Shown one piece after another: positions 1-64,000 of a stretch of DNA of 64,000 bases. Location of the stretch: the NCBI RefSeq assembly GCF_000730605.1, contig NZ_BBIS01000010.1, forward strand, positions 186,001 to 250,000, read 5' to 3'. Each line of letters starts with the position of its first letter. Within the stretch, counting starts at the first letter, position 1. The notes under the pieces were generated by a model. It searched no databases. It was not told the DNA's origin and worked only from the letters and a program-made list of their open reading frames with translations. Source of the DNA: Pseudomonas monteilii NBRC 103158 = DSM 14164. GTDB taxonomy: Bacteria > Pseudomonadota > Gammaproteobacteria > Pseudomonadales > Pseudomonadaceae. The position numbers and the translations under genes are program-made.

Positions 1-64
1 AGTGTGTTGGGTTTGTGTTGGGTTGTGTGAATTTGTGCTGGGTGTTTCTTCTGGAGGGATCGCG

Positions 65-616
65 ATGACAAATGACCAAGGATTACGCCTTCAACTCCTG
101 GTGCGTGAGGCGCAGCACAAGTCCGATATGGCTGAATTGATCGATCAGTCATCCCGCCTTCGGCTGGTGGGCGAGCTGATGCAGCACTGGGGAGAGCAGC
201 GTTCGCGGTTAGGGCTGGCCTCAAGCATGGGCAGCCAGATGGGCACCATCATGGAATGGAAGGGGGCAGCGCCGAGAGGCGGTGCGTCAGGGGCGCGGAT
301 CTTAGTTAGTGGGGCGGGTCTCGACCATGCAGCGGCGGAAGTTGATGCGGCCGTGGCGGAATTGGAGCGTCGCAACGACCGGGGCGTGATCCTGGCAAAG
401 CTGGCCACACTTCGATACGTCCACGGTGTGACCGTCCGGGAGCAGATGCGCGAAGTAGGGCTAGCGGAACATGCGGATAGAACCTATCGGAACTGGGTAA
501 AGGCGCTGCATCTACAAGTGCTCGCTATCTTGGCGGCCCGATCAGGCCGGGTTCGCCTGCCTACCGTTCGTCGGGTAAATATGACGCTGGCGAGCCCTCT
601 AAATCCACGGGGATAG
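65..616 (+). CDS. Phage protein, possible late-gene regulator/antiterminator (Q-like)
   Basis: A 183-aa protein. I chose the ATG at 65 because a clear ribosome binding site (ctggaggga) lies just before it; an upstream in-frame start would lack one. Roughly residues 105-160 look like a helix-turn-helix of the Q/sigma-like kind: a YVHGVTVREQ stretch, then RTYRNWVKALH. The position, last gene before a terminator and the holin/terminase block, is where lambdoid phages carry their late antiterminator, so a role in switching on the late operon is likely. This is inference from position and a weak helix-turn-helix pattern; there is no diagnostic motif. Alternative: another small DNA-binding phage regulator. 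Confidence 0.5.
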   Translation: MTNDQGLRLQLLVREAQHKSDMAELIDQSSRLRLVGELMQHWGEQRSRLGLASSMGSQMGTIMEWKGAAPRGGASGARILVSGAGLDHAAAEVDAAVAELERRNDRGVILAKLATLRYVHGVTVREQMREVGLAEHADRTYRNWVKALHLQVLAILAARSGRVRLPTVRRVNMTLASPLNPRG

Positions 617-631
617 ATGGCGAACCATGTA

Positions 632-657
632 CCGAAAACCACCCCTTTTCGGTTTTT
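632..657 (+). terminator. Rho-independent terminator
   Basis: Perfect 7-bp stem (ccgaaaa 632-638 with ttttcgg 646-652), 7-nt loop, then a run of T. It follows the putative late regulator gene. If that protein is an antiterminator, this is the first terminator it would have to override. Confidence 0.75.
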
Positions 658-737
658 CCGGAGGCATGTAAAAAGGCGCCACGATATGAAAAGTGCGCCT
701 AGGCGCTCCCCCAACAAGCACTGTTTTGCGAACCGAG

Positions 738-761
738 AACCCTGCCGGCTGGCGGGGTTTT
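738..761 (+). terminator. Terminator-like hairpin before the holin gene
   Basis: Stem of 738-746 with 751-759 (ccctgcc/ggcgggg core, one G-T pair, plus A-T pairs), 4-nt loop, then tttt. It lies 37 bases before the holin start and belongs to a recurring set of hairpins in this phage (see findings). Confidence 0.55.
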
Positions 762-797
762 CTGTTTCTAGCGCTGTGCTTTGCCAATGAGGCCTTC

Positions 798-1145
798 ATG
801 AATAGTGAGCAGCAAGCGTTAGTTGAGATGCCGATATGGTTGGTGATCGTCTTATCCCTGGTCGGCGGTGTTTCGGGCGAAATGTGGCGAGCCGACAAGG
901 CGGGTGTTCGGGGCTGGTCTTTGGTGCGTCGGATCGTGCTGCGGTCTGGTGCCTGCATCGTCTGCGGGCTGTCGACCATCATGCTGTTCTACTCGGCAGG
1001 GTTGTCGATCTGGACTGCTGGTGCAATCGGCTGCCTGACCGCGATGGCCGGTGCCGATGTCGCCATCGGTCTGTACGAGCGCTGGGCCGCCAAGCGCCTG
1101 GGTGTTTGCGAGATGCCGCCGCGCAGTGGCGAGCCGGGTCAGTGA
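798..1145 (+). CDS. Phage holin, three membrane segments
   Basis: A 115-aa small membrane protein. Hydrophobic stretches fall at about residues 12-25 (IWLVIVLSLVGGVSG), 50-68 and 70-88. The N-terminal pattern of a short acidic start, then a PIW..V..L.LVGGV stretch and a WRADKAG loop, resembles LydA/holin-3 type phage holins. I chose ATG 798 (MNSEQQ); the open frame continues upstream but over a hairpin. A holin forms inner-membrane lesions that release the endolysin and time lysis. It lies about 21 kb from the endolysin (22359) and next to the terminase, an arrangement common in Pseudomonas phages. Which hydrophobic segments truly span the membrane is inferred. Confidence 0.75.
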   Translation: MNSEQQALVEMPIWLVIVLSLVGGVSGEMWRADKAGVRGWSLVRRIVLRSGACIVCGLSTIMLFYSAGLSIWTAGAIGCLTAMAGADVAIGLYERWAAKRLGVCEMPPRSGEPGQ

Positions 1146-1309
1146 CCTGGCCGAAACCCTGGCAGGGGCCGGGGACCCTGGCAAATATCGGGGGGTACGG
1201 GACGGGAAACCCGCGGCTCTTTGCTAGCGGGAGGGTTGCCAGCTTACTGAAATTCAACCTGTTGAAATTGAAAGGTTGTTCGTTGAAATGCCTCTGAAAG
1301 GGAAGGCTC
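1146..1309 (+). other. Candidate cos (packaging) region
   Basis: A 164-bp non-coding gap directly before the small terminase gene, the usual place of cos in lambda-type phages. It contains GC-rich partial symmetry around 1200-1215 (acgggacgggaaacccgcgg, with cggg-aaa-cccg) followed by a T-rich turn, reminiscent of cosN. From about 1250 come short repeats built on ttgaaat (at 1262, 1285 and nearby), which could be terminase binding (cosB-like) sites. The terminase family packages from cos, which supports the idea; the cut position cannot be assigned from sequence alone. Confidence 0.35.
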
Positions 1310-1921
1310 ATGACGGATTCGAACTTCATGTCAAAGAGCGCCTTTGCGGCTCGCATAGGGAGATCACCCAGTTACATCACCTGGCTGAAAAACAACGACC
1401 GGTTGGTGCTTTCACCCGATGGCAAATTGGTGGACGTGCAGGCTACCGAAGCCAAGATTCAGGAGACTGCGGACCCAAGCAAATCAGCCGTCGCGGCCCG
1501 GCATGAAGAAAACCGTATCGAGCGGGATGTCCGGGCCCACCTTCAACCCGGCGCCGACACACCTGCGGTGCAGCAACCGGATCACCCGCCTGGTAGCGGG
1601 CCCAACTTCCAGCGGGCCAAGGCGCATCGAGAGTTCTATCTCGCAGGACTGGCCGAGACCGAGTTTTACAAAGTGCGGGGCAGCCTGGTCGAACGGGTCG
1701 CAGTCGAAGACGCTGCGTTCGCTGCAGGGCGGATGCTTCGCGAGCAGTTTTTCGGGCTTGCCCCCCAGCTCGCTGGCGAAGTGGTGGGGATGAGTGACCT
1801 GTGGGAAGTTGAGAAACACCTCACCGACACCTTCCGGCGTGTGTTCACCGACGCAGCCAAGATGAACAGCGCCGACCTGGAAAAAGCCATTAACCACAAT
1901 CGAGCCGAAAAGCAGAGCTGA
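1310..1921 (+). CDS. Terminase small subunit (Nu1-like)
   Basis: A 203-aa protein. The N-terminus (about residues 7-35, SKSAFAARIGRSPSYITWLK) is a winged-helix/helix-turn-helix of the Nu1 kind that binds the cos site; the middle (70-100) is a proline-rich linker; the C-terminus (about 100-203) is helical and would bind the large subunit. The start at 1310 follows a purine-rich stretch; ATG 1328 is a possible alternative. It lies 4 bases before the large subunit gene. The family is assigned from position and the N-terminal helix-turn-helix; overall similarity to lambda Nu1 is weak. Confidence 0.75.
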   Translation: MTDSNFMSKSAFAARIGRSPSYITWLKNNDRLVLSPDGKLVDVQATEAKIQETADPSKSAVAARHEENRIERDVRAHLQPGADTPAVQQPDHPPGSGPNFQRAKAHREFYLAGLAETEFYKVRGSLVERVAVEDAAFAAGRMLREQFFGLAPQLAGEVVGMSDLWEVEKHLTDTFRRVFTDAAKMNSADLEKAINHNRAEKQS

Positions 1922-1925
1922 GCCT

Positions 1926-3959
1926 ATGAACACCGGATACGCAGACGGTGCAGAGGTGTACCGCGAAGCGTTTTGCCGGGGGCTGATGCCTGACCCAGAT
2001 CTGTGGGTCGACGAGTGGGCCGATGAGTACATGCGCATCCCGCGAGGTACTGGTGCCGCAGAGCCTGGCAAATACCGAACTGAGCGTACCCCGTATGCAC
2101 GCGAACCCATGCGCTGCCTTTCTCCCGCACATCCGTGTAAGCGGGTGGTGACCAAAATCGCTTCGCAGCTCATGAAGACACAGATCGCCCTGAACTGGAT
2201 CGGGGCCCTGATCCATATGGCGCCGGCCAACATCCTTACGCTCCTTCCAACTGGGGGCCTGGCGAAGCGGGTTTCTTCCCGGATTGGCAAGACCATTGAT
2301 GCAGTACCGGAACTGAAGGAGCGTGTCGCAGCGGTTCGTTCCAGAGATTCCCGTAACACCCTCGACACAAAGGAATTTGATGGTGGCGCATTGTTTGCCA
2401 CCACGGCTGGCTCGGCGGCCAACCTTTCCGAGCTATCGGCGCGGTACGTGTACGGCGATGAGGTTGATCGCTGGGAGGTAGACGTTAACCAAGAAGGTGA
2501 CCCAATCAAGCTGGCCGAAGCGAGGGGAAGTACCTTCGGGCGTAAGGCGAAGTTCTACTTTTCCAGCTCTCCGCTCATCAAGGGTATGTCGCGAATAGAT
2601 GATCTCTACATGATGGGGGATCAGCGGCATTACTACGTGCCTTGTCCGCATTGCGGGCACATGCAGGTGTTTGTCTGGGAACGGTTGTTGTATTCACCTG
2701 ATTTCAGTACCGCGCACTACCAATGTGCTGGGCCTGAGTGTGATGTGCTGATCGAAGAGCACCACAAGGCAGAGATGCTTGCCAAAGGGGAATGGCGTGC
2801 ACATGCGCAGGGAGATGGCGAGACGGTAAGTTTTCACCTCAATGCGCTTTATGCCCCGTTGGGCTGGCAGTCCTGGGCCACGCTTGCCCGAGAATTTGAA
2901 GAGGCTAAGCGGGCCCAGGGCCGGGGTAACCTGTATCCCATGCAGGTGTTTTACAACACCCGCCTGGCAGAGGTCTGGGATAGCGCACTTGAGCAAACCA
3001 AGGCAGAGGTGCTGCAGGCCCGAGCTCTTCAAGAGGACTATGTACTAGGTACCTTGCCTGTAGGGGCGCTCGCTCTAACGGCCTCCGTCGACGTCCAGGC
3101 CAACCGTTTGGAAATGATGGTCATGGGGTGGGGGGCAGGCATGGAGCGCTGGGTGGTCGATCACCAGGTTATCCCCGGCGATCCAGCTGATGAACGCACT
3201 TGGGCGCTGTTGGATGAGCGCTTGAAAGTTCGATATCGGCATCCCTGCGGCGTCGCTCTGGGCATCCTAGCTACGGGCATCGACTCCGGCGGTCATCACA
3301 CCCATGAGGTCTACCAGTTCGCTCGCGTACGTCGTTGGCGCAACGTGTTTGCGCTCAAAGGCGCTAGTAAGCCGAACAAGCCTGTGATCGCGCAGCGCCC
3401 GTCTTTGGTGGATGTTACTTGGCGGGGCCAGACTGAACGCAACGGTGCCGAGCTGTGGATCGTCGGTACCGACACGGCCAAGGACTGGATTTACAACCGC
3501 TACAACTTCGAGTCTGGCCCAGGCGCGCTTCACTTCGCCAAGGACCTGCCGGATGAATTCTTCCAGCAGTGCGTAGCAGAGCGGAAGGTCGTCCGCTATG
3601 TGAAGGGGCATGAGCGGTTCGATTGGGTGAAAAGCAAGGCCGAGCGCAACGAAGCGCTCGACCTAATGGTGTACAACCTGGCCATGGCGTATTACCTGGG
3701 TCTACATCGCTACGGCGAGCAGGAGTGGGAGAAGCTGCGCCAAGCTTTGGCCCAGGCAAACCTGTTCGAGGAGCCGACACCTTCGAAACCGCCGGCGATT
3801 GAGCAAGAGGACGACGACGCCGATACCGAAGTCGAGTCGCAATTACCGGCTCAGCCCCCAGCCCGGCCCGCTCCTACGGCCTCGCCAACGCCGCCTCGCC
3901 CGGCACCTCAACCAATGCAACGCCGCAGCTCCAGCAGCGGCTATCTGAAGAGACGCTGA
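1926..3959 (+). CDS. Terminase large subunit (GpA family)
   Basis: A 677-aa DNA-packaging motor and nuclease. The N-terminus (FCRGLMPDPDLWVDEWADEY) and the following PYAREPMRCLSP region are typical of the lambda gpA family. ATPase motifs lie at about residues 70-200. A zinc-finger-like CPHCGHMQVF occurs at about 240, and the nuclease part follows after 380 (SVDVQANRLEMMV, then GIDSGGHHT). The last 60 residues are acidic then proline-rich and probably flexible. Length fits the family (about 640-700). It works with the small subunit to cut cos ends and fill the prohead through the portal. Confidence 0.95.
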   Translation: MNTGYADGAEVYREAFCRGLMPDPDLWVDEWADEYMRIPRGTGAAEPGKYRTERTPYAREPMRCLSPAHPCKRVVTKIASQLMKTQIALNWIGALIHMAPANILTLLPTGGLAKRVSSRIGKTIDAVPELKERVAAVRSRDSRNTLDTKEFDGGALFATTAGSAANLSELSARYVYGDEVDRWEVDVNQEGDPIKLAEARGSTFGRKAKFYFSSSPLIKGMSRIDDLYMMGDQRHYYVPCPHCGHMQVFVWERLLYSPDFSTAHYQCAGPECDVLIEEHHKAEMLAKGEWRAHAQGDGETVSFHLNALYAPLGWQSWATLAREFEEAKRAQGRGNLYPMQVFYNTRLAEVWDSALEQTKAEVLQARALQEDYVLGTLPVGALALTASVDVQANRLEMMVMGWGAGMERWVVDHQVIPGDPADERTWALLDERLKVRYRHPCGVALGILATGIDSGGHHTHEVYQFARVRRWRNVFALKGASKPNKPVIAQRPSLVDVTWRGQTERNGAELWIVGTDTAKDWIYNRYNFESGPGALHFAKDLPDEFFQQCVAERKVVRYVKGHERFDWVKSKAERNEALDLMVYNLAMAYYLGLHRYGEQEWEKLRQALAQANLFEEPTPSKPPAIEQEDDDADTEVESQLPAQPPARPAPTASPTPPRPAPQPMQRRSSSSGYLKRR

Positions 3960-3960
3960 C

Positions 3961-4167
3961 ATGGCATACACCCAGGCACACCTCGCGGCTGTTGAAGGTG
4001 CGATTGCCCGTGGCGAACGCATCGTTCGCTACAGCGACCGCACCGTCGAGTATCGGACGGTGGACGAACTGATCAAGGCCCGCGATCTGATCCGCACCGA
4101 GCTGGCCCAGGCAGCTGGCCGACGCTCACGCGTGGTTCGGCTCTACCACGGAGGTAAGGGCTTGTGA
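3961..4167 (+). CDS. Head-to-tail joining protein gpW
   Basis: A 68-aa protein, the same size as lambda gpW. It begins MAYTQAHLAAVEGAIARGE and continues with the VRYSDRTVEYRTVDELIKAR pattern of the gpW family. It plugs the portal after DNA packaging and provides a platform for the tail. The gene starts one base after the terminase stop and overlaps the portal start (gtga at 4164-4167), so it is translationally coupled to both. Confidence 0.9.
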   Translation: MAYTQAHLAAVEGAIARGERIVRYSDRTVEYRTVDELIKARDLIRTELAQAAGRRSRVVRLYHGGKGL

Positions 4168-5657
4168 GCGGCCGCTATATCTCCACGCGCTCAGGCTTGC
4201 TGGTACCGGAGCGCATCAAGGCCAGCTACGAGGGCGCCGCCGAAGGGCGGCGTTCCTCTAATTGGGATGCCCCTGATACTGGGCCAAACAGCCTGATCAT
4301 GCCCGCCCTGCGCAACCTGCGTTCGCGCTCGCGGGCAGCGGTGCGCAACGACCCGTATGCGGCCAACATCATCGACAAACGGGTCAGCAACCTGATCGGT
4401 ACCGGCATCACGCCTCAACCGCGCTTGCTCGACAAGGCGCTGCGCAAGGCCATGCAGGTGCTGTGGGAGGATTGGGTGGACGAATCGGATGCGGACGAGC
4501 GCACCGACTTCTACGGTCAGCAGGCGCTGGTAGCACGCACGGTCGAGCAATCAGGTGAGTGTTTCGTCCGCTTGCGGCCACGCCGGCTGGAGGATGGACT
4601 GGCGGTCCCGCTGCAGGTGCAGTGCCTTGCACCTGAATTCGTCCCGCACGATAAGTTCGAAGTGACGCGGTCCGGCAACGTCATCCGCGCCGGGATCGAG
4701 TTCAACAGCATTGGACGACGCGTTGCTTACTGGTGCTACCGCAATCACCCAAGCGACAAGGCCTCGCTCAATGCCGGCTACAACCCTCTGGTGCGCGTCC
4801 CGGCCGAGCAGATGTTGCACATCTTCGAGCCCTTGGAACCAGGCCAGTTACGTGGTGTGCCTCGGCTCGCGCCGATCTTGAAGCGTCTGCGCAGCCTGGA
4901 TAACTACGACGACGCGGTGCTGTTTCGCCAGGAAGTGGCAAACCTGTTCGCGGGCTTCGTTCGCAAGCCGGCGCCGGACGGGCCAGGGCTTCCGCCGATG
5001 GACATGCTGACCGGCGCACCGGTTGTCCATGACCGTGATGCGTTCACGCCGATGGTGGCGTTGGAGCCCGGCACCATGCAGGAACTCGGGCCGGGGGAGC
5101 AGGTGGAGTTCTCCGACCCGCCCGATGGCGGCAACAACTATCCCGACTTCATGCGGCAGCAGTTGATGGCTGCAGCTGCCGGGGCAGGCCTGCCTTATGA
5201 GCTGATGACTGGCGACATGCGCGATGTGAACGACCGGGCGATCCGCGTGGTGCTCACAGAGTTTCGCCGCCGCCTGGAGCAGTTGCAGTTCCAAGTGTAT
5301 GTCCACCAGTTGTGTCGTCCTGTGCGAACTGCATGGATGGACATGGCTGTGCTGGCCGGGGCGTTGGAACTTGAGGACTACGTGCTGCGGCGGCGTGAGT
5401 ACTTGCGCACGCGGTGGGTGCCACAGGGCTGGGCCTACATCCATCCCGTTCAAGACGTTCAGTCGCGGATGCTCGAGGTGGGGGCGGGTTTCGCCTCGCG
5501 CACGGAGATGTGCCTTCGCTCCGGTACGGACGCGGAAGTCGTGGACGAAGAGAACGCCGCAGATATCGCCCGGGCCAAGGACCTGGGCCTCAACTACAGC
5601 AGCTTGTCGGCCATCAAGGATGAGCCGGATGAGCCCGACGAGAAGGGGAAAACATGA
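4164..5657 (+). CDS. Portal protein (lambda gpB family)
   Basis: A 497-aa protein that forms the dodecameric ring at one head vertex, through which DNA enters and leaves. It shows family hallmarks: RRSSNWDAPDTGPNS near residue 28, an R-RARAAVRNDPYAANIID-like stretch at about 50-70, and LLRQEVANLFAG-like helices near 250. It uses a GTG start at 4164, with gaggtaag just before it; the start overlaps the gpW stop. The stop overlaps the ATG of the protease gene (atga). Length is slightly shorter than lambda gpB (533). Confidence 0.95.
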   Translation: MSGRYISTRSGLLVPERIKASYEGAAEGRRSSNWDAPDTGPNSLIMPALRNLRSRSRAAVRNDPYAANIIDKRVSNLIGTGITPQPRLLDKALRKAMQVLWEDWVDESDADERTDFYGQQALVARTVEQSGECFVRLRPRRLEDGLAVPLQVQCLAPEFVPHDKFEVTRSGNVIRAGIEFNSIGRRVAYWCYRNHPSDKASLNAGYNPLVRVPAEQMLHIFEPLEPGQLRGVPRLAPILKRLRSLDNYDDAVLFRQEVANLFAGFVRKPAPDGPGLPPMDMLTGAPVVHDRDAFTPMVALEPGTMQELGPGEQVEFSDPPDGGNNYPDFMRQQLMAAAAGAGLPYELMTGDMRDVNDRAIRVVLTEFRRRLEQLQFQVYVHQLCRPVRTAWMDMAVLAGALELEDYVLRRREYLRTRWVPQGWAYIHPVQDVQSRMLEVGAGFASRTEMCLRSGTDAEVVDEENAADIARAKDLGLNYSSLSAIKDEPDEPDEKGKT

Positions 5658-6811
5658 AACCGTTGATGCCGTTCCGCATCTTCAACAAGGCCAAGTCCAT
5701 GCCGCAGGTCGAGGATGGGCACTGGTACAAGATCGCTGCAGCCGCCGAGGGCGAGGCCGGGGCCAAGGTGATCGAAGTCTATGTCTACGGCGAGATTGGC
5801 GCATGGGGCATCACCGCGAACCAATTCATTCAAGACCTCAAGGCGGTGGACGATGGCGTTTCGGAAGTGGTGGTGGCCTTCAATACCAACGGGGGTGATC
5901 TGTTCGAAGGCCTCGCGATTCACAATGCACTGAGCCGGCTGGGTGAGCGCTGCACCGGCCGGGTCGATGCCCTGGCGGCCAGTGCTGGCAGCGTGGCGGT
6001 ATGTGGTGCGCACCGCGTGGTGATGGCATCGAATGCCATGCTGATGATCCACAACCCCTACACATGGGTCGGCGGCGATGCCGAGGACCTTCGGCGCGTG
6101 GCGGATGTTCTCGACCAGGCGCTCGAGGCCATGATCGCTGCTTACAAGGCCAAGGCGCCGAATGTCGATGACGCTGAACTGCGGCGTCTGGTCGATGCGG
6201 AAACCTGGCTCACTGCCCAAGAGGCCGTGGACCTGGGCTTGGCCGACGAGATCGGCAATGGCGTTAAGGTCCAGGCTTGTTTGGGGCAGGGCGCCACTCT
6301 GGCGCGGTACCGAAATACCCCGCAGGCGTTGTTGGATCAGCTCCAGGCCAGCCAGACCGATCCAGAAACCCCGAGCGAGCCCGCTCCGGTCGATGAGCCC
6401 CCAGCTCCCAGCACGGCTAACTCGACGGCGTTGGCGTTGATGATCACCCAGGCTTGTGCGAAAGCGGGCATCAGCAACCTGGTCGAGCCGCTGATCGCAT
6501 CGACCAAGCTGGCCGACGAAGCCACGGTCCAGGCAGCGTTAACTCGCGCCAAAGCAGTGCGAGACCTCTGCGTAGCGGCGCGCTTGCCCGAGATGGCGGT
6601 CGAATATGTCGGCGCTGGCCTGGACGCGACCGTGGTTCGGGCGCGGCTGTTCGACAAGCTGGTTGGCTCGGGCAAGGGCTTCGAGATCGACAACACCCTT
6701 CCGCCGGCTGCCGATGAGCCTGAGACAGTCCAGGCGAAGCTTCCAAACCCCAGCAACATTTGGTCTGCGCGACGGCAGGCCGCTCAACAACGCACCGGCA
6801 AAGGAGCCTAA
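5654..6811 (+). CDS. Head maturation protease with fused scaffold (ClpP-like, gpC/Nu3 type)
   Basis: A 385-aa protein. Residues about 30-210 form a ClpP/S49-type serine protease: oxyanion part FNTNGGDLFEGLAIHN, nucleophile Ser in AASAGSVAV, and His in MLMIHNPYTWVGG. After about residue 215 comes a proline-rich linker (SEPAPVDEPPAPS) and then a helical C-terminal part that probably acts as scaffold, as Nu3 does at the end of lambda gpC. The protease trims scaffold and portal during head assembly. The start ATG overlaps the portal stop. A separate scaffold product from an internal start is possible, but I see no strong internal ribosome binding site. Confidence 0.9.
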   Translation: MKPLMPFRIFNKAKSMPQVEDGHWYKIAAAAEGEAGAKVIEVYVYGEIGAWGITANQFIQDLKAVDDGVSEVVVAFNTNGGDLFEGLAIHNALSRLGERCTGRVDALAASAGSVAVCGAHRVVMASNAMLMIHNPYTWVGGDAEDLRRVADVLDQALEAMIAAYKAKAPNVDDAELRRLVDAETWLTAQEAVDLGLADEIGNGVKVQACLGQGATLARYRNTPQALLDQLQASQTDPETPSEPAPVDEPPAPSTANSTALALMITQACAKAGISNLVEPLIASTKLADEATVQAALTRAKAVRDLCVAARLPEMAVEYVGAGLDATVVRARLFDKLVGSGKGFEIDNTLPPAADEPETVQAKLPNPSNIWSARRQAAQQRTGKGA

Positions 6812-6813
6812 GC

Positions 6814-7161
6814 ATGAGCAAAACCTATGTGGAACCGGTGCATGCCGGTGAATTCCTGCTGTCCGAGGGCGCAGGAAAGATCTCCCGCGAAGTCATCGAG
6901 CTGGCCCCTGGTGCTGCCTTGGTCGCCGGCCAGCTTCTCGGTCAGCTCACGGCCTCTGGCCAATTCGCTCCGTACAATCCCGAGGCTGCAGACGGCAGCG
7001 AGACGGCCAAGTGCATCTTGTTTGCGTCCGTTGGTGAATCCGACGTAGCCCGGCGCGGACGCGCGGTAGTACGCCTGGCCGAGGTGAGCGAGGGGCTGCT
7101 GACTGGCCTCGACCTTGATGCCGAGAAAGCCCTGGCCGCGCAATTCATCATCGTTCGCTAA
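6814..7161 (+). CDS. Head decoration protein (lambda gpD-like)
   Basis: A 115-aa protein, very close to lambda gpD (110 aa). It has the family pattern: an N-terminal HAGEFLLSEG, the GAALVAGQLLGQ strand, and a C-terminal end that enters a beta barrel (LDAEKALAAQFIIVR). gpD trimers bind the expanded capsid and stabilise it against DNA pressure. The ATG at 6814 follows aaggag at 6791-6796. It sits between protease and capsid genes, as in lambda. Confidence 0.9.
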   Translation: MSKTYVEPVHAGEFLLSEGAGKISREVIELAPGAALVAGQLLGQLTASGQFAPYNPEAADGSETAKCILFASVGESDVARRGRAVVRLAEVSEGLLTGLDLDAEKALAAQFIIVR

Positions 7162-7183
7162 TAGCGAGCCCACCCTTTTACAG

Positions 7184-7204
7184 CCCCGCCTAGTGCGGGG
7201 TTTT
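7184..7204 (+). terminator. Terminator-like hairpin between decoration and capsid genes
   Basis: ccccgc (7184-7189) pairs with gcgggg (7195-7200), 5-nt loop, then tttt and, after three more bases, the capsid ribosome binding site tttctggag (7208-7216). It may reduce read-through or act as an mRNA end or processing point so that capsid mRNA is separately stable. Confidence 0.6.
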
Positions 7205-7223
7205 GCATTTCTGGAGGGCCTTC

Positions 7224-8219
7224 ATGGCTGACATCGATATTTTTGAAGACAACGCTTTCTCGGTTCCCGCGCTCACTGCGGCGATCAACGAGCAGCCATT
7301 CGTGCCAGGGCGCCTGGCTGAACTGGGGCTGTTCGAGGAAGAGGGCGTGACCACGGTGACCGTCCAGGTCGAGAAGGACGGCGACACTCTGGCCTTGGTG
7401 CCAGCGGGCGAGCGGGGTACTTCAGGGCTGGTGGTCAACGGTAGCAAGCGGATCCTGCTGCCATTCAACACCGTTCACCTGCCCGAGCGCTTCGCCATCA
7501 AGGCGGACGAGATCCAGGGCATCCGCGCATTCGGTGAGCAAACTGAGCTGCAGGCGGTCCAGGACGTGGTCAACAAGCGTCTGGCGAAGGCTCGGCGGCA
7601 ACTGGATGCCACGCATGAATTCCATCGCATGGGCGCGCTCAACGGTCACGTGCTGGATGCGGACGGCAAGACAGTGTTGCTCAATATCTATGCCCGCTTC
7701 GATCTTGAACCCATCGAGATCCCGATGGAGCTAACCAACCCGGACACCAACGTCCGGGTGAAATGCGTGGATGCGCTGGATGCCCAGGAGGAAGCCTTGG
7801 GCGCCGCCACCACCAGCGGCGCTCGGGCCTTCTGCGGGAAGAACTTCTGGCGAGCGCTTATCGGGCACAAGAGCGTCGCGAAAACCTACGAGGGCACCCA
7901 GTACGCTGCGGCGTTGCGAGCTGACGGTCGCGAAACTTTCGAGTTCGGCGGCATCACCTGGGAACGCTACCGGGGCAAGGTTGGCGGAATCGCCTTTGTC
8001 GCGGACGATGAGGCGCGGCTGGTTCCAGAAGGTGTGCCAGGCCTGTGCATCACCCGCTTCGCGCCGGCTGACTACATGGACACAGTCAACACCGAGGGCC
8101 TGCCGTACTACAGCCAGTTGGAAATGATGCCGTTCAAGAAGGGCGTGGCCGGTGAGGCCCAGTCCAACCCGCTGCACCTGGTGACCCGGCCTCGCGCCAT
8201 TCTCCGCTTGAAGCTCTGA
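7224..8219 (+). CDS. Major capsid protein (lambda gpE family)
   Basis: A 331-aa HK97-fold shell protein (lambda gpE is 341 aa). Family hallmarks: VPALTAAINEQPFVPGRLAELGLFEEEGV at the start, then a LVPAGERG loop and KRILLPFNTVHLPE; the C-terminal part has GITWERYRGKVGG and the GVPGLCITRFAPADYMDTVNT region. It has its own strong ribosome binding site (tttctggagg) after a hairpin, which fits its need for high expression. Confidence 0.95.
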   Translation: MADIDIFEDNAFSVPALTAAINEQPFVPGRLAELGLFEEEGVTTVTVQVEKDGDTLALVPAGERGTSGLVVNGSKRILLPFNTVHLPERFAIKADEIQGIRAFGEQTELQAVQDVVNKRLAKARRQLDATHEFHRMGALNGHVLDADGKTVLLNIYARFDLEPIEIPMELTNPDTNVRVKCVDALDAQEEALGAATTSGARAFCGKNFWRALIGHKSVAKTYEGTQYAAALRADGRETFEFGGITWERYRGKVGGIAFVADDEARLVPEGVPGLCITRFAPADYMDTVNTEGLPYYSQLEMMPFKKGVAGEAQSNPLHLVTRPRAILRLKL

Positions 8220-8221
8220 CC

Positions 8222-8536
8222 ATGGCTTTCCGGGACCTGATAACCGACGTTGACGCCACGGTCTTCGAGATCCTGGGCGACACCGTGCTCATCGAGGGGC
8301 GTGAGGTGTTGGGGATGTTCTCAGCCCCTTGGCTGCAGCCCAAGGTCGGCCAGATAAGGACCGCGTTGCGTGAGCCCCACCTGGTCATCCGTGTACAGGA
8401 CAACGTCGGCATCGAAGTGAAGCACAAGGTGTTCTTCGATGTGCCGCTGGAGGATGGGGGCGGCAATTACCTCATCACTAGCATCGAGCCGGGTGGCGAC
8501 GGACTGGTGACGCTCATTCTGAGGAAATCGTTATGA
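8222..8536 (+). CDS. Head-tail joining/attachment protein (gpFII-like)
   Basis: A 104-aa, mostly beta protein placed immediately after the capsid gene. Its size and ending (a run of strands: HKVFFDVPLEDGGGNYLITSI, then LVTLILRKSL) fit the FII-type joiners that cap the head connector. It overlaps the next gene by 4 bases (atga). In this mosaic the protein must connect a lambda-type head to a P2-type tail. The family is assigned on position and size as much as sequence. Confidence 0.7.
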   Translation: MAFRDLITDVDATVFEILGDTVLIEGREVLGMFSAPWLQPKVGQIRTALREPHLVIRVQDNVGIEVKHKVFFDVPLEDGGGNYLITSIEPGGDGLVTLILRKSL

Positions 8537-9195
8537 GTGTGGGCAGCTACCACAAGCAGTCGGCCAGCAGCGGGTTGATCTCGTTGCGGGCCGACCCGCA
8601 GGACGTGAAGGGCTTCAAGGACTTCGCGAAGCTGGTACCCAAGGCGGTGGCGTCGGCTCAGCGAAGGGCGGTGAACAAGGTGCTTCGCTGGCTACGCACG
8701 CATATCGCTCGCGATGTGGGCCGGCAGGAGCGGATCGCCATCGCTGCGGTGAGGCAGCGCCTTAAAGCTTTCCCTGTGTCCAGCAATGGCCAGGGGCGGC
8801 TGTGGTTTGGCATCAACCCCATTGAAGCCAGCCGAGCAGGCCGGCCCCGGCAGTCCCGTACGGGCGTGTCGGTTGCTGGTCGTCGCTACAAGGGCGCTTT
8901 CTTCAAGCGGGTTTATGGCGGTAACCCGGATATCTGGATCCGCACGGCCAGCAAGCACTTCGATGCAAAGGACTACCCCGATAGTGAAGTTTCAGGTCGG
9001 GGAGGGCGCCGGACAGGGTGGGTTGCCGAGAACGACAGTCGCTTCCCCCTGGCCAAGGCCAAGATCTCGCTGGAGGAAGTCCGGCCGCATTTCGAGGCCT
9101 GGACCAATCGAGCGCATGAACGGCTGCTGGTGGTGATGGAGCAGGAGCTGAACTTCGAGCTGCAGAAATACCTACGGAGGACAGGCAATGGATGA
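8533..9195 (+). CDS. Phage tail completion protein, gpZ-like
   Basis: A 220-aa basic protein. The N-terminal part (KGFKDFAKLVPKAVASAQRRAVNKVLRWLRTHIARD) and GRPRQSRTGVSVAGRRYKGAF match the lambda gpZ/minor tail protein Z pattern; gpZ acts at the head-tail junction and positions the DNA end. It starts 4 bases inside the previous gene and overlaps the next by 8 bases. The high Arg/Lys content is consistent with DNA or head contact. Confidence 0.8.
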   Translation: MSVGSYHKQSASSGLISLRADPQDVKGFKDFAKLVPKAVASAQRRAVNKVLRWLRTHIARDVGRQERIAIAAVRQRLKAFPVSSNGQGRLWFGINPIEASRAGRPRQSRTGVSVAGRRYKGAFFKRVYGGNPDIWIRTASKHFDAKDYPDSEVSGRGGRRTGWVAENDSRFPLAKAKISLEEVRPHFEAWTNRAHERLLVVMEQELNFELQKYLRRTGNG

Positions 9196-9718
9196 CGGGC
9201 CGATTCCCCTCGGTGCGGTGTACACCGCTATTGAGGAACACATCAAGGAGGCGATCCCCGGCCTGGCTTATGTCGGGACCATGCCGGAGGGTATCGAAGT
9301 GGTCACCCCACCAGCGGTGGTGCTTGAGCTGGTTGGGTTTGGGGACGCCGACAAGGATCCTGGCACGGGCGAGGTGGCAGTCGAGGCACGTTTCGAGGCG
9401 CGGGTCATCGTCGGGCAGGAGGAGCCCAACTGCTTGCATGTCGCAGCATTCGTTGCGGCGCAGTTGGCGGTGCTTTTGCGCATGCAGTCCTGGGGCCTTC
9501 TGGTTGAGTTTGCTGAGTTTGTGCGGGCGGAGCGGGACTGGAGCCGTCCTGAGCTGGATAGCTTCGCGGTTTGGGTCGTCGAATGGACTCAGATCATCTA
9601 CCTGGGCGAAGAAGAGTGGCCATGGCCCCGAGAGCCTGGCCCAGTGAAGTTCGCCTTCGACCCGGACAGTGGCCCCGGCAACGAGGGCCAGTATCGGGAG
9701 CCGGAGGCGCTGGCATGA
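9188..9718 (+). CDS. Phage tail protein, probable tail terminator/completion protein
   Basis: A 176-aa acidic protein. The first 130 residues alternate helices and strands ([20 protein letters not shown], then [10 protein letters not shown], then [10 protein letters not shown]), the layout of Mu gp37/lambda gpU type tail completion proteins that close the tail tube. The C-terminal 40 residues are proline/glutamate-rich ([15 protein letters not shown]). It overlaps the spike gene by an atga. The function is deduced from position between the joining genes and gpV; I see no definitive motif. Confidence 0.55.
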
Positions 9719-10296
9719 GTTACGCGGCGGCGCAAATGGATCGCATGCTGGCCGGTCTGGTGATTCCTTGTTACGTCGTGGCGGTCGACCTGGTTATCGC
9801 CAAGGTGCGGGTATCCGACGGCGGCGCCTGGACGAGCGCCTGGGTGCGCTGGCATGCCCAAGCCGCTGGCAAGGCGCGCCACTGGCGAGCGCCGAGCCTG
9901 GGCGAGCAAGGCGTGCTGGTAAGCCCGAGCGGCGAGCCTGCGCAAGGGACGTTCGTTCCTGGGCTGTACGGCAACGCCGGCCCGCCGCCGGACAATCGCG
10001 ATCATGTCGAGACGTGGCGGTTTGAGGATGGCGGCTCCCTGGTCTACGACTGGGCGGCCAATAGCTACACCATCAAGCTGCCCAGCGGTACGGTCAACAT
10101 TGAGGTCGGCAGCAGCAAGGCGGTTATCACCGACGCGGCGATCAACGCCGAGTCGGCCGCGATCAAGGCCAAGGCGCCGGCCATCACCCTGGAGGGTAGC
10201 GTGGAGATTGTCGGGCCGTTACGCGTAACGGGCGACATCCTCGGCCTCGGCAAAATCATCGACACCGCCGGTAACACGGCGAACCACAAGCACTGA
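9715..10296 (+). CDS. Baseplate spike protein gpV
   Basis: A 193-aa protein of P2 gpV/gp45 type: an N-terminal OB-fold (about 1-95), then a triple beta-helix with repeating short strands ([23 protein letters not shown], then [19 protein letters not shown]). It ends NHKH, giving the His-x-His that binds iron at the needle tip of contractile spikes. The spike is pushed through the outer membrane when the sheath contracts. I chose ATG 9715, overlapping the previous stop, over upstream in-frame starts inside the preceding gene. Confidence 0.9.
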
Positions 10297-10297
10297 C

Positions 10298-10315
10298 AGC
10301 CCGCATTCGCGGGCT
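10298..10315 (+). terminator. Hairpin between gpV and the next gene
   Basis: Perfect 7-bp stem agcccgc/gcgggct with loop attc, followed by ttgtctttt and then ctggag (ribosome binding site of the gene at 10339). It lies directly after the gpV stop and is one of the recurring late-operon hairpins. Confidence 0.6.
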
Positions 10316-10338
10316 TTGTCTTTTCTGGAGCATCACAT

Positions 10339-10620
10339 ATGGCAGTCAAGAAAACCGCCGAGACTGACGCGGCAACGGATGCGGCCGAATCCGCAGTTGT
10401 ACCTGGTGCCGACGGCACCGACACCGTCGTTGCAGCCGCTGAGCCGACCGGCGTGACCTTCACCGACCGTGTTTTCACCTCGCGCTCGCTGTTCCTGCAA
10501 GCCGGTGATGACCTGCGCGAGTTAAAGGTGCAGGCCGGCCGCGTGACCGTCCAGGCCGACGACGCCGAGGCGCTGGCGTTCCTGCGTGGCCATGCCGACC
10601 TGCAGCAGCTGGACGGCTAA
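10339..10620 (+). CDS. Small phage protein of unknown function between V and W
   Basis: A 93-aa protein. The first 40 residues are Ala/Thr/Asp-rich and low in complexity (a transcript-linker-like start, KKTAETDAATDAAESA); residues 45-93 look folded (VTFTDRVFTSRSLFL, then LRELKVQAGRVTVQADDAEALAFL). The strong ribosome binding site ttttctggag and its place in the baseplate operon show it is a real gene. P2 has nothing obvious here. It may be a baseplate or assembly accessory; I do not recognise the family. Confidence 0.7.
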   Translation: MAVKKTAETDAATDAAESAVVPGADGTDTVVAAAEPTGVTFTDRVFTSRSLFLQAGDDLRELKVQAGRVTVQADDAEALAFLRGHADLQQLDG

Positions 10621-10622
10621 GC

Positions 10623-10949
10623 ATGATTGGCCTGGACCGCAGGAGCGGCCAGAAATCCACCGGCCTCAATCATCTGAAACAGTCGATTGAGGACATCCTG
10701 ACCACGCCCTTGGGTAGTCGCCGCATGCGGCCGGAATACGGCTGCAACCTGCGCCGCTTTGTCGACTTGCCGGTTAACGAGGGCTGGAAAAGCGCCGTGC
10801 AGGCCGAGGTCGCCCGCGCCCTGGGGCGCTGGGAACCGCGCCTGCAGTTGGAGCGGGTCAAGGTCGTTTCGGTGCTGGATGGCCAAATCGGCCTGTTGCT
10901 GACGGGCCAGTACCTGGGTAGCTCGGCCGTAGTTGAGGTGAGCGCATGA
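10623..10949 (+). CDS. Baseplate wedge protein gpW (gp25-like)
   Basis: A 108-aa protein of the GPW/gp25 family: GLNHLKQSIEDILTTPLGSRRMRPEYG followed by an RF.DLPVN stretch. The EDILTTPLGSRRMRPEYG motif with its essential acidic and Arg residues is diagnostic. It links sheath and wedge in contractile baseplates. It starts two bases after the previous stop and overlaps J by 4 bases. Confidence 0.93.
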   Translation: MIGLDRRSGQKSTGLNHLKQSIEDILTTPLGSRRMRPEYGCNLRRFVDLPVNEGWKSAVQAEVARALGRWEPRLQLERVKVVSVLDGQIGLLLTGQYLGSSAVVEVSA

Positions 10950-11926
10950 TTGACCTGTCTTTACTGCCTCCTCCCGACGTGGTGGAAACCCTGGCGTTCG
11001 AGACGCTGTATCAGGAGGTCCTTGGTATTTTCCGCGCCCATATGGGCGACCAGTGGACCGCGCTGTTGGAATCCGATCCGGTGGTCAAGCTGATGGAGGT
11101 CATGGCCTACCGTGAGCTTATGGTGCGCGCCCGTGTCAACGCGGCGGCCAAGGCCAGCTTGCTGGCCTATGCCAAGGGCGCCGACCTCGACAATCGCGCG
11201 GCCGACTACGGTGTGCAGCGCCTGACCATTCGTGCGGCTGACCCCGACGCGGTGCCGCCAGTGGCAGCGGTGATGGAAACCGACGAGGCGCTTCGCTACC
11301 GCACGCGCCTGTCGCTGGAGGCGCTGTCTGTCGCCGGCAGTAGCGGGGCATACGAGTATCACGCGCTGAGTTCGTCGGCCGAACTGGTGCACGTTTCGGT
11401 CGATTCGCCCCGGTTTTCCGGAGTTGCGGTGCCCGCCGCGGTTAAGGCGCAGCTGCCGGCCGGGGCCATTGTCGTGGTCTGTGACTACGACGCCGGCTTG
11501 GCCAATCCGCTGCCTGGCGATGTGTCGCTGGCGGTTCTGGCCCGACCGGCAAGCACCGTGCCCGAGGCGCAACTGGTGGCCACCGTCATCAAAGCGCTGT
11601 CGGCCGAGGATGTGCGCCCGGTGACGGATCGGCCGCGCGTGCAGGGCGGCATCCCTAGCGACTTCCAGGTGGAGGCGGTGCTGTGGGTGGAGGACGGGCC
11701 AGACCCTGACGTTGTCCTTGCTGCAGCCAGGGCCAGCCTGGACAAGGCCATTGCCACCGCGCGTCGGCTGGAGGGGCAGTTGCCTGTATCGGCTGCCTAC
11801 GCGGCGTTACACGTAACGGGAATCAGCCGTGTCGACCTGGTCAAGCCGGTGGAGGGGGTGGTGTGTGACAAGCGGCATTATCCGCGCGCCACGTCCATTG
11901 CCTTGACCACCAAGGTGGTCACATGA
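10946..11926 (+). CDS. Baseplate assembly protein J
   Basis: A 326-aa protein (P2 gpJ is 302). It begins MIDLSLLPPPDVVETLAFETLYQEVL, a hallmark of the family, and contains ARVNAAAKASLLAYAKGADLDNRAADYGVQR at about 53-85. It forms the arms of the baseplate wedge together with gpI. It is coupled by ATGA overlaps to both W and I. Confidence 0.95.
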   Translation: MIDLSLLPPPDVVETLAFETLYQEVLGIFRAHMGDQWTALLESDPVVKLMEVMAYRELMVRARVNAAAKASLLAYAKGADLDNRAADYGVQRLTIRAADPDAVPPVAAVMETDEALRYRTRLSLEALSVAGSSGAYEYHALSSSAELVHVSVDSPRFSGVAVPAAVKAQLPAGAIVVVCDYDAGLANPLPGDVSLAVLARPASTVPEAQLVATVIKALSAEDVRPVTDRPRVQGGIPSDFQVEAVLWVEDGPDPDVVLAAARASLDKAIATARRLEGQLPVSAAYAALHVTGISRVDLVKPVEGVVCDKRHYPRATSIALTTKVVT

Positions 11927-12645
11927 GCCTGTTACCGCACAACGCCACGCTGCTGGAGTGCGCGCTGGAACGTGCCGGCGAGATGGGTGTGGACCCGGAC
12001 ATCATCCGGGGTGTGGCCGACTCGGCACGCTGCCCGCCCAACTTCCTGCCTTGGCTGGGCTGGGCGCTCAAGGTCGACGGCTGGGAGGCCGCTTACACCG
12101 ATGACCAGCGCCGCGCGCTGAGCCGCGAGGCGATTCCTGTTCACAAGACCAAGGGCACCGTCGGCGCAATCCGGCGGGTGCTCAAGGCGGTGCGAGTCAA
12201 TGCGGAGTTCAAGGAGTGGCACCAGATCCCAAACGCCGCGCCGTACACCTTCCAGGTCACGGCCTGGGCCAATGACAACCGGGCGGGCGAGGGTTCGATT
12301 ATCTCGCCCGAGCTGGGCGCGCGTTTGCGTGCCCTGGTTGACGCGGCGAAGAACGAGCGCAGCCACTACGAGTTTCGGCTGGGTGCCCGCTTCGACGGTG
12401 GCCTGGTGCTGGGCAACGCCTTTCAGGCGCGGGCCGTGCAGCACCGCTCTATGGATGCCCAGGCGGTGCCGTTCGGTCCCATGGCGCAGACGGTGCTGTT
12501 TGCCAATGCCCTCAACGCGTCCAGCGTATCCCGGCGGTTTGCCGAGGTGCAGGGCGTTCCTATTCAAGCAGAAGGTGCCCCGCTGGTGGCCAATGCGGCG
12601 CAGGTGCGCACGGTCGTGCGGGGCTACATGGAGGCTGTTCTATGA
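11923..12645 (+). CDS. Baseplate/tail protein I
   Basis: A 240-aa protein of the P2 gpI family (P2 gpI is 176 aa). Typical early region: LLECALERAGEMGVDPDIIRG, then PPNFLPWLGWALKVDGW and an AIPVHKTKGTVGAIRRVL stretch. The C-terminal 60 residues are an extension with irregular repeats (GNAFQARAVQHRSMDAQAVPF and similar), which may help anchor the tail fibre encoded next. It overlaps both neighbours by ATGA. Confidence 0.92.
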   Translation: MSLLPHNATLLECALERAGEMGVDPDIIRGVADSARCPPNFLPWLGWALKVDGWEAAYTDDQRRALSREAIPVHKTKGTVGAIRRVLKAVRVNAEFKEWHQIPNAAPYTFQVTAWANDNRAGEGSIISPELGARLRALVDAAKNERSHYEFRLGARFDGGLVLGNAFQARAVQHRSMDAQAVPFGPMAQTVLFANALNASSVSRRFAEVQGVPIQAEGAPLVANAAQVRTVVRGYMEAVL

Positions 12646-13328
12646 GTACAGGCTTGCAACCTGTCATCACCAAGGCCGGCCTGGCGGCGATCCTCAAGGC
12701 TACGACAACCGGCCTCTCGGCCGAGATCAGCCATATCGCCCTGGGCAGTGTGGCCTACACCCCGAGCGCCGAGCAGAAGACCCTGCGCAACGAGGTGGCG
12801 CGCTTCCCGATTTCCAGCGGCGAGAAGCTGAGTAGCACGCTGTTGCACCTGACCGCTGTCGCCGATGGCACGGCAGCGTACTGGGTGCGCGAGGTCGGGA
12901 TTTTCCTCAGCGACGGCACCCTGTTGGCGGTCTGGTCGCACCTGACCGAGGCGCTGGCCTACAAGGCCGCCAACATCGACCTGCTGCTGGCCTACGACCT
13001 GTCACTGGCGGCGCTGCCGGCGGACAGCGTGACCATCACCAGCACGGCCGCCGGCCTCAACCTGACGCTGGCGGAGCCACTGGCTGCGCTGGCCTCGGCG
13101 GCGATTGCCGAGCAGCTTCGCAACCTGGAGCAGCAAGACCGCCTGATCAGTTTGGAGCGTCGGCAAAGGGTTGCAGAGGACCAGATCATCGGCCTGCTGG
13201 AGCGCATGAGTGCCGCCGAGAAAGCCGCCACCGAAACGCGCGACAGCCTGCTGAGCGCGACGGTTGCCAATGCCACCGGCCTGATGGCCCTTCAATACAC
13301 CGTTGTTCAACACTTGTACGGATCCTAA
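12642..13328 (+). CDS. Tail fibre, N-terminal attachment module (P2 gpH-like)
   Basis: A 228-aa protein. Residues 1-150 match the conserved particle-binding start of P2-type fibres (VITKAGLAAILKATTTGLSAEISHIALG, then YWVREVGIFLSDGTLLAVWS). After that, instead of a long fibre shaft, the protein ends in a coiled-coil-like tail (EQLRNLEQQDRLISLERRQR, then LLERMSAAEKA) and stops. The receptor-binding part is apparently supplied by the separate gene at 13331. P2 gpH is about three times longer. Confidence 0.85.
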   Translation: MSTGLQPVITKAGLAAILKATTTGLSAEISHIALGSVAYTPSAEQKTLRNEVARFPISSGEKLSSTLLHLTAVADGTAAYWVREVGIFLSDGTLLAVWSHLTEALAYKAANIDLLLAYDLSLAALPADSVTITSTAAGLNLTLAEPLAALASAAIAEQLRNLEQQDRLISLERRQRVAEDQIIGLLERMSAAEKAATETRDSLLSATVANATGLMALQYTVVQHLYGS

Positions 13329-13330
13329 CC

Positions 13331-14062
13331 ATGAGCCTTGAAACTGAAATCGCCGCGTTGGTCGCGGCAAACAACAAAATGGTGGACTACTTCAACGGCA
13401 AAAAAGCCGCGATTGACGCTGCCGTGTCTGCAGCGGTCGCGGCAGCGCCTTCGATTGTTCGCGCCTACTGGGTGGACCCGCAGTTGGGCGACGACAGCGC
13501 TATCGGTACCGAGGCCAGCCCATTCAAGACCTTGCAGCGGGCCGTCGATGCCACCCCGGACGGTGGGCGGGTTACAGCGTGGCTGGCCAGAGACTATGTC
13601 CTGGATAAGAGCATCACTACATCAGGTCGTCAGCTGGTCATTGCAGCTGTGGCTGGGTCAGGCCGAAAGCTGATTTGCAATGAGTTCATGCCGGAGGGCA
13701 GTGACCAGCTGACTCGCATGGGGTCTTTCTGGTTGTCGAACGGCTCGACCCTGCAGCTGCTTAACGTGACGGTCAGTCTTCCGGCCTCGAGCGCCGGTGA
13801 TTTGAGCGCCTACTATGCGCTCGCTTTTGCCAGCGGATCGTCGGCCCCGATCCTTATGCAGGTGCGCATGTACAACTGCACGCTTGAGCTGCGCGGCACT
13901 TTCCGGGGCAAGTTGATCGGGCCAGGCTCGGCGCTCATTGCGCTGTCAATGACCGGCACGGCGGTGCCTTCAGCACTCAATGGCTCCCTGTTTGTGGGTA
14001 TCGCGGCGGGCACCCTGTCCAAAGATTTGGGCCACATCATTACCAACCTGTCGAGCCTGTGA
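13331..14062 (+). CDS. Probable receptor-binding protein, beta-helix type
   Basis: A 243-aa protein starting 2 bases after the fibre gene. Residues 1-35 are helical, then YWVDPQLGDDSAIGTEASPF with KTLQRAVDATPDGG follows: the opening of a right-handed parallel beta-helix as found in tailspikes and capsule-degrading proteins. The rest alternates short hydrophobic strands. It is short for a tailspike, with no evident catalytic triad. Inferred role: host recognition at the tip of the short fibre. Base composition is a little less GC-rich and codon use less strict than in the neighbouring baseplate genes, as is usual for exchanged host-range genes. Confidence 0.65.
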   Translation: MSLETEIAALVAANNKMVDYFNGKKAAIDAAVSAAVAAAPSIVRAYWVDPQLGDDSAIGTEASPFKTLQRAVDATPDGGRVTAWLARDYVLDKSITTSGRQLVIAAVAGSGRKLICNEFMPEGSDQLTRMGSFWLSNGSTLQLLNVTVSLPASSAGDLSAYYALAFASGSSAPILMQVRMYNCTLELRGTFRGKLIGPGSALIALSMTGTAVPSALNGSLFVGIAAGTLSKDLGHIITNLSSL

Positions 14063-14069
14063 GGCGATC

Positions 14070-14525
14070 ATGCAAAAGACCTTTCTGAACGTAGTTTACG
14101 GCGAGACCAACTACAACGGCTTCGACTTCGAGGCGTTGCCCATTGGCGCGGCGCTGCTGGTGGCCCAGCAGCAAATCGAGAAGGCGGCCGACCAGGCGCT
14201 GGCAGCGGTGCTGGGTGATCCGCTGCGCGCCATCGAGAACCAGCTTGCCGAGAGCGAGGCGAAGGCTTTCAAGCTGGTGGGTTACGACGGTGAGGTTCCA
14301 TTGACCGTACAGGCCGTGGTCGATGCCCAGGGCGTCGAGCCCATGGAGGCGGCCGAGTCGATCCTGCAGGAGGCGCAGGCGTGGCACACGGCTGTTTGCG
14401 CAATCCGTGCAGCCCGCCTCAAAGGCAAGGTCGAGGTGCTCAAGGCGACTACCCATGCGCAGGCTGAAACCTACGCCGACGAGGCGATCAACGCCATCCG
14501 CGCGAGCGTGCCGGGCGCCGCCTGA
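14070..14525 (+). CDS. Phage protein of unknown function, possible fibre assembly chaperone
   Basis: A 151-aa, Ala/Glu-rich, mostly helical protein (EKAADQALAAVLGDPLRAIENQLAESEAKAF and a helical C-terminus). I chose ATG 14070, seven bases after the fibre-tip stop and with gtgaggcg before it. Fibre genes are normally followed by a chaperone gene, and this is the only gene in that slot, so a chaperone role is likely but rests on position. I do not recognise the family. Confidence 0.6.
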   Translation: MQKTFLNVVYGETNYNGFDFEALPIGAALLVAQQQIEKAADQALAAVLGDPLRAIENQLAESEAKAFKLVGYDGEVPLTVQAVVDAQGVEPMEAAESILQEAQAWHTAVCAIRAARLKGKVEVLKATTHAQAETYADEAINAIRASVPGAA

Positions 14526-14548
14526 CCCGCTAGCCGCATTCCCTTGAG

Positions 14549-14607
14549 CGCCCCGTTTTCGGGGCGTTTCCGTTTCTGTTGGGCCGCCGCGTGCGGCCCT
14601 TTCTTTT
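14549..14607 (+). terminator. Two tandem terminator-like hairpins before the sheath gene
   Basis: First hairpin: cgccccg (14549-14555)/cggggcg (14560-14566), loop tttt, then tttccgttt. Second: gggccgc (14581-14587)/gcggccc (14593-14599), loop cgcgt, then tttctttt leading into ggag, the sheath ribosome binding site. They separate the baseplate/fibre block from the sheath/tube block and may lower read-through or protect the abundant sheath-tube mRNA. Confidence 0.65.
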
Positions 14608-14618
14608 GGAGCTATCCC

Positions 14619-15785
14619 ATGGCTGGATTCTTTCACGGCGTTACCGTAACGAACGTCGACACCGGCGCGCGCAACGTCGCGCTGCCGTCTTCCTCGATCA
14701 TTGGCCTGGTCGACACTTTCACCGAGGGCGCGAACGTCACGGCCAAGGTCGGCGACCTGGTGTTGCTCACCAACGAGCGGGAGGCCGTCGCGGCATTCGG
14801 CGCCACTGCCGCCATCACCAAGGCCTGCCAGGCCATCTTTGCGCGTTCCAAGGCGGTCATCGTTGCTTCGGGTGTGGCCAAGGTGGCCGACGCGGCCGCG
14901 CAGACTTCCGCGATCATTGGCGGGGTGCAGGCCAGCGGCAAGCGTACCGGCCTGCAGGCGCTGCTGGACGGCAAGAGCCGTTTCAACGCCCAACCGCGCC
15001 TGATCGTCGCGCCCAAGCACAGCGCGACCCTGGCGGTGGCCACCGCTATGGATTCGATTGCGGCCAAGCTGCGCGCGGTGGCGATCATCGACGGCCCCAA
15101 TACCACCGACGAGGCGGCCACCACCTACGCCAAGTCGTTCGGCTCCAAGCGCATTTACATGGTCGATCCGGGTGTGCAGGTGTGGGACACCGCCACCAAC
15201 GCGACCGTCGACGCGCCGGCTTCGGCCTGGGCTGCAGGCGTGTTTGCTTACACCGACAGCGAGTACGGTTTCTGGTCGTCGCCATCGAACAAGGAGTTTG
15301 TCGGTATCACCGGCACCACGCGCGCCATCGAGTACCTGGACGGCGACGAGACGTGCCGGGCCAACCTGCTCAACAACGCCAATATCGCGACCATCATCCG
15401 TGACGACGGTTTCCGCCTGTGGGGTAACCGCACGCTGTCGAGCGATCCGAAGTGGGCATTCGTCACCCGCGTGCGAACCATGGACATGGTGATGGACGCG
15501 ATCCTGTACGGGCACAAGTGGGCGGTGGACCGGGGTATTACCTCGACCTATATCCGCGATGTGACCGAGGGCCTGCAGGCCTTCATGCGCGACCTGAAAG
15601 CCCAGGGCGCAATCATCAACTTCGAGGTCTACGCCGACCCGGTGCTCAACACGGCCAGCCAGCTGGAGCAGGGCAAGGTGTACTGGAACATCCGTTTCAC
15701 CGACGTTCCGCCGGCCGAAAACCCCAACTTCCGCATCGAGGTCACCAATCAATGGCTGACCGAAGTCCTCGATCAAGTCGCGTAA
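14619..15785 (+). CDS. Contractile tail sheath protein (P2 gpFI)
   Basis: A 388-aa protein (P2 FI is 396). It begins MAGFFHGVTVTNVDTGARNV, the family start; the middle has VQASGKRTGLQALLDGKS and PRLIVAPKHS, and the C-terminus KVYWNIRFTDVPPAENPNFRIEVTN strand that links neighbouring sheath subunits. I chose ATG 14619 with ggag just upstream; an upstream in-frame start at 14544 would run through the two hairpins. Confidence 0.97.
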   Translation: MAGFFHGVTVTNVDTGARNVALPSSSIIGLVDTFTEGANVTAKVGDLVLLTNEREAVAAFGATAAITKACQAIFARSKAVIVASGVAKVADAAAQTSAIIGGVQASGKRTGLQALLDGKSRFNAQPRLIVAPKHSATLAVATAMDSIAAKLRAVAIIDGPNTTDEAATTYAKSFGSKRIYMVDPGVQVWDTATNATVDAPASAWAAGVFAYTDSEYGFWSSPSNKEFVGITGTTRAIEYLDGDETCRANLLNNANIATIIRDDGFRLWGNRTLSSDPKWAFVTRVRTMDMVMDAILYGHKWAVDRGITSTYIRDVTEGLQAFMRDLKAQGAIINFEVYADPVLNTASQLEQGKVYWNIRFTDVPPAENPNFRIEVTNQWLTEVLDQVA

Positions 15786-15797
15786 GGAGCGCATCAC

Positions 15798-16307
15798 ATG
15801 GCAATGATTCCCGAGATTCTGGCCAACATGAACCTGTTCGTGGATGGCGTCAGCTTCCAAGGCGATGTTCCCAGCCTGACCCTGCCCAAGCTCACGCTGA
15901 AAATGGAGGAGCACCGGCCCGGTGGCATGGATATGCCGATTGAGATGGATGTGGGCATGGACAAGATGGAGTCCAACTTCACCACCACCGGCGTGCGCAA
16001 AGAATCCCTGAAATTCTTCGGCCTGGCTGACGGCAACGCGTTCAACGGGACGTTCCGGGGTTCGTTCAAGGGCCAGCGGGGCGAGACCAAAGCGGTGATC
16101 GTCACTCAGCGCGGCACCCTGAAGGAGCTGGATATGGGGGACTGGAAGCCGGGCGACAAGGCTGAGTTCAAGCACTCCGTGGCGTTGACCTATTACAAGC
16201 TCGAGGTCGGTGGTGAGGTCATCTATGAGATCGATCCAGTGGCGATGAAGCGCGTCATCAACGGTGTCGACCAGCTGGCCAGCCAGCGCCGCGACCTCGG
16301 CCTGTAG
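15798..16307 (+). CDS. Tail tube protein (P2 gpFII)
   Basis: A 169-aa protein (P2 FII is 172). Typical pieces are IPEILANMNLFVDG near the start, LPKLTLKMEEHRPGGMD, and QRGTLKELDMGDWKPGDKAE. It forms the rigid inner tube that is driven into the cell. A good ribosome binding site (aaggag) lies before the ATG. It lies 12 bases after the sheath stop. Confidence 0.97.
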   Translation: MAMIPEILANMNLFVDGVSFQGDVPSLTLPKLTLKMEEHRPGGMDMPIEMDVGMDKMESNFTTTGVRKESLKFFGLADGNAFNGTFRGSFKGQRGETKAVIVTQRGTLKELDMGDWKPGDKAEFKHSVALTYYKLEVGGEVIYEIDPVAMKRVINGVDQLASQRRDLGL

Positions 16308-16355
16308 TCCCCTGCAACCCTTCCGCATTCATTTCTGATTCAAGGACACCGAGTC

Positions 16356-16652
16356 ATGAGCAAGCCAGCACCGAAATACCTCAAGCTGACCGCTGAAAAT
16401 GTCACCGTCACCCTGACCAAGCCAACCGAGATGAATGGCATCAAGGTGGACACCATCACCCTGCGCGCGCCGACCGTGCGCGATATGCGCATGTCCAGCC
16501 AGACCTCGGATGGCGACGACGAGCAACGCGAGCTGAACCTGTTCGCCTCCCTGGCCGAGGTCAGTGTCAAGGACCTGGAGGGCCTGACCTACAAGGATTA
16601 CAACCGTGTCTCGACCGGTTACACCTTTCTGGTGCGCGAGGACGAACTGTAA
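16356..16652 (+). CDS. Tail assembly chaperone E
   Basis: A 98-aa protein in the position of P2 gene E. It has the TAC pattern (KLTAENVTVTLTKPTEMNGIKVD, then LRAPTVRDMRMSSQ). These chaperones coat the tape measure during tail assembly. In P2 an extended form, E+E', is made by ribosomal frameshift; here the E' partner frame is at 16663 and overlaps the end of E in an open frame from 16588. Confidence 0.85.
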   Translation: MSKPAPKYLKLTAENVTVTLTKPTEMNGIKVDTITLRAPTVRDMRMSSQTSDGDDEQRELNLFASLAEVSVKDLEGLTYKDYNRVSTGYTFLVREDEL

Positions 16653-16662
16653 TCCCGAAAGC

Positions 16663-16764
16663 ATGAAGGCCGCCGCCAAGCGACTGGCGGCCGAGCTGAA
16701 TTTCTCGGCCGAGGAAATCATGACCATGTCCTATGCCGACGTGGTCTGGTGGCTTACAGATTGA
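16663..16764 (+). CDS. GpE/E'-type small tail protein (33 aa)
   Basis: A 33-residue frame, MKAAAKRLAAELNFSAEEIM then TMSYADVVWWLTD. The pattern FSAEEIMTMSYADVVWW matches the GpE family (about 40 aa, a W near the end after a short acidic helix). It lies exactly where E' sits in P2-like phages, between E and the tape measure. It could be translated from its own ATG (weak gaaag site) or as a frameshifted extension of E. It is in frame +1 (equivalently -2) relative to E, not the -1 used by P2. Confidence 0.7.
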   Translation: MKAAAKRLAAELNFSAEEIMTMSYADVVWWLTD

Positions 16765-16784
16765 GCTTTGCATAGGGGGCTCCG

Positions 16785-19700
16785 GTGGCGAACAAACTAG
16801 CGTTAGCGCTGGTGATCGGCGGCACGGTCGCCTCATCGGTAGGCGCCGCATTCAAAACGGTTGAAAACGGCATCCAGAGGTTGGAGGCCAAGGGCAACAG
16901 GGCCAAGGTGCTGAAAAGCACGATTGGCGAAACCATCAAGCTGCGGGAGGAGTGGAAGCGCGCCCACGACAGTGGTGCCGCCGGCGCCGACAAACTGTTG
17001 CGCAAGCTGAACGGCAACCTTGAGGCGCTGCGCAACCAGGGCGTCGAAGTCGGGCGCCTTAAGCGGGAGTATGAGCGCCTTGGCCGCGAAGCTCGTGCCG
17101 CCGGTCTGCAGATGAAGGGCCACCAGCAGTTGCAGGCGGGCAAGGAATCGCTCAAGTCGAACGTAGGGAAGGCAGTGGCCGCCACGGCCGCTGTCGCTGC
17201 GCCGACGATGATCAGCGCGAATTACCAGGCGATCATCCGCGACATTGCGATCAAGGCTGACATCGTCAACAAGCCCCAGGAACAGCAGCTAACCCGGACG
17301 GTGATCGGCGCGGCCGCTGACACCGGGATGGCGCGCAACGACGTGGCCGCCCTGGTCAACCAGTTGGTCGGCGCCGGCATGGAGCTGGATAAAGCGCTGG
17401 CCTATGCGCCGGTGGCGGCCAAGTTCGCCGTCGGGCAAGGCGCCTCGGGCGTCGACACGGCGTCAATGATCCAGGCGCTCGAGCAGAATGCCAAGATCAG
17501 CGACCCGAAGGTCATGCAGCAGGCGCTGGAGGCCATCGCCTACCAGGGTCAGGCGGGTAGCTTCGAGGCCAGCGATATGGCCCGGTGGTTCCCACAACTG
17601 CTGGCCGGTATGGAGAAGAGCGGCATCACCGGGCTGGATGCGGTGACGTCGCTGGGCTCCATGCTGCAGGTACAGATGAAGACCGCCGGTGGTTCTGATG
17701 AGGCTGCCAACAACCTCAAGAACTGGATGGAGAAAATCGGTTCCGGCGACGTGGTCAAGGCCTACAAAGACGCTGGCATCGATTATCAGGCTTCGCTGAA
17801 TACCGGCCTGCAGAAGGGGATGAATGTCATTGAGGCGTCCATGGCCCTGGCCATGAAGTACGTTGAAAAGACTGACCCGGACAAGGCCAAGAAGATCGAG
17901 GCGGCCAAGGCGCAGATCGACAAGGAGGTCGACCCGGAGAAGGCCAGGGCAGCACTGGACGCCTTGGAGAAGACCCTGCGTACCGGCGATATCTTTGCCG
18001 ACATGCAGGTCAAGGCGGCGCTGACCGCCTACGGGCAGAATCGGGGCCTGTATCAGGAGCTGAAGGCCAACTCTGCCAACGCGCAGAAGGTCGGCGGCAT
18101 CCTCGACAAGAACCTGGCCGAGCGCCGCGAAACCTCGGCCCAGCAATGGGCAGAGACGGTACAGGCGGCTGACGATGCAATGCGCAGCATTGGCGATGCC
18201 ATCCGCCCGGCCACTGACATGGCGGCCAAAGGGCTTACTGCAGTAGCCCAAGGCATCACCAGGCTGTCGGACGGGTTCCCGGCGGTCGTGACGGGCATTG
18301 GCGGCATTGTGGCGGCCATTCTGGCGTTCAAGACAGCGTCCAGTGCGTTCAAGATCGGGCGGGGTGTGCTCAATATCGCGCGCGGCCGTCGGCTGGGGCG
18401 TGCCTTTCGTGAAGACAATGCGGTCACAAACTTGCCTAAAACTGGCAGCAAGGTGGTGGACGCTGGTCTGGGTGTATTGGGTAAGGTGTTTGCATCTCGC
18501 TCGACAGGTGCCGAACCGGCCAATGATCCAGTAGTGGGCGGTAACGACCCGCAGCGCGTGTTTGTGGTTAATGCCGATGCCTTCGGCAAGTTCGGTGGCG
18601 CTGTCGCCAATAACGACCCTGCCGCGCCTGCCAGGGGGAGTCGCAGAAGTCGTCGTCGCGAACGCCGTCGAGCGAAGAAAGGCGAGCCAGCTCGGCCGGC
18701 TGTAAAGGCCGACCTGCCTCCGGTACCTGCCGCTAAATCATCGAGGCTGCCGGTGGCCGCGACCGTGTTGGCTGAAAGCAACGAGCTGGGAAAAGTCGCT
18801 CGCTCGGTTCGAGGAGTTGCACGCCTCGCAAGGCGTTTACCCGGCGGCAATGTCGTGGATGCGGGCGCCGCGGCGATCGATGTGGCACTCAATGCGACGA
18901 CCAAGGACGAAAAGGCCGAAGGCTACGGTGGAGCCGCTGGTAGCCTGGCAGGCACGCTTGCGGGAGCAGCTGCAGGTGCTGCCATCGGTTCGGTGGTACC
19001 CGTTATCGGGACGGCTGTTGGCGGCGCTGTTGGTGCTGTGTTGGGCGGTATGGGTGGCGAGTCGTTCGGCGGCTGGCTCGGCAAGCGTTGGTTTGGTGAT
19101 GAGCAAGGCGAAAGGGAGAACAGGGAGGTTGCCCCCGGGTTGGATGCTGCGGAGCGTGATCAGGTTAAGCCTCTTCCGCCGGCGACCGCACCGGTTGTGG
19201 TGCCACCTGCACCAGCGCCTGCAGCACTCGTGACAGTGCCCAAGGCAACGCCGACCGCGCCTGTGGTGATTGACAGCCGGGATCCGGTCGTCGCGCCATC
19301 GCCGGCGCCGGCGGCGCCCGCCTTAGGCGATGCCGTGCGTGCCCAGGCCAAGCCTGTTCCGCCAGCTGCCGCACCGGTAGAGGTGCCACCTGCAGCAGCG
19401 CCTGCAGTGCACGTGACAGCGCCCAAGGCATCGCCGGCCGTGCCTGTGGTTGTCGACAACCGGGAACCCGCTAAGCCACCGCCGGCGACGCCTACCCTGG
19501 GTGATGCCGTACGTGTCCAGGCCAAGCCTGTTCCGACGGCGGCCGCGCCGGTGGTGGTGCCACCTGCAGCTGCGCCTGCAGTCCGCGTGACCGCGCCCAA
19601 GGCAACATCGGCCGCACCAGTGGTTGTCGACAACCGGGAGCCAGTCGCGGCACCACTGCCGGCCCCGGCAACGCCTGCCTTGGGCGATGCTCTGCGCAGC

Positions 19701-20177
19701 CAGCCCAAGCCCAGCATCCCGGCCCCGGCGCCGCTGCTGGTCAAGCCGGTGGTCATGTCGGCACCGCGCGAGCCAATGGCCAGGGTGGCGCCGGTGGCGC
19801 CCTTGGTGCTGGTCGCACCTGCGCCCAAGGTCGCCCAGGGCGTACCCACTCAAGCTGCCCCCCAGCCGGCACCTCGGCCGGACGGGCTGGGCGATGTCGT
19901 GCGTGACCTGGTAGCCAGGGCGAAGCCGCCGGCACCTCGGCTACCAGAGCCAGCCAAGCCGGCCACGGCTACCTCGGTGAAGTCGCCTGCGCCGAAGGTA
20001 GACATGACGTTTACCTTCGCACCGCACATGCCCATCACGGTGCATGGTGATGTCAAAGAGCCCGATCAGGTGGTGCGCGAAATTGAGGCGCCATTGCGTC
20101 GGAAGTTCGATGAGTGGGCTCGTGAGGTGCAGGCGCGCATTGCATCGATCCAGCTGTACGACCAACCACACGTTTAA
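16785..20177 (+). CDS. Tail tape measure protein (P2 gpT) with repeat insertion
   Basis: A 1130-aa protein that sets tail length and leaves the tube on DNA ejection. GTG start at 16785 with aggggg before it. Residues 1-130 are coiled coil; about 140-420 is the TP901-type core (ISANYQAIIRDIAIKADIVN, then ATDMARWFPQLL-like region); about 475-520 is a hydrophobic segment (GITRLSDGFPAVVTGIGGIV). About 615-640 is an extremely basic stretch (RGSRRSRRRERRRAKKGE). About 710-765 is a glycine-zipper membrane segment (GSLAGTLAGAAAGAAIGSVV). Residues 787-1040 are Pro/Ala/Val tandem repeats of 58-61 aa; the C-terminal 60 residues are again well folded. Longer than P2 gpT (815). Confidence 0.93.
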   Translation: MANKLALALVIGGTVASSVGAAFKTVENGIQRLEAKGNRAKVLKSTIGETIKLREEWKRAHDSGAAGADKLLRKLNGNLEALRNQGVEVGRLKREYERLGREARAAGLQMKGHQQLQAGKESLKSNVGKAVAATAAVAAPTMISANYQAIIRDIAIKADIVNKPQEQQLTRTVIGAAADTGMARNDVAALVNQLVGAGMELDKALAYAPVAAKFAVGQGASGVDTASMIQALEQNAKISDPKVMQQALEAIAYQGQAGSFEASDMARWFPQLLAGMEKSGITGLDAVTSLGSMLQVQMKTAGGSDEAANNLKNWMEKIGSGDVVKAYKDAGIDYQASLNTGLQKGMNVIEASMALAMKYVEKTDPDKAKKIEAAKAQIDKEVDPEKARAALDALEKTLRTGDIFADMQVKAALTAYGQNRGLYQELKANSANAQKVGGILDKNLAERRETSAQQWAETVQAADDAMRSIGDAIRPATDMAAKGLTAVAQGITRLSDGFPAVVTGIGGIVAAILAFKTASSAFKIGRGVLNIARGRRLGRAFREDNAVTNLPKTGSKVVDAGLGVLGKVFASRSTGAEPANDPVVGGNDPQRVFVVNADAFGKFGGAVANNDPAAPARGSRRSRRRERRRAKKGEPARPAVKADLPPVPAAKSSRLPVAATVLAESNELGKVARSVRGVARLARRLPGGNVVDAGAAAIDVALNATTKDEKAEGYGGAAGSLAGTLAGAAAGAAIGSVVPVIGTAVGGAVGAVLGGMGGESFGGWLGKRWFGDEQGERENREVAPGLDAAERDQVKPLPPATAPVVVPPAPAPAALVTVPKATPTAPVVIDSRDPVVAPSPAPAAPALGDAVRAQAKPVPPAAAPVEVPPAAAPAVHVTAPKASPAVPVVVDNREPAKPPPATPTLGDAVRVQAKPVPTAAAPVVVPPAAAPAVRVTAPKATSAAPVVVDNREPVAAPLPAPATPALGDALRSQPKPSIPAPAPLLVKPVVMSAPREPMARVAPVAPLVLVAPAPKVAQGVPTQAAPQPAPRPDGLGDVVRDLVARAKPPAPRLPEPAKPATATSVKSPAPKVDMTFTFAPHMPITVHGDVKEPDQVVREIEAPLRRKFDEWAREVQARIASIQLYDQPHV
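19143..19940 (+). repeat. Tandem coding repeats in the tape measure gene
   Basis: Four imperfect units beginning near 19143, 19323, 19497 and 19680 (spacings 180, 174 and 183 bases, i.e. 60, 58 and 61 codons), with a partial fifth beginning near 19887. Each unit starts with an LGDAVR-like motif, then a KPVPPAAAP stretch, a VPPAAAPA..VTAPKA stretch and VVVDNREP. The first unit is the most diverged (LDAAERDQ). Unit number could vary between related phages by recombination. Confidence 0.85.
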
Positions 20178-20186
20178 GGAGGGGTT

Positions 20187-21032
20187 ATGCCCTACATGGA
20201 GCAGCTGGAATCATCCCTGTCCGGGCTGGTTGCAGCTGGGGAGGCTGGGCGCAAGGGCGTGGACGGTATGCTGTCACCGCTCAATGGCGCGGTCGGCAGC
20301 ATTACCGGCGCGGCATCCGAACTGGAGAGCATCCCGTTTGTAGGACCCGAGGCCGGGGAAAAGCTGGGGCGCATCGTGCGAAGTATCAACGTGGCCCAGT
20401 CCCAGGTGGGGCAAGTGGCTTCGATGTATAGCCGTGCCGTCACCGGCGCCGCCCAAGTACAGGAGCGCCTGGGCACGTTCAAGACGATGGCGGCCAAGGT
20501 CACGGCCGAGGCCAAGCGGGTGGCGGGACTGGTTAGCCCGTCGCTGGCCAACATCCTACCTTCGGGCGGGCTGCTGGGCTCGGCTACGCCACTGCCCGAG
20601 GCGGTCGCGCCGTTTCCCCACCTGCTGATCATCCAGCCGCACGATGCCAAGCTGCAGCCGTATTACTTCAACCTGGACACTGCGCCCTTTGACGAGCTGC
20701 GCCGGCAGGCGTCGTTCCGCTGGGCCGGCCAGGAACGCTTGCGCCGCAGTGTCGCGCAGCAAGCCGTTGGCCTGGGTGAGGAAAAGATGACGCTCAAGGG
20801 CGCGATCTTCCCGCACCACAAGGGCGGCATTAAGCAGCTGACCGTACTGCGCAGCATCGGCCGCAACCTGCAGGCGCTGAAGCTGGTCACGGGCTACGGC
20901 GAGGTACTGGGTGACTGGTGCCTGGTGAGCGTGGAGGAAGAACAGGGCCACCTGCTGGCGGGTGGCATCCCCCGGAAACAAGGGTTCACCCTGGAGTTTG
21001 TGAGCTATGGCAACGATCTGCAGAACGTCTAG
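20187..21032 (+). CDS. Tail protein U (P2 gpU) with N-terminal extension
   Basis: A 281-aa protein. The C-terminal half (about 143-275) is gpU: HLLIIQPHDAKLQPYYFNLD, then LRRQASFRWAGQERL and the GEEKMTLKGAIFPHHKGG segment. P2 gpU is about 160 aa; residues 1-140 are an extra, Gly/Ala/Ser-rich helical part with no clear family. A very strong ribosome binding site (aaggagg) precedes ATG 20187, so the long form is genuine. gpU acts at the tail terminus. The gene overlaps X by 26 bases. Confidence 0.88.
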   Translation: MPYMEQLESSLSGLVAAGEAGRKGVDGMLSPLNGAVGSITGAASELESIPFVGPEAGEKLGRIVRSINVAQSQVGQVASMYSRAVTGAAQVQERLGTFKTMAAKVTAEAKRVAGLVSPSLANILPSGGLLGSATPLPEAVAPFPHLLIIQPHDAKLQPYYFNLDTAPFDELRRQASFRWAGQERLRRSVAQQAVGLGEEKMTLKGAIFPHHKGGIKQLTVLRSIGRNLQALKLVTGYGEVLGDWCLVSVEEEQGHLLAGGIPRKQGFTLEFVSYGNDLQNV

Positions 21033-21216
21033 CGGGGATTTGTTGGATGTGATCTGCCAGCACCATTACGGGCATCTCAATGGCACCGTCGAGGCGGTGC
21101 TGGAGGCCAACCCGGACTTGGCCAGGGAGGTGCAGCCGTACCGCGCTGGCCTGCTGATCCAGTTGCCCGACCTGTCGGCGCCGGCGGTGGAGCTGCTGCA
21201 GCTGTTCGACCGATAA
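21007..21216 (+). CDS. Tail protein X (LysM-like)
   Basis: A 69-aa protein (P2 gpX is 67). It shows a LysM-like fold: GDLLDVICQHHYGHLNGTVE, then VLEANPDLA and a PYRAGLLIQLPDL ending. gpX is thought to bind peptidoglycan or link the baseplate hub. It starts inside the gpU gene. Confidence 0.93.
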   Translation: MATICRTSSGDLLDVICQHHYGHLNGTVEAVLEANPDLAREVQPYRAGLLIQLPDLSAPAVELLQLFDR

Positions 21217-21237
21217 CCCCGCGTTAAGCGTAACGAG

Positions 21238-21259
21238 CCCCGCCCTGTGCGGGGTTTTT
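21238..21259 (+). terminator. Terminator-like hairpin between X and D
   Basis: ccccgc (21238-21243) with gcgggg (21249-21254), loop of 5, then ttttt and, two bases later, tttctggag (21262-21270), the ribosome binding site of gene D. It is almost identical in layout to the hairpin before the capsid gene. Confidence 0.65.
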
Positions 21260-21275
21260 CATTTCTGGAGCAAGC

Positions 21276-22322
21276 ATGAAACCGACATACCGTATCGTCG
21301 CGGATGGCAAGGACATTACCGCGCTGATCAATGACCGCCTGTTGCTGTTGCGGATATCGGACAAGCCGGGCATGGAATCGGACGAGTTCGAGCTGCGCAT
21401 TGACGACCGCGACCAGGCTGTTGCGCTTCCTGGGCGTGGCGGCCGGGTGGAGGTGTTGCTGGGCTATGAGGGCCAGCCACTCAAGCGCATGGGCGCCTTT
21501 ACCGTCGACGAGGTGCAGCTGTCCGGCCCGCCGGACACCATGACCATTCGCGGCAAGGCCAGCGACATGCGCGGCAGCGGCAAGACCGTGCGCAGCGGCA
21601 GCTGGGAAAACGTGCCGCTGTCACAGATCGTCAACGACGTGGCCAAGCGCAACGGCTGGGAGCCGGTGTGCCCGGTGACCACCAAGGTCGAGCGCGTCGA
21701 CCAGCGCAACGAGTCGGACTTCAACTTCGTCACGCGCCTGGCCAAGCAGTACGACAGCACCGCCAAGGTGGCCGAGGGCAAGCTGCTGGTCATGCCCCGA
21801 CAGGGCGGGAGAAGCATCAGCGGCAAGGCCCTGATGGTCGTATCCATCAGCAAAGCCGAGGTCGAGCGCTACCAATTCCGCCTCGGGGATCGAGGCGCGC
21901 AAAAGGCTGTGCGGACCCAGCACCAGGACAAGAAAACCGGCGCCCTGCAGGTGGTCCAGCTGGACAACGACGAGGCCCCCGACGGCCTGCCCCCGGTGCA
22001 TACCGACCGTCATATCTATCCCGACAAGACCGCTGCCGAGCAGGCCGCCAAGGCGCGCTTGGCGGCGTTCAACCGCAGCACCGCCGGTGTGCGCCTGGAA
22101 ATGGCCGGGCGTACTGACCTGTTTGCCGAACGCACGATCAACGCCCAGGGCTTCAAGGTCGGCCTGGATGGCGAGTACCTGGTGGACAGCGTCGAGCAGG
22201 TATTCACCGCCAGCGGCTGGACTACCACCGTGGAGTGCAACGGCGGCAAGAAGGGCAAGGCCAAGGCATCGGGCAAAAAGAAGAAAGACGACGACAAGCC
22301 GCTCAGGGTTGAGCAGTTGTAA
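21276..22322 (+). CDS. Tail hub protein D (late control D)
   Basis: A 348-aa protein of the P2 gpD/gp27-like hub family. It begins KPTYRIVADGKDITALINDR, followed by RLLLLRISDKPGMESDEFEL and PLKRMGAFTVDEVQLSGPP. It forms the baseplate hub above the spike. The last 40 residues are lysine-rich (KKGKAKASGKKKKDDDK), probably a flexible tail. P2 gpD is 387 aa. Confidence 0.95.
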   Translation: MKPTYRIVADGKDITALINDRLLLLRISDKPGMESDEFELRIDDRDQAVALPGRGGRVEVLLGYEGQPLKRMGAFTVDEVQLSGPPDTMTIRGKASDMRGSGKTVRSGSWENVPLSQIVNDVAKRNGWEPVCPVTTKVERVDQRNESDFNFVTRLAKQYDSTAKVAEGKLLVMPRQGGRSISGKALMVVSISKAEVERYQFRLGDRGAQKAVRTQHQDKKTGALQVVQLDNDEAPDGLPPVHTDRHIYPDKTAAEQAAKARLAAFNRSTAGVRLEMAGRTDLFAERTINAQGFKVGLDGEYLVDSVEQVFTASGWTTTVECNGGKKGKAKASGKKKKDDDKPLRVEQL

Positions 22323-22358
22323 TCCCAAAGCCGCACGCGGCAGCAATTGGAGAAATGA

Positions 22359-22910
22359 ATGGCTATCTCAGTACAACAGCTACAAAAGATCTACCCGAAC
22401 GCCGGCCCGAAAGCCGGCGTTTTTGTTCCCGGCCTCAACGCCACGATGGGTAAGTTCGGCATCATCACGCGTCTGCGTATGGCTGCCTTCCTCGCCCAGA
22501 TAGGGCATGAGTCGGGGCAGCTGCAGTACGTGCGTGAGCTCGGCAATGACAGGTACCTGTCGAAGTACGACACTGGTCGTCTGGCCCAGCGTCTGGGCAA
22601 CACGCCTGTCGCAGATGGAGATGGCCAGTTCTTTCGAGGTCGTGGCCTCATCCAGGTAACAGGCCGCTTCAACTACGAAGCCTGCAGCGAGGCTCTGTTC
22701 GGTGACAGCCGTCTGCTCAATACACCGGAGCTGCTCGAGCATCCAGTCTATGCATCGATGTCGGCCGGCTGGTTCTGGCAGAAGGAGGGGCTTAACAGCC
22801 TGGCCGACAAGGGCGACATGCTGGCCATCACGAAGCGGGTCAACGGCGGTACAAACGGCCTGGATGATCGCATGGCCATCTACAAGCGAGCCCTTGAGGT
22901 GCTGCAGTGA
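22359..22910 (+). CDS. Endolysin, glycoside hydrolase family 19
   Basis: A 183-aa muramidase/chitinase-fold lysozyme that degrades peptidoglycan at lysis. Family signs: YPNAGPKAGVFVPGLNATM, the catalytic Glu in IGHESGQLQYVRE, FFRGRGLIQVTGRFNYE at about 90-105, and NGGTNGLDDR near the end. There is no signal peptide, so it depends on the holin (798). The start follows ggagaaatg. The gene overlaps Rz by 4 bases. A terminator-like hairpin lies within its first 25 codons. Confidence 0.95.
   Translation: MAISVQQLQKIYPNAGPKAGVFVPGLNATMGKFGIITRLRMAAFLAQIGHESGQLQYVRELGNDRYLSKYDTGRLAQRLGNTPVADGDGQFFRGRGLIQVTGRFNYEACSEALFGDSRLLNTPELLEHPVYASMSAGWFWQKEGLNSLADKGDMLAITKRVNGGTNGLDDRMAIYKRALEVLQ
22398..22427 (+). 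promoter_or_regulatory. Terminator-like hairpin inside the endolysin coding region
   Basis: aacgccggc (22398-22406) pairs with gccggcgtt (22413-22421), loop ccgaaa, followed by tttgtt. It meets the criteria of an intrinsic terminator but is inside codons 14-23 of the endolysin gene. It may act as an attenuator or an mRNA stability element, or may simply reflect the conserved NAGPKAGVF peptide coding. Confidence 0.45.
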
Positions 22911-23467
22911 CCGCCTGGGGTAGTCGCCTGATCGCCGTCGCGGCCTTGGCGCTCGCTTGTGCCATCGGCGCCCGGGCAGCCTGGGTATGGCAGGCGAACG
23001 CATATGGAAGGCAGCTCGCCGAACAGGCTGACGACTACCGCAACCAGCTGGCGAAGAAGGATCGCCTGCACGACCGTGAACGTGAGGAGGCTGCTGCGGC
23101 TGCGCTCAACCAACTGGCAGAGCAGCAGGATGCGCGCCGCGCCGTGGAGGCTCGCCTGCAGGATCAGAACAACACGCACTGGAAGGAAATGAACGATGCT
23201 CAACAAGCTCAGGCTCGTCTGCGTGACCGGCTTGCTACCGCTGATTTGCGGCTGTCAGTCCTTGTCGACACCGGAGCCCTTACCGCCCAGGGTTGTGACC
23301 GTGGGATGCCAGAAGCCGCCGGCTCCGGAGGCGTGGTACATGGCGCCGTACGCGCCCAACTTGACCGAGCGCATGCTCAACGAATTGTCGCCATCACCGA
23401 TGAAGGCGACCGGGGACTGATTGCGCTGCAGGCCTGCCAGGCCTACGTCCGCGAAGTCACCAAGTGA
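22907..23467 (+). CDS. Rz-like inner-membrane spanin
   Basis: A 186-aa protein with an N-terminal membrane anchor (about residues 7-25, LIAVAALALACAIGARAAW) and a long coiled coil (about 35-110, rich in Glu, Gln, Arg and Ala). The GTG start overlaps the endolysin stop. Together with Rz1, encoded in the +1 frame within it, it would bridge and fuse inner and outer membranes in the last step of lysis. Confidence 0.88.
   Translation: MTAWGSRLIAVAALALACAIGARAAWVWQANAYGRQLAEQADDYRNQLAKKDRLHDREREEAAAAALNQLAEQQDARRAVEARLQDQNNTHWKEMNDAQQAQARLRDRLATADLRLSVLVDTGALTAQGCDRGMPEAAGSGGVVHGAVRAQLDRAHAQRIVAITDEGDRGLIALQACQAYVREVTK
23196..23420 (+). CDS. Rz1-like outer-membrane spanin lipoprotein (nested in Rz)
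   Basis: A 74-aa protein fully inside the Rz gene in another frame. It begins MLNKLRLVCVTGLLPLICGC; LICGC is a good lipobox, with Cys 20 the first residue after cleavage. The mature part is short and proline-rich (PEPLPPRVV, PPAPEAW), as usual for Rz1. Its nested position is the classic lambda arrangement, which makes a chance open frame unlikely. Confidence 0.88.
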   Translation: MLNKLRLVCVTGLLPLICGCQSLSTPEPLPPRVVTVGCQKPPAPEAWYMAPYAPNLTERMLNELSPSPMKATGD

Positions 23468-23585
23468 AAAGAGGCGAGCCGGGGGGATGCGCCAACATCC
23501 AGCCCGGCCCGCCGAACCCGCAGACCATTCCTGCAAGTCCAGCCGTGGCCTCTGCCTTGTGCACAAAGCGCGGCGAGCCTAACAC

Positions 23586-23601
23586 CTGTTTATCCATACA
23601 G
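23586..23601. promoter_or_regulatory. Candidate LexA (SOS) box upstream of the methyltransferase
   Basis: ctgtttatccatacag fits the CTGT-N8-ACAG LexA consensus exactly and ends 17 bases before the methyltransferase start. The flanking bases (cc-box-ta) are only partly consensus. There is no strong ribosome binding site between box and ATG. Suggests repression until DNA damage. Confidence 0.55.
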
Positions 23602-23618
23602 TAAAGACTTGCATACCT

Positions 23619-24413
23619 ATGACCTCTCCAATCATCCCCTGGATGGGTGGCAAACGCCGCCTGGCCGACCGCTTGATCCCTCTCTTCCCCCCTCATGAAT
23701 GCTATGTCGAAGTCTTTGCCGGCGGAGCCGCGTTGTACTTCATGCGTCCCCAGCCAGCTCCGGTGGAGGTGCTGAACGATCTCAATGGTGACCTGGTCAC
23801 TCTTTACCGAGTTGTGCAGAACCATCTGGAGGAGTTCGTGCGCCAGTTCAAGTGGGCGCTCAGCTCTCGCCAGATCTTCGAGTGGCAGAAGATGACCCGT
23901 CCCGAAACGCTGACTGACATCCAGCGCGCGGCCCGATTCTTTTACCTGCAGCAGCACGCCTTCGGTGGGAAGGTGACTGGGCAGACGTTCGGTACCGCGA
24001 CGACAGGGCCGGCCATCAATTTGTTGCGTATCGAGGAGAACCTATCCGCCGCGTGGCAACGACTCGCCGGCACATACGTCGAGAACCTGTCTTGGCTTGC
24101 TTGCGCCGAGCGCTACGATCGAGCGCACACATTCTTCTACATGGACCCGCCGTATTGGCAGACCGCAGGCTACGGCGTGGACTTCCCATTCGAGGAGTAC
24201 GAGCGCATGGCCGACTTTATGCGCCGGTGCAAGGGCAAGGTGATGGTCAGCATCAACGATCACCCGGACATTCGGCGCGCCTTTGACGGCTTCCACTTCG
24301 AGTGCCTGGATATCCGCTACACGAACACGAACCAGCGGCAGGGTAAGGCGGAGGTGACCGGCGAGCTGGTGATCATGAACTGGCAGCCTGCCTCGCTTGG
24401 TGGTTTGTTCTGA
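23619..24413 (+). CDS. DNA N6-adenine methyltransferase (Dam/D12 class)
   Basis: A 264-aa enzyme that transfers a methyl group from S-adenosylmethionine to adenine. Motifs in order: PWMGGKRR (residues 7-14), FAGG (33-36) for cofactor binding, and the catalytic DPPY (176-179). Length matches the D12/MT-A class. It is a single phage-borne gene without a restriction partner, so it probably protects phage DNA from host restriction or alters regulation. The target sequence cannot be read off. It lies apart from the late operon behind its own control region with a LexA-like box. Confidence 0.93.
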   Translation: MTSPIIPWMGGKRRLADRLIPLFPPHECYVEVFAGGAALYFMRPQPAPVEVLNDLNGDLVTLYRVVQNHLEEFVRQFKWALSSRQIFEWQKMTRPETLTDIQRAARFFYLQQHAFGGKVTGQTFGTATTGPAINLLRIEENLSAAWQRLAGTYVENLSWLACAERYDRAHTFFYMDPPYWQTAGYGVDFPFEEYERMADFMRRCKGKVMVSINDHPDIRRAFDGFHFECLDIRYTNTNQRQGKAEVTGELVIMNWQPASLGGLF

Positions 24414-24423
24414 CTTAATATGA

Positions 24424-24455
24424 CCTGTGATCGAGTTAATTCGATCGCAGGGTTT
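24424..24455 (+). terminator. Hairpin after the methyltransferase gene
   Basis: 11-bp stem cctgtgatcga (24424-24434)/tcgatcgcagg (24441-24451) with one G-T pair, loop gttaat, then gtttc. The T run is short, so termination may be partial. Confidence 0.5.
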
Positions 24456-24478
24456 CTAGGTGCGAGTGGAGAAAGTAA

Positions 24479-25069
24479 ATGCACTTCGATTGGCAGGAGT
24501 TCTTGAGTTCAGCTTGGAGTGTCATTTCCAGTAATGGGATGCCGGCCTGGGTGCAGGCGATAGGTTCGATCATAGCGTTAGTTGTTGCCATTCGAGTATC
24601 GCGGCTTTCCGTAGAACATGCTGGCTTGCTCAAACAGAAGACCATCTTTTCTATTGCTGAGGCGGTGCGAGAATATTCGAGTAAAGTTCGCGCAGCAATC
24701 AACGATATTGATGATGATCCCGGAAGCAATATCAGTCTTTATCATGTGTACCACAGGGACGTTACAGCAGGTTTGGTTAGGGCCCTTCAAGGCGTTCCGG
24801 TGCATGAGCTTGCATCTGGGCAGCAGGTGCTCGCAATACTGGGGCTGGCCAATCAGCTTGTGTTTATGGGGGATGCGACAGATAAACTGCTTGGCCCAGC
24901 ATCAATGCAGCCTGAAGTTTTAAAAGCGCTTGAGAGTCTGGGCGATGACCATGAGCGGCGTCGGAAAATTTCAGATATTGCTCTTAATGTGCTGAAAAGA
25001 AATGCTTTGAATCACTTGGATAAGATGGATGAGCATTATAATTCGCTGAAAAGCACTTTGGGTAATTGA
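24479..25069 (+). CDS. Membrane-anchored protein of unknown function (phage accessory gene)
   Basis: A 196-aa protein. One clear membrane segment at about residues 21-40 (PAWVQAIGSIIALVVAIRVS) follows a short N-terminus; the remainder is hydrophilic, helical and probably cytoplasmic (HAGLLKQKTIFSIAEAVREY and a charged C-terminal helix with ERRRKISDIALNVLKRNALN). Ribosome binding site ggagaaag. The gene is clearly more AT-rich than the virion genes, as is usual for recently acquired accessory genes. The position at the right end of a prophage fits a lysogen-expressed gene such as superinfection exclusion or defence, but no family is recognised. Confidence 0.75.
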   Translation: MHFDWQEFLSSAWSVISSNGMPAWVQAIGSIIALVVAIRVSRLSVEHAGLLKQKTIFSIAEAVREYSSKVRAAINDIDDDPGSNISLYHVYHRDVTAGLVRALQGVPVHELASGQQVLAILGLANQLVFMGDATDKLLGPASMQPEVLKALESLGDDHERRRKISDIALNVLKRNALNHLDKMDEHYNSLKSTLGN

Positions 25070-25128
25070 GTTGATTTGTGTTTTCAACTTGCATTGACGA
25101 AAACTTGATTTGATTCAGGTTTAACGAG

Positions 25129-25404
25129 TTAAGGCAGAGCATCGGCAGCAAGCTCGGTCAGCCGCTGACAGGCGATGTTATCCACCAGGATTTCCACGCG
25201 CTCGATGTCGGAACGAAGTAGAACATGCCCCATGTCCAAGCCAAGACAGGCCCCCTGCGCGCAGGCTTGGGCAATCAAGCAGTTTACGGGGCTGTTGGCA
25301 GCTTGGATCGATGCGAGGAGCAGGCGAAGGCGTCGCTGGATCTCCGGTGGTAACACAAGGCCGGGTACCAGTTCTCCGCTTGGAAATCGGTAGCGCTGCG
25401 TCAT
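25129..25404 (-). CDS. Small unknown protein, second gene of the XRE pair
   Basis: A 91-aa protein, start 25404, six bases after the stop of the XRE gene and so in the same operon. It begins TQRYRFPSGELVPGLVLPPE; the middle is hydrophobic/helical (RRLRLLLASIQAANSPVNCL), and it carries three Cys in NCLIAQACAQGACLG. No known domain recognised. Being paired with a regulator behind a LexA box suggests it is made after DNA damage. Confidence 0.65.
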   Translation of the reverse strand: MTQRYRFPSGELVPGLVLPPEIQRRLRLLLASIQAANSPVNCLIAQACAQGACLGLDMGHVLLRSDIERVEILVDNIACQRLTELAADALP

Positions 25405-25410
25405 GGCTGG

Positions 25411-25776
25411 TTACTCGAGCAGGTGAAAGTCTCGGCGGTTGCGGGGGTCTTTCGTTGATCCTCGGCAGTTCATGCCCCTGAGTGGCGGATGGCCTGGGAA
25501 AAACACCAGGCCTTCAGCTTCAAGCGCAAATGCCAGTGCTTGCATACTCACTTCCTTGAGGTGCATGCCATGCTCAAGCCGCTGGATGGACTGAGGAGTA
25601 ACCTTGGATGCTGAGCTGAGGTCGGCGATGCTCCAGCCCAGTAGCTCACGCGCAGGTGCACAATGAGCACCCCGAAAGCTGAGTGGCAGGTGATCCATGA
25701 GCCACGCGATTGCTTCGAGCTGATCCTCGTCCAAGTTGAGGCGAAGCGGTTGGCGATCAAGAACATGAGAGGTCAT
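25411..25776 (-). CDS. XRE-family helix-turn-helix regulator
   Basis: A 121-aa protein. The helix-turn-helix lies at about residues 43-85: ARELLGWSIADLSSASKVTP then QSIQRLEHGMHLKEVSMQAL, followed by FALEAEGLVFFPGHPPLRG, a typical ending of single-domain phage/plasmid regulators. The first 40 residues are an extra N-terminal part. Start 25776; a -10 (TATACT, complement of 25808-25813) overlaps the LexA box upstream. The gene faces away from the late operon. It may control the accessory genes or the partner at 25129. Confidence 0.85.
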   Translation of the reverse strand: MTSHVLDRQPLRLNLDEDQLEAIAWLMDHLPLSFRGAHCAPARELLGWSIADLSSASKVTPQSIQRLEHGMHLKEVSMQALAFALEAEGLVFFPGHPPLRGMNCRGSTKDPRNRRDFHLLE

Positions 25777-25791
25777 GGCTACACTTCTGGG

Positions 25792-25811
25792 TACTGTACA
25801 TGCGAACAGTA
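25792..25811 (-). promoter_or_regulatory. LexA (SOS) box at the XRE promoter
   Basis: tactgtacatgcgaacagta: the full TACTGT-N8-ACAGTA consensus, 16 bases upstream of the XRE gene's start. On the minus strand a TATACT -10 overlaps one half-site, with a weak -35 (TTTTCT) at 17-base spacing. This is one of the best SOS-box matches in the window. Confidence 0.75.
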
Positions 25812-25910
25812 TAGGTGATGCGAATGCGTTAGAAAAGCTTGCAGGTCACTGGGACAAACAGGTGGCAACCATAGGCGACTATGCTGATGCGTACGTCGAA
25901 GCCAGAATGC

Positions 25911-25957
25911 AAAAAAAGGCGATCAAGTCCCAATATTCCGGGGCTTGGTCGCCTTTT
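25911..25957. terminator. Strong hairpin terminator, bidirectional
   Basis: 17-18-bp stem, aaaaggcgatcaagtcc (25914-25930) with ggcttggtcgcctttt (ending 25957), two G-T pairs, flanked by A7 on the left and T4 on the right, so it can end transcripts from either side. It lies between the SOS-controlled pair and the Fic/Doc gene and would stop transcription coming from the toxin operon. Confidence 0.8.
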
Positions 25958-26028
25958 ACCGTACCACCTGCAGCGCACTTGATGCTCGCGCCGCTAGCGA
26001 GAGGGAGTGCCAGGTTGTGGTTGCACAC

Positions 26029-26532
26029 TCAGTCCTGTTGTACTGTCGTTTTGTAAAGCAGGCTGGCGGCAGGGAACTGAGCCTGTAGCGCTGAAAAGTA
26101 CTCACCGCTGTCCAAGATGCGAGTATCGAACTCAACAAGATAATAGGCTAGCCAGTTCTGGAGATCTTCTAGTGTGGCAGTCTTTACTACATAGCTAACG
26201 ATAATATCAACGAGATGCTCTGGTGGCGCCTGAATGCGATAACCATTCAACAGAAAGAACATCATGCCAGCAGCGGCAGCGGTCCTCTTGTTTGCGTTGG
26301 CAAAGCAGTGATTATCTGCAATCCCAGCAATCAATACGGACACCAAAATGATGAGGTCTTCTGTTTGCTCGTACCACCGGTACATTCCCGGTTTTTGCTG
26401 AGCAGAGGCAAGCTCATTGGGTTTGATAACACCAATGGGCTCATCGGGGGTTTGAGTCTCGATCAGCCACCTATTGATTGCGATGAGGTCTTCAACAAGT
26501 AGGAAATGAATACCGTCGCAATCAGTAGGCAT
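26029..26532 (-). CDS. Fic/Doc-family toxin
   Basis: A 167-aa protein with the Fic core motif HCFANANKRT at residues 75-84 (Doc pattern HxFxxANKRT) inside a helical fold; the preceding helix ADDLIILVSVLIAGIAD-like and the following AAAAGMMFFLLNGY fit Doc. Doc-type proteins phosphorylate EF-Tu; Fic proteins add AMP to targets. The acidic residue expected after HxFx is Asn79 here, seen in some relatives and possibly altering activity. The start has no good ribosome binding site and lies 23 bases after a 54-aa gene, suggesting coupled expression of a toxin-antitoxin pair. Confidence 0.88.
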   Translation of the reverse strand: MPTDCDGIHFLLVEDLIAINRWLIETQTPDEPIGVIKPNELASAQQKPGMYRWYEQTEDLIILVSVLIAGIADNHCFANANKRTAAAAGMMFFLLNGYRIQAPPEHLVDIIVSYVVKTATLEDLQNWLAYYLVEFDTRILDSGEYFSALQAQFPAASLLYKTTVQQD

Positions 26533-26555
26533 TGATCAGATTTCAAAGAATGAAA

Positions 26556-26720
26556 TTAAACCTTCGCGAGTTCGGCGAAAGCCTTCTCGTTCTCAATGAG
26601 GGTAATAGCGAAGGCATTTTGCACCTGCACGTCATGGAAGCCACGTGTTGGGCGCGCGCGCACTCCTTTCTTGTCCCGTGGTGGGGCAACGAAATGGGTT
26701 GGTTTCTTCAATGCGCTCAT
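26556..26720 (-). CDS. Small protein upstream of the Fic/Doc gene, probable antitoxin
   Basis: A 54-aa protein, start codon complement at 26718-26720, with gaggag 8 bases before it. Sequence MSALKKPTHFVAPPRDKKGV, then RARPTRGFHDVQVQNAFAIT and LIENEKAFAELAKV. The N-terminal half is basic and could bind DNA; the C-terminal half would form one helix that could fill the toxin's active-site groove. It is unlike Phd (73 aa), and I do not recognise the family. Position, size and tight spacing to the toxin gene make an antitoxin role likely. Confidence 0.75.
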   Translation of the reverse strand: MSALKKPTHFVAPPRDKKGVRARPTRGFHDVQVQNAFAITLIENEKAFAELAKV

Positions 26721-26776
26721 GATCACTACTCCTCGGTGGGCCTCGTAGGCACACCCGCTCGCCGGTTAGGGCTGAA

Positions 26777-26819
26777 AAGCGGCGAAAATCTGCCGCTTAG
26801 GTTGACACGTGTGTCAGCC
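26777..26819 (-). promoter_or_regulatory. Candidate operator and leader hairpin of the Fic/Doc operon
   Basis: ggttgacac (26800-26808) and gtgtcagcc (26811-26819) form a 9-bp inverted repeat with one mismatch and a 2-base centre, 80-99 bases upstream of the 54-aa gene: a likely autoregulatory site. Between it and the gene, aagcggc/gccgctt (26777-26783/26792-26798) is a perfect 7-bp hairpin, followed on the minus strand by tttt. Confidence 0.45.
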
Positions 26820-26964
26820 AATGATCGTAGAGTAAACCACGTAGGGCGCCGCATTCAACATTTATGATGAATATGGATGATGCAGCGTGATTGCTATGAA
26901 GCGGAGAAACGCAGCGAAAGCATCGAAATAGAGCGGCTCGCTGGTCAATTTGAGGAGTCTGTAG

Positions 26965-27021
26965 GCTGTCCCCTAGGTACGCTGGCGCCTCTATGAGGCG
27001 CCAGCGTACCTAGGGGACAGC
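26965..27021. repeat. Perfect 27-bp inverted repeat with 3-base loop
   Basis: The arm beginning gctgtcccctaggtacgctg (26965-26991) is perfectly complementary to 26995-27021; the centre is tat. Neither side has a T run, so it is not a standard terminator. Its left arm covers the end of a 39-codon open frame (26877-26996). It lies about 240 bp inside the phage end. Confidence 0.95.
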
Positions 27022-27260
27022 GAAACGGCAACCTCCAATACGCTCTTTCCGCAGGCGCAGTTCGGGGGACCGCTTGGCTTTTCGAAATCATATCACCTGT
27101 GGGGTATTGCTCCAAGCATGAAACCCTAGCGTGAGAATGCAGGACCTTTTAGGGCAAATTTAGGGCAAATCCTAGGCCGTCTCAGGCCGTAACCAGCCCG
27201 CCCCAGATTCGATGAACGCAGTGTTTGCAGGCCTAAGGCGGCCTGGTACGCAATCCGGGC
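27022..27260. repeat. Non-coding phage end with tandem 11-bp direct repeats (possible integrase arm sites)
   Basis: tttagggcaaa occurs twice in direct tandem (27148-27158, 27159-27169), and ccctag/cctagg sequences flank it (27124-27129, 27171-27176). Short direct repeats about 100 bp from an attachment site are typical of arm-type integrase binding sites. I see no gene in this stretch. Confidence 0.45.
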
Positions 27261-27286
27261 GGGTTCAAATCCCTATCTCTCCGCCA
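27261..27286 (+). other. Right attachment site (attR) at a tRNA-Ser 3' end
   Basis: The 26 bases beginning gggttcaaatccctatctct and ending in ccgcca are the T-loop, 3' acceptor strand and CCA of a Pseudomonas serine tRNA. The 5' part of a tRNA (which should begin ggagag) is absent: the stem base pairs break immediately left of ggg. A strong terminator follows at 27297. So the phage joined here and the intact tRNA gene must lie at the other end of the prophage, outside the window. Confidence 0.85.
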
Positions 27287-27296
27287 TACATCGAGA

Positions 27297-27328
27297 AGCC
27301 CCGCAGATTTAGATCTGCGGGGCTTTTT
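27297..27328 (+). terminator. Terminator of the tRNA-Ser gene
   Basis: Perfect 12-bp stem agccccgcagat (27297-27308)/atctgcggggct (27313-27324), loop ttag, then ttttt. It belongs to the chromosome side of the attachment site. Confidence 0.9.
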
Positions 27329-27362
27329 CGTTCTGGGCCATCGAGAATCGGCATAACGCCGC

Positions 27363-27626
27363 TCATTTTTTCATCATCCCCAATTCAGCATCATCTAGCA
27401 GCGCCTTGGCCATCGCGCTGAGGTAACGCGAAGCCCAGATCAGTTTCTGGTCGTAGTCCATCAAGCCGGAGATGATCAGGTCGTGGACGTAGCCCATCGG
27501 TTCGGATGCCTGTTCGCGAGCGTCCTGGCAGGGGATGCCGGGAGCTGGCTTGCCGGCGATAGCCTGCGAAGCAGGCCTGTTGTAGAGCAGTTTTCGCAAC
27601 ATTTTGTCTTGAACTGCTAATGTCAC
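27363..27626 (-). CDS. DUF3077-family protein
   Basis: An 87-aa protein. The part from about residue 25 (GKPAPGIPCQDAREQASEPM, then a LIWASRYLSAMAKALLDDAE ending) follows the pattern of DUF3077 proteins, which are frequent and multicopy in Pseudomonas and of unknown function. The start is uncertain: GTG 27626 or ATG 27602 (MLRKLLYN); neither has a convincing ribosome binding site. It is the first chromosomal gene beside the attachment site. Confidence 0.7.
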   Translation of the reverse strand: MTLAVQDKMLRKLLYNRPASQAIAGKPAPGIPCQDAREQASEPMGYVHDLIISGLMDYDQKLIWASRYLSAMAKALLDDAELGMMKK

Positions 27627-27898
27627 CTTGCGCTACAATGCGCTCCTCTAATACGCCTTTCACGCCCAGACCAAACGCCGTAATGATTACGCGCTGGGCG
27701 ATGACCTTTTTCTGACATGGATTCGTTGGATGCTTCGCGCCGTACTGGTCTCCCTCTACGCCCTTCGCTGGACGGCTGAATTGTCGTCTGCAGCCAGTGC
27801 TGCACCCTCTCTGAAATCCCCGCACAACGTCGAATGCTGCCGCCAGGCCCTGGCTGTGGTATGCGGCTGTGCGCCCCACCGAAAATGGAGTGCTCCAC
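27627..27898 (+). other. Intergenic region with nested hairpin, possible structured leader or small RNA
   Basis: A 272-bp gap before the envelope operon. cgcccag (27663-27669) pairs with ctgggcg (27694-27700), enclosing cgtaa-tga-ttacg (27679-27691); the T-rich run cctttttct follows about six bases later. The rest shows no convincing open frame. It could be a leader of the downstream operon; nothing in it matches an RNA family I know. Confidence 0.3.
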
Positions 27899-28759
27899 TT
27901 GCGTAAGAAATTCGTCGCGTCCCTCTTGGCGGTTGCCATCGCCTCTACCACGGCCTGTGCACAGCTCGGGATCAGCAAAGAGCAAGCGGGCACCGTGATC
28001 GGTGGCCTGGCCGGTGTGGCCATCGGCTCGACCATGGGCAGCGGCAACGGCAAGATCGCCGCGGCCCTGATTGCAGGTGGCATCGGTGCCTACGTGGGCA
28101 ACCGCATCGGCCACATGCTGGATGAGAAGGACCAGCAGGCCCTGGCGCTGCGCACCCAGGAAGTGTTGAGCCAACAGCAGACCACCGCCAGCGCCCAGCC
28201 AGTGACCTGGACATCCGACCACTCGGGCGCTACCGCGCAGATCGTGCCGGGCAAGGAATACACCCAGACCAAGAAGGTTGAGGTCAAGCGCGCGCCGAAG
28301 ATCCAGGCAGTGCCGTCGATGAAGCTGATCAACGAACCCTATGTGACCATCAGCGACAACCTGAACGTGCGCGCGGCGCCTAACCAGAACGGTGAAAAGG
28401 TTGGCAGCCTGAAGAACCACACCGAGTTCACCGCCGTCGGCTCCACGGGTGACTGGATCCTGGTCGGCCGCAAGGGCGTGACTGTTGGCTATGTGCACAA
28501 GAACTACGTCGAACCGAAGGCGCAGGCAGTTGCCAAGCGCGTAACGCCGGCAGTGAACCTGGACGAACTGGACGTAGCCGCCAGCAAGGAAACCCAAGGC
28601 TTCGACCTGGACTCGGTGCAGTCGCTGCCGACCGAAACCGTCGCTGCCGAAGCGGCCTGCCGCCCGGTCACGGTCAACCTGAAGTCGCAAAGCGGCAAGA
28701 CCGAGCAAGAGCAGAACACCTTCTGCAAACAAGCCAACGGCACCTGGGAACTGATCTGA
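27899..28759 (+). CDS. Envelope protein with glycine zipper and SH3 domain (first gene of a three-gene operon)
   Basis: A 286-aa protein. I chose TTG 27899 (RKKFVASLLAVAIASTTACA) because ggag lies 8 bases before it and it opens a signal peptide; the C of TTAC may be a lipidation site, though the lipobox is weak. Residues about 30-75 form a glycine-zipper 2TM segment (GTVIGGLAGVAIGSTMGSGN then GKIAAALIAGGIGAYVGNRI), as in 17-kDa surface antigen/SlyB-type lipoproteins. About 145-205 is a bacterial SH3 domain (VTISDNLNVRAAPNQNGEKV, then GDWILVG). Two C-terminal Cys lie at about 259 and 279. It is 8 bases before the next gene. Role inferred: periplasmic/outer-membrane anchoring. Confidence 0.75.
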   Translation: MRKKFVASLLAVAIASTTACAQLGISKEQAGTVIGGLAGVAIGSTMGSGNGKIAAALIAGGIGAYVGNRIGHMLDEKDQQALALRTQEVLSQQQTTASAQPVTWTSDHSGATAQIVPGKEYTQTKKVEVKRAPKIQAVPSMKLINEPYVTISDNLNVRAAPNQNGEKVGSLKNHTEFTAVGSTGDWILVGRKGVTVGYVHKNYVEPKAQAVAKRVTPAVNLDELDVAASKETQGFDLDSVQSLPTETVAAEAACRPVTVNLKSQSGKTEQEQNTFCKQANGTWELI

Positions 28760-28767
28760 GGAACTCC

Positions 28768-30657
28768 ATGAAAAAGCACGCGCTCGCGCTGGCTGTGATC
28801 GGCGCTTGTGGTCTGGTACCGCAGGCGTTCGCCCATGAGCTGGCCTTCTCGAAGAAAGAAAACATCAAGGTCGAAGTACCTGGGGACGCCACCACCTGGT
28901 GCAAACCCGAGGTCGAGCTGACCATCACCCGTCCGGCCTGGGACAACCAGGAGCTGCTATCGGGCTTGCTGACCAAGCTGCCGTTCGTGTTCGCCAAGGA
29001 CTGCTCGACCGCCAAGGTGAGCTGGAAAGCCGTGGACGCCAAAGGCAACCTCTACGCCAGCGGTTCGGGCAATGCCAGCAACCTGGGCCTGGTGACCCTG
29101 GCCGCCGCGCCTGCCGCCGTCGCTGCTGCCCCGGCACCCGCTCCGGCTGCGCCAGCCCCGGCACCTGCACCGGCAGAAGCCCCGGCTGCGGTTGCTCCAG
29201 CCCCAACCCCAGCCTCAGCGCCTGAGCCAGCTCCTGCGGTAGTCGAATCGACACCTGCGAAAGTAGAAGCAGCCCCTGCTGCAGTGCCAGCTCCAGCCGT
29301 TGCCGCAGAGCCCGCACCAGCACCGGCAGCCGAAACCCCGGCCGCATCGCCTGCCGCTCCGCCCGTCGCAGCCCCTGCCGCCGCAGTAGCCGCAGCCCCC
29401 ACCTCGGACTTCGGTCGCGCCGTGGTCCTGGAGAACCGCAACCTGATGCAGGTAACGGACGGTTCCGGCTGCAAATGGGTACTCAGCCGCGAGATCATCA
29501 GCAACGGTGACACCCTGTCGTTCGGCACCACCCCGGCCATGCCGTGCCCGGCGTCCGGTTTTGGCGAAGGCAACTTCGAAAAAATCAGCTGGAAGGCCGT
29601 GGGCACTTACCGTGGGGATAACTGGAGCCGCGTATACGTTCACCCGAGCGGCTTGATCTTCAACAAGGTCTTCGAGCCTGCGGTCAAGGACAAGGCCGTT
29701 TCCTACCTCACGGCAGACGCTGGCCAGGCCGCATTCCTGGTGGGCGAGATCCCTAGCCGGCAGATGAAGGTGTACCTGGCCTTCACCCGTGGCAGCTACG
29801 GCGTGCTCCGTCCGTTCGGCAGCGACCCTTACTACGTGGCAGTAACCCCGGACGAGTCGTTCGCCCTGGACGCAGCCAAGTACAAGGAAGCTGCGCTGGA
29901 AATCTTTGACCTGATCAAGACCACCTCGCCGACCACCACCGACGTGGCCAACCTGCTCATCGTCAAAGACATTTCGGCGATCACGAACAACATGTGGGGC
30001 AACGACGCGCAGAAAATCACCCGCAACCGCATCGGCATCAATCGCCAAGGCCTGTTCTTCGATGTGCGCGATGGCGTGAACTGGGCCGTTCAGCGTGAGG
30101 AGCAGCGGGTGCGTGAGGCGCGCCGGCGTCAACAGGAACTGGCCAGCGTCCACACCCGCGTACTGGAGCGTTACCAGCAGTTGCAAGACGGCATGAGCGA
30201 GTTCAAAGGGCGCGAAACCGAAGCCCTGGCACAAATGGCCGGCATCAAAGTGCGTTTCGCTTCGCCGCTGGAACAGCAAAACCCGGCAACCTCGGCCCGC
30301 GTGGCGCCGATGATGGTCCACGTCACCGGCAAGCAGGGCGACTTCTACGCCATCGACTTCCCGAGCAAGGGCCGCCTGGTGGCGGACGAGGAATACAGCG
30401 AAGGCTGGTACGTGGCCCAAGTGGCCAACGCCACGCCGTACTACCCGCTGGACGATGGCCGCGCCGTGCCCACTTACCGTGCCTATAACGCGGGCGAGCC
30501 CCAGGCGTGCAAGCAGGACAAGTGTGCCGATCTCGTGTCGTTCGGCGCCGTGCTGGCCAAGGAATTCCCTAACGCCGGTATCGATTTCAGCTGGACCCCC
30601 GAGGTCTCCCAAAAGTACGTGAACGACTGGAACAACGCTTCCGCCATGGTCCAGTGA
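28768..30657 (+). CDS. Exported protein with Ala-Pro-rich linker, unknown function
   Basis: A 629-aa protein. A signal peptide (KKHALALAVIGACGLVPQAF, cut after AFA) is followed by a domain to about residue 110 containing two Cys (TWCKPEVELTI and KDCSTAKVSWK). Then about 100 residues are almost only Ala, Pro, Val and Glu, a rigid spacer to cross the periplasm or wall. A large C-terminal region (about 220-629) has repeated strands, an Arg/Gln-rich coiled coil (REEQRVREARRRQQELA) and a Cys pair (CKQDKC). I recognise no family. It lies between a glycine-zipper/SH3 protein and a membrane-anchored protein and is expressed with them. Confidence 0.75.
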   Translation: MKKHALALAVIGACGLVPQAFAHELAFSKKENIKVEVPGDATTWCKPEVELTITRPAWDNQELLSGLLTKLPFVFAKDCSTAKVSWKAVDAKGNLYASGSGNASNLGLVTLAAAPAAVAAAPAPAPAAPAPAPAPAEAPAAVAPAPTPASAPEPAPAVVESTPAKVEAAPAAVPAPAVAAEPAPAPAAETPAASPAAPPVAAPAAAVAAAPTSDFGRAVVLENRNLMQVTDGSGCKWVLSREIISNGDTLSFGTTPAMPCPASGFGEGNFEKISWKAVGTYRGDNWSRVYVHPSGLIFNKVFEPAVKDKAVSYLTADAGQAAFLVGEIPSRQMKVYLAFTRGSYGVLRPFGSDPYYVAVTPDESFALDAAKYKEAALEIFDLIKTTSPTTTDVANLLIVKDISAITNNMWGNDAQKITRNRIGINRQGLFFDVRDGVNWAVQREEQRVREARRRQQELASVHTRVLERYQQLQDGMSEFKGRETEALAQMAGIKVRFASPLEQQNPATSARVAPMMVHVTGKQGDFYAIDFPSKGRLVADEEYSEGWYVAQVANATPYYPLDDGRAVPTYRAYNAGEPQACKQDKCADLVSFGAVLAKEFPNAGIDFSWTPEVSQKYVNDWNNASAMVQ

Positions 30658-30667
30658 GGCAAACACC

Positions 30668-31876
30668 ATGATCAAACAGATGAACAAGAAGCAGCTGCTG
30701 ATTGGCGGTGTGGCCGCAGCGGTGCTGGTGCTCGGCGGTGGTTACGCGATGCTGTCCAGCTCGGGCAAGAAGGCTGCGATGGCCTACTACGACGACTTCA
30801 AGGAGCGCTACTTCCTTGAGGACGTGCTGTCTGAAGGTGATATTTCCTACTCGGCGTTCTCTGGCAACCTGACTGTCGCCGACCCCGAGATCCGCGTGGC
30901 GGCCGCGCAGACCAACGGTGCCCAGCAATTCATGCGTGGCCTGTCGGGCCTGATGGAGTCGGTTCGCGGTAGCTCGGCGGAGGAAGGCCTGGCCGGTTGG
31001 GCCAAGTACCAACTCAACGCCAGCGGCAATGTTGCAGGCGTCTACCTGAAGGCCGATGCGCTGAAGCTGGCGCACGAGGGTGACAGCAAGGACGGCACGA
31101 TCCACATCCAGCTGCTTGGGATGCAGATGGGCAACCCTTTCGTTGCCAGCAAGGGCGCTGAAGTGGTGCTGGTGTCTGATGTCAGCGACGAGATCCAGCC
31201 GCGTGCCGAACTGGCCGCCAATGGCCGGGCCACCCAGTCGAACTTCGACTGGGGTAGTAACATGGTTGTGCGTCAGCCAATGACCGGCGCGTTTTTGGTC
31301 AGTAGCACGGGGGAATTCGGCACCACGGTAGACGTGGACTTCACCCTCAAGCGCTCCAGTGACGGCGAGGGCTCGATGGCGTTCGTCGTGACCCACCGTA
31401 ACGATGGCTCCAAGGTGGGTGAGATCGTGCGCAAGGCCGAGTTCCAGTCGCTGCCGGAGCTCGACGATGTCGAAACCCAGCTCAAGAGTGCGTTGAGCGC
31501 CATGCTGATCGGGGCCTACAGCACGTACACCGGTCAGGCTGTACTGGCCGAGGCGGTGAGTGGTTTTGCACGCAAGGCCAAGGTGGAGAACTACAGCGTG
31601 AGCTACAGCGGCTTCAAACCGCTGAAAGAGGCTTACAGCGACTACCAGCAGAATGTTCCGAAGGCGAAGTTTGCCGCCTTCTGTGAACAGGTCGGGTTGT
31701 CGACGTGGAGCAGTGATTTTGGTGCCAAGGGCAAGAACCACAGCGACTCGGAATGTGCCATCGGGCAGAAGCTGGTCGAGGATGGCAAGTTTGAAGAGCA
31801 GTACACCTTCAAGGAAGGCAAGAGCCTGTTTGCGGCGTTGTTCGTGAGCAAGGCGTATGAGCTGGAAACCAATTGA
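30668..31876 (+). CDS. Membrane-anchored periplasmic protein, unknown function
   Basis: A 402-aa protein. A short basic start is followed by one membrane segment (about residues 10-30, LLIGGVAAAVLVLGGGYAML); the rest is periplasmic, with beta-rich stretches and two Cys (AAFCEQVG, SECAIGQK) that could form a disulfide. The layout of an N-terminal anchor plus a large beta-rich domain resembles YdgA/DUF945- or AsmA-like envelope proteins, but that is only an impression. It is the last gene of the operon, 10 bases after the preceding one, followed by a terminator. Confidence 0.75.
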   Translation: MIKQMNKKQLLIGGVAAAVLVLGGGYAMLSSSGKKAAMAYYDDFKERYFLEDVLSEGDISYSAFSGNLTVADPEIRVAAAQTNGAQQFMRGLSGLMESVRGSSAEEGLAGWAKYQLNASGNVAGVYLKADALKLAHEGDSKDGTIHIQLLGMQMGNPFVASKGAEVVLVSDVSDEIQPRAELAANGRATQSNFDWGSNMVVRQPMTGAFLVSSTGEFGTTVDVDFTLKRSSDGEGSMAFVVTHRNDGSKVGEIVRKAEFQSLPELDDVETQLKSALSAMLIGAYSTYTGQAVLAEAVSGFARKAKVENYSVSYSGFKPLKEAYSDYQQNVPKAKFAAFCEQVGLSTWSSDFGAKGKNHSDSECAIGQKLVEDGKFEEQYTFKEGKSLFAALFVSKAYELETN

Positions 31877-31896
31877 CCGGTTGATCGCTGATAAAC

Positions 31897-31933
31897 AAAG
31901 CCCCCGGCAACGATGAGTTGCCGGGGGCTTTTT
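31897..31933. terminator. Bidirectional terminator
   Basis: aaagcccccggcaac (31897-31911) pairs with gttgccgggggcttt (31917-31931), loop gatga, T-rich right side and A-rich left side. It ends both the envelope operon and the leftward transporter gene. Confidence 0.92.
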
Positions 31934-31954
31934 CAATTCTGCGAGTCAGAGGTT

Positions 31955-32572
31955 TCAGCGCATCGCCGCCAGCTTGATGCCGAACCCTACCAGGCAAGCC
32001 CCCGCCAGCCGCTCGAACATATTGGTAATGCGCGGGTTGGCGCGCATGCGTTCGGCCAGCCGGTGGGTCAGCACCACGGCGATCAACCCGTACAGGAACG
32101 TGATCACCGCCACCGTTGCCGCCATGAAGCCGAACGTCACCAACCCCTGATGCTTCACCGGGTCGATGAATAATGGGAAGAACGCCATGTAGAACATGAT
32201 CGCCTTGGGGTTGAGCAGGGTGATCAGCATGGTCTGGCGCAGGTATTGGCCGTTGTCCATGCGGCTGGTGCGCGGCGCGTCACCCGGTTTGCTCAACAGC
32301 ATGCGCAGGCCCAGGTAGGCGAGGTACGCGGCGCCGGCCCATTGCACGATGTGGAAGGCCGCAGGGTAGGTGGCCAGCAAGGTGGCGACGCCAGCTACCG
32401 CTAGCCACAACAGGACTTGGTCACCGACGATCACCCCACAGGTCGCGGCCAGGCCTGCCTTGATGCCGCCCTTGCCGGTGGCAGTGATCAGGGCAAAATT
32501 GCCCGGGCCCGGGATGGCCAGAAGAATGATGAAGGCGATGACGAATGCGCCGTAGTCGGTGACGCCGAGCAT
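31955..32572 (-). CDS. LysE/RhtB-family amino-acid exporter
   Basis: A 205-aa inner-membrane protein with about six hydrophobic segments. It starts MLGVTDYGAFVIAFIILLAI and continues with PGPGNFALITATGKGGIKAG, the diagnostic PGP..ALI motif of the family, then the NPKAIMFYMAFFPLF segment. These proteins export amino acids or their analogues. The substrate cannot be predicted. It is a single gene facing away from the DUF4223 lipoprotein gene. Confidence 0.92.
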   Translation of the reverse strand: MLGVTDYGAFVIAFIILLAIPGPGNFALITATGKGGIKAGLAATCGVIVGDQVLLWLAVAGVATLLATYPAAFHIVQWAGAAYLAYLGLRMLLSKPGDAPRTSRMDNGQYLRQTMLITLLNPKAIMFYMAFFPLFIDPVKHQGLVTFGFMAATVAVITFLYGLIAVVLTHRLAERMRANPRITNMFERLAGACLVGFGIKLAAMR

Positions 32573-32681
32573 GGTGAACTCCTGTAGAGCAGTGCAAAGG
32601 CAGAGTCATGACTATCGTCGCCAACAGCGTGCTTTACAACCTGTTGTTGCACATTCGCAATCCATCATTGCCAAGCACGAC

Positions 32682-32710
32682 TTGGATCCAATGCCTGTTT
32701 TCTGTATCAT
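32682..32710 (+). promoter_or_regulatory. Sigma-70 promoter of the DUF4223 gene
   Basis: -35 ttggat (32682-32687), 17-base spacer, -10 tatcat (32705-32710). Transcription would start near 32717, about 45 bases before the start codon. Confidence 0.5.
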
Positions 32711-32761
32711 CCCGCCGCCATCAGACGATGGTCGAAGATGATTCATTTAAAGGACTTTGTA

Positions 32762-32953
32762 ATGAAAAAGCTGTTCAAGGCCACCGTAGCCGTTGCTGTA
32801 GTTTCGGGTGTTGCCCTGCTGTCGGGTTGCACTGGCCAGGTTTACAACCAGCCGAAAAACTGCACCTACGACTACCTGTTCCACCCTTCGGTTTCCATCT
32901 CCAAGATCATCGGTGGCTGCGGCCCGATCGATAAACTGCCTCAGCAGCAGTAA
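32762..32953 (+). CDS. DUF4223 (YhfL-like) small lipoprotein
   Basis: A 63-aa lipoprotein. Signal peptide KKLFKATVAVAVVSGVALLS with lipobox LLSGC; the mature part (KNCTYDYLFHPSVSISKIIG, then GCGPIDK) is the conserved core of DUF4223/YhfL. There is no known function. aaagga precedes the ATG by seven bases. It is a single gene with its own promoter and terminator, so probably abundantly expressed. Confidence 0.9.
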   Translation: MKKLFKATVAVAVVSGVALLSGCTGQVYNQPKNCTYDYLFHPSVSISKIIGGCGPIDKLPQQQ

Positions 32954-32997
32954 TCTTGGCGGTACCCTGATCGCGACGCTTGCGGCGTGATCCAAGG

Positions 32998-33028
32998 CCC
33001 CCGGTCATGTAGATGGCCGGGGGTTTTT
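32998..33028 (+). terminator. Terminator of the DUF4223 gene
   Basis: cccccggtcat (32998-33008)/atggccggggg (33013-33023), loop gtag, then ttttt. Confidence 0.9.
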
Positions 33029-33089
33029 GTTTTTGGCGTGACAATCTGCCACTGGGGCAACCCGTCGTCTTGACGCCGGGGCGGGCAAT

Positions 33090-33117
33090 TTGTTTGTGCT
33101 GGCATTTCATATACAAT
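33090..33117 (+). promoter_or_regulatory. Candidate promoter of mqo
   Basis: -35 ttgttt (33090-33095), 16-base spacer, -10 tacaat (33112-33117). It would give a leader of about 155 bases that begins with the hairpins at 33122-33170. The -10 is good, the -35 weak. Confidence 0.45.
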
Positions 33118-33121
33118 CAGA

Positions 33122-33170
33122 AAAACGATTCAGCGTTGTCGGTCAATTCGACAAAAGGCCGAGTCGTTTT
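33122..33170 (+). other. Nested hairpin in the mqo leader
   Basis: Outer stem aaaacgattc (33122-33131)/gagtcgtttt (33161-33170), inner stem ttgtcg (33136-33141)/cgacaa (33149-33154). If the predicted promoter is used, the transcript starts at this structure, which could protect the 5' end or regulate the gene. Confidence 0.45.
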
Positions 33171-33280
33171 CTGGTTCTCTAGCTGCTGAACAATGATCAA
33201 CAACAAGCCTGCGCTGAAGAACACGCTTTACCTGGGCCAGCCACAGGCCCGCCCTCTGTTCTCCTGACTGGAATTGATCA

Positions 33281-34918
33281 ATGTTCAAGAAAGCTGGCAA
33301 GACCTTGCTGGGTCTGGCTGTCGCTGCAAGCTTCATGCAAGCGCACGCCGCAGAAACCAAGAAAGTAGACGTGCTGCTGGTCGGCGGCGGCATCATGAGC
33401 TCCACCCTGGCCGTGTGGCTGCATGAGCTGGAGCCAAGCTGGTCGATGGAAATGGTCGAGCGCCTGGACGGCGTGGCCGAAGAAAGCTCCAACGGCTGGA
33501 ACAACGCCGGTACCGGCCATTCCGCGCTGGCCGAGCTGAACTACACCCCGGAAGACAAAGACGGCAACGTCAACATCGCCAAGGCCATCGAAATCAACGA
33601 AGCCTTCCAGATTTCCCGTCAGTTCTGGTCGTGGCAGGTACGCCAGGGCGTGTTGAAGAACCCGCACTCGTTCATCAACACCACCCCGCACATGAGCTTC
33701 GTGTGGGGCGATGACAACATCAAGTTCCTGAAGAAGCGCTACGACGCGCTGCAGGCCAGCCCGCTGTTCCGCCCGATGCAGTACTCCGAGGACCACGCGC
33801 AGATCGCCAAGTGGGTCCCGCTGATGATGGAAGGCCGCGACCCGAACCAGAAGCTGGCCGTGACCTGGACGCCGATCGGCACCGACGTGAACTTCGGCGA
33901 GATCACCCGCCAGTTCGTTGGCCACCTGCAAACCCAGAAAGGCTTCGACCTGAAGCTGTCCACCGAAGTGCAGGACATCACCCGCAACAAGGACGGCTCC
34001 TGGCACGTCGAGTACAAGAACCTGAAGGACGGTACCGAATCGGCCACCGACGCCAAGTTCCTGTTCATCGGTGCTGGTGGCGGCGCACTGAAGCTGCTGC
34101 AGAAGTCGGGCATTCCTGAAGCCAAGGAATACGCAGGCTTCCCCGTGGGCGGCTCGTTCCTGGTGACCGAGAACCCGACCGTTGCCATGCAGCACATGGC
34201 CAAGGCCTACGGCATCGCCTCGACTGGCGCTCCACCCATGTCGGTACCGCACCTGGACACCCGCGTGCTGGACGGCAAGCGCGTGATCCTGTTTGGCCCG
34301 TTCGCCACCTTCTCGACCAAGTTCCTGAAGAACGGCTCGTACCTGGACCTGCTGAGCAGCACCACCACCCACAACGTGTGGCCAATGACCAAGGTGGGTA
34401 TCGAGCAGTACCCGCTGGTCGAGTACCTCGCTGGCCAGCTGATGCTGTCGGATGATGACCGCTTCGAAGCCCTGCGCACCTACTTCCCGAACGCCAAGAA
34501 GGAAGACTGGCGCCTGTGGCAGGCCGGCCAGCGTGTGCAAATCATCAAGCGTGATGCCGAGAAAGGCGGCGTGCTGAAGCTGGGCACTGAAGTGGTGGCG
34601 TCGCAAGACCGCACCATTGCTGGCCTGCTGGGTGCATCGCCAGGCGCCTCGACGGCTGCACCGATCATGCTGAACGTGCTGGAAACCGTGTTCAAGGAGA
34701 AGGTCGCTACCCCTGAGTGGCAGGCCAAGATCAAGGAAATCGTGCCAAGCTACGGCACCAAGCTGAACGATTCGGCAGCGGCCACCCAGAAAGAGTGGAA
34801 CTACACCGCTGAAGTGCTGCAGCTGGAGAAACCGCCGGTGATCGATGCCAGCGTTGACTTCAACGGCGCGCCGAGCGAGCCGGTTGAGAGCAAGCCTGCG
34901 AACGACATGGCGCTGTAA
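33281..34918 (+). CDS. mqo: Malate:quinone oxidoreductase
   Basis: A 545-aa FAD enzyme that oxidises malate to oxaloacetate and passes electrons to quinone in the membrane. Motifs: [20 protein letters not shown] (FAD-binding, about residues 29-48), [19 protein letters not shown] at about 70, and PGAST near the C-terminus ([13 protein letters not shown]). The N-terminal 24 residues form a convincing export signal ([18 protein letters not shown] ending AHA-A), which most MQOs lack. Single gene with its own promoter and terminator. Pseudomonads usually carry several mqo copies; this looks like the signal-bearing one. Confidence 0.95.
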
Positions 34919-34937
34919 TCGGCCATTGTTGTGAAAG

Positions 34938-34967
34938 AAGCCACGGGGGAAACCTCGTGGCTTTTTT
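34938..34967 (+). terminator. Terminator of mqo
   Basis: agccacg/cgtggct stem extended by gg/cc pairs around 34945-34955, loop gaaa, then tttttt. A REP-like hairpin (34972-34999) follows immediately. Confidence 0.85.
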
Positions 34968-34971
34968 ATTG

Positions 34972-34999
34972 CCTGTTCGGGCCCTTTCGCGGGTACAGG
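34972..34999. repeat. REP-like hairpin
   Basis: cctgttcgggccctttcgcgggtacagg: arms cctgt.c/g.acagg around a ccctttcgcggg core, resembling the P. putida REP family seen elsewhere in this window. Confidence 0.5.
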
Positions 35000-35003
35000 A
35001 AAA

Positions 35004-35303
35004 TCAGCTCTGCCGAAGAATGCACTCCAGCAACCCAGGAAACCGCTCACCCAGCATTTCGCTGCGCAGCGAGTTCATGTGGGTCGTCCCCACATTGCGG
35101 GTATGCACCAGCCCCGCATCACGCAGGACGCGGAAGTGATGGGACATGCTCGACTTCGGCCGGCCGCCATCCAGCTCGCCGCAGCTGGCTTCGGTGACAC
35201 CGGCCAGGTGTCGGACGATTTCCAGGCGCACGGGGTCGCTCAGCGCATAGAGCAGGCGTTCGAGGATCAGGTCTTCAGCGGTGGGGTGTTTGTAGGCTCG
35301 CAT
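35004..35303 (-). CDS. ArsR-family regulator, divergent from xenA
   Basis: A 99-aa winged-helix repressor. RLLYALSDPVRLEIVRHLAG and PKSSMSHHFRVLRDAGLVHT (recognition helix) are classic ArsR/SmtB features; there is no clustered Cys metal site, so it probably senses an organic or redox signal. It is divergent from xenA with 85 bp between the starts, which include a perfect palindrome. Likely controls xenA and itself. Confidence 0.93.
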   Translation of the reverse strand: MRAYKHPTAEDLILERLLYALSDPVRLEIVRHLAGVTEASCGELDGGRPKSSMSHHFRVLRDAGLVHTRNVGTTHMNSLRSEMLGERFPGLLECILRQS

Positions 35304-35340
35304 GGCTCACATGATAACGGGGGTTTCATTAATTGCCATA

Positions 35341-35358
35341 GTTCGATTATGATCGAAC
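35341..35358. promoter_or_regulatory. Palindromic operator between arsR-type gene and xenA
   Basis: gttcgat-tatg-atcgaac, a perfect 7-bp inverted repeat with a 4-base centre, 38 bases upstream of the regulator start and 31 bases upstream of the xenA start. ArsR dimers bind such palindromes. Confidence 0.75.
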
Positions 35359-35388
35359 AACAGTATTCAGATGAGCCCGGAGTTTCCC

Positions 35389-36480
35389 ATGTCCGCACTG
35401 TTCGAACCCTACACCCTCAAAGACGTCACCCTGCGCAACCGCATCGCCATTCCGCCCATGTGCCAGTACATGGCCGAGGATGGCCTGATCAACGACTGGC
35501 ACCAGGTGCATTACGCCAGCATGGCCCGTGGCGGTGCCGGCCTGCTGGTGGTCGAAGCCACGGCGGTGGCACCGGAAGGGCGCATCACCCCTGGTTGCGC
35601 CGGAATCTGGAGCGATGCCCACGCCCAGGCTTTCGTGCCGGTGGTGCAGGCCATCAAGGCGGCCGGTTCGGTGCCGGGCATCCAGATTGCGCACGCCGGC
35701 CGCAAGGCCAGCGCCAACCGCCCGTGGGAGGGTGACGACCACATTGGTGCTGATGACGCGCGTGGCTGGGAGACCATCGCCCCGTCCGCCATTGCCTTTG
35801 GCGCGCACCTGCCAAACGTGCCGCGCGCAATGACCCTGGACGACATCGCCCGGGTCAAGCAGGACTTCGTCGATGCCGCACGCCGTGCGCGTGACGCCGG
35901 CTTCGAGTGGATCGAACTGCACTTTGCCCACGGCTATCTGGGCCAGAGCTTCTTCTCCGAGCACTCCAACAAGCGAACCGACGCCTACGGCGGCAGCTTC
36001 GACAACCGCAGCCGTTTCCTGCTGGAAACCCTGGCTGCAGTGCGTGAAGTGTGGCCGGAGAACCTGCCGCTGACCGCGCGTTTTGGTGTGCTGGAGTACG
36101 ATGGCCGCGATGAGCAGACCCTGGAAGAGTCGATCGAGTTGGCGCGCCGCTTCAAGGCCGGTGGCCTGGACCTGCTGAGCGTGAGCGTCGGTTTCACCAT
36201 CCCTGAGACCAACATTCCGTGGGGCCCGGCGTTCATGGGGCCGATCGCCGAACGCGTGCGCCGTGAGGCGAAGCTGCCGGTGACCTCGGCGTGGGGCTTT
36301 GGTACGCCGCAACTGGCTGAAGCCGCGTTGCAGGCCAACCAGCTGGACCTGGTGTCGGTAGGGCGCGCGCATTTGGCTGATCCGCACTGGGCGTACTTTG
36401 CGGCCAAGGAGCTGGGCGTGGAGAAAGCCTCCTGGACCTTGCCGGCGCCGTATGCGCACTGGCTTGAGCGCTATCGCTGA
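35389..36480 (+). CDS. xenA: Xenobiotic reductase A (old yellow enzyme family)
   Basis: A 363-aa FMN enzyme that uses NAD(P)H to reduce activated alkenes, quinoline derivatives and nitro/nitrate ester compounds. MSALFEPYTLKDVTLRNRIA and IPPMCQYMAEDG (Cys near the flavin) are identical or nearly so to what I recall of P. putida XenA; the HFAHGYL and GGSFDNRSRFLLE segments are family hallmarks. ATG 35389 was chosen over the in-frame upstream start because the known protein begins there. A terminator follows. Confidence 0.95.
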   Translation: MSALFEPYTLKDVTLRNRIAIPPMCQYMAEDGLINDWHQVHYASMARGGAGLLVVEATAVAPEGRITPGCAGIWSDAHAQAFVPVVQAIKAAGSVPGIQIAHAGRKASANRPWEGDDHIGADDARGWETIAPSAIAFGAHLPNVPRAMTLDDIARVKQDFVDAARRARDAGFEWIELHFAHGYLGQSFFSEHSNKRTDAYGGSFDNRSRFLLETLAAVREVWPENLPLTARFGVLEYDGRDEQTLEESIELARRFKAGGLDLLSVSVGFTIPETNIPWGPAFMGPIAERVRREAKLPVTSAWGFGTPQLAEAALQANQLDLVSVGRAHLADPHWAYFAAKELGVEKASWTLPAPYAHWLERYR

Positions 36481-36488
36481 GTGATGCC

Positions 36489-36509
36489 GGGGGCTGCGCA
36501 GCAGCCCCC
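36489..36509. terminator. Bidirectional terminator between xenA and the hydroxyproline operon
   Basis: Perfect 8-bp stem gggggctg (36489-36496)/cagccccc (36502-36509), loop cgcag. Flanks are only weakly T-rich on either side, but it sits between two convergent genes. Confidence 0.65.
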
Positions 36510-36513
36510 GAAT

Positions 36514-37761
36514 CTAAAACCGATCCAACCGGTAGGCCCCCATCTCAGGCCCACTGGCCTGCTCAGCCAACCGCCCCACCCACTCCGCCGTCACCGCTGC
36601 CTGGGTCAGCCCCAAATGCTGATGCCCAAACGCCAGCAGCACCCGCCCATCACACACCCTGTCGATCACCGGCAACGAGTCTGGCAACGAAGGCCTGAAG
36701 CCCATCCACGGCGTTGCCCCTTCGGCACTCAAGTCTTGCCGAAACAACCCCTTGCTCAAATGGTGCAACTGCCAGGCGCGCTGCATGCTCGGCGGTGCCT
36801 CCAGCCCGGCGAACTCCACCGTGCCGGCCAGGCGCAAGCCGTCGGCCATGGGCGTCATGATGAACTTGCGTTCCAGCGACGTGACCGCAAACGGCAGGCG
36901 CTGATGCTCGCCCGGCAGCATCAGGTGGTAACCGCGCTCCGTGTCCAGCGGCACCCGCTTGCCCGTCAGTACGGCGGTCAGTTTCGCGGAGTGCGCACCA
37001 CAGCTGATCAGCACCTGACGGGTATTGAACGTGCCATGGTCGCTGACCAGGGTGGCCCCGCCGCTGTGCAACCGGCCACCCTCGACCTGCGCCTGGGCAA
37101 ACCGTACGCCACTGGCTTTGGCCGCTTCGAACAGCTCGCACACCACCCTGTACGGATCGATGAAATGGCCGGTCTTGGGAAAGAACAGACCGCCCAGCAA
37201 TGACGGGTTCAACTGCGGTGCCGCTTCGCGTACGGCCTCAGCCGACCAGAAGTCCACCGGCACCGCCTGCTGTTGCATGCGTGCGCGCAAGGCCTCCAGG
37301 GCCTGGCGTGATTCAGGCTTCTCGAACACCAGCAGTGAGCCATCTTCCTGGAACAGCTCGCTGCGCCCGATCGAGCCCAGTAATCGCCGCCAGGCACCCA
37401 GGCTGCCTTCGTTCAGTGTGCGGATGCCGGCCACGCTGCGCTGGAACGGCGCTGGGCGCAGGTTGAGCAGCAGGCGAGTGAACCACGGCATGGCCTTGGG
37501 CAGGTACTTCCAGTCCAGGCGCAACGGGCCCATCGGGTCCAGCAGCATGCGCGGCAAGCGCTTGAGGATCGACAGGTCGGCGATCGGGAACACCTGCTCG
37601 GTCGCCAGGTGCCCGGCATTGCCATAGGATGCCCCCTGGCCGGGCGCCTGACGGTCGACCAGCAGCACTCGGCGGCCCTGACGGGCCAGTTGCAGGGCGC
37701 AAGCGACGCCGACAATGCCGGCGCCAACCACCGCGATATCAGTTTCAGCGGTTTCGAGCAT
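36514..37761 (-). CDS. FAD-dependent D-hydroxyproline dehydrogenase (DadA-like)
   Basis: A 415-aa flavoenzyme. It begins LETAETDIAVVGAGIVGVAC (Rossmann motif G-A-G-I-V-G), with the VPLDTERGYHLMLPGE segment and LAFGHQHLGLTQA near the end typical of DadA-family amino-acid dehydrogenases. In the operon it follows the aldehyde dehydrogenase by two bases. Expected reaction: cis-4-hydroxy-D-proline to pyrroline-4-hydroxy-2-carboxylate, electrons to the respiratory chain. Substrate assignment rests on the operon. Confidence 0.9.
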   Translation of the reverse strand: MLETAETDIAVVGAGIVGVACALQLARQGRRVLLVDRQAPGQGASYGNAGHLATEQVFPIADLSILKRLPRMLLDPMGPLRLDWKYLPKAMPWFTRLLLNLRPAPFQRSVAGIRTLNEGSLGAWRRLLGSIGRSELFQEDGSLLVFEKPESRQALEALRARMQQQAVPVDFWSAEAVREAAPQLNPSLLGGLFFPKTGHFIDPYRVVCELFEAAKASGVRFAQAQVEGGRLHSGGATLVSDHGTFNTRQVLISCGAHSAKLTAVLTGKRVPLDTERGYHLMLPGEHQRLPFAVTSLERKFIMTPMADGLRLAGTVEFAGLEAPPSMQRAWQLHHLSKGLFRQDLSAEGATPWMGFRPSLPDSLPVIDRVCDGRVLLAFGHQHLGLTQAAVTAEWVGRLAEQASGPEMGAYRLDRF

Positions 37762-37763
37762 GT

Positions 37764-39341
37764 TCAGCCTTCCCGTTTACCGTCAAGCAGGCGCCGCAGT
37801 TGCAGCGGGTTGCCGTGCTGCAACGCCGACGGCAGCAAGGCCTCGGGGAAGTCCTGGTAGCACACCGGACGCAGGAAGCGCAGGATCGCCGCCGTGCCCA
37901 CCGAGGTGGTGCGGGCATCGGAGGTGGCCGGGAACGGTCCGCCGTGGACCATCGCATCGCACACCTCAACGCCGGTCGGCCAGCCATTGACCAGAATGCG
38001 CCCGGCCTTGCGTTCAAGGGTCGGCAGCAGGGCGCGGGCGCTGGTGATGTCGGCATCGTCCAGTTGCAACGTAGCGGTCAGCTGGCCTTCCAGTTGCTCG
38101 GCCACCTGGCGTACCTGTTCATCGCTCACGCAGGCCACGACCAACGACGCAGCACCGAACACTTCGGCCTGTAACGCCGGGTCTGCCAGGAAGGCTTCGG
38201 CCTGGGTCACGAACAACTGTGCCTGGCATTGGTTGGGGCCTTGCCCGGCCTGACCACTGGCTGCCGCCTTGGCATTGGCGTTTTCCGCCAGGGCACCGAC
38301 ACCGGCCTGGTAAGCACTGAAGATGACCGGGGTGAGCATGGTCTGCGCGGCGGCCTGTTGTACGTGTTCGCTGGCGGCAGCGATGAAGCGCTGCAACGCG
38401 GGCCCTTGTCGGGCGATCACCAGGCCGGGGTTGGTGCAGAACTGGCCAGCACCTTGGGTCAACGAGGCGACGAAGCCTTGCGCCAGCGCTTCGGCGCGGG
38501 CCTGCAAAGCGGCCTCGAAGAGGAATACCGGGTTGATCGAGCTCATTTCGGCGTACACCGGGATCGGCTCCGGGCGTGCCTGAGCGGCTTGGCACAGTGC
38601 GACACCACCGCTACGCGAGCCGGTAAAACCTACTGCCTTGATACGCGGGTCGCTGACCAAGGCGATGCCCACTTCTCGGCCAGAGCCGTACAACAGCGAG
38701 AACACGCCGGCCGGCAAACCGCACAGCTTCACCGCTTGCGCCACGGCCTGGCCGACCAGTTCGCTGGTGCCAGGGTGGGCGCTGTGGGCCTTGACCACCA
38801 CCGGGCAGCCAGCGGCCAATGCCGACGCGGTGTCGCCACCGGCTACCGAAAATGCCAGCGGAAAATTGCTGGCGCCGAACACGGCCACCGGCCCCAGGGC
38901 CACCTGGCGCTGACGCAGGTCGGCGCGGGGCAGGGGCTGGCGTTCGGGCTGGGCATTGTCGACCCGTACATCCAGCCATTCACCAGCCCGCACCACCCGG
39001 GCAAAAGTGCGCAACTGGGTGCAGGTGCGGCCCCGTTCCCCCTGGATGCGCGCTTTGGGCAGGCCGGTTTCGGCCACGGCGCGGTCGATCAGGGCATCGC
39101 CGAGGGCTTCGATCTGCGCGGCGATGGTTTCGAGAAATTGTGCCCGTTGTTCGAGCGAGGTTTCGCGGTAGGCATCGAACGCCGCCCAGGCCAGGGCGCA
39201 GGCCTGGGCCACGTGTTCGCCGGTGCCGCCGAGGTAGGCCGGTTCCAGCGTTTGCCCGGTAGCCGGGTTGATGGCGTGGATGGCTTCGCGGCTGCCAGTT
39301 ACCGGCGTCTGGCCGATCAGCAGGTTGCCTGTGAGGGGCAT
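37764..39341 (-). CDS. 2-oxoglutarate semialdehyde dehydrogenase
   Basis: A 525-aa aldehyde dehydrogenase. The catalytic Cys is in [12 protein letters not shown], cofactor-site glycines in [10 protein letters not shown], and the general base Glu is in [13 protein letters not shown]. It converts 2,5-dioxopentanoate to 2-oxoglutarate, the last step of hydroxyproline breakdown. Strong ribosome binding site (aaggaggctac) before ATG 39341. Separated from the upstream deaminase gene by 108 bp that contain a REP-like hairpin. Confidence 0.93.
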
Positions 39342-39387
39342 GTAGCCTCCTTGGAGTCAAATACGGGTATCAAGGGAAACCGCAGCC

Positions 39388-39430
39388 CCTGTAGGAGCGC
39401 CCTTTCGCGACACAAGGCCGCTCTTACAAG
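39388..39430. repeat. REP-type hairpin inside the hydroxyproline operon
   Basis: tgtaggagcg (39390-39399) pairs with cgctcttaca (39419-39428); the interior ccctttcgcgacacaagg resembles the Pseudomonas REP consensus. Located between the deaminase and dehydrogenase genes, it may reduce read-through or protect the upstream mRNA. Confidence 0.75.
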
Positions 39431-39449
39431 AGTCCGCGCAAGTCCAAAG

Positions 39450-40397
39450 TCAGGCGACGTTTTGCTCAGCCGACCAGCTGGCATACCAGCTGCGGAACAG
39501 CGCGTACTGCTGCTCGGCATAGTTGCGCTGCGCATCGGTCAGCACGTCGGTCTCGTTGAAGTGCAGGCTGTATTCGCGGTCACCGTTCAGCACCATCAGG
39601 TGCTTGTAGTACAGCACCAGGTCGCAACCCTCATCGAACGACGACAGCACCGCCAGTGCCGCTTCCAGCTCACGCGCCAGGCGACGGGCCTTCGCATCGC
39701 CCTTGGCCGCCTGCTTGCTCAGGCTCACCAAGTGCAGCACTTCACGCGGCAGGGCGTTGCCGATGCCGGTGATGGCACCGGTGGCGTTGCAGTTGACGAA
39801 ACCATGCACCACCTGGGTATCCACGCCGACCATCAGGGTCACATCGTCATCCTTGGAGGTGATGTGCTCGGCGGCGTAGCGCAGGTCGGCGCCACCGCCG
39901 AACTCCTTGAAGCCGATCAGGTTGGAGAATTCGCGGCGCAGTTCGAAGAACAGGTCGGCGCGGGTGGCGAAGCCGTAGTAGGGGCTGTTGTAGATCACTG
40001 CTGGCAGCTTGGGCGCGGCGGCGAGAATGGCCGAGAAGTGGTGCTTCTGGGCGATCAACGAGGCACCCCGGCTAAGCACGCGGGGGATGACCATAAGGCC
40101 GGCGGCACCGACCTTGGCAGCATGGGCCGCGTGGGAAACCGCTTCGCGGGTGTTCACCGCACCCGTGCCGACGATGGTGGGAATGCCTGCGGCCACCAGG
40201 CGCGCCACACCTTCCTGGCGCTCGGCTTCGGTCAGCAGCGGCCAGTCACCCATCGAGCCGCAGTACACCACGGCGCTCATGCCGGCCTCGATCAGTTCGC
40301 GGCCCTTGCGCACCAGAGCGTCGAAGTCCGGCTTGCGGTCTGCGGTGCATGGGGTCATCAAGGCGGGCATGGTGCCGGTGAAGATGTTGTCAGTCAT
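39450..40397 (-). CDS. Pyrroline-4-hydroxy-2-carboxylate deaminase (DapA/DHDPS family)
   Basis: A 315-aa TIM-barrel lyase of the dihydrodipicolinate synthase family: GTMPALMTPCTADRKPDFDA at the start, Tyr in the VIYNSPYYGF segment, and the Schiff-base Lys in LIGFKEFGGG. It turns pyrroline-4-hydroxy-2-carboxylate into 2,5-dioxopentanoate and ammonia. I chose ATG 40397 (MTDNIF), which has aggagtgacaaca before it, over a start six codons upstream. Substrate is inferred from the operon. Confidence 0.93.
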   Translation of the reverse strand: MTDNIFTGTMPALMTPCTADRKPDFDALVRKGRELIEAGMSAVVYCGSMGDWPLLTEAERQEGVARLVAAGIPTIVGTGAVNTREAVSHAAHAAKVGAAGLMVIPRVLSRGASLIAQKHHFSAILAAAPKLPAVIYNSPYYGFATRADLFFELRREFSNLIGFKEFGGGADLRYAAEHITSKDDDVTLMVGVDTQVVHGFVNCNATGAITGIGNALPREVLHLVSLSKQAAKGDAKARRLARELEAALAVLSSFDEGCDLVLYYKHLMVLNGDREYSLHFNETDVLTDAQRNYAEQQYALFRSWYASWSAEQNVA

Positions 40398-40438
40398 TGT
40401 TGTCACTCCTCGCAATGTTCAGTCGGAAAAAGCCGGGG

Positions 40439-41365
40439 TCAGATACCCCAGGCGAACGGGTCTTGTTCGTCGATCAGCAGGGTGCTGTCGGCGGTCATGT
40501 AGGCGCGGCCGGTGATGAACGGGCGAATGTGTTCGCCGTCGCGCTCGTAGCGGCCGTGGAACTGGCTGCCGGTGATGCTGGCCTGCACCCAGGTCTGGCC
40601 TTCGGCAAGCTTGCCGTCGGCGGCCAGGCAGGCCAGCTTGGCGCTGGTGCCGGTGCCGCAGGGCGAGCGGTCGTAGGCCTTGCCAGGGCACATCACGAAG
40701 TTGCGGCTGTCGGCGTTGGCGTCGTTGGCGAACAACTCAACGTGGTCGATGGGGGCGCCGTTTTCACCCGTGATGCCCTGGGCTTCGAGGGCCTTGAGCA
40801 TGGCCCAGGTGTACTCGGTGAGCGCTTCCCGGTTGCCCAGCTCTATGCGCTGGCCGTGTTCGGAAACCAGGAAGAACCAGTTGCCGCCCCAGGCAATGTC
40901 GCCATGCACGACGCCGTGCCCGGGCACATCCACCGCCACCTGCTGGCGATAGCGGTAAGAGGGCACATTGGCGACGGTGATGGCGCCATCTTCATGCAGG
41001 GTGGCGCTGACTTGGCCGACCGGGGTGTCTATCTTGTGCACGCCGGGCGCGATCAGGCCCAGGTGCTGCAACGAGGCGACTAGGCCGATGGTGCCGTGAC
41101 CGCACATGTTCAGGTAGCCGGCATTGTTGAAGAAGATCACCCCGCACGTGGCGTCGGCAGACACCGGTGGGCAGTACAGCGCGCCCACCAGCACATCGTT
41201 GCCGCGAGGCTCCAGCAGGCAGGCACGGCGCCAGTGGTCGTGCAGCTCGCGCAGTTCGTCGCGCTGTTCGGCCATGCTGCGGCCATGCAGTTGCGGGAAG
41301 CCCTTCATCACCAGGCGGGTCGGTTCGCCGCCAGTGTGGGAGTCGATGACGTGAATCTGTTTCAT
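40439..41365 (-). CDS. 4-Hydroxyproline 2-epimerase (proline racemase family)
   Basis: A 308-aa cofactor-free epimerase. The two catalytic cysteines are in MCGHGTIGL (about residue 88) and [10 protein letters not shown] (about 236); [10 protein letters not shown] near the start is also conserved. It interconverts trans-4-hydroxy-L-proline and cis-4-hydroxy-D-proline, the first step of the pathway. It lies between the permease and the deaminase gene. Confidence 0.95.
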
Positions 41366-41388
41366 GGGCTTGTCCCTTGCGTAAAAGA

Positions 41389-43002
41389 TCAGGAGGCGAC
41401 GGCGGCAGGGCGGCCGGCATAGGTGTCAGCGGTGGTTTCGCTTTCGTCCTCGCCTTCCAGGCGCACCAGGTGTGCAGGCACGCCAGTGGCCGCTCCCCAG
41501 TAGTAGATGCCCAGGGCACAAGCCGCCACGACTGCGGTGTCGAGCGGGTGGCCGATGACCCCCAGGCCGCCGAAGCTGCCCAGCCACGACAGCAGGATGG
41601 TTACTGCGTAGAAGCCGATCAGCCATGCCGACGAGCGCACTTGCTGGGCCAGCGACAGGTGCTGGGTGGGCACGAAGCGACCGCACAGCAGGTACAGCAC
41701 GAACATCACGATTTGCAGGGCCAGTAGCCACGACACGGTATTCCAGCCGGACCAGTACACGATCAGCGCGGCGATGATGAACGACAGCGGGCCGAGCACG
41801 CCCATACCCTTGACCCGGAACGGGCGCGGCATGTCTGGCGCATTGCGGCGCAGGGCGGCGACGGTGACCGGGGCCACGGCGTAGCTCAGTACCAGGGCAG
41901 CGGATACCACGTTGATCAGCGCTTCCCACGACGGGAACGGCAGGGTCCAGAACACCGACAGGGCAAACGTCAGCCATAGCGCCGGACGCGGGATGCCGGA
42001 CTCTGCATCGATGCGGGTGAAGTACTTGAAGAAGGTGCCGGTCTGCGCCCAGCCATAGATCACGCGCGGGGTGGCGTTCATGTAGATGTTGCCGCAGCCG
42101 CTGGGCGAGATCACCGCGTCGGCCACCACCAGGTAGGCCAGCCAGCCCACACCCAGGGCAAGGGCGATGTCACGGTAGGGCAGGGCCAGTTCCTTGGTGA
42201 CCGCAGCCCAGCCGTTGGTGAGCATTTCGGTCGGTACGCTGCCGAGGAAGGCCAGTTGCAGCAGGGCGTAGATGGCGGTGGACAGCAGCACCGAAAGCAT
42301 CAGCGCAATCGGGATAGTGCGCTGCGGGTTCTTCACCTCGCTGGCTACCGAAATGATCGGCGTCAGGCCCAGGTAGGCGAAGATGATGCCGCCCGCCGAC
42401 ACGGCCATTTCCACCCCGGACAGGCCGAACGGGGCAAAACCGTGGACCTCGAAGTTTTCTGGCTTGAAGAAGGTGAACAGTACGCCAATCACCAGCAGCG
42501 GCACGATGAACTTGAATACGCTGACCAGGTTGTTGGCCTTGGCGAAGGTTTTCACGCTGCGGTAATTGAGGAAGAAGAACAGCCCCAGCAGCGCGAACTG
42601 CACGAGCCAGCCAAGCACGGTCGGGTCGCTTGAACCGGTTTTGGTCAGCCCGGGAAACCAGGCGGCGGCGTACTGGCGCGAGGCGACCACTTCGATGGCG
42701 ATCAGGCTGGAAAAGGCGATCAGGGTGATGAAACCCATCAGGTAGCCCAGCAGCGGGCCGTGCGAGTAAACCGGGTAGCGCACCACGCCACCGGCGCGGG
42801 GCAGGGCGGCGCCCAGTTCGCAGTAGACGATGCCCAGCAGCAGCACGGCGAACCCGCCGAGGAACCAGGACAGGATGCCAGCCGGGCCGGCGATGGCCGA
42901 GACATGGCTGGCGGCGAACAGCCAGCCAGAGCCGAAAATGGCCCCCAGGCCGATGAAGGTGAGGTCCAGCAGTGATAACTGTTTCTTGAATTTGCCTGAC
43001 AT
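41389..43002 (-). CDS. Amino-acid permease (APC family), probable hydroxyproline uptake
   Basis: A 537-aa protein with about 12-14 membrane segments. Start [20 protein letters not shown] then [20 protein letters not shown] is the APC signature. First gene of the operon, so it very probably imports 4-hydroxyproline. An AACAAAAA motif sits beside the ribosome binding site (see regulatory feature). Confidence 0.9.
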
Positions 43003-43011
43003 GGGTTCGCC

Positions 43012-43019
43012 TTTTTGTT
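43012..43019 (-). promoter_or_regulatory. Candidate Crc/Hfq binding motif at the permease start
   Basis: On the minus strand AACAAAAA (AAnAANAA type) directly precedes the ggcga region 10 bases before the ATG at 43002. In Pseudomonas such motifs next to start codons let Hfq/Crc repress catabolic genes during growth on preferred carbon sources. Confidence 0.4.
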
Positions 43020-43256
43020 GGTTATTGGATAGGCAGGTCTGATGTCACGAGATGCGGCTTTTTGGGCCGCGCTCTTGTAGGACTTGGGCGGCTTGCGTGG
43101 GGCATAGAGTGAACCGGTCGGGGCGGCGGTTCTTGATGGTTTTCTGCAAGGGGGATGACGAAATCGGCACAGTTGCAAAAAATGCTGGCGGCGAGGGTGG
43201 GGTGCTGGATAGGCTGTAGGCCTTAGCGAATAAGGGCTGTAGAGATGTGTTGGTAG

Positions 43257-43285
43257 TGCTGGCCTCTTCGCGGGCACAGCCAGCA
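43257..43285. repeat. REP-like hairpin upstream of the AraC gene
   Basis: gctggcctcttcgcgggcac followed by agccagc: short outer arms gctggc/gccagc around the cctcttcgcggg core common to the REPs of this window. It ends only a few bases before the AraC start. Confidence 0.5.
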
Positions 43286-43296
43286 GAGAACCGAAG

Positions 43297-44070
43297 ATGA
43301 CCGACAATCCCTTGGCAACCCTGTACCAGTCTCTCGACTTGCACCGCCCCGCGAGCCTTGAGGCCCTGCTGGCCAGCGTTTCCCTGCTATTGCCGATCCT
43401 CGACGTCATCCCCAACGCCGCCATCTTCATCAAAGACCCGGCCGCCCGCTACGTGCTGGCCAACAACACCCTGGTCCAGCGTTGCGGCCTCAAGCGCTTG
43501 CAGCCGTTGCTCGGCAAGACCAGCGCTGAAGTCTTCCCGGCACAGCTTGGCCCCGGCTACACCGAGCAGGACCGCCGCGTACTCAAGGAAGGCCTGGTGC
43601 TGGACGACCAGCTGGAGCTGCACCTGTACGGCAGCCGCGAGCCCGGCTGGTGCCTGACCCACAAGCGCCCGCTGTACAACCAGGCGGGCGAGATCATCGG
43701 CTTGGTGGGCATTTCGGTCGACCTGCAATCAGCCGCCGACACTCACCCTGCATACCAGCGCCTGGCCGCGGTGGACGAGCATATCCGCCAGCACTTTCAC
43801 CAGCCGATCAGTATGGGCGAGCTGACCCGCATCGCCGGCATTTCCGTGGCTCAGCTGGAGCGCTACTGCAAGCGGGTATTTCACCTCACGCCCCGACAGA
43901 TGATCCACAAGGCGCGCCTGGAGCACGCCCACCGCCTGCTGCATTCGGACCTGCCGATCACCGACGTGGCGATGCGCTGTGGCTACACCGACCACAGCGC
44001 CTTCAGCCGCCAGTTCAAGCAACTGACGGGTTTCACGCCGAGGCAGTATCGGCAGGCGACGGTGCCGTAG
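43297..44070 (+). CDS. AraC-family regulator with PAS domain, divergent from the hydroxyproline operon
   Basis: A 257-aa protein. Residues about 27-145 form a PAS domain (LDVIPNAAIFIKDPAARYVL, then a GEIIGLVGISVDL strand); about 155-255 is the AraC DNA-binding domain with two helix-turn-helices (SMGELTRIAGISVAQLERYC and PITDVAMRCGYTDHSAFSRQ, then FKQLTGFTPRQYR). Divergent from the permease gene, 294 bp apart. Likely the activator of the operon in response to hydroxyproline. Its last 38 bases overlap the oppositely oriented gene at 44033. Confidence 0.93.
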   Translation: MTDNPLATLYQSLDLHRPASLEALLASVSLLLPILDVIPNAAIFIKDPAARYVLANNTLVQRCGLKRLQPLLGKTSAEVFPAQLGPGYTEQDRRVLKEGLVLDDQLELHLYGSREPGWCLTHKRPLYNQAGEIIGLVGISVDLQSAADTHPAYQRLAAVDEHIRQHFHQPISMGELTRIAGISVAQLERYCKRVFHLTPRQMIHKARLEHAHRLLHSDLPITDVAMRCGYTDHSAFSRQFKQLTGFTPRQYRQATVP

Positions 44071-44929
44071 CCGTAGTGGCCTCAGGTGAAGCGACTCTTG
44101 CTTGCCAGACCTTATAGAGCTTTTGTGCACGTTCCATCCGCGACAGCTTCAGTACGGTCAGCAGTAGGCCGAGGAACAGTATTGCGGCTAAACCTGTCAG
44201 CAGAGCACGCTGGCCCTTCACACCTTTTTCAACTTGCGCTGCGTAGTCGGGGGCCATGAAGAACGAGCAGATGGTGTCGAGTTTTTCTTCCGGCATGTAG
44301 CGTGTAAAAGGCGCCAGGCTTTCCGAAGACCGGCACTGGTCCAGCGTGAGCTTTTCATCCGGAAACCACATTTCAAACTTGATGTCCTGTTGCGACAGGT
44401 AGAAGGCAGGTGACGCCGGGTCATTTTTCAGCGATACCATCAAATACTCCGACTGGTTTGCCACCGGCAGCGGGGTAATTAGCGCGAAAAGTACAATCAA
44501 CAGGGCAAGGAACCCTTTGAAGCGACCTCGGGAGAATCGCGCTGTAGCAAACTTGGGCTCGTCGAAATCACTCCAGTCGATATAGGCGCGGTTGCGGCTC
44601 AGGTCGCCGGGTGCAAAGCCGTTATCTACGATCCACCGGTGGGCAAGGCAGGCCTCATGCAGGTTGTTGGCCGGGATATTGAATTCATAGCGGAAGAACT
44701 CAATTTCTCGTAATTCCCTGCGCAGGGTATTCAACTGCGAGTGACTGTCGAATTCGGTGGTGCCACCGAAACTGCGCCAGATAAGGTCGCGAAGAAAGTA
44801 GAGCGAACCGGCTCGCCTGTAGATGAACCACAGCAGCAACCCAATCAATATAAGCGTGCCGACCCCGCCGAGGGGGGCGAGCGTTTCTACGCTCCAGAAC
44901 GATGAGGCCAGATTGGTGGAATTCGTCAT
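44033..44929 (-). CDS. Membrane protein of unknown function
   Basis: A 298-aa protein with three hydrophobic segments: about residues 19-37 (GGVGTLILIGLLLWFIYRRA), 139-155 (FLALLIVLFALITPLPVAN), and 240-258 (LLTGLAAILFLGLLLTVLKL). The 160-235 part between the last two, containing two Cys, should be periplasmic. Strong ribosome binding site (aaggag) before ATG 44929. It overlaps the end of the AraC gene by 38 bp on the opposite strand. No family recognised with confidence. Confidence 0.8.
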   Translation of the reverse strand: MTNSTNLASSFWSVETLAPLGGVGTLILIGLLLWFIYRRAGSLYFLRDLIWRSFGGTTEFDSHSQLNTLRRELREIEFFRYEFNIPANNLHEACLAHRWIVDNGFAPGDLSRNRAYIDWSDFDEPKFATARFSRGRFKGFLALLIVLFALITPLPVANQSEYLMVSLKNDPASPAFYLSQQDIKFEMWFPDEKLTLDQCRSSESLAPFTRYMPEEKLDTICSFFMAPDYAAQVEKGVKGQRALLTGLAAILFLGLLLTVLKLSRMERAQKLYKVWQARVASPEATTATAPSPADTASA

Positions 44930-45087
44930 GTCAGCTCCTTTAACGATTTAAGCGGGCCTTGTGCTTATGCTTCAGGCCAGCGCGTCCGATAAGGCGGCAA
45001 TAATAAAAGCGCTTAAGCTGACATGTCGCTAGTGAAACTTCCGAGTTGGTTGTAGGGAATTTCTTGATTGACTGCGTGGCCTCATAT

Positions 45088-45975
45088 TCAGCCGTTGGCA
45101 AATAGTCCACGTGCCTCGGCAAAGCACTGCTCGGCAATCGCCGAGCGCGGCTCGCTACGGCGCAGCAACAGGCCGACCGGGCTGTGGATGGCAGCGTCGG
45201 CCACCGGCAGAATGCGCAGGTGCTCGCTGAGGTCTTCGAGGCCGCAGTCCAACGGCATGATCGCGCAGCACATGCCGGTGTTGATGGCCTGTATCAGCTG
45301 GAAAGTCGAGTCGCTTTCCAGTACCGCATGCGGTTCCAGACCACGGCTGCGCAAGCTCAGGTCCAGCGACTGTCGGTAGTGCATACCCTTGCTCAACAGG
45401 CCCAGCGGTATGTCGCTGAGCGCGTCCCAGCGCAGGGTGTCGCTGTCAAACTGGAAGTGCCGGGTGTCGTGCAGCAGGCCCATGGTGGTGGTGCCCAGTT
45501 CCAGTACTTCGAAGAAGCTGGTGTTGACCTGGTCCAGGTAGCAGATACCCAGGTCGAGCTGGTTGCGGCTCAGTCCGTCGATGACTTGCTCCGAGCTCAG
45601 CGAACTGAGCTGGAAGTGCAGTTCGGGGTATTTTTCGCGCAGCGGCAGCAGCAGGTGCATGGGGTTGAAGCTGGCCAGCGGCACTGTGCCCAGTCGCAGG
45701 CTGCCGACCACCTGGCCCCGGCAACTGGCGGCCTCGGCCTGCAGGCCGTCGTGGGCGGCGAGCAGGGTGCGGGCCCAGGCCAGAATACGCTCGCCGGCCT
45801 CGGTGAAGCCTTCGAAGCGCTGGCCGCGTTTGACTAGCACCAGGTCCAGCTCGTCCTCCAGGTTGCGCAGGCGCATGGACAGCGTCGGCTGAGTGATATG
45901 GCACAGCGCCGCCGCCTGGCCGAAGTGGCGGGTCTGGTCGAGGGCGATGAGGAACTTGAGCTGCTTGATGTCCAT
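45088..45975 (-). CDS. LysR-family regulator, divergent from moaB
   Basis: A 295-aa regulator. Winged helix at residues 1-60 (DIKQLKFLIALDQTRHFGQA, then ALCHITQPTLSMRLRNLEDE), co-inducer domain after 90. I chose ATG 45975 (MDIKQL); an open frame extends upstream but through the moaB gene. It is 141 bp from the moaB start. The shared upstream element of moaB and the molybdoenzyme gene makes it the probable regulator of both. Confidence 0.93.
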   Translation of the reverse strand: MDIKQLKFLIALDQTRHFGQAAALCHITQPTLSMRLRNLEDELDLVLVKRGQRFEGFTEAGERILAWARTLLAAHDGLQAEAASCRGQVVGSLRLGTVPLASFNPMHLLLPLREKYPELHFQLSSLSSEQVIDGLSRNQLDLGICYLDQVNTSFFEVLELGTTTMGLLHDTRHFQFDSDTLRWDALSDIPLGLLSKGMHYRQSLDLSLRSRGLEPHAVLESDSTFQLIQAINTGMCCAIMPLDCGLEDLSEHLRILPVADAAIHSPVGLLLRRSEPRSAIAEQCFAEARGLFANG

Positions 45976-46042
45976 GAAAGTGCCTGGCGTATGGTTGTGC
46001 AGACCATAACCCACGTCTGCGATAGATGTCATTGATCGGCCG

Positions 46043-46067
46043 GTAAGCCATAACGATTGGACGCCCC
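46043..46067 (+). promoter_or_regulatory. Shared upstream element, copy 1 (moaB)
   Basis: GTAAG-N6-CGATTGGACGCCCC, 49 bases before the moaB start. An equal element lies 53 bases before the molybdoenzyme gene. The identical 14-bp core and fixed spacing to GTAAG point to a common promoter or LysR-dependent control site. Confidence 0.6.
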
Positions 46068-46116
46068 CGAGCCACGCCTCTAGCGTGGCGACAAGGCCAT
46101 TCAAGGAGCTTTTACT

Positions 46117-46656
46117 GTGCGCGTCCAACCCGATGCGGTCTTCGTACCGCTCAACATCGCCGTGCTGACCGTCAGCGACACCCGTACCTACGACAACGAT
46201 ACCTCCGGCGAGCTGCTGGCCAGCCGGTCGGTCGAGATCGGCCACCGGCTGGTGGCGCGAGCGTTGCTCAAGGACGACCTGTACAAGATCCGCGCCCAGG
46301 TCGCCACCTGGATTGCCGACGAGCAGGTGCAGGTGGTGCTGATTACCGGCGGTACCGGCTTTACCGGGCGTGACAGCACACCGGAGGCGGTCGAGTGCCT
46401 GCTGGACAAGCGCATTGATGGCTTTGGCGAGCTGTTCCGGGCGCTGTCGATTCTGGATATCGGCAGTTCTACCGTGCAGAGCCGAGCGTTGGCCGGGTTG
46501 TCCAACCGCACGTTGGTGTGCTGCTTGCCGGGTTCCACCGGCGCCTGCCGTACGGCGTGGGAAGGAATTCTGGCGGAGCAGCTGGATGCCCGGCACCGGC
46601 CGTGCAATTTCGTCAAACACCTGCTGCCGATCGAGGCCTGTGCCAGCCGGGGGTGA
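46117..46656 (+). CDS. moaB: Molybdenum cofactor biosynthesis protein MoaB
   Basis: A 179-aa protein of the MoaB/MogA family. It begins with a GTG at 46117 preceded by aaggag; NIAVLTVSDTRTYDNDTSGE and VVLITGGTGFTGRDSTPEAV are the conserved molybdopterin-binding segments. It adenylates molybdopterin before metal insertion. It belongs with moaA and the molybdoenzyme in this cluster. Confidence 0.95.
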   Translation: MRVQPDAVFVPLNIAVLTVSDTRTYDNDTSGELLASRSVEIGHRLVARALLKDDLYKIRAQVATWIADEQVQVVLITGGTGFTGRDSTPEAVECLLDKRIDGFGELFRALSILDIGSSTVQSRALAGLSNRTLVCCLPGSTGACRTAWEGILAEQLDARHRPCNFVKHLLPIEACASRG

Positions 46657-46676
46657 GTTTTCTCCTGTGACGGCTA

Positions 46677-47576
46677 TCAGCTCAACACATGCCCCACCGG
46701 CAACAACGCCGGTGGCAACTGCGTCTCGCCCAAACCCGCCAGCACATCCCGCTCCACCGTCCGCACCATGGCATCGGTTGGCAGGTCGTTCTCATCCCGT
46801 CCGAACGGGTCCTCCAGTTCGTTGCCAATCGCATCCAGCCCGAAGAACGTGTATCCCACGATGGTGGTGAACAGCGGTGCCAGCCAGCCCAGCGGCTCGG
46901 CCAGGGCAAACGGCAGCAGCAGGCAGAAGATGTAGATGGTGCGGTGCAGCAACAGCGTGTAGGGGAACGGCAACGGTGTGAACTTGATCCGCTCACAGGT
47001 GGCCTGCACCTCGGTCAGGCCTACCAGCCGCTGTTCCAGCAGGCTGTAGCGCCAATCGCTGATGTGCTGTTGTTCCGCCAGCTGCGAGCAATGCTGGCCG
47101 ATGTCGCGCAGGATGCCGTCGCACACGTTATGCGAGCTGATCGCCTCTGGCCGGGCCAGCCAGGGCCGGGCGGCCGCCAGGTCGTCCTCATTACGCAGGC
47201 GGGCATTCAGCGCATGGGCATAGCCACACAGGCTGCGCAGCAGCTCTGCGCGCAGTGCCTCGTCAGCAATCACCACGCTTTCGCGCACGAACGAGCGGGT
47301 TTCGATAATCAGCTTGCCCCAGGCCTTACGGCCCTCCCACCAGCGGTCGTAGCAGGCGTTGTTGCGAAAGCTCATGAAGATCGACAGCGACAGGCCCAGC
47401 AACGTAAACGGCGTGGCACTGACCGGGTAGAAAAACGCGGGGAAATGGCGCTCGACCAGCACGATCAGCGCGGCCAGCAGGGTCACCATCAGGCAGCGCA
47501 GGGCGATGCGCTTGACGATCGACCCCTTGAGGGTGAACAGCACACGCAGTACATCGGGGGTTGGGTGGACAATCAT
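46677..47576 (-). CDS. Bestrophin-like membrane channel (YneE family)
   Basis: A 299-aa protein with four hydrophobic segments. LSLSIFMSFRNNACYDRWWE and GRKAWGKLI are diagnostic of the family, as is the GLDAIGNELEDPFGRDENDL motif near the end. Bestrophins form pentameric ion channels. I chose ATG 47576 (MIVHPTP); the frame stays open upstream into moaA. It lies 20 bases after the moaA stop on the same strand, so the two are probably co-transcribed. Confidence 0.9.
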   Translation of the reverse strand: MIVHPTPDVLRVLFTLKGSIVKRIALRCLMVTLLAALIVLVERHFPAFFYPVSATPFTLLGLSLSIFMSFRNNACYDRWWEGRKAWGKLIIETRSFVRESVVIADEALRAELLRSLCGYAHALNARLRNEDDLAAARPWLARPEAISSHNVCDGILRDIGQHCSQLAEQQHISDWRYSLLEQRLVGLTEVQATCERIKFTPLPFPYTLLLHRTIYIFCLLLPFALAEPLGWLAPLFTTIVGYTFFGLDAIGNELEDPFGRDENDLPTDAMVRTVERDVLAGLGETQLPPALLPVGHVLS

Positions 47577-47596
47577 GGAAATCCAGAGACGGCGGT

Positions 47597-48628
47597 TCAG
47601 CCGCCGGTCATGTTCATGAAGCGCAGGATCTGCACATCGCCACCCACTTCGAAGTGATGGCGGTAGGGCTTGAGGTGCAGCGAGTCGCGGATGGCCTTTT
47701 CCAGGCGCTCGCGGTTGCCGGGGTGAGCACGCAGCACGTGCTTCAGGTCTACCGAGTGTTCGTTGCCCAGGCACAACAACAGGCGGCCTTCGACTGTCAG
47801 GCGCACGCGGTTGCAGGTGGCGCAAAAGTTGTGGCTGTGCGGCGAGATGAAACCGACCCGGGTGTTGGCGGCTTCGGCCAGGCGCCAGTAGCGGGCAGGG
47901 CCCTGTGATGATTCGGTGGACTCCACCAGGGTGAACTGTTCTGCCAGGCGCTCGCGTACTTCGTCGCTGGAGCAGAACGACTCGCCGCGCTCGTGTTCGC
48001 TGATTACCCCCAGCGGCATTTCTTCGATGAAGGTGATGTCCAGCTCGCGATCGATGGCAAAGCGTACCAGGTCGACCAGTTCGTGGTCGTTGCGGCCTTT
48101 GAGTACTACACAGTTGAGTTTGATGCGTTTGAAGCCGGCCTGGCGTGCGGCGTCGATACCGGCGATGACCTGGTGCAGGTCGCCGGTACGGGTCAGCTGC
48201 TTGAAGCGTTCGGTATCCAGGCTGTCAAGGCTGATGTTCAGGCGCGACAGCCCGGCGTCGAACAGTGGCTGTGCCAGGCGCCCGAGTTGCGAGCCGTTGC
48301 TGGTCATGCACAGTTCGCGCAAGCCGGGCAGGGCGGCAATCCGCCCGCACAGCTCGACGATGCCCTGACGTACCAGCGGCTCGCCGCCGGTCAGGCGGAT
48401 TTTGCGGGTGCCCAGGGCGACGAAGCGCTCGGCCACCTGGAACAATTCTTCGAGGCTGAGGATCTGCTGGCGCGGCAAAAACTGCATGTCTTCGGCCATG
48501 CAGTACACGCAACGGAAGTCACAGCGGTCGGTGACCGACATCCGCAGGTAGTCGATTTTCCGGTTGAAGCCGTCGATCAGGGCCCGGCTGTTCTGTTCCA
48601 CGTTCGCGCTCGAATGGGGTGGGTTCAC
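47597..48628 (-). CDS. moaA: GTP 3',8-cyclase MoaA
   Basis: A 343-aa radical SAM enzyme for the first step of molybdopterin synthesis. The radical SAM cluster motif is CDFRCVYC (about residues 37-44), the second cluster Cys lie in [10 protein letters not shown] and CLGN near the C-terminus, and the protein ends with the required Gly-Gly (FMNMTGG). Transcribed away from the molybdoenzyme gene. Pseudomonads usually have two moaA copies. Confidence 0.95.
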
Positions 48629-48757
48629 ACCAAGCTATAGCCTGGCCGCAGGGCCGTCAAATTGCTTTGCCCGACTGGTTGATCGATGGTTTCTATCACG
48701 GCTGCAGGCCCGATGCTTCAAAGCTTCCACCCCATGATCGAAACCGCTTATCACGCC

Positions 48758-48782
48758 GTAAGATCTTTCGATTGGACGCCCC
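48758..48782 (+). promoter_or_regulatory. Shared upstream element, copy 2 (molybdoenzyme gene)
   Basis: GTAAG-N6-CGATTGGACGCCCC, 53 bases before the start at 48836 and identical in its core to 46043-46067. Confidence 0.6.
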
Positions 48783-48835
48783 ACCCCCACGCTCAATAGG
48801 CTGAATAAAAGCATCGAAGCGTGAGGATTCATCGC

Positions 48836-51166
48836 ATGAGCCAGGACGAACACATCAGGGACTACAAAGGCGCAGCCGCCGGCTGGGGAGCGCTCAAGAG
48901 CGTGACCAAAAGCTGGCTGGGCAGCGAAAATGCCTTCAAGAACCTGCGGGCCATGCTCAAGACCAACCAGAACGGCGGCTTCGACTGCCCCGGCTGTGCC
49001 TGGGGGGAGTCGCCGGAAAGCGACATGGTCAAGTTCTGCGAAAACGGCGCCAAGGCGGTCAACTGGGAAGCCACCGGCCGCTCGGTTGACCCGGCTTTCT
49101 TCGCCAAATACAGCGTCAGCGCGCTGAAGGACCAGACTGACTACTGGCTCGAATACCAGGGCCGCCTCACGCACCCGATGCGCTACGACGCTGCCACCGA
49201 CCACTATGTCGAAACCACCTGGCAGGAGGCCTTCGAGCTGGTCGCCAGACACCTGCGTGCGCTGCAGTCGCCAGACGAGGCCGAGTTCTACACGTCGGGC
49301 CGGGCCAGCAACGAGGCGGCGTTCCTCTACCAGCTGTTCGTGCGCGCCTACGGCACCAACAACTTCCCCGATTGCTCGAACATGTGCCACGAAGCCAGCG
49401 GTGCAGGCATGTCGGAAACCCTCGGGGTGGGCAAAGGCACTGTCGTGTTTCACGACCTGGAGCTGGCCGATGCGATCTTCGTCATCGGTCAGAACCCAGG
49501 CACCAACCACCCGCGCATGCTCGAACCGCTGCGTGAGGCGGTCAAGCGCGGGGCTCAGGTGGTGTGCTTCAACCCGCTGAAAGAGCGTGGCCTGGAGCGC
49601 TTCCAGCACCCGCAGCACCCGTTCGAAATGCTCAGCAACGGCTCCGAACCGACTTCCAGCGCCTACTTCCGCCCGGCCTTGGGCGGTGACATGGCGGCCA
49701 TGCGTGGCATTGCCAAATTCCTGTTGCAGTGGGAGCGCGAAGCCCAGGCCAACGGTGAGCCGGCGGTGTTCGACCATGCCTTCATCGCCGAGCACACCAG
49801 TGGCGTCGATGACTACCTGGCGGCAGTGGACGCCACCTCCTGGGCGCATATCGTCAAGCAGTCGGGCTTGACCTTGGCCGAGATCGAGCTGGCGGCCCGC
49901 ATGTACCGCAAGGCAGAGCGGGTGATCATGTGCTGGGCCATGGGCGTCACCCAGCACCGCCATTCGGTGCCTACCGTGCAGGAAATCGTCAACCTGCAGT
50001 TGCTGCGCGGCAACGTCGGCAAACCCGGCGCTGGCCTGTCGCCGGTACGTGGCCACAGTAACGTGCAGGGCGACCGCACCATGGGCATCGACGAAAAGCC
50101 CAAACCGGCGCTGCTCGATGCCATCGAAAAACGCTTCCAGTTCCGTGTGCCGCGTGCCCATGGGCACAACGCGGTGCTGGCGATCAAGGCCATGGAAGAG
50201 GGGCGGGCCAAGGTGTTCGTCGCCCTGGGCGGCAACTTTGCCCAAGCCACCCCGGACACCCCGCGCACCCACGCGGCGCTGCAGAACTGCGCGTTGACCG
50301 TGCAGATTTCCACCAAGCTCAACCGCTCGCACCTGGTGACTGGCCGCGATGCGTTGATCCTGCCCTGCCTGGGCCGGACCGAAATCGACCTGCAGGCCGA
50401 AGGGCCGCAAGGCGTGACCGTGGAAGACACCTTCAGCATGGTGCACATCTCTAACGGCCAGTTGCGCCCGCGTTCACCGCACATGCGCTCGGAGCCGTGG
50501 ATCATCGCCGGCATGGCCAAGGCCACGCTGGGCAATCAGCCGATCGACTGGGAGTATGCGGTGGCTGATTACAACCGCATTCGTGACATGATTGCCGACG
50601 TGATCCCTGGTTTCACTGGCTTCAACGAACGCCTGCATAGCCCGGGCGGTTTCCACCTGGGTAACAATGCCGCCGATCGCAGCTTCCGCACGGCCACGGG
50701 CAAGGCACGGTTCATGCCCCACGCGCTGCCGGAGGAGTTGATCAACGCCAAGGTGCTGGCGCGGGGTGACAAGCCCGACCTGATCCTGCAGACCCTGCGT
50801 TCGCACGACCAGTACAACACCACGCTGTATGGCCTGGACGACCGCTACCGCGGCGTGTTCGGCCTGCGGGAAGTGGTGTTCGTGAACGAGGCCGATATTC
50901 GCCGCCTGGGCTTCGAGCCGGGTGAGCATGTGGACCTGGTGTCGCTGTGGGAGGATGGCGTCGAGCGGCGGGTGTCGGGGTTCCGCCTGGTGGCGTATGA
51001 CGTGCCTGAAGGGCAGGCGGCGGCGTATTACCCAGAGACCAATCCGCTGGTGCCGCTGGAGAGTTATGGCGTGGGGACTTATACGCCGACATCGAAGTTT
51101 GTGGCGATCAAGGTTGAGAAAGCCAAGGCGGGGAACCGGATTGCGGCGGTGTTGGCTGTAGACTGA
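48836..51166 (+). CDS. FdhF/YdeP-type molybdopterin oxidoreductase
   Basis: A 776-aa protein of the formate dehydrogenase alpha/YdeP family. DCPGCAWGESPESDMVKFCE (about residues 45-65) is the N-terminal Cys motif for the iron-sulfur cluster; NFPDCSNMCHEASGAGMSET and GQNPGTNHPRMLEPLR are molybdopterin-binding regions. There is no signal peptide, so it is cytoplasmic; the electron partner is not encoded nearby. The substrate is uncertain, since YdeP-like members are linked to acid resistance and formate or other small acids. ATG 48836 was chosen for its gtgagga site. Confidence 0.9.
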   Translation: MSQDEHIRDYKGAAAGWGALKSVTKSWLGSENAFKNLRAMLKTNQNGGFDCPGCAWGESPESDMVKFCENGAKAVNWEATGRSVDPAFFAKYSVSALKDQTDYWLEYQGRLTHPMRYDAATDHYVETTWQEAFELVARHLRALQSPDEAEFYTSGRASNEAAFLYQLFVRAYGTNNFPDCSNMCHEASGAGMSETLGVGKGTVVFHDLELADAIFVIGQNPGTNHPRMLEPLREAVKRGAQVVCFNPLKERGLERFQHPQHPFEMLSNGSEPTSSAYFRPALGGDMAAMRGIAKFLLQWEREAQANGEPAVFDHAFIAEHTSGVDDYLAAVDATSWAHIVKQSGLTLAEIELAARMYRKAERVIMCWAMGVTQHRHSVPTVQEIVNLQLLRGNVGKPGAGLSPVRGHSNVQGDRTMGIDEKPKPALLDAIEKRFQFRVPRAHGHNAVLAIKAMEEGRAKVFVALGGNFAQATPDTPRTHAALQNCALTVQISTKLNRSHLVTGRDALILPCLGRTEIDLQAEGPQGVTVEDTFSMVHISNGQLRPRSPHMRSEPWIIAGMAKATLGNQPIDWEYAVADYNRIRDMIADVIPGFTGFNERLHSPGGFHLGNNAADRSFRTATGKARFMPHALPEELINAKVLARGDKPDLILQTLRSHDQYNTTLYGLDDRYRGVFGLREVVFVNEADIRRLGFEPGEHVDLVSLWEDGVERRVSGFRLVAYDVPEGQAAAYYPETNPLVPLESYGVGTYTPTSKFVAIKVEKAKAGNRIAAVLAVD

Positions 51167-51178
51167 TTGGTTACCTGT

Positions 51179-51211
51179 ACCGGCCTCTTCGCGGGCTTGC
51201 CCGCGAAGAAT
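51179..51211. repeat. REP element
   Basis: accggcctcttcgcgggctt followed by gcccgcgaagaa: an 11-bp perfect stem (tcttcgcgggc/gcccgcgaaga) with a two-base loop. Typical P. putida REP; likely also ends transcription from both sides. Confidence 0.85.
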
Positions 51212-51222
51212 CCAGCACCGAT

Positions 51223-51684
51223 TCAGGATCGATGCACCGGGTACGCTGTGGTGTACTTCATCTGCTCCATGGCAAAACTGGACGTAATGTTCGACAGCCC
51301 ATCGGTACGGGTAATCAGCTTTTTGTAGAACCGGTCATACGCCGCAATATCCCCCACCACTACCCGCAGCATGTAATCCCAGTCGCCGGACATGCGATAG
51401 AACTCCATCACTTCTTCGAACCCGGTCACGGTCGCGGCAAACTGCTCAAGCCAGGCGCTGTCGTGGCGCTGGGTCTTGAGCTGGACGAACACCGTCAGCC
51501 CCAGGCCAAGCCGTTCGGGGTCGAGCAGGGCGACGCGGCCAAGAATGTAGCCTTCTTCTTCCAGGCGCTTGACCCGCTTCCAGCAGGGCGTGGTGGACAG
51601 GTTGACGGCCTCGGCCAGGTCCTTGAGCGATATCGAGGCATCGCGCTGAAGCAGGGTAAGAATGTGCTGGTCGAAACTGTCCAT
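51223..51684 (-). CDS. Lrp/AsnC-family regulator
   Basis: A 153-aa protein. Helix-turn-helix at residues 1-55 (DQHILTLLQRDASISLKDLA, then STTPCWKRVKRLEEEGYI), RAM ligand domain after 65 (TVFVQLKTQRHDSAWLEQFA). I chose ATG 51684 (MDSFDQ). Divergent from the PLP enzyme gene with 103 bp between, so very likely its regulator, as in other Pseudomonas Lrp/gamma-lyase pairs. Confidence 0.93.
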   Translation of the reverse strand: MDSFDQHILTLLQRDASISLKDLAEAVNLSTTPCWKRVKRLEEEGYILGRVALLDPERLGLGLTVFVQLKTQRHDSAWLEQFAATVTGFEEVMEFYRMSGDWDYMLRVVVGDIAAYDRFYKKLITRTDGLSNITSSFAMEQMKYTTAYPVHRS

Positions 51685-51787
51685 ATCGCGCGCGGGCCGT
51701 GAAGAAAATTTTTCACAGATTACCCCAAGGCCAGAACATTTGGGTTGTGCGATAGTTGCAGCCTTAACTCTGCCAATGGGCCTGACC

Positions 51788-52957
51788 ATGTCCGACAAGC
51801 CGCGCAATTTCGCCACCCGTACCATTCACGCCGGCGAGCAGTTCAGCGTCGCTGAAAACGCCATTTTCCCAGCCATCGTCACCGCCAGCTCGTTCACCAA
51901 ACGTAGCCTGGACGACAAACCGGAATACTCCTACAGCCGCGTTGGCAACCCCACCCGACATGCCTACGAAACCTGTGTCGCCGCGCTGGAAGAGGGCGTG
52001 GGCGCGGTTGCCTGTGCCTCGGGCGTGAACGCTACAGCGACGGTGCTGGAGCTGCTACCCAAGGATGCCCATGTCGTGGTGATGAACGGCGTGTACGGCG
52101 GCACTTTCCGTATTCTGGAAGACTACCGCAGCCGCACCTCGGGCCTGACCACCACCTATGTCGACCTCAACGACCTGGAGGCCGTGGCTGCCGCCATCAA
52201 GCCGGAAACCCAGCTGATCTGGATCGAATCGCCGACCAACCCGCTGCTGCACCTGGTCGACATCAAGGCCGTGTGCGACCTGGCCAAGGCCCGGGGCATC
52301 CTCACCTGCATCGACAATACCTTCTGCTCGCCGTGGAACCAGCGCCCGATCACCTTGGGCGTAGACCTGGTGATGCACTCGGCCAGCAAGTACATCGGTG
52401 GCCACTCCGACCTCACCGGTGGTGTGGTGGTGGCGGCCAACGATGCACTGCTGGCGCGCCTTCGCCGCATCAGCATGGCAATTGGCGCGGTGCAGGGGCC
52501 GTTCGACTGCTACCTGGCCCTGCGTGGCCTGAAAACCCTGGATGTGCGCATGGAGCGCCAGTGTGCCAATGCCCTGCAGGTGGCGCGCTTCCTCGAAAAC
52601 CATCCGCAGATCGAGCAGGTGTATTACCCGGGGCTGGAAAGCCACCCGCAACACGAATTGTGCAAACGCCAGATGCGCAGTGGCGGGGCGGTGGTGGCCA
52701 TGAAGGTCAAGGGCGACCGCGCCGCGCTCAACCGCTTGGTGGAAGCGTTGCAGATCTTTGTGCTGGCCGACTCGCTGGGTGGGGTGGAGAGCATGATCAA
52801 CCACTCGTGGACCATGTCGCACTGCTCGCTGAGCCCGGAGCAGAAAGGGGTGATGGGGATCAGCGAAAACCTGCTGCGGCTTTCGATGGGGATCGAGGAT
52901 TACCGTGATCTGATCGAGGATCTGGATGGCGCCTTGAAAGCTTCGGCAGCTGTGTAA
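51788..52957 (+). CDS. Trans-sulfuration-family PLP enzyme (cystathionine/methionine gamma-lyase type)
   Basis: A 389-aa enzyme. The PLP lysine is in HSASKYIGGHSDL; other family marks are YSRVGNPTRHAYE, CASGVNATATVLELL and ESPTNPLLHLVDIK. It could be a cysteine/methionine/homocysteine gamma-lyase or cystathionine lyase; it differs clearly from the MdeA methionine gamma-lyase I recall from P. putida, so the substrate is open. ATG 51788 and ATG 51776 are both possible starts; neither has a strong ribosome binding site. Confidence 0.9.
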   Translation: MSDKPRNFATRTIHAGEQFSVAENAIFPAIVTASSFTKRSLDDKPEYSYSRVGNPTRHAYETCVAALEEGVGAVACASGVNATATVLELLPKDAHVVVMNGVYGGTFRILEDYRSRTSGLTTTYVDLNDLEAVAAAIKPETQLIWIESPTNPLLHLVDIKAVCDLAKARGILTCIDNTFCSPWNQRPITLGVDLVMHSASKYIGGHSDLTGGVVVAANDALLARLRRISMAIGAVQGPFDCYLALRGLKTLDVRMERQCANALQVARFLENHPQIEQVYYPGLESHPQHELCKRQMRSGGAVVAMKVKGDRAALNRLVEALQIFVLADSLGGVESMINHSWTMSHCSLSPEQKGVMGISENLLRLSMGIEDYRDLIEDLDGALKASAAV

Positions 52958-52962
52958 GGGTT

Positions 52963-52999
52963 GCTGGCCTCTTCGCGGGTTAACCCGCGAAGGGGCCAG
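52963..52999. repeat. REP element
   Basis: gctggcctcttcgcgggtta followed by acccgcgaaggggccag: stem cttcgcgggtt/aacccgcgaag continued by ggcc/ggcc arms. Same family as at 51179 and 57621. Confidence 0.85.
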
Positions 53000-53018
53000 T
53001 GAATTCAATACATTTCCA

Positions 53019-53255
53019 TCAGGATTTCGGCGGATGAATGATCCGTTCGATCTTGTCCTTGATCAGCAACCGTTCCTTGCGCAGGCGGTTGACGGTGTCG
53101 TCGTTGGTGCCGTTGCCTTCGGCGGCGACCACCTCCTTGTCCTTGGCGTTGTATTCCTTGTGCAGTGAGTGCAGCGTCTGGTCCTTGTCAATGAGCGCCT
53201 GGAATGCATCAGCGGTAACGTGCAGGTCAGCGAGCAGATCATGCGGAACTGGCAT
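53019..53255 (-). CDS. YdcH-like DUF465 protein
   Basis: A 78-aa helical protein (PVPHDLLADLHVTADAFQAL then IDKDQTLHSLHKEYNAKDKE, and VNRLRKERLLIKDKIERIIH). Size, helical hairpin and the HDL..LHKEYN.KDKE pattern match the DUF465/YdcH family, common small proteins of unknown function. ATG 53255 has a good gaggtg site. Confidence 0.88.
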   Translation of the reverse strand: MPVPHDLLADLHVTADAFQALIDKDQTLHSLHKEYNAKDKEVVAAEGNGTNDDTVNRLRKERLLIKDKIERIIHPPKS

Positions 53256-53507
53256 TTCTTCACCTCTGTCAGGGTTGTCAATAAGGTCCTGACCTTTGAG
53301 GATAGCCGCCTTTGCGCAGGCCGGTGATGTCGGCCAGCCTGAATGGCAGCTGAATGAAGCGCCGTTAATCACCGAAAGGCGCGCCCTCACGAAATTGTTA
53401 CCAACTTTTTCACAAAAAATTGATGACACGCTTTCTAGAGTTCGCCCAACTTTCCCACGGTGCCAGCCGGCCTGGGGGTTGATAATCACTCTTGATTGCG
53501 AACGCTA

Positions 53508-55145
53508 ATGCTCAACTTCAAATCCCTGCGGACTGAATGGGTCACGCTGCTGGCCAGCCTTTACCTGCTGATTGGCTTGAACATGTTCCTCTGGGAGCAC
53601 CTGCAAGAGGTGGTGCCTGCCGGCCTGTCCGGGCTGTGGTTGAGCCTGGCGTTTGCCGTGCTGATGTTGTTCGCTTTCAATCTCATCCTCACGTTGTTTG
53701 CCTTCCGGTATGTATTGAAGCCGATACTTATCGTGTTGTTCATGAGTGGCGCGGGTGTGGCTTACTTCATGAATCAATACGGCGTACTTATAGATGCGGG
53801 TATGTTCCGCAACATTGCAGAAACCAACGTAACCGAAGTACGCGACCTGCTTTCGCTGAAGTTTGGCTTGTATATTCTGGGCTTGGGCGTGGTGCCTTCG
53901 GTGCTGTTGTGGAAGGCGCCCATTGCCTACCGTCCCTGGCACCGCGAGCTGCTGGGCAAGCTGGTAGTCAGTGGCGCCTGCGTGGTAGCCCTGGGCTCGG
54001 TGGCGCTGGTCAACTATCAAGGGTTGTCCTCGCTGTTTCGCAACCACCACGAATTGCGCCTGATGTTGACCCCCAGCAATATCGTCGGTGCTTCCATTGG
54101 CTACGTCAGCGAACGCGTCGGTACGGCATCGCGTCCTTTCCAGCACTATGGCGAAGATGCCAAGCGTGATGTCGCCTGGCAGAAGCATGAGCGCAAGTCG
54201 TTGACCGTGCTGGTGGTGGGTGAAAGTGCGCGGGCCGACCACTTTGGCGTGTTGGGCTACGACCGCAATACCACCCCGAACCTAGCCAAGGAGCAGGGCC
54301 TGGTGGCGTTTTCCGATGTGCATTCGTGCGGTACGGAAACGGCTGTCTCGGTGCCGTGCATGTTCTCGGGTATGACCCGCAAGGAATACGATGCCCGCGT
54401 GGCCAAGAACCGCGAAGGGCTGCTGGATATCCTCCAGCGGGCCGGCCTGGCCGTGCAGTGGCGCGACAACCAGTCGGGCTGCAAAGGTACCTGCGACCGT
54501 GTGCAGTTCATCGATGTCAGCAACCTCAACGACCCGCAGCTGTGCGCCAATGGCGAATGCCATGACCAGATCCTGCTGCAAGGGCTGGACGCGCTGATCG
54601 ACAACCTCGACAAGGACACCGTGCTGGTGCTGCACCAGATGGGCAGCCACGGCCCGGAATATTTCAAGCGCTACCCAAGTGACAGTGAGCGCTTCACGCC
54701 GGTGTGCCAGAGCAACGCGCTGAACCAGTGCAGCGAGCAGGACATCATCAACGGTTACGACAACACCCTGGCTTACACCGACAAAGTGCTGGCGTCGCTG
54801 ATCGACACCCTGCGCAGCAAACAGGACAAGGTCGACACCGCGATGATTTACCTGTCCGACCATGGCGAGTCGCTGGGTGAGTACAACCTGTTCCTGCACG
54901 GCACGCCTTACGCCATCGCCCCGGAACAGCAGAAGCACGTGCCATTGCTGACCTGGTTCTCCGACAGCTACAAAGAGGATTTCGGCATCGACACCGACTG
55001 CCTGGCCAAGCTCAACGACGCGCCGCTGTCGCAGGACAACCTGTTCCACTCCATGCTCGGCCTGTTGCAGGTGCGCACCGAGGTGTATCAGCAGTCGCTG
55101 GACATGTTTGCCAGCTGCCGTCCGTGGTTGGCGGCTAAACGCTGA
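53508..55145 (+). CDS. eptA: Lipid A phosphoethanolamine transferase (EptA family)
   Basis: A 545-aa inner-membrane enzyme that adds phosphoethanolamine to lipid A, reducing binding of cationic peptides such as polymyxins. Five membrane segments within residues 1-170; then the periplasmic sulfatase-fold domain: VVGESARADHFGVLGYDRNT (metal site), nucleophile Thr in CGTETAVSVPCM, and LSDHGESLGEYNLFLHG. ATG 53508 was chosen over a TTG four codons upstream. I see no PmrAB-type box, but I could not scan thoroughly. Confidence 0.93.
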   Translation: MLNFKSLRTEWVTLLASLYLLIGLNMFLWEHLQEVVPAGLSGLWLSLAFAVLMLFAFNLILTLFAFRYVLKPILIVLFMSGAGVAYFMNQYGVLIDAGMFRNIAETNVTEVRDLLSLKFGLYILGLGVVPSVLLWKAPIAYRPWHRELLGKLVVSGACVVALGSVALVNYQGLSSLFRNHHELRLMLTPSNIVGASIGYVSERVGTASRPFQHYGEDAKRDVAWQKHERKSLTVLVVGESARADHFGVLGYDRNTTPNLAKEQGLVAFSDVHSCGTETAVSVPCMFSGMTRKEYDARVAKNREGLLDILQRAGLAVQWRDNQSGCKGTCDRVQFIDVSNLNDPQLCANGECHDQILLQGLDALIDNLDKDTVLVLHQMGSHGPEYFKRYPSDSERFTPVCQSNALNQCSEQDIINGYDNTLAYTDKVLASLIDTLRSKQDKVDTAMIYLSDHGESLGEYNLFLHGTPYAIAPEQQKHVPLLTWFSDSYKEDFGIDTDCLAKLNDAPLSQDNLFHSMLGLLQVRTEVYQQSLDMFASCRPWLAAKR

Positions 55146-55246
55146 CCCACGCAATACCACCACTTATCGATATCAAGGATGGCCCGGGTTTCACCAGCAG
55201 TGCCCGCGCCGTATATACTGCGCGCCAATGTTAGTGGGAGAGCCTT

Positions 55247-56380
55247 GTGGCCATCGAAATTCACTGGATCCGTGACGACCTGAGCCTGGCCGAACACTGC
55301 CGCGACTGGCACCAACTGCCTTTTGTCGCTGTCGACACCGAATTCATGCGGGTTGACACTTTCTACCCGAAAGCCGGGCTGATCCAGATCGGCGACGGCC
55401 AGCGGGCCTACCTGATCGACCCGTTGCTGATCGGTAACTGGCAACCCTTGGCCGATTTGCTCGAAGACAGCGGTGTGGTCAAGGTGCTGCACGCCTGCAG
55501 CGAAGACCTCGAAGTGCTGTTGCGCCTGACCGGCAAGCTGCCGCAGCCGCTGTTCGACACCCAGTTGGCAGCTGGCTACCTGAACCTGGGCTTCTCCATG
55601 GGCTATTCGCGCCTGGTGCAGGAGGTGCTGGGTATCGAGCTGCCCAAGGGCGAAACCCGCTCCGACTGGCTGCAGCGCCCGCTCTCCGACACTCAGGTCA
55701 GCTATGCCGCCGAAGATGCCGTGCACCTGGCCGAGCTGTTCACCGTCTTGCGCCCGCGCCTGAGCGACGACAAGTACGCCTGGGTGCTGGAAGACGGCGC
55801 CGAGCTGGTGGCTGCGTTGCGCCGTGAGGTCGAGCCCGAGACCCTGTACCGCGACGTCAAGCTCGCCTGGAAGCTGGCCCCCCAGCAACTGGCGGTGTTG
55901 CGAGAGCTGTGCGCCTGGCGCGAGCGTGAAGCCCGTAGCCGCGATGTGCCGCGCAACCGCATCCTCAAGGAGCACTCGCTGTGGCCCATGGCCAAGAGCC
56001 AGCCGAACAACCTGTCGGCGCTGGCCAAGATCGACGAGATGCACCCGCGCACCATTCGTCAGGACGGTGAGTGCCTGATCAAGCTGATCCAGCGCGCCGC
56101 CAGCCTGCCTGCCGAGCAGTGGCCCGCGCCTTTGCCCGAGCCGCTGCCGATTGAGGCCGCCGGCATCCTCAAGCAGCTGCGTGCCATCGGCCAGGCCGAA
56201 GGCGAGCGCCTGGGGATCGCCCCCGAGCTGATGCTGCGCAAAAAAGCCCTGGAAGCGCTGCTCAAGAGTGGCTACCCCAATGGCCCTTATCAACTGCCCG
56301 ATTCGCTGCGCGGCTGGCGCCGTGAGCGTATGGGCCAGGCCCTGCTGGACAGCCTTGCAGGTGCCGGAGAGACCCGATGA
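55247..56380 (+). CDS. rnd: Ribonuclease D
   Basis: A 377-aa 3'-exonuclease for tRNA maturation. DEDD motifs: [20 protein letters not shown] (first D, E), [14 protein letters not shown] (second D), and Y..D in [15 protein letters not shown] domains follow after about 210. GTG start at 55247 with gggag eight bases before; a tatact-like -10 lies at about 55213. The stop overlaps the next gene by ATGA. Confidence 0.95.
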
Positions 56381-56670
56381 AACGCATTTGCTCGATCTAC
56401 AAGAGCCCCCGCAAGAACGAAATGTACCTGTATGTGCTCAAGGCCGAGGGCCTGGAGCGCGTGCCGGAAGGCCTGCTGCCATTCTTCGGCACCCCTGTGC
56501 ATGCCTTCGACCTGGTGCTCACCCCGGAGCGCAAGCTGGCCCGCGAGGACATCGCCAAGGTGCTGGAGAACCTCGACAACCAGGGCTACCACCTGCAGAT
56601 GCCGCCAGCGGAAGACGAGTACATCGAGCACCTGCCTGAAGAGCTGCTGCGCCGAAACGACCCGGTCTGA
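56377..56670 (+). CDS. YcgL-domain protein
   Basis: A 97-aa protein: [20 protein letters not shown], then [20 protein letters not shown] and [14 protein letters not shown], the conserved YcgL pattern. Often linked with rnd in gamma-proteobacteria; exact function unknown. Overlaps the rnd stop. Confidence 0.95.
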
Positions 56671-56672
56671 CC

Positions 56673-57605
56673 ATGCGCGTACTGATTGCTGAGCATGATC
56701 ATGCTCGTTACGCCGCGCTTTTGCGTGAAGGCGCGCCTGATGTGGAAGTACTGACCAGCGGTGATTCCGCCGAACTGGCCCGCCAGGCACCACAGTGCAA
56801 GGTGTGGCTGGGCCAGCCGGACCTGCTGGCGAGCTTGCTGCGCCAAGGCCACAAGCCGGACTGGATGCAGTCGACCTGGGCGGGTATCACGCCGTTGCTG
56901 GCCGATGGCTTGCCGCGTGACTATCGGCTGACCCGCGCAGTAGGCATCTTCGGCCAGGTGATGGCCGAGTACATGCTTACCTACATGCTCGGCCACGAAC
57001 GCGAGGTGCTGTCGCGCCTGGTCAGCCAGGTGGAGCGGCGCTGGGACGCTCGCCCAGGACGTACGCTGGAAGGGCGCAAGGTGCTGATCGTGGGCACCGG
57101 CGATATTGGCCAGCGCGTAGCCGAGTTCCTGCAGCCGTTTGGTGTGGTGTTGTATGGGGTTGCCAGCAGTGCCCGGGAGCAGGCACCGTTCGTCGAGGTG
57201 GCGGCACTGGCCGACTTGCCGCGCATGGTTGGCCAGGTCGACTACGTGCTCAACCTGTTGCCGGATACCCCGGCGACCCATGACCTGTATGACGCGGCGC
57301 TGTTCAAGCGCTTCCAGCCGAGCACGCTGTTCATCAATGCCGGGCGAGGCGCGGCGGTGGTGGATGCGGACCTGGTCGAGGCGCTGAAGGAAGGGCATCT
57401 GGCCGGTGCGGTGATCGATGTGTGCCGCCAGGAACCACTGCCTAAACAGCACCCGTTCTGGACCGCCTGGGGCTTGCTGCTGACCGGACACAGCTCGGCA
57501 CCCACCTCGCCGGCGGCGATGGTGCGGCTGTTTGTCGAGAATATGCAGGCGTATGAAGCGGGGCAGGGGTTGCGGGGTGAAGTGGATTTTGCGAAGGGCT
57601 ACTGA
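56673..57605 (+). CDS. D-isomer-specific 2-hydroxyacid dehydrogenase (GhrA-like)
   Basis: A 310-aa NAD(P)-dependent reductase. Cofactor motif VLIVGTGDIGQRVAEFLQPF at about 130-150; catalytic Arg in INAGRGAAVVDADLVEAL, with Glu in the CRQEPLPKQHPFW region. GhrA-type members reduce glyoxylate and hydroxypyruvate. It starts two bases after the YcgL stop, so it is the third gene of the rnd operon. Confidence 0.92.
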   Translation: MRVLIAEHDHARYAALLREGAPDVEVLTSGDSAELARQAPQCKVWLGQPDLLASLLRQGHKPDWMQSTWAGITPLLADGLPRDYRLTRAVGIFGQVMAEYMLTYMLGHEREVLSRLVSQVERRWDARPGRTLEGRKVLIVGTGDIGQRVAEFLQPFGVVLYGVASSAREQAPFVEVAALADLPRMVGQVDYVLNLLPDTPATHDLYDAALFKRFQPSTLFINAGRGAAVVDADLVEALKEGHLAGAVIDVCRQEPLPKQHPFWTAWGLLLTGHSSAPTSPAAMVRLFVENMQAYEAGQGLRGEVDFAKGY

Positions 57606-57620
57606 TTTGTAGTGCCTGTG

Positions 57621-57654
57621 CCGGCCTCTTCGCGGGCTTGCCCGCGAAGAGGCC
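57621..57654. repeat. REP element
   Basis: ccggcctcttcgcgggcttg then cccgcgaagaggcc: a nearly uninterrupted 15-bp stem. The best REP example in the window; it lies between two convergent genes. Confidence 0.88.
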
Positions 57655-57673
57655 AGTACAGCCAGCACAAGGC

Positions 57674-58267
57674 TTAAAGGCTGAAATCACCCTCGGCAGC
57701 CAGCTCGCTCAATGGTTTGCGTGGGCTAGGCACTTCACGTGCCTGCAACGCCTCATCCAGGCTGGCCTTGTCACCCAGTTTGCCGATCGCCACCATGGCA
57801 TGCAGCACATAACCTTCAGGAACCTTCAGCTCCTGACGCGCCAGGTCCTGGTCGAAGCCGGCCATGCCATGGGTGTGCCAGCCGCTGATGCTGGCCTGCA
57901 GGGCCAGGTGTCCCCAGGCGGAACCGGTGTCGAAGGTATGCCACAGGGCCGGCTTTTCCTCCGTGGCGCCCGGGGCGGCGAAGGTGGTCTTGGAAATGAT
58001 CAGCACCAGTGCCGAGGCCTGTTGTGCCCAGCTGCGGTTGAACGGCACCAGCAGGTTCAGGTAACGCTCCCAGTTTGGCGTGTCGCGGCGGGCATACAGG
58101 AAGCGCCAAGGCTGCGAGTTGTACGCCGACGGAGCCCAACGGGCGGCTTCCAGGAAGCTCAGCAGGGTCTCTTCGCTGATCGGCTCGGCGGTGAAAGCAC
58201 GCGGCGACCAGCGGTTGATGAACTGCTCGTTGATGGCGTAATCGGCAATGCGAGGGTTGGCGCTCAT
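57674..58267 (-). CDS. Nitroreductase-family protein
   Basis: A 197-aa FMN enzyme: FINRWSPRAFTAEPISEETL, LEAARWAPSAYNSQPWRFLY and the GSAWGHLALQASISGWHTHG region are standard for NfnB/HBN1-type nitroreductases. I chose ATG 58267 with aggagctgtc before it; upstream in-frame ATGs lack a ribosome binding site. Single gene; physiological substrate not known. Confidence 0.92.
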   Translation of the reverse strand: MSANPRIADYAINEQFINRWSPRAFTAEPISEETLLSFLEAARWAPSAYNSQPWRFLYARRDTPNWERYLNLLVPFNRSWAQQASALVLIISKTTFAAPGATEEKPALWHTFDTGSAWGHLALQASISGWHTHGMAGFDQDLARQELKVPEGYVLHAMVAIGKLGDKASLDEALQAREVPSPRKPLSELAAEGDFSL

Positions 58268-58410
58268 GACAGCTCCTGCAAAAGGACGGGAAACCCGCAC
58301 GCTACTGAGTCCCGTCGCGACTGACAAGCGGTCTGGCTTTGCGCAAGGTCAGGCTCTAGACTGGCGCCGCCGCGCGCCGTGGCCCAACGATGAATGCAGG
58401 AAACCGTGTG

Positions 58411-58860
58411 ATGATCGCTGAAAACGCGCCGTTCTGGCGGCGCAAGACCCTCGAACAACTCAGCCCGCCAGAGTGGGAGTCGCTGTGCGACGGCTGCGGC
58501 CTGTGCTGCCTGCAAAAGCTTGAGGACGAGGACGACAACAGCGTCTATTACACGCGCATCGCCTGCAAGCTGCTGGACCTGCACACCTGCCAGTGCAGCG
58601 ACTATCCCAACCGCTTCGCCCACGTGCCGGACTGCATCCAGCTCACTCCGGGCAAGGCCGACCAATTCAAGTGGCTGCCAAGTACCTGCGGTTACCGCTT
58701 GGTCAGCGAGGGCAAGGACTTGCCCGCCTGGCACCACCTGGTCTGCGGCGACCGCCAGCAAGTCCATGAACAGCGCATTTCCCAGTCGGGGCGTATGCTC
58801 AGTGAACACGATGTGCACGAAGACGACTGGGAAGACCACCTGATCTTCCGCGCCAGCTGA
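58411..58860 (+). CDS. YcgN-family cysteine cluster protein
   Basis: A 149-aa protein with the [12 protein letters not shown] motif and other Cys ([35 protein letters not shown]) conserved in the YcgN/UPF0260 family, probably binding iron or zinc. I chose ATG 58411 (MIAENAPFW) with aggaaa before it. It is followed after 41 bases by the M61-like gene and is likely co-transcribed with it. Confidence 0.93.
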
Positions 58861-58901
58861 CCGGAGCGGCCCGCTGCCACGGGGAAACAAGGAGTTTCTG
58901 T

Positions 58902-60110
58902 ATGCGTTGCCAGCTGTTGCTGTTGTTGGGCCTGATGGCCAGTTCGCCGGCCTGGGCGAAAAAGGTCGACCTCGACTACCAGGTGCGTTTGTTGCCTGCC
59001 AGTGGCCAGGCTGAAGTCCGCCTCACATTGGCCGAAGGCAGCGCCGTGCGCAGCCTGGACTTCGACCTGGGCAAGGCCGGGGCCTACAGCGGCTTCCAGG
59101 CCGATGGCCAATGGCAACTGCAGGGGCAGCGCGGTGTGTGGCAGCCGGCGGCCGGCAAGACCAGTCTCAGCTACCGCGTGCAGTTGGACCAGAAGCTCGC
59201 CAGCGGTGCCTATTCTTCGCGTGTTACCCCGCACTGGGCGTTGTTCCTCGGTGACCAGCTGGTGCCGCCCGCGCGCCTTGATCAGCAGGATGGCACCGAG
59301 CTGGTGGCACGCCTGGCGTTCGACCTGCCCGAGGGCTGGAAGAGTATCGAGACCTCCTGGCCGCGCATCGGCAAGGACAAGTTCCGCATCGACAACGTTT
59401 CGCGCCTGTTCGACCGCCCCACTGGCTGGATGCTGGCCGGCGACCTGGGCAGCCGCCGTGCTCGCCTGGGCGATACCGAGGTCACCGTGGCCGCACCGGT
59501 GGGGCAGGGTATGCGGCGTATGGACAGCCTGACCCTGCTGACGTTCGTATGGCCGCAGTTGCAGGCGGTGTTCCCGCGCAATCCGCCGAAGCTGCTGCTG
59601 GTCGGTGCCCGTGACGGCATGTGGCGTGGTGCAATGGCGGCACAGGGTTCGCTGTACCTGCACAGCGCCCGGCCGATGGTAAGCGAGAACGGCAGCAGCC
59701 CGTTGCTGCGCGAAGTGGTTCAGTTGTTTGCGCAGATCCATGGGCGTGACGGCAGTGACTGGCTGGTGGAAAGCCTGACCGACTACTACGCCAGCGAGTT
59801 GCTGCGCCGTTCGGGCGGGGTGAGCGATGACCGTTACCAGGCCTGGCAGGCACGCCTGAGCAAACAGGGCGCCAAGGTAACCCGGCTCAAGGGTGAACGC
59901 GCCAGCCCTGCCCAGGTGGCACGTGGGGTGATGCTGTTGCAGGCACTGGACAAGGAAATCCGTATCCATACCCAGGCCAAGCGTTCGCTGGACGATGTAG
60001 TACGCGGGTTGATGCGTCTGCCCAGCGTGAGTACCGAAGACTTCGTGCAAATCAGCGAGAACGTGCTGGGGCGCGAGTCCGAGGTGTTGCAGAGCAAGTC
60101 GTTGCGCTAG
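58902..60110 (+). CDS. Exported M61/M1-like peptidase fold lacking the zinc motif
   Basis: A 402-aa protein with a signal peptide (RCQLLLLLGLMASSPAWA-K). The architecture, an N-terminal beta domain (LDYQVRLLPASGQAEVRLTL) and then a helical catalytic-like domain, resembles M61 glycyl aminopeptidases. The WLVESLTDYY segment at about 287 corresponds to the Glu-containing WL.EG.TDY of the family, but where HExxH should be there is REVVQ (LLREVVQLFAQIH), so both zinc His are missing. Probably a non-catalytic binding protein in the periplasm. Confidence 0.75.
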   Translation: MRCQLLLLLGLMASSPAWAKKVDLDYQVRLLPASGQAEVRLTLAEGSAVRSLDFDLGKAGAYSGFQADGQWQLQGQRGVWQPAAGKTSLSYRVQLDQKLASGAYSSRVTPHWALFLGDQLVPPARLDQQDGTELVARLAFDLPEGWKSIETSWPRIGKDKFRIDNVSRLFDRPTGWMLAGDLGSRRARLGDTEVTVAAPVGQGMRRMDSLTLLTFVWPQLQAVFPRNPPKLLLVGARDGMWRGAMAAQGSLYLHSARPMVSENGSSPLLREVVQLFAQIHGRDGSDWLVESLTDYYASELLRRSGGVSDDRYQAWQARLSKQGAKVTRLKGERASPAQVARGVMLLQALDKEIRIHTQAKRSLDDVVRGLMRLPSVSTEDFVQISENVLGRESEVLQSKSLR

Positions 60111-60122
60111 ATATCTCTATCG

Positions 60123-60150
60123 CCTGTACCGGCCGCTTCGCGGGTACAGG
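60123..60150. repeat. REP-like hairpin
   Basis: cctgtacc (60123-60130) pairs with gggtacagg (60142-60150) around ggccgcttcgc. It lies between convergent genes and may terminate both. Confidence 0.65.
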
Positions 60151-60161
60151 CAGTACAGAAA

Positions 60162-60491
60162 TCAACGTCCAGCCAACGGATCCTGCCCAGTCACCGACAC
60201 CCCTCTGGTCGCCGCCTTGGCACTGGCCTTCAACGCTTCCAGCTCCGCCGCGCTGCGTTCTATGTCCGAACGCAACCGGTGATATTCCTGGCGATGCCGC
60301 TGCCACCACGCCTTGGTGGAGCAATGCCCGCTGACCCCGCGTGCCACCGCAACGCCTCCCACCACCATTTGCAGCAAGCCAATCAGGCCGCCATGGCGCA
60401 GCCCCTTGCTGAACATCAACGCGCCACCGGCCAGCGAGCCGACCCGTTCCAGGCCATGGACATTGTGCTTCGCGTTATGGATATCGAGCAT
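60162..60491 (-). CDS. DUF2892 (YgaP transmembrane) protein
   Basis: A 109-aa protein with hydrophobic segments at about 18-33 and 35-52 (SLAGGALMFSKGLRHGGLIG, then LLQMVVGGVAVARGVSGHC), the N-V-...-ER..SL.GG...G DUF2892 pattern. The C-terminal 45 residues are a charged helix (RQEYHRLRSDIERSAAELEA). Function unknown. Confidence 0.85.
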   Translation of the reverse strand: MLDIHNAKHNVHGLERVGSLAGGALMFSKGLRHGGLIGLLQMVVGGVAVARGVSGHCSTKAWWQRHRQEYHRLRSDIERSAAELEALKASAKAATRGVSVTGQDPLAGR

Positions 60492-60652
60492 GGCAATGCC
60501 TCCTTGTGAAGTGTAAGCAGCTGACCCTTTTACCCTCGCCAGGGTTCAGTCGGTGCGCCCGGCGACATCCCGTGTCGTGCAGAAGGCTCATCCACGCTGG
60601 GTTTCGATCCAGAAGAGCAAGACCGGTGCTGTTCTGACGGAGTTCGGCACCT

Positions 60653-60684
60653 GGCCGCCCTGCTATTGCAGTGGCGGCCTTTTT
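60653..60684 (+). terminator. Terminator without an evident upstream gene
   Basis: ggccgcc (60653-60659)/ggcggcc (60673-60679) with inner stem ctgc/gcag and loop tatt, then ttttt on the plus strand only. No plus-strand gene lies in the 540 bases before it, so it may end a small RNA (see findings). Confidence 0.8.
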
Positions 60685-60685
60685 A

Positions 60686-61156
60686 TTACTTGAACTTCGG
60701 CCCCGAGCGGGTATTCAGCCCCTTGGCCATGCGGTCGTACAACACCACATTCACCGTCGCCGCAAGGTTCATGCAACCTTCGGTCGGTATGTAGATGGTC
60801 TCTTCACACCAGCCCCGCACATCCTCGCTCAACGAGCCGTCCTCTGGCCCGAAGATGTAGATGGCGCGGTCCGGGTGGGTGTATTCGGGCAATGGCCGCG
60901 CACCCTCCACCAGCTCCACCGCCACCGGTGTGCAGCCCAGCGGGATGATGCGTTGCAGGTCGTCGATGCCGATCAGGGGAATGTCGTAATGCACGCGCTT
61001 GGTGTCGGTGACGAAGTCACGCGCGCGTTCGTAGCGTTTGCCGGTGTAGAACACCGAATTGACGCCGTAGCAGCCCGCCGCGCGCATCACCGAGCCGACG
61101 TTTTCTGGCGACTTAGGGTTGAACAGGCCGATGCAGCTGTATCGTTTGTTTGCCAC
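60686..61156 (-). CDS. TrmH/SpoU-family RNA 2'-O-methyltransferase
   Basis: A 156-aa SPOUT enzyme. FNPKSPENVGSVMRAAGCYG (motif 1), IYIFGPEDGSLS (motif 2) and EGCMNLAATVNVVLYDRMAK (motif 3) form the knot and the S-adenosylmethionine site. Size equals small single-domain members such as TrmL. The substrate, probably a tRNA, cannot be told from sequence. Confidence 0.92.
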   Translation of the reverse strand: MANKRYSCIGLFNPKSPENVGSVMRAAGCYGVNSVFYTGKRYERARDFVTDTKRVHYDIPLIGIDDLQRIIPLGCTPVAVELVEGARPLPEYTHPDRAIYIFGPEDGSLSEDVRGWCEETIYIPTEGCMNLAATVNVVLYDRMAKGLNTRSGPKFK

Positions 61157-61227
61157 GTACCGGGGCCCTTCGCGAAAAAAGCGCGATTATACGGGCTGCC
61201 CGGTAGCAGCGGGGGGCGAATCGATGG

Positions 61228-61599
61228 TCAGTCTTTCTTCAACATGCCCGCCAGCCCGGCGAACGGGTTGTGGGTGGCCTTGGCGATGCTCGGGGTGCTG
61301 GTGGAGCCTTCGCTGAAGTACTGCTGGTCGGTGTAGCGCGAGTGCTCGTTGTCGTGGCAGTACAGGCACAGCAGTTCCCAGTTGGAGCCGTCCTGCGGGT
61401 TGTTGTCATGATTGTGGTCGCGGTGGTGCACGGTCAGCTCGCTCAGGCGCTTGCCAGAGAACTCGCGGGCGCAGCGGCCGCACACGTGCGGGTACATTCT
61501 CAGGGCCTTGTCGCGGTAGCCCATTTCCTTGTCACGCTTGGCATCGGCCAGGATGCGGTCGAGGCGCGCGGTGGCGGCGGCGGAAGAGGTGGAGCTCAT
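61228..61599 (-). CDS. YajD-like HNH nuclease-fold protein
   Basis: A 123-aa protein. Two Cys pairs (VCGRCAREF and LLCLYCHDNEH) and the HHRDHNHDNNP loop define the HNH fold with a structural zinc, as in YajD. Nuclease activity is likely but not shown for many family members. I chose ATG 61599 (MSSTSSAAATA). Confidence 0.92.
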   Translation of the reverse strand: MSSTSSAAATARLDRILADAKRDKEMGYRDKALRMYPHVCGRCAREFSGKRLSELTVHHRDHNHDNNPQDGSNWELLCLYCHDNEHSRYTDQQYFSEGSTSTPSIAKATHNPFAGLAGMLKKD

Positions 61600-61731
61600 G
61601 GTGTTTCCTTTGTTCTGATCAGGCAAATGACGGTTATGTCATTGAGTCTAGCGCGCTTGCAGGGCGGGCGGACAGGCGAAAGCTTTGATTTAGGCGTAGC
61701 CTGTAGGAAGGTTCCCGACAGGAGGTTGCTG

Positions 61732-62010
61732 ATGGTTCACGCGATCCTCACCGTGTTGTTGTTGGCTGGCTTGCCGCTGGCCGAAGCGGCAAGCACGCCA
61801 CCCCGGTTGACGACGCCTGTGCCTGGTGCACCGGGTACGCCGACGCCCACGCCATATCCGCAGATAACCCCGAGTACGCCGCCCAAGGCCTATGACAGCC
61901 AGCCGGGGGCGCCGCTGTTGCCGCCCATGCCGGTGCCGGGGCCACCGAAGGACCAGCCATTGCCGGGGCTACGGCAGGAGCCGCCGAAGCCGGCTGTGCA
62001 GGATGATTAG
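61732..62010 (+). CDS. Small secreted proline-rich protein
   Basis: A 92-aa protein: signal peptide (VHAILTVLLLAGLPLAEA-A), then about 70 residues dominated by Pro, Thr and Gly (PGAPGTPTPTPYPQITPSTP, PLLPPMPVPGPPK). Strong ribosome binding site (ggagg). Probably an unstructured periplasmic peptide; no known family. Confidence 0.7.
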   Translation: MVHAILTVLLLAGLPLAEAASTPPRLTTPVPGAPGTPTPTPYPQITPSTPPKAYDSQPGAPLLPPMPVPGPPKDQPLPGLRQEPPKPAVQDD

Positions 62011-62033
62011 GGCTATACGGCTTTAGTTTTTTG

Positions 62034-62083
62034 GCGCCTGTGAGATCGAGCGCCGCGCGGGCGGCGCTCGGTTTCACAGGCGC
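62034..62083. repeat. REP-type nested hairpin
   Basis: Outer arms gcgcctgtga/tcacaggcgc (62034-62043/62074-62083), inner arms cgagcgccgc/gcggcgctcg (62047-62056/62061-62070). A different REP type from the cctcttcgcggg group; located between convergent genes. Confidence 0.85.
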
Positions 62084-62112
62084 AGAAAACCTATCGGCGA
62101 ACCCTCCAAACC

Positions 62113-64000
62113 TCACACCATACCCAGCTCGCCAAACACGAACGCATATTCCAGCGCCACATCCTTGAGCCCCTGGTACCGGCCGCTCATGCCCCCATGG
62201 CCAGCACCCATCTCGGTCTTGAGCAGCAGCAGGTTGCTGTCGGTCTTGCGGGTACGCAACCGCGCCACCCATTTGGCCGCTTCCCAGTACTGCACGCGGC
62301 TGTCGTTGTAACCCGCCACCACCAGCATCGCCGGGTAGGCCTGGGCTTTCACGTTCTCATACGGCGCATACGCCTTGATCCGCTCATACACCTCGGGCTC
62401 TTCAGGGTTGCCCCATTCGTCGTACTCGGTCACGGTCAGCGGCAGCTCGGGGTCGAGCATGGTATTGAGCACGTCGACGAACGGCACTTCGGCAATTGCA
62501 CAGCGGAACAGCTCGGGGCGCAGGTTGAGCACCGCGCCCATCAGCAGGCCACCGGCACTGCCGCCACTGATGGCCAGGCGGTCAGAAGTGGTCACGCCCT
62601 CGGCGATCAGATGCTCCGCACAGGCGATGAAGTCGCTGAAGGTGTTGTGTTTGTGCTCCTGCTTGCCGGCGCGGTACCAGGCCTCACCCAGTTCACCGCC
62701 GCCACGCACATGGGCGATCGCAAAGGCCACGCCGCGCTCCAGCAGGCTCAGACGCGCATGGGAGAACCACGGGTCGAGGCTTTCGCCGTAGGCACCGTAA
62801 CCGTACAAGTAGAGTGGCACGGTCTTGCCCAGGTCCTGGCGGCGACGCACCAGGCTGATCGGCACCCGGGTGCCGTCTGCTGCGCTTGCCCACAGGCGCT
62901 CACTCACATAGTCATCGGCATTGAACGCACCCAGTACAGGGGTTTGCTTGAGCACGGCCTGGGCGCCTGTGGCCAGCTCCAGCTGGCGCACCTGGGCTGG
63001 GCGGTTGAGTGCCTCGTAGCGCAGGCGTACGCGGGTGCTGGCGAACTCCAGGCTGTCCTGCACGTACAGGCTGTAGGCCGCGTCTGGGAGTTCGACGCGA
63101 TAGGCCGGCAGAGCCTGCGGGCGTACTTCGATGATCGGCAGGCCGCCTTCGCGCAGGCTCAGGGTCAGGGCGCTGGCGTTCAGGCTGAGGCCTTCGAGCA
63201 TGATCGTGTCGCGGTGTGCCACCAGCACCTGCCATTGCTGACGGCTTGGTACGGGTTTGGCCGGTGCGTGGTACAGGGCAAAGTTGATGCCGTCCTGGTT
63301 GGTGCGGATAAACCAGCGCCATTCGCCATCGAGCTGACCGTGGTCGGGGAAGTACTCGTGGCCTTCGACACGCGGGGCCAGGCAGGTAAACGGCGCCTGT
63401 GGAGTTTCGGCGTCCAGTACCCAGGCTTCGCTGGTGGTTTTGCTGTTCAGCAGCAGCACCAACTGGCGCTCGGAGCTGGTGCGGTAGCAGTGCAGGAAAA
63501 AGCGCCCGTCGGGCTCTTCGAACACGGTCTGGGCACCGTCGTTGCCCAGGGTGTGGCGGCGCAGGCGCCATGGCCGGTGGGTGTCATCCAGTTCGGCGAA
63601 GAACAGCGTCTGGCTGTCGTTGGCCCAGGTCAGGCTGCCGTCGCAGTCGTCGAAGGGCAGGGCAGTGACGTTGCCGTTGGCCAGGTCTTTGACGTACAGG
63701 GTGTAGATTTCGTCGCCGCTGGTGTCGAGGCTGTAGGCCAGCAGGCGGTGGTCGGGGCTGACGTTGAAGGCGCCCAGCGACAGGAAACCACCCTTGGCCA
63801 GGGCGTTGGGGTCGAGCAGCAGTTGCTCCTGGCTTTCATCGACCGTATTGGCGTCGTCGGCCGGACGAGGGCAGCGGTAATGGCGTGGGTATTCGTCGCC
63901 AGCGGTGGTGCGGGTGTAATAGAGGTAAGGGCCCCAGGGAGACGGCAGCGACAGGTCGGTTTCCTGGATGCGGCCCTTGATTTCTTCGAACAGTTGCTCG
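62113..64000 (-). CDS. ptrB: Oligopeptidase B (PtrB), N-terminal part outside the window
   Basis: 629 codons of the C-terminal part of a prolyl-oligopeptidase family serine peptidase that cuts small peptides after Lys/Arg. The beta-propeller part (for example DETHR-like LDDTHRPWRLRRHTLG) precedes the hydrolase domain with nucleophile Ser in AISGGSAGGLLMGA, Asp in VVAGYNDSRVQYWE and His in MGAGHGGMSGR. The reading frame is open to position 64000 on the minus strand; about 50 N-terminal residues are missing. Cytoplasmic, no accessory genes seen. Confidence 0.95.
   Translation of the reverse strand, partial: EQLFEEIKGRIQETDLSLPSPWGPYLYYTRTTAGDEYPRHYRCPRPADDANTVDESQEQLLLDPNALAKGGFLSLGAFNVSPDHRLLAYSLDTSGDEIYTLYVKDLANGNVTALPFDDCDGSLTWANDSQTLFFAELDDTHRPWRLRRHTLGNDGAQTVFEEPDGRFFLHCYRTSSERQLVLLLNSKTTSEAWVLDAETPQAPFTCLAPRVEGHEYFPDHGQLDGEWRWFIRTNQDGINFALYHAPAKPVPSRQQWQVLVAHRDTIMLEGLSLNASALTLSLREGGLPIIEVRPQALPAYRVELPDAAYSLYVQDSLEFASTRVRLRYEALNRPAQVRQLELATGAQAVLKQTPVLGAFNADDYVSERLWASAADGTRVPISLVRRRQDLGKTVPLYLYGYGAYGESLDPWFSHARLSLLERGVAFAIAHVRGGGELGEAWYRAGKQEHKHNTFSDFIACAEHLIAEGVTTSDRLAISGGSAGGLLMGAVLNLRPELFRCAIAEVPFVDVLNTMLDPELPLTVTEYDEWGNPEEPEVYERIKAYAPYENVKAQAYPAMLVVAGYNDSRVQYWEAAKWVARLRTRKTDSNLLLLKTEMGAGHGGMSGRYQGLKDVALEYAFVFGELGMV

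Follow-up and report, generated by a model that had tools for sequence, protein, structure and literature searches.

The locus raises the question of what a small regulator gene under an apparent LexA site does at the end of a prophage opposite its repressor. In the usual description, a prophage senses DNA damage by a single route, either a cleavable repressor or a LexA-controlled antirepressor. The window, the whole stretch of 64,000 nucleotides of Pseudomonas monteilii DNA that was analysed, contains a leftward XRE gene directly followed by a 91-aa gene, and an earlier note had proposed that the two form a DNA damage-induced module separate from the lysis/lysogeny switch. The features needed for the argument are as follows.

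23584-23603, plus strand: second SOS-type box ACCTGTTTATCCATACAGTA, in front of the dam-type gene, 15 nt from its ATG
23619-24413, plus strand: D12-class adenine DNA methyltransferase (dam-type), convergent with XRE
24479-25069, plus strand: 196-aa ORF, cargo between dam and XRE, 47.7% GC
25129-25404, minus strand: 91-aa three-helix protein (PHROG 36962), optional partner, 6 nt behind XRE
25411-25776, minus strand: XRE (Cro/C1-type) regulator of 121 aa with a single HTH and a conserved C-terminal tail
25792-25811, no strand assigned: LexA (SOS) box TACTGTACATGCGAACAGTA, an exact match, kept in relatives, overlapping the putative -10 of XRE
25808-25813, minus strand: putative -10 element TATACT, read from the sequence
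25911-25957, no strand assigned: hairpin whose T tract is on the minus strand, located between Doc and the promoter of XRE
26029-26532, minus strand: Doc-type (Fic) toxin gene upstream of the XRE promoter, 48% GC
27261-27289, plus strand: attR, an exact 29-nt repeat of the tRNA-Ser(CGA) 3' end

The LexA box had been called near-perfect in the earlier note, and it proved to be better than that. In the pattern search of the window, TACTGTACATGCGAACAGTA showed 0 mismatches to TACTGT-N8-ACAGTA, with both LexA hexamers exact, and a LexA box thus stands at the promoter of the XRE gene, as in members of the LexA/SOS regulon. Sites matching the full-arm pattern with at most 2 mismatches numbered 3 in the window, while 0.46 were expected. 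The looser core with at most 1 mismatch gave 24 sites for 23.4 expected, which is chance level; therefore, the case for the XRE box rests on its full arms and on its conservation. The middle of the box, ACATGCGA, was less A+T-rich than the middles of most boxes of the relatives. The ATG of XRE lies at 25776 on the minus strand, 15 nt from the box, and the overlap of the box with the -10 of this leftward gene was also found as described, the -10 (25813-25808) being putative. In the promoter scan of 24300-26900, 0 sigma-70 sites were called, and no good or consensus -35 was found for XRE.

The conservation of the box was determined from the window and 45 related loci, comprising genomes and viral contigs, of which 38 had at least 80 nt of upstream DNA and a usable start and were reduced to 32 distinct upstream regions. 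A perfect CTGT-N8-ACAG was located 10-18 nt before the start in 29 of the 32 regions of prophage XRE relatives, two others carried one mismatch, and one had no box; in mononucleotide-shuffled 60-mers, the box rate was 0.0005 per region. A full-length XRE without a box was observed in L145. Eight loci stood outside the count: four with little or no upstream DNA (L148, L149, L151, and L163), a disrupted XRE with a perfect box (L135), a truncated XRE whose box has one mismatch (L157), and two without a box, in which the 5' end was unrecognisable (L155) or the XRE was frameshifted (L164). As the 45 loci contain near-copies (e.g., L121/L139, L126/L162, and L158-L161), counts per 45 loci are not independent. 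When 27 perfect boxes were stacked, identity between loci was 28-34% in the flanks and 52% in the middle eight bases, and the 100% identity of the core is by construction because only perfect boxes were stacked. In the prophage relatives, the box arms are held while the rest of the promoter drifts. Conservation upstream of orthologues, on which the earlier note had made its proposal depend, was therefore observed, as for a gene of the LexA/SOS regulon, with flanks only about 30% identical.

In the own genome, CTGT-N8-ACAGTA gave 14 matches at 10 distinct sites, and the backward control gave 2. Two of the ten sites were those of XRE and dam. Five others lay near the starts of genes that, by eye, we take to be yebG, umuD, a PA0069-like radical-SAM gene, and two DUF1654-type genes, and the remaining three lay near no gene that we would assume to be a classical SOS member.

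The spacing given for the 91-aa gene was correct, as the stop of XRE is followed by 6 nt and then by the ATG of the 91-aa ORF (TAACCAGCCATG); the two-gene module built on it did not hold. The 91-aa gene adjoins XRE in only 3 of the 45 loci (L120, L123, and L138), and at E 1e-10 the protein was found in 5 of 398 genomes of the genus, only two of them close (the own genome and G113), whereas 221 of these 398 Pseudomonas genomes had an XRE relative at E 0.001. A fixed pair was ruled out by this adjacency and this genome spread. Damaged XRE/91-aa pairs were recovered with the 91-aa query in L074/L077, which belong to one contig, and in L076. The conserved unit is the box with XRE, not the XRE/91-aa pair.

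For the 91-aa ORF itself, no Pfam, NCBIfam, or PADLOC match was obtained up to E 1, and its profile found nothing under E 0.3 in the PDB. A match to PHROG 36962, a family listed with unknown function, was obtained at E 4.7e-10 and assigns the protein to that family. The model was a three-helix bundle (pLDDT 88.3), for which Foldseek returned a best solved structure at E 0.73 and a best viral model at E 0.03, the matches being mostly uncharacterised phage proteins. The tblastn search of the phage collection gave a single match, in Pseudomonas phage PARCL1pr (40.7%). The wider family was found in 98 viral stretches, of which 80 were kept, and its members stood beside lysis genes, SRAP, or dam of other prophages in four of the five loci inspected (gene names by eye). 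The 91-aa protein is probably an optional co-transcribed passenger, perhaps tied to the lysis and right-arm region where its wider family occurs.

The prophage occupies 40.9 kb in tRNA-Ser(CGA) and is bounded by exact 29-nt copies of the 3' end of the tRNA, at G000:C123:172385-172413 and 213261-213289, the latter corresponding to 27261-27289 of the window. The integrase (L165 5973-7232) and a repressor with HTH and S24 domains (L165 12928-13779) were located at the left end, with terminase, tail, and lysis genes between the two ends, and the XRE start lies 1.5 kb from attR. XRE is thus at the prophage end opposite the integrase and the HTH+S24 repressor, which agrees with the earlier statement that it is separate from the lysis/lysogeny switch. 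The HTH+S24 protein shows Ala-Gly together with Ser and Lys residues as in cleavable repressors, the motif being read by eye. Moreover, 11 of the 12 XRE-bearing virus records encode an S24 protein whose reading frame is open over 221 aa or more; the remaining record is a fragment, 29.6 kb long. G435 has another S24 frame, a short one, which may be UmuD. Near attR, a perfect 27-nt inverted repeat with a 3-nt loop was also observed at 26965-27021 (fold, -63 kcal/mol), and its arm had no other place in the window within 3 mismatches.

As the regulator is the conserved part, its family was characterised. XRE matched HTH_3 at E 5e-5, with 23.7 bits against a cut-off of 23, which places it among proteins with the Cro-C1 domain. 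Its AlphaFold model had a pLDDT of 86.4, and the best PDB profile match was the controller C.Kpn2I at E 4.5e-5; Foldseek of the model gave no PDB match under E 0.001. In the wider set, relatives were found in 33 of 95 genomes, the own genome included. No match was obtained by tblastn at 1e-5 in the phage collection, and 29 plasmid records matched, all at <60% identity. In the tree of 69 protein rows and 121 columns, in which many forks stayed open, a branch with 100% SH-aLRT split 43 chromosomal rows from 25 prophage rows and one plasmid copy. The plasmid copy was placed among the prophage XREs, and a single clade of prophage rows was not rejected (AU p 0.417).

The product of the chromosomal sister gene is about 105 aa long, in some cases as long as about 125 aa, and the sister loci share a neighbourhood consisting of a beta-lactamase-fold hydrolase, an AefR-like TetR regulator, and a GGDEF protein. 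No phage was found beside the gene in the loci inspected. The core of the box was perfect in 27 of 28 sister loci, with one mismatch in L026, and the exact 20-mer AACTGTACAAAAACACAGTA, middle included, was present in 168 of 398 Pseudomonas genomes. The gene at L067 6848-7165 and its relatives are sisters with exactly this 20-mer. The own genome, G000, has the prophage copy of XRE only. The sister is a candidate for an undescribed SOS regulator.

A second box of SOS type precedes the dam-type gene. ACCTGTTTATCCATACAGTA has 2 mismatches to the full arms and a perfect core, and the core upstream of dam was kept in 20 of 20 distinct regions counted, compared with 0 of 48 distinct regions upstream of gpD, GH19 endolysin, and Rz, which were taken from these loci as controls. 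However, the 20/20 is weaker evidence than the figure for XRE, as the entire dam upstream region is similar between loci. The count left out duplicates and damaged copies (L075, L076, L077, L142, and L162), matches whose start was not at the first residues, and loci in which the upstream DNA was shorter than 65 nt; one of the latter is L120, where dam shows no box because it ends 23 nt from the contig end. The dam-type gene is accordingly presented as a candidate SOS-controlled phage methylase. Both dam and XRE were seen in 24 of the 45 loci, in convergent orientation in 21 and with dam on the other side in 3; a further 14 had lysis or tail genes without dam, and 7 had none of these genes. In L158 and L160, XRE is situated between Rz/dam and gpD, an order that L161 (Rz, XRE, gpD) and L159 (XRE, gpD) match as far as they extend, and on the other side of XRE dam was found in L156 and Rz in L157.

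The interval between XRE and the dam or lysis genes measured 0.02-5.8 kb and was filled with unrelated genes, the content being read in 23 loci. In L128, L129, L145, and L150, the XRE-dam gap was <100 bp and held no cargo. The family scan, which covered 14 cargo proteins, identified AbiTii and PDC-S59 (L143), PD-T7-3 (L147), PDC-S31 (L146), SRAP (L127), HNH_5 (L144), DUF4062 (L152), umuDC-type genes (L125), and SocA/Panacea (L130, a stretch without dam or lysis gene whose slot was assumed). L153 carried type I-C cas5c-cas8c-cas7c and three degenerate repeats spaced 66-68 nt. On this viral contig, the cas7c, cas8c, and cas5c genes occupy 12007-15838 of the dam-XRE slot, and no cas3, cas1, or cas2 was recognised among the listed ORFs of the slot. 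In sister prophages, a umuC-type gene, recognised by eye, was observed in the slot at L121 10376-11647, and umuC-type (by Pfam) and umuD-type genes at L125 10320-12042. By their sequence, these are mutagenic polymerase genes carried by phage.

In the window, the slot contains the 91-aa gene and the 196-aa ORF. For the latter, no match under E 0.09 was found in four family libraries and no relative at E 1e-4 in 50 loci. On the other side of XRE, no antitoxin was recognised beside the Doc gene, and the only partner candidate checked, a 56-aa ORF, had no Pfam match. The placement of XRE in the Doc operon was considered and rejected on account of the T-tract hairpin between them, which folded at -28.1 kcal/mol on the minus strand over 25901-25975 and was absent from the list of the terminator scan.

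XRE is probably a prophage-borne, LexA-repressed Cro/C1-type regulator that gives the prophage a second SOS arm, distinct from its main repressor switch, and we put the probability of this reading at about 0.6. It is favoured because the box overlaps a -10-like element, because this box and the dam box are kept, and because the chromosomal sister keeps a box of its own. In the lysogen, LexA would block the XRE promoter. Following DNA damage, active RecA would lead to cleavage of LexA, and XRE, here with the 91-aa protein, would be made at the time when the own S24 repressor of the phage is cut and Dam is made. XRE, most likely a dimeric repressor, would then bind operators via its single HTH. 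Since similarly controlled sisters are encoded on many host chromosomes, XRE would during the SOS phase most likely act on a host promoter, or on promoters at the right end of the prophage, and not on the lysogeny switch. More tentatively, the chromosomal gene, syntenic in many Pseudomonas species, and its prophage sister might form one SOS-induced Cro/C1-type family acting as a second SOS tier, in which LexA controls the regulator, the regulator resets further promoters, and the phage copy bends this tier during induction.

Two other roles for XRE had to be weighed against a second SOS arm. The earlier note had offered a link between SOS and accessory genes, which may be put as control of the variable cargo slot or the right end by XRE, in the manner of a restriction-modification C protein. 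XRE does border a slot with type I-C cas genes, AbiTii, PD-T7-3, umuDC-type genes, and SRAP, which is indirect support for that part of the claim, and C.Kpn2I was its best PDB profile match. However, the cargo differs completely between loci and is often on either strand, four loci carry none, and the likeness to C proteins may be a general likeness of HTH folds, so that we regard slot control as unlikely. The antirepressor suggested in the same note, meaning that XRE, alone or with the 91-aa protein, would be a LexA-controlled antirepressor or Cro-like induction trigger as in Gifsy prophages and coliphage 186, agrees with the layout, in which a LexA-boxed gene lies outside the immunity region with the same logic (Lemire 2011, PMC3121763), and with the Cro/C1-type HTH of XRE. 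That part of the suggestion stood. It was weakened by the S24 evidence: by sequence, the repressor does not resemble the uncleaved type of Gifsy, since the own protein has an S24 domain and 11 of the 12 related records encode an S24 protein, and induction would need no second trigger. The S24 evidence lowers a trigger role for XRE, as does the sister without a phage beside it in the inspected loci, and we consider the antirepressor improbable.

The nature of the palindrome and of the gene pair can be questioned as well. If the palindrome were the operator of XRE itself, through autoregulation, or a site common to XRE and LexA, the mostly fixed chromosomal 20-mer would be explained, as its middle is conserved beyond what LexA alone would need. 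In the prophages, however, fixed CTGT/ACAG arms surround a variable middle, and the same arms precede dam and host SOS-type genes; autoregulation by XRE is hence given little credence. A toxin-antitoxin pair of XRE and the 91-aa protein would suit a small two-gene unit with a 6-nt gap and an adjoining Doc toxin gene, but neither a stable pair nor a toxin domain, as expected of type II systems, was found: the two genes stand side by side in 3 of 45 loci, no toxin family was matched by the 91-aa protein, and in the five loci inspected for its wider family this XRE is absent. Such a pair appears very improbable.

The second SOS arm would matter beyond this prophage. At the opposite end of the genome, prophages of a widespread family appear to carry two more LexA-boxed genes, one for a methylase and one for a transcription factor. 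Between these two lies a slot whose cargo changes and includes genes of phage defence. The retention of the box while the promoter drifts points to a second, separate link of the phage to the host SOS response. Moreover, the nearly invariant box of the chromosomal sister suggests an undescribed second-tier SOS regulator in Pseudomonas.

LexA control of prophage genes that lie outside the immunity region is already known. In the open-licence literature searched, the XRE family and its box were not named, and no Cro/C1-type regulator under such control was found with a chromosomal sister and, around a cargo slot, a LexA-boxed dam. Compared with PHROG 36962, the 91-aa protein is longer than the common members of about 76 aa, although it matches the profile. 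XRE resembles the Cro/C1-type (XRE, HTH_3) regulators, including the C proteins of restriction-modification systems, in its HTH_3 domain and fold, but the prophage protein has an N-terminal extension of about 30 aa, a conserved tail (NCRG-T--P--R-D), and a LexA box upstream. Repressors of the Gifsy prophages (GfoA/GftA) are inactivated by a small protein and not by cleavage, according to PMC3121763. XRE shares with the Gifsy antirepressors and with coliphages 186 and N15, as treated in PMC3121763, a gene outside the immunity region, direct LexA control, and the reading of the host SOS state. Unlike the Gifsy proteins as described there, XRE is a DNA-binding HTH protein, its phages have their own S24 protein, and a chromosomal sister exists.
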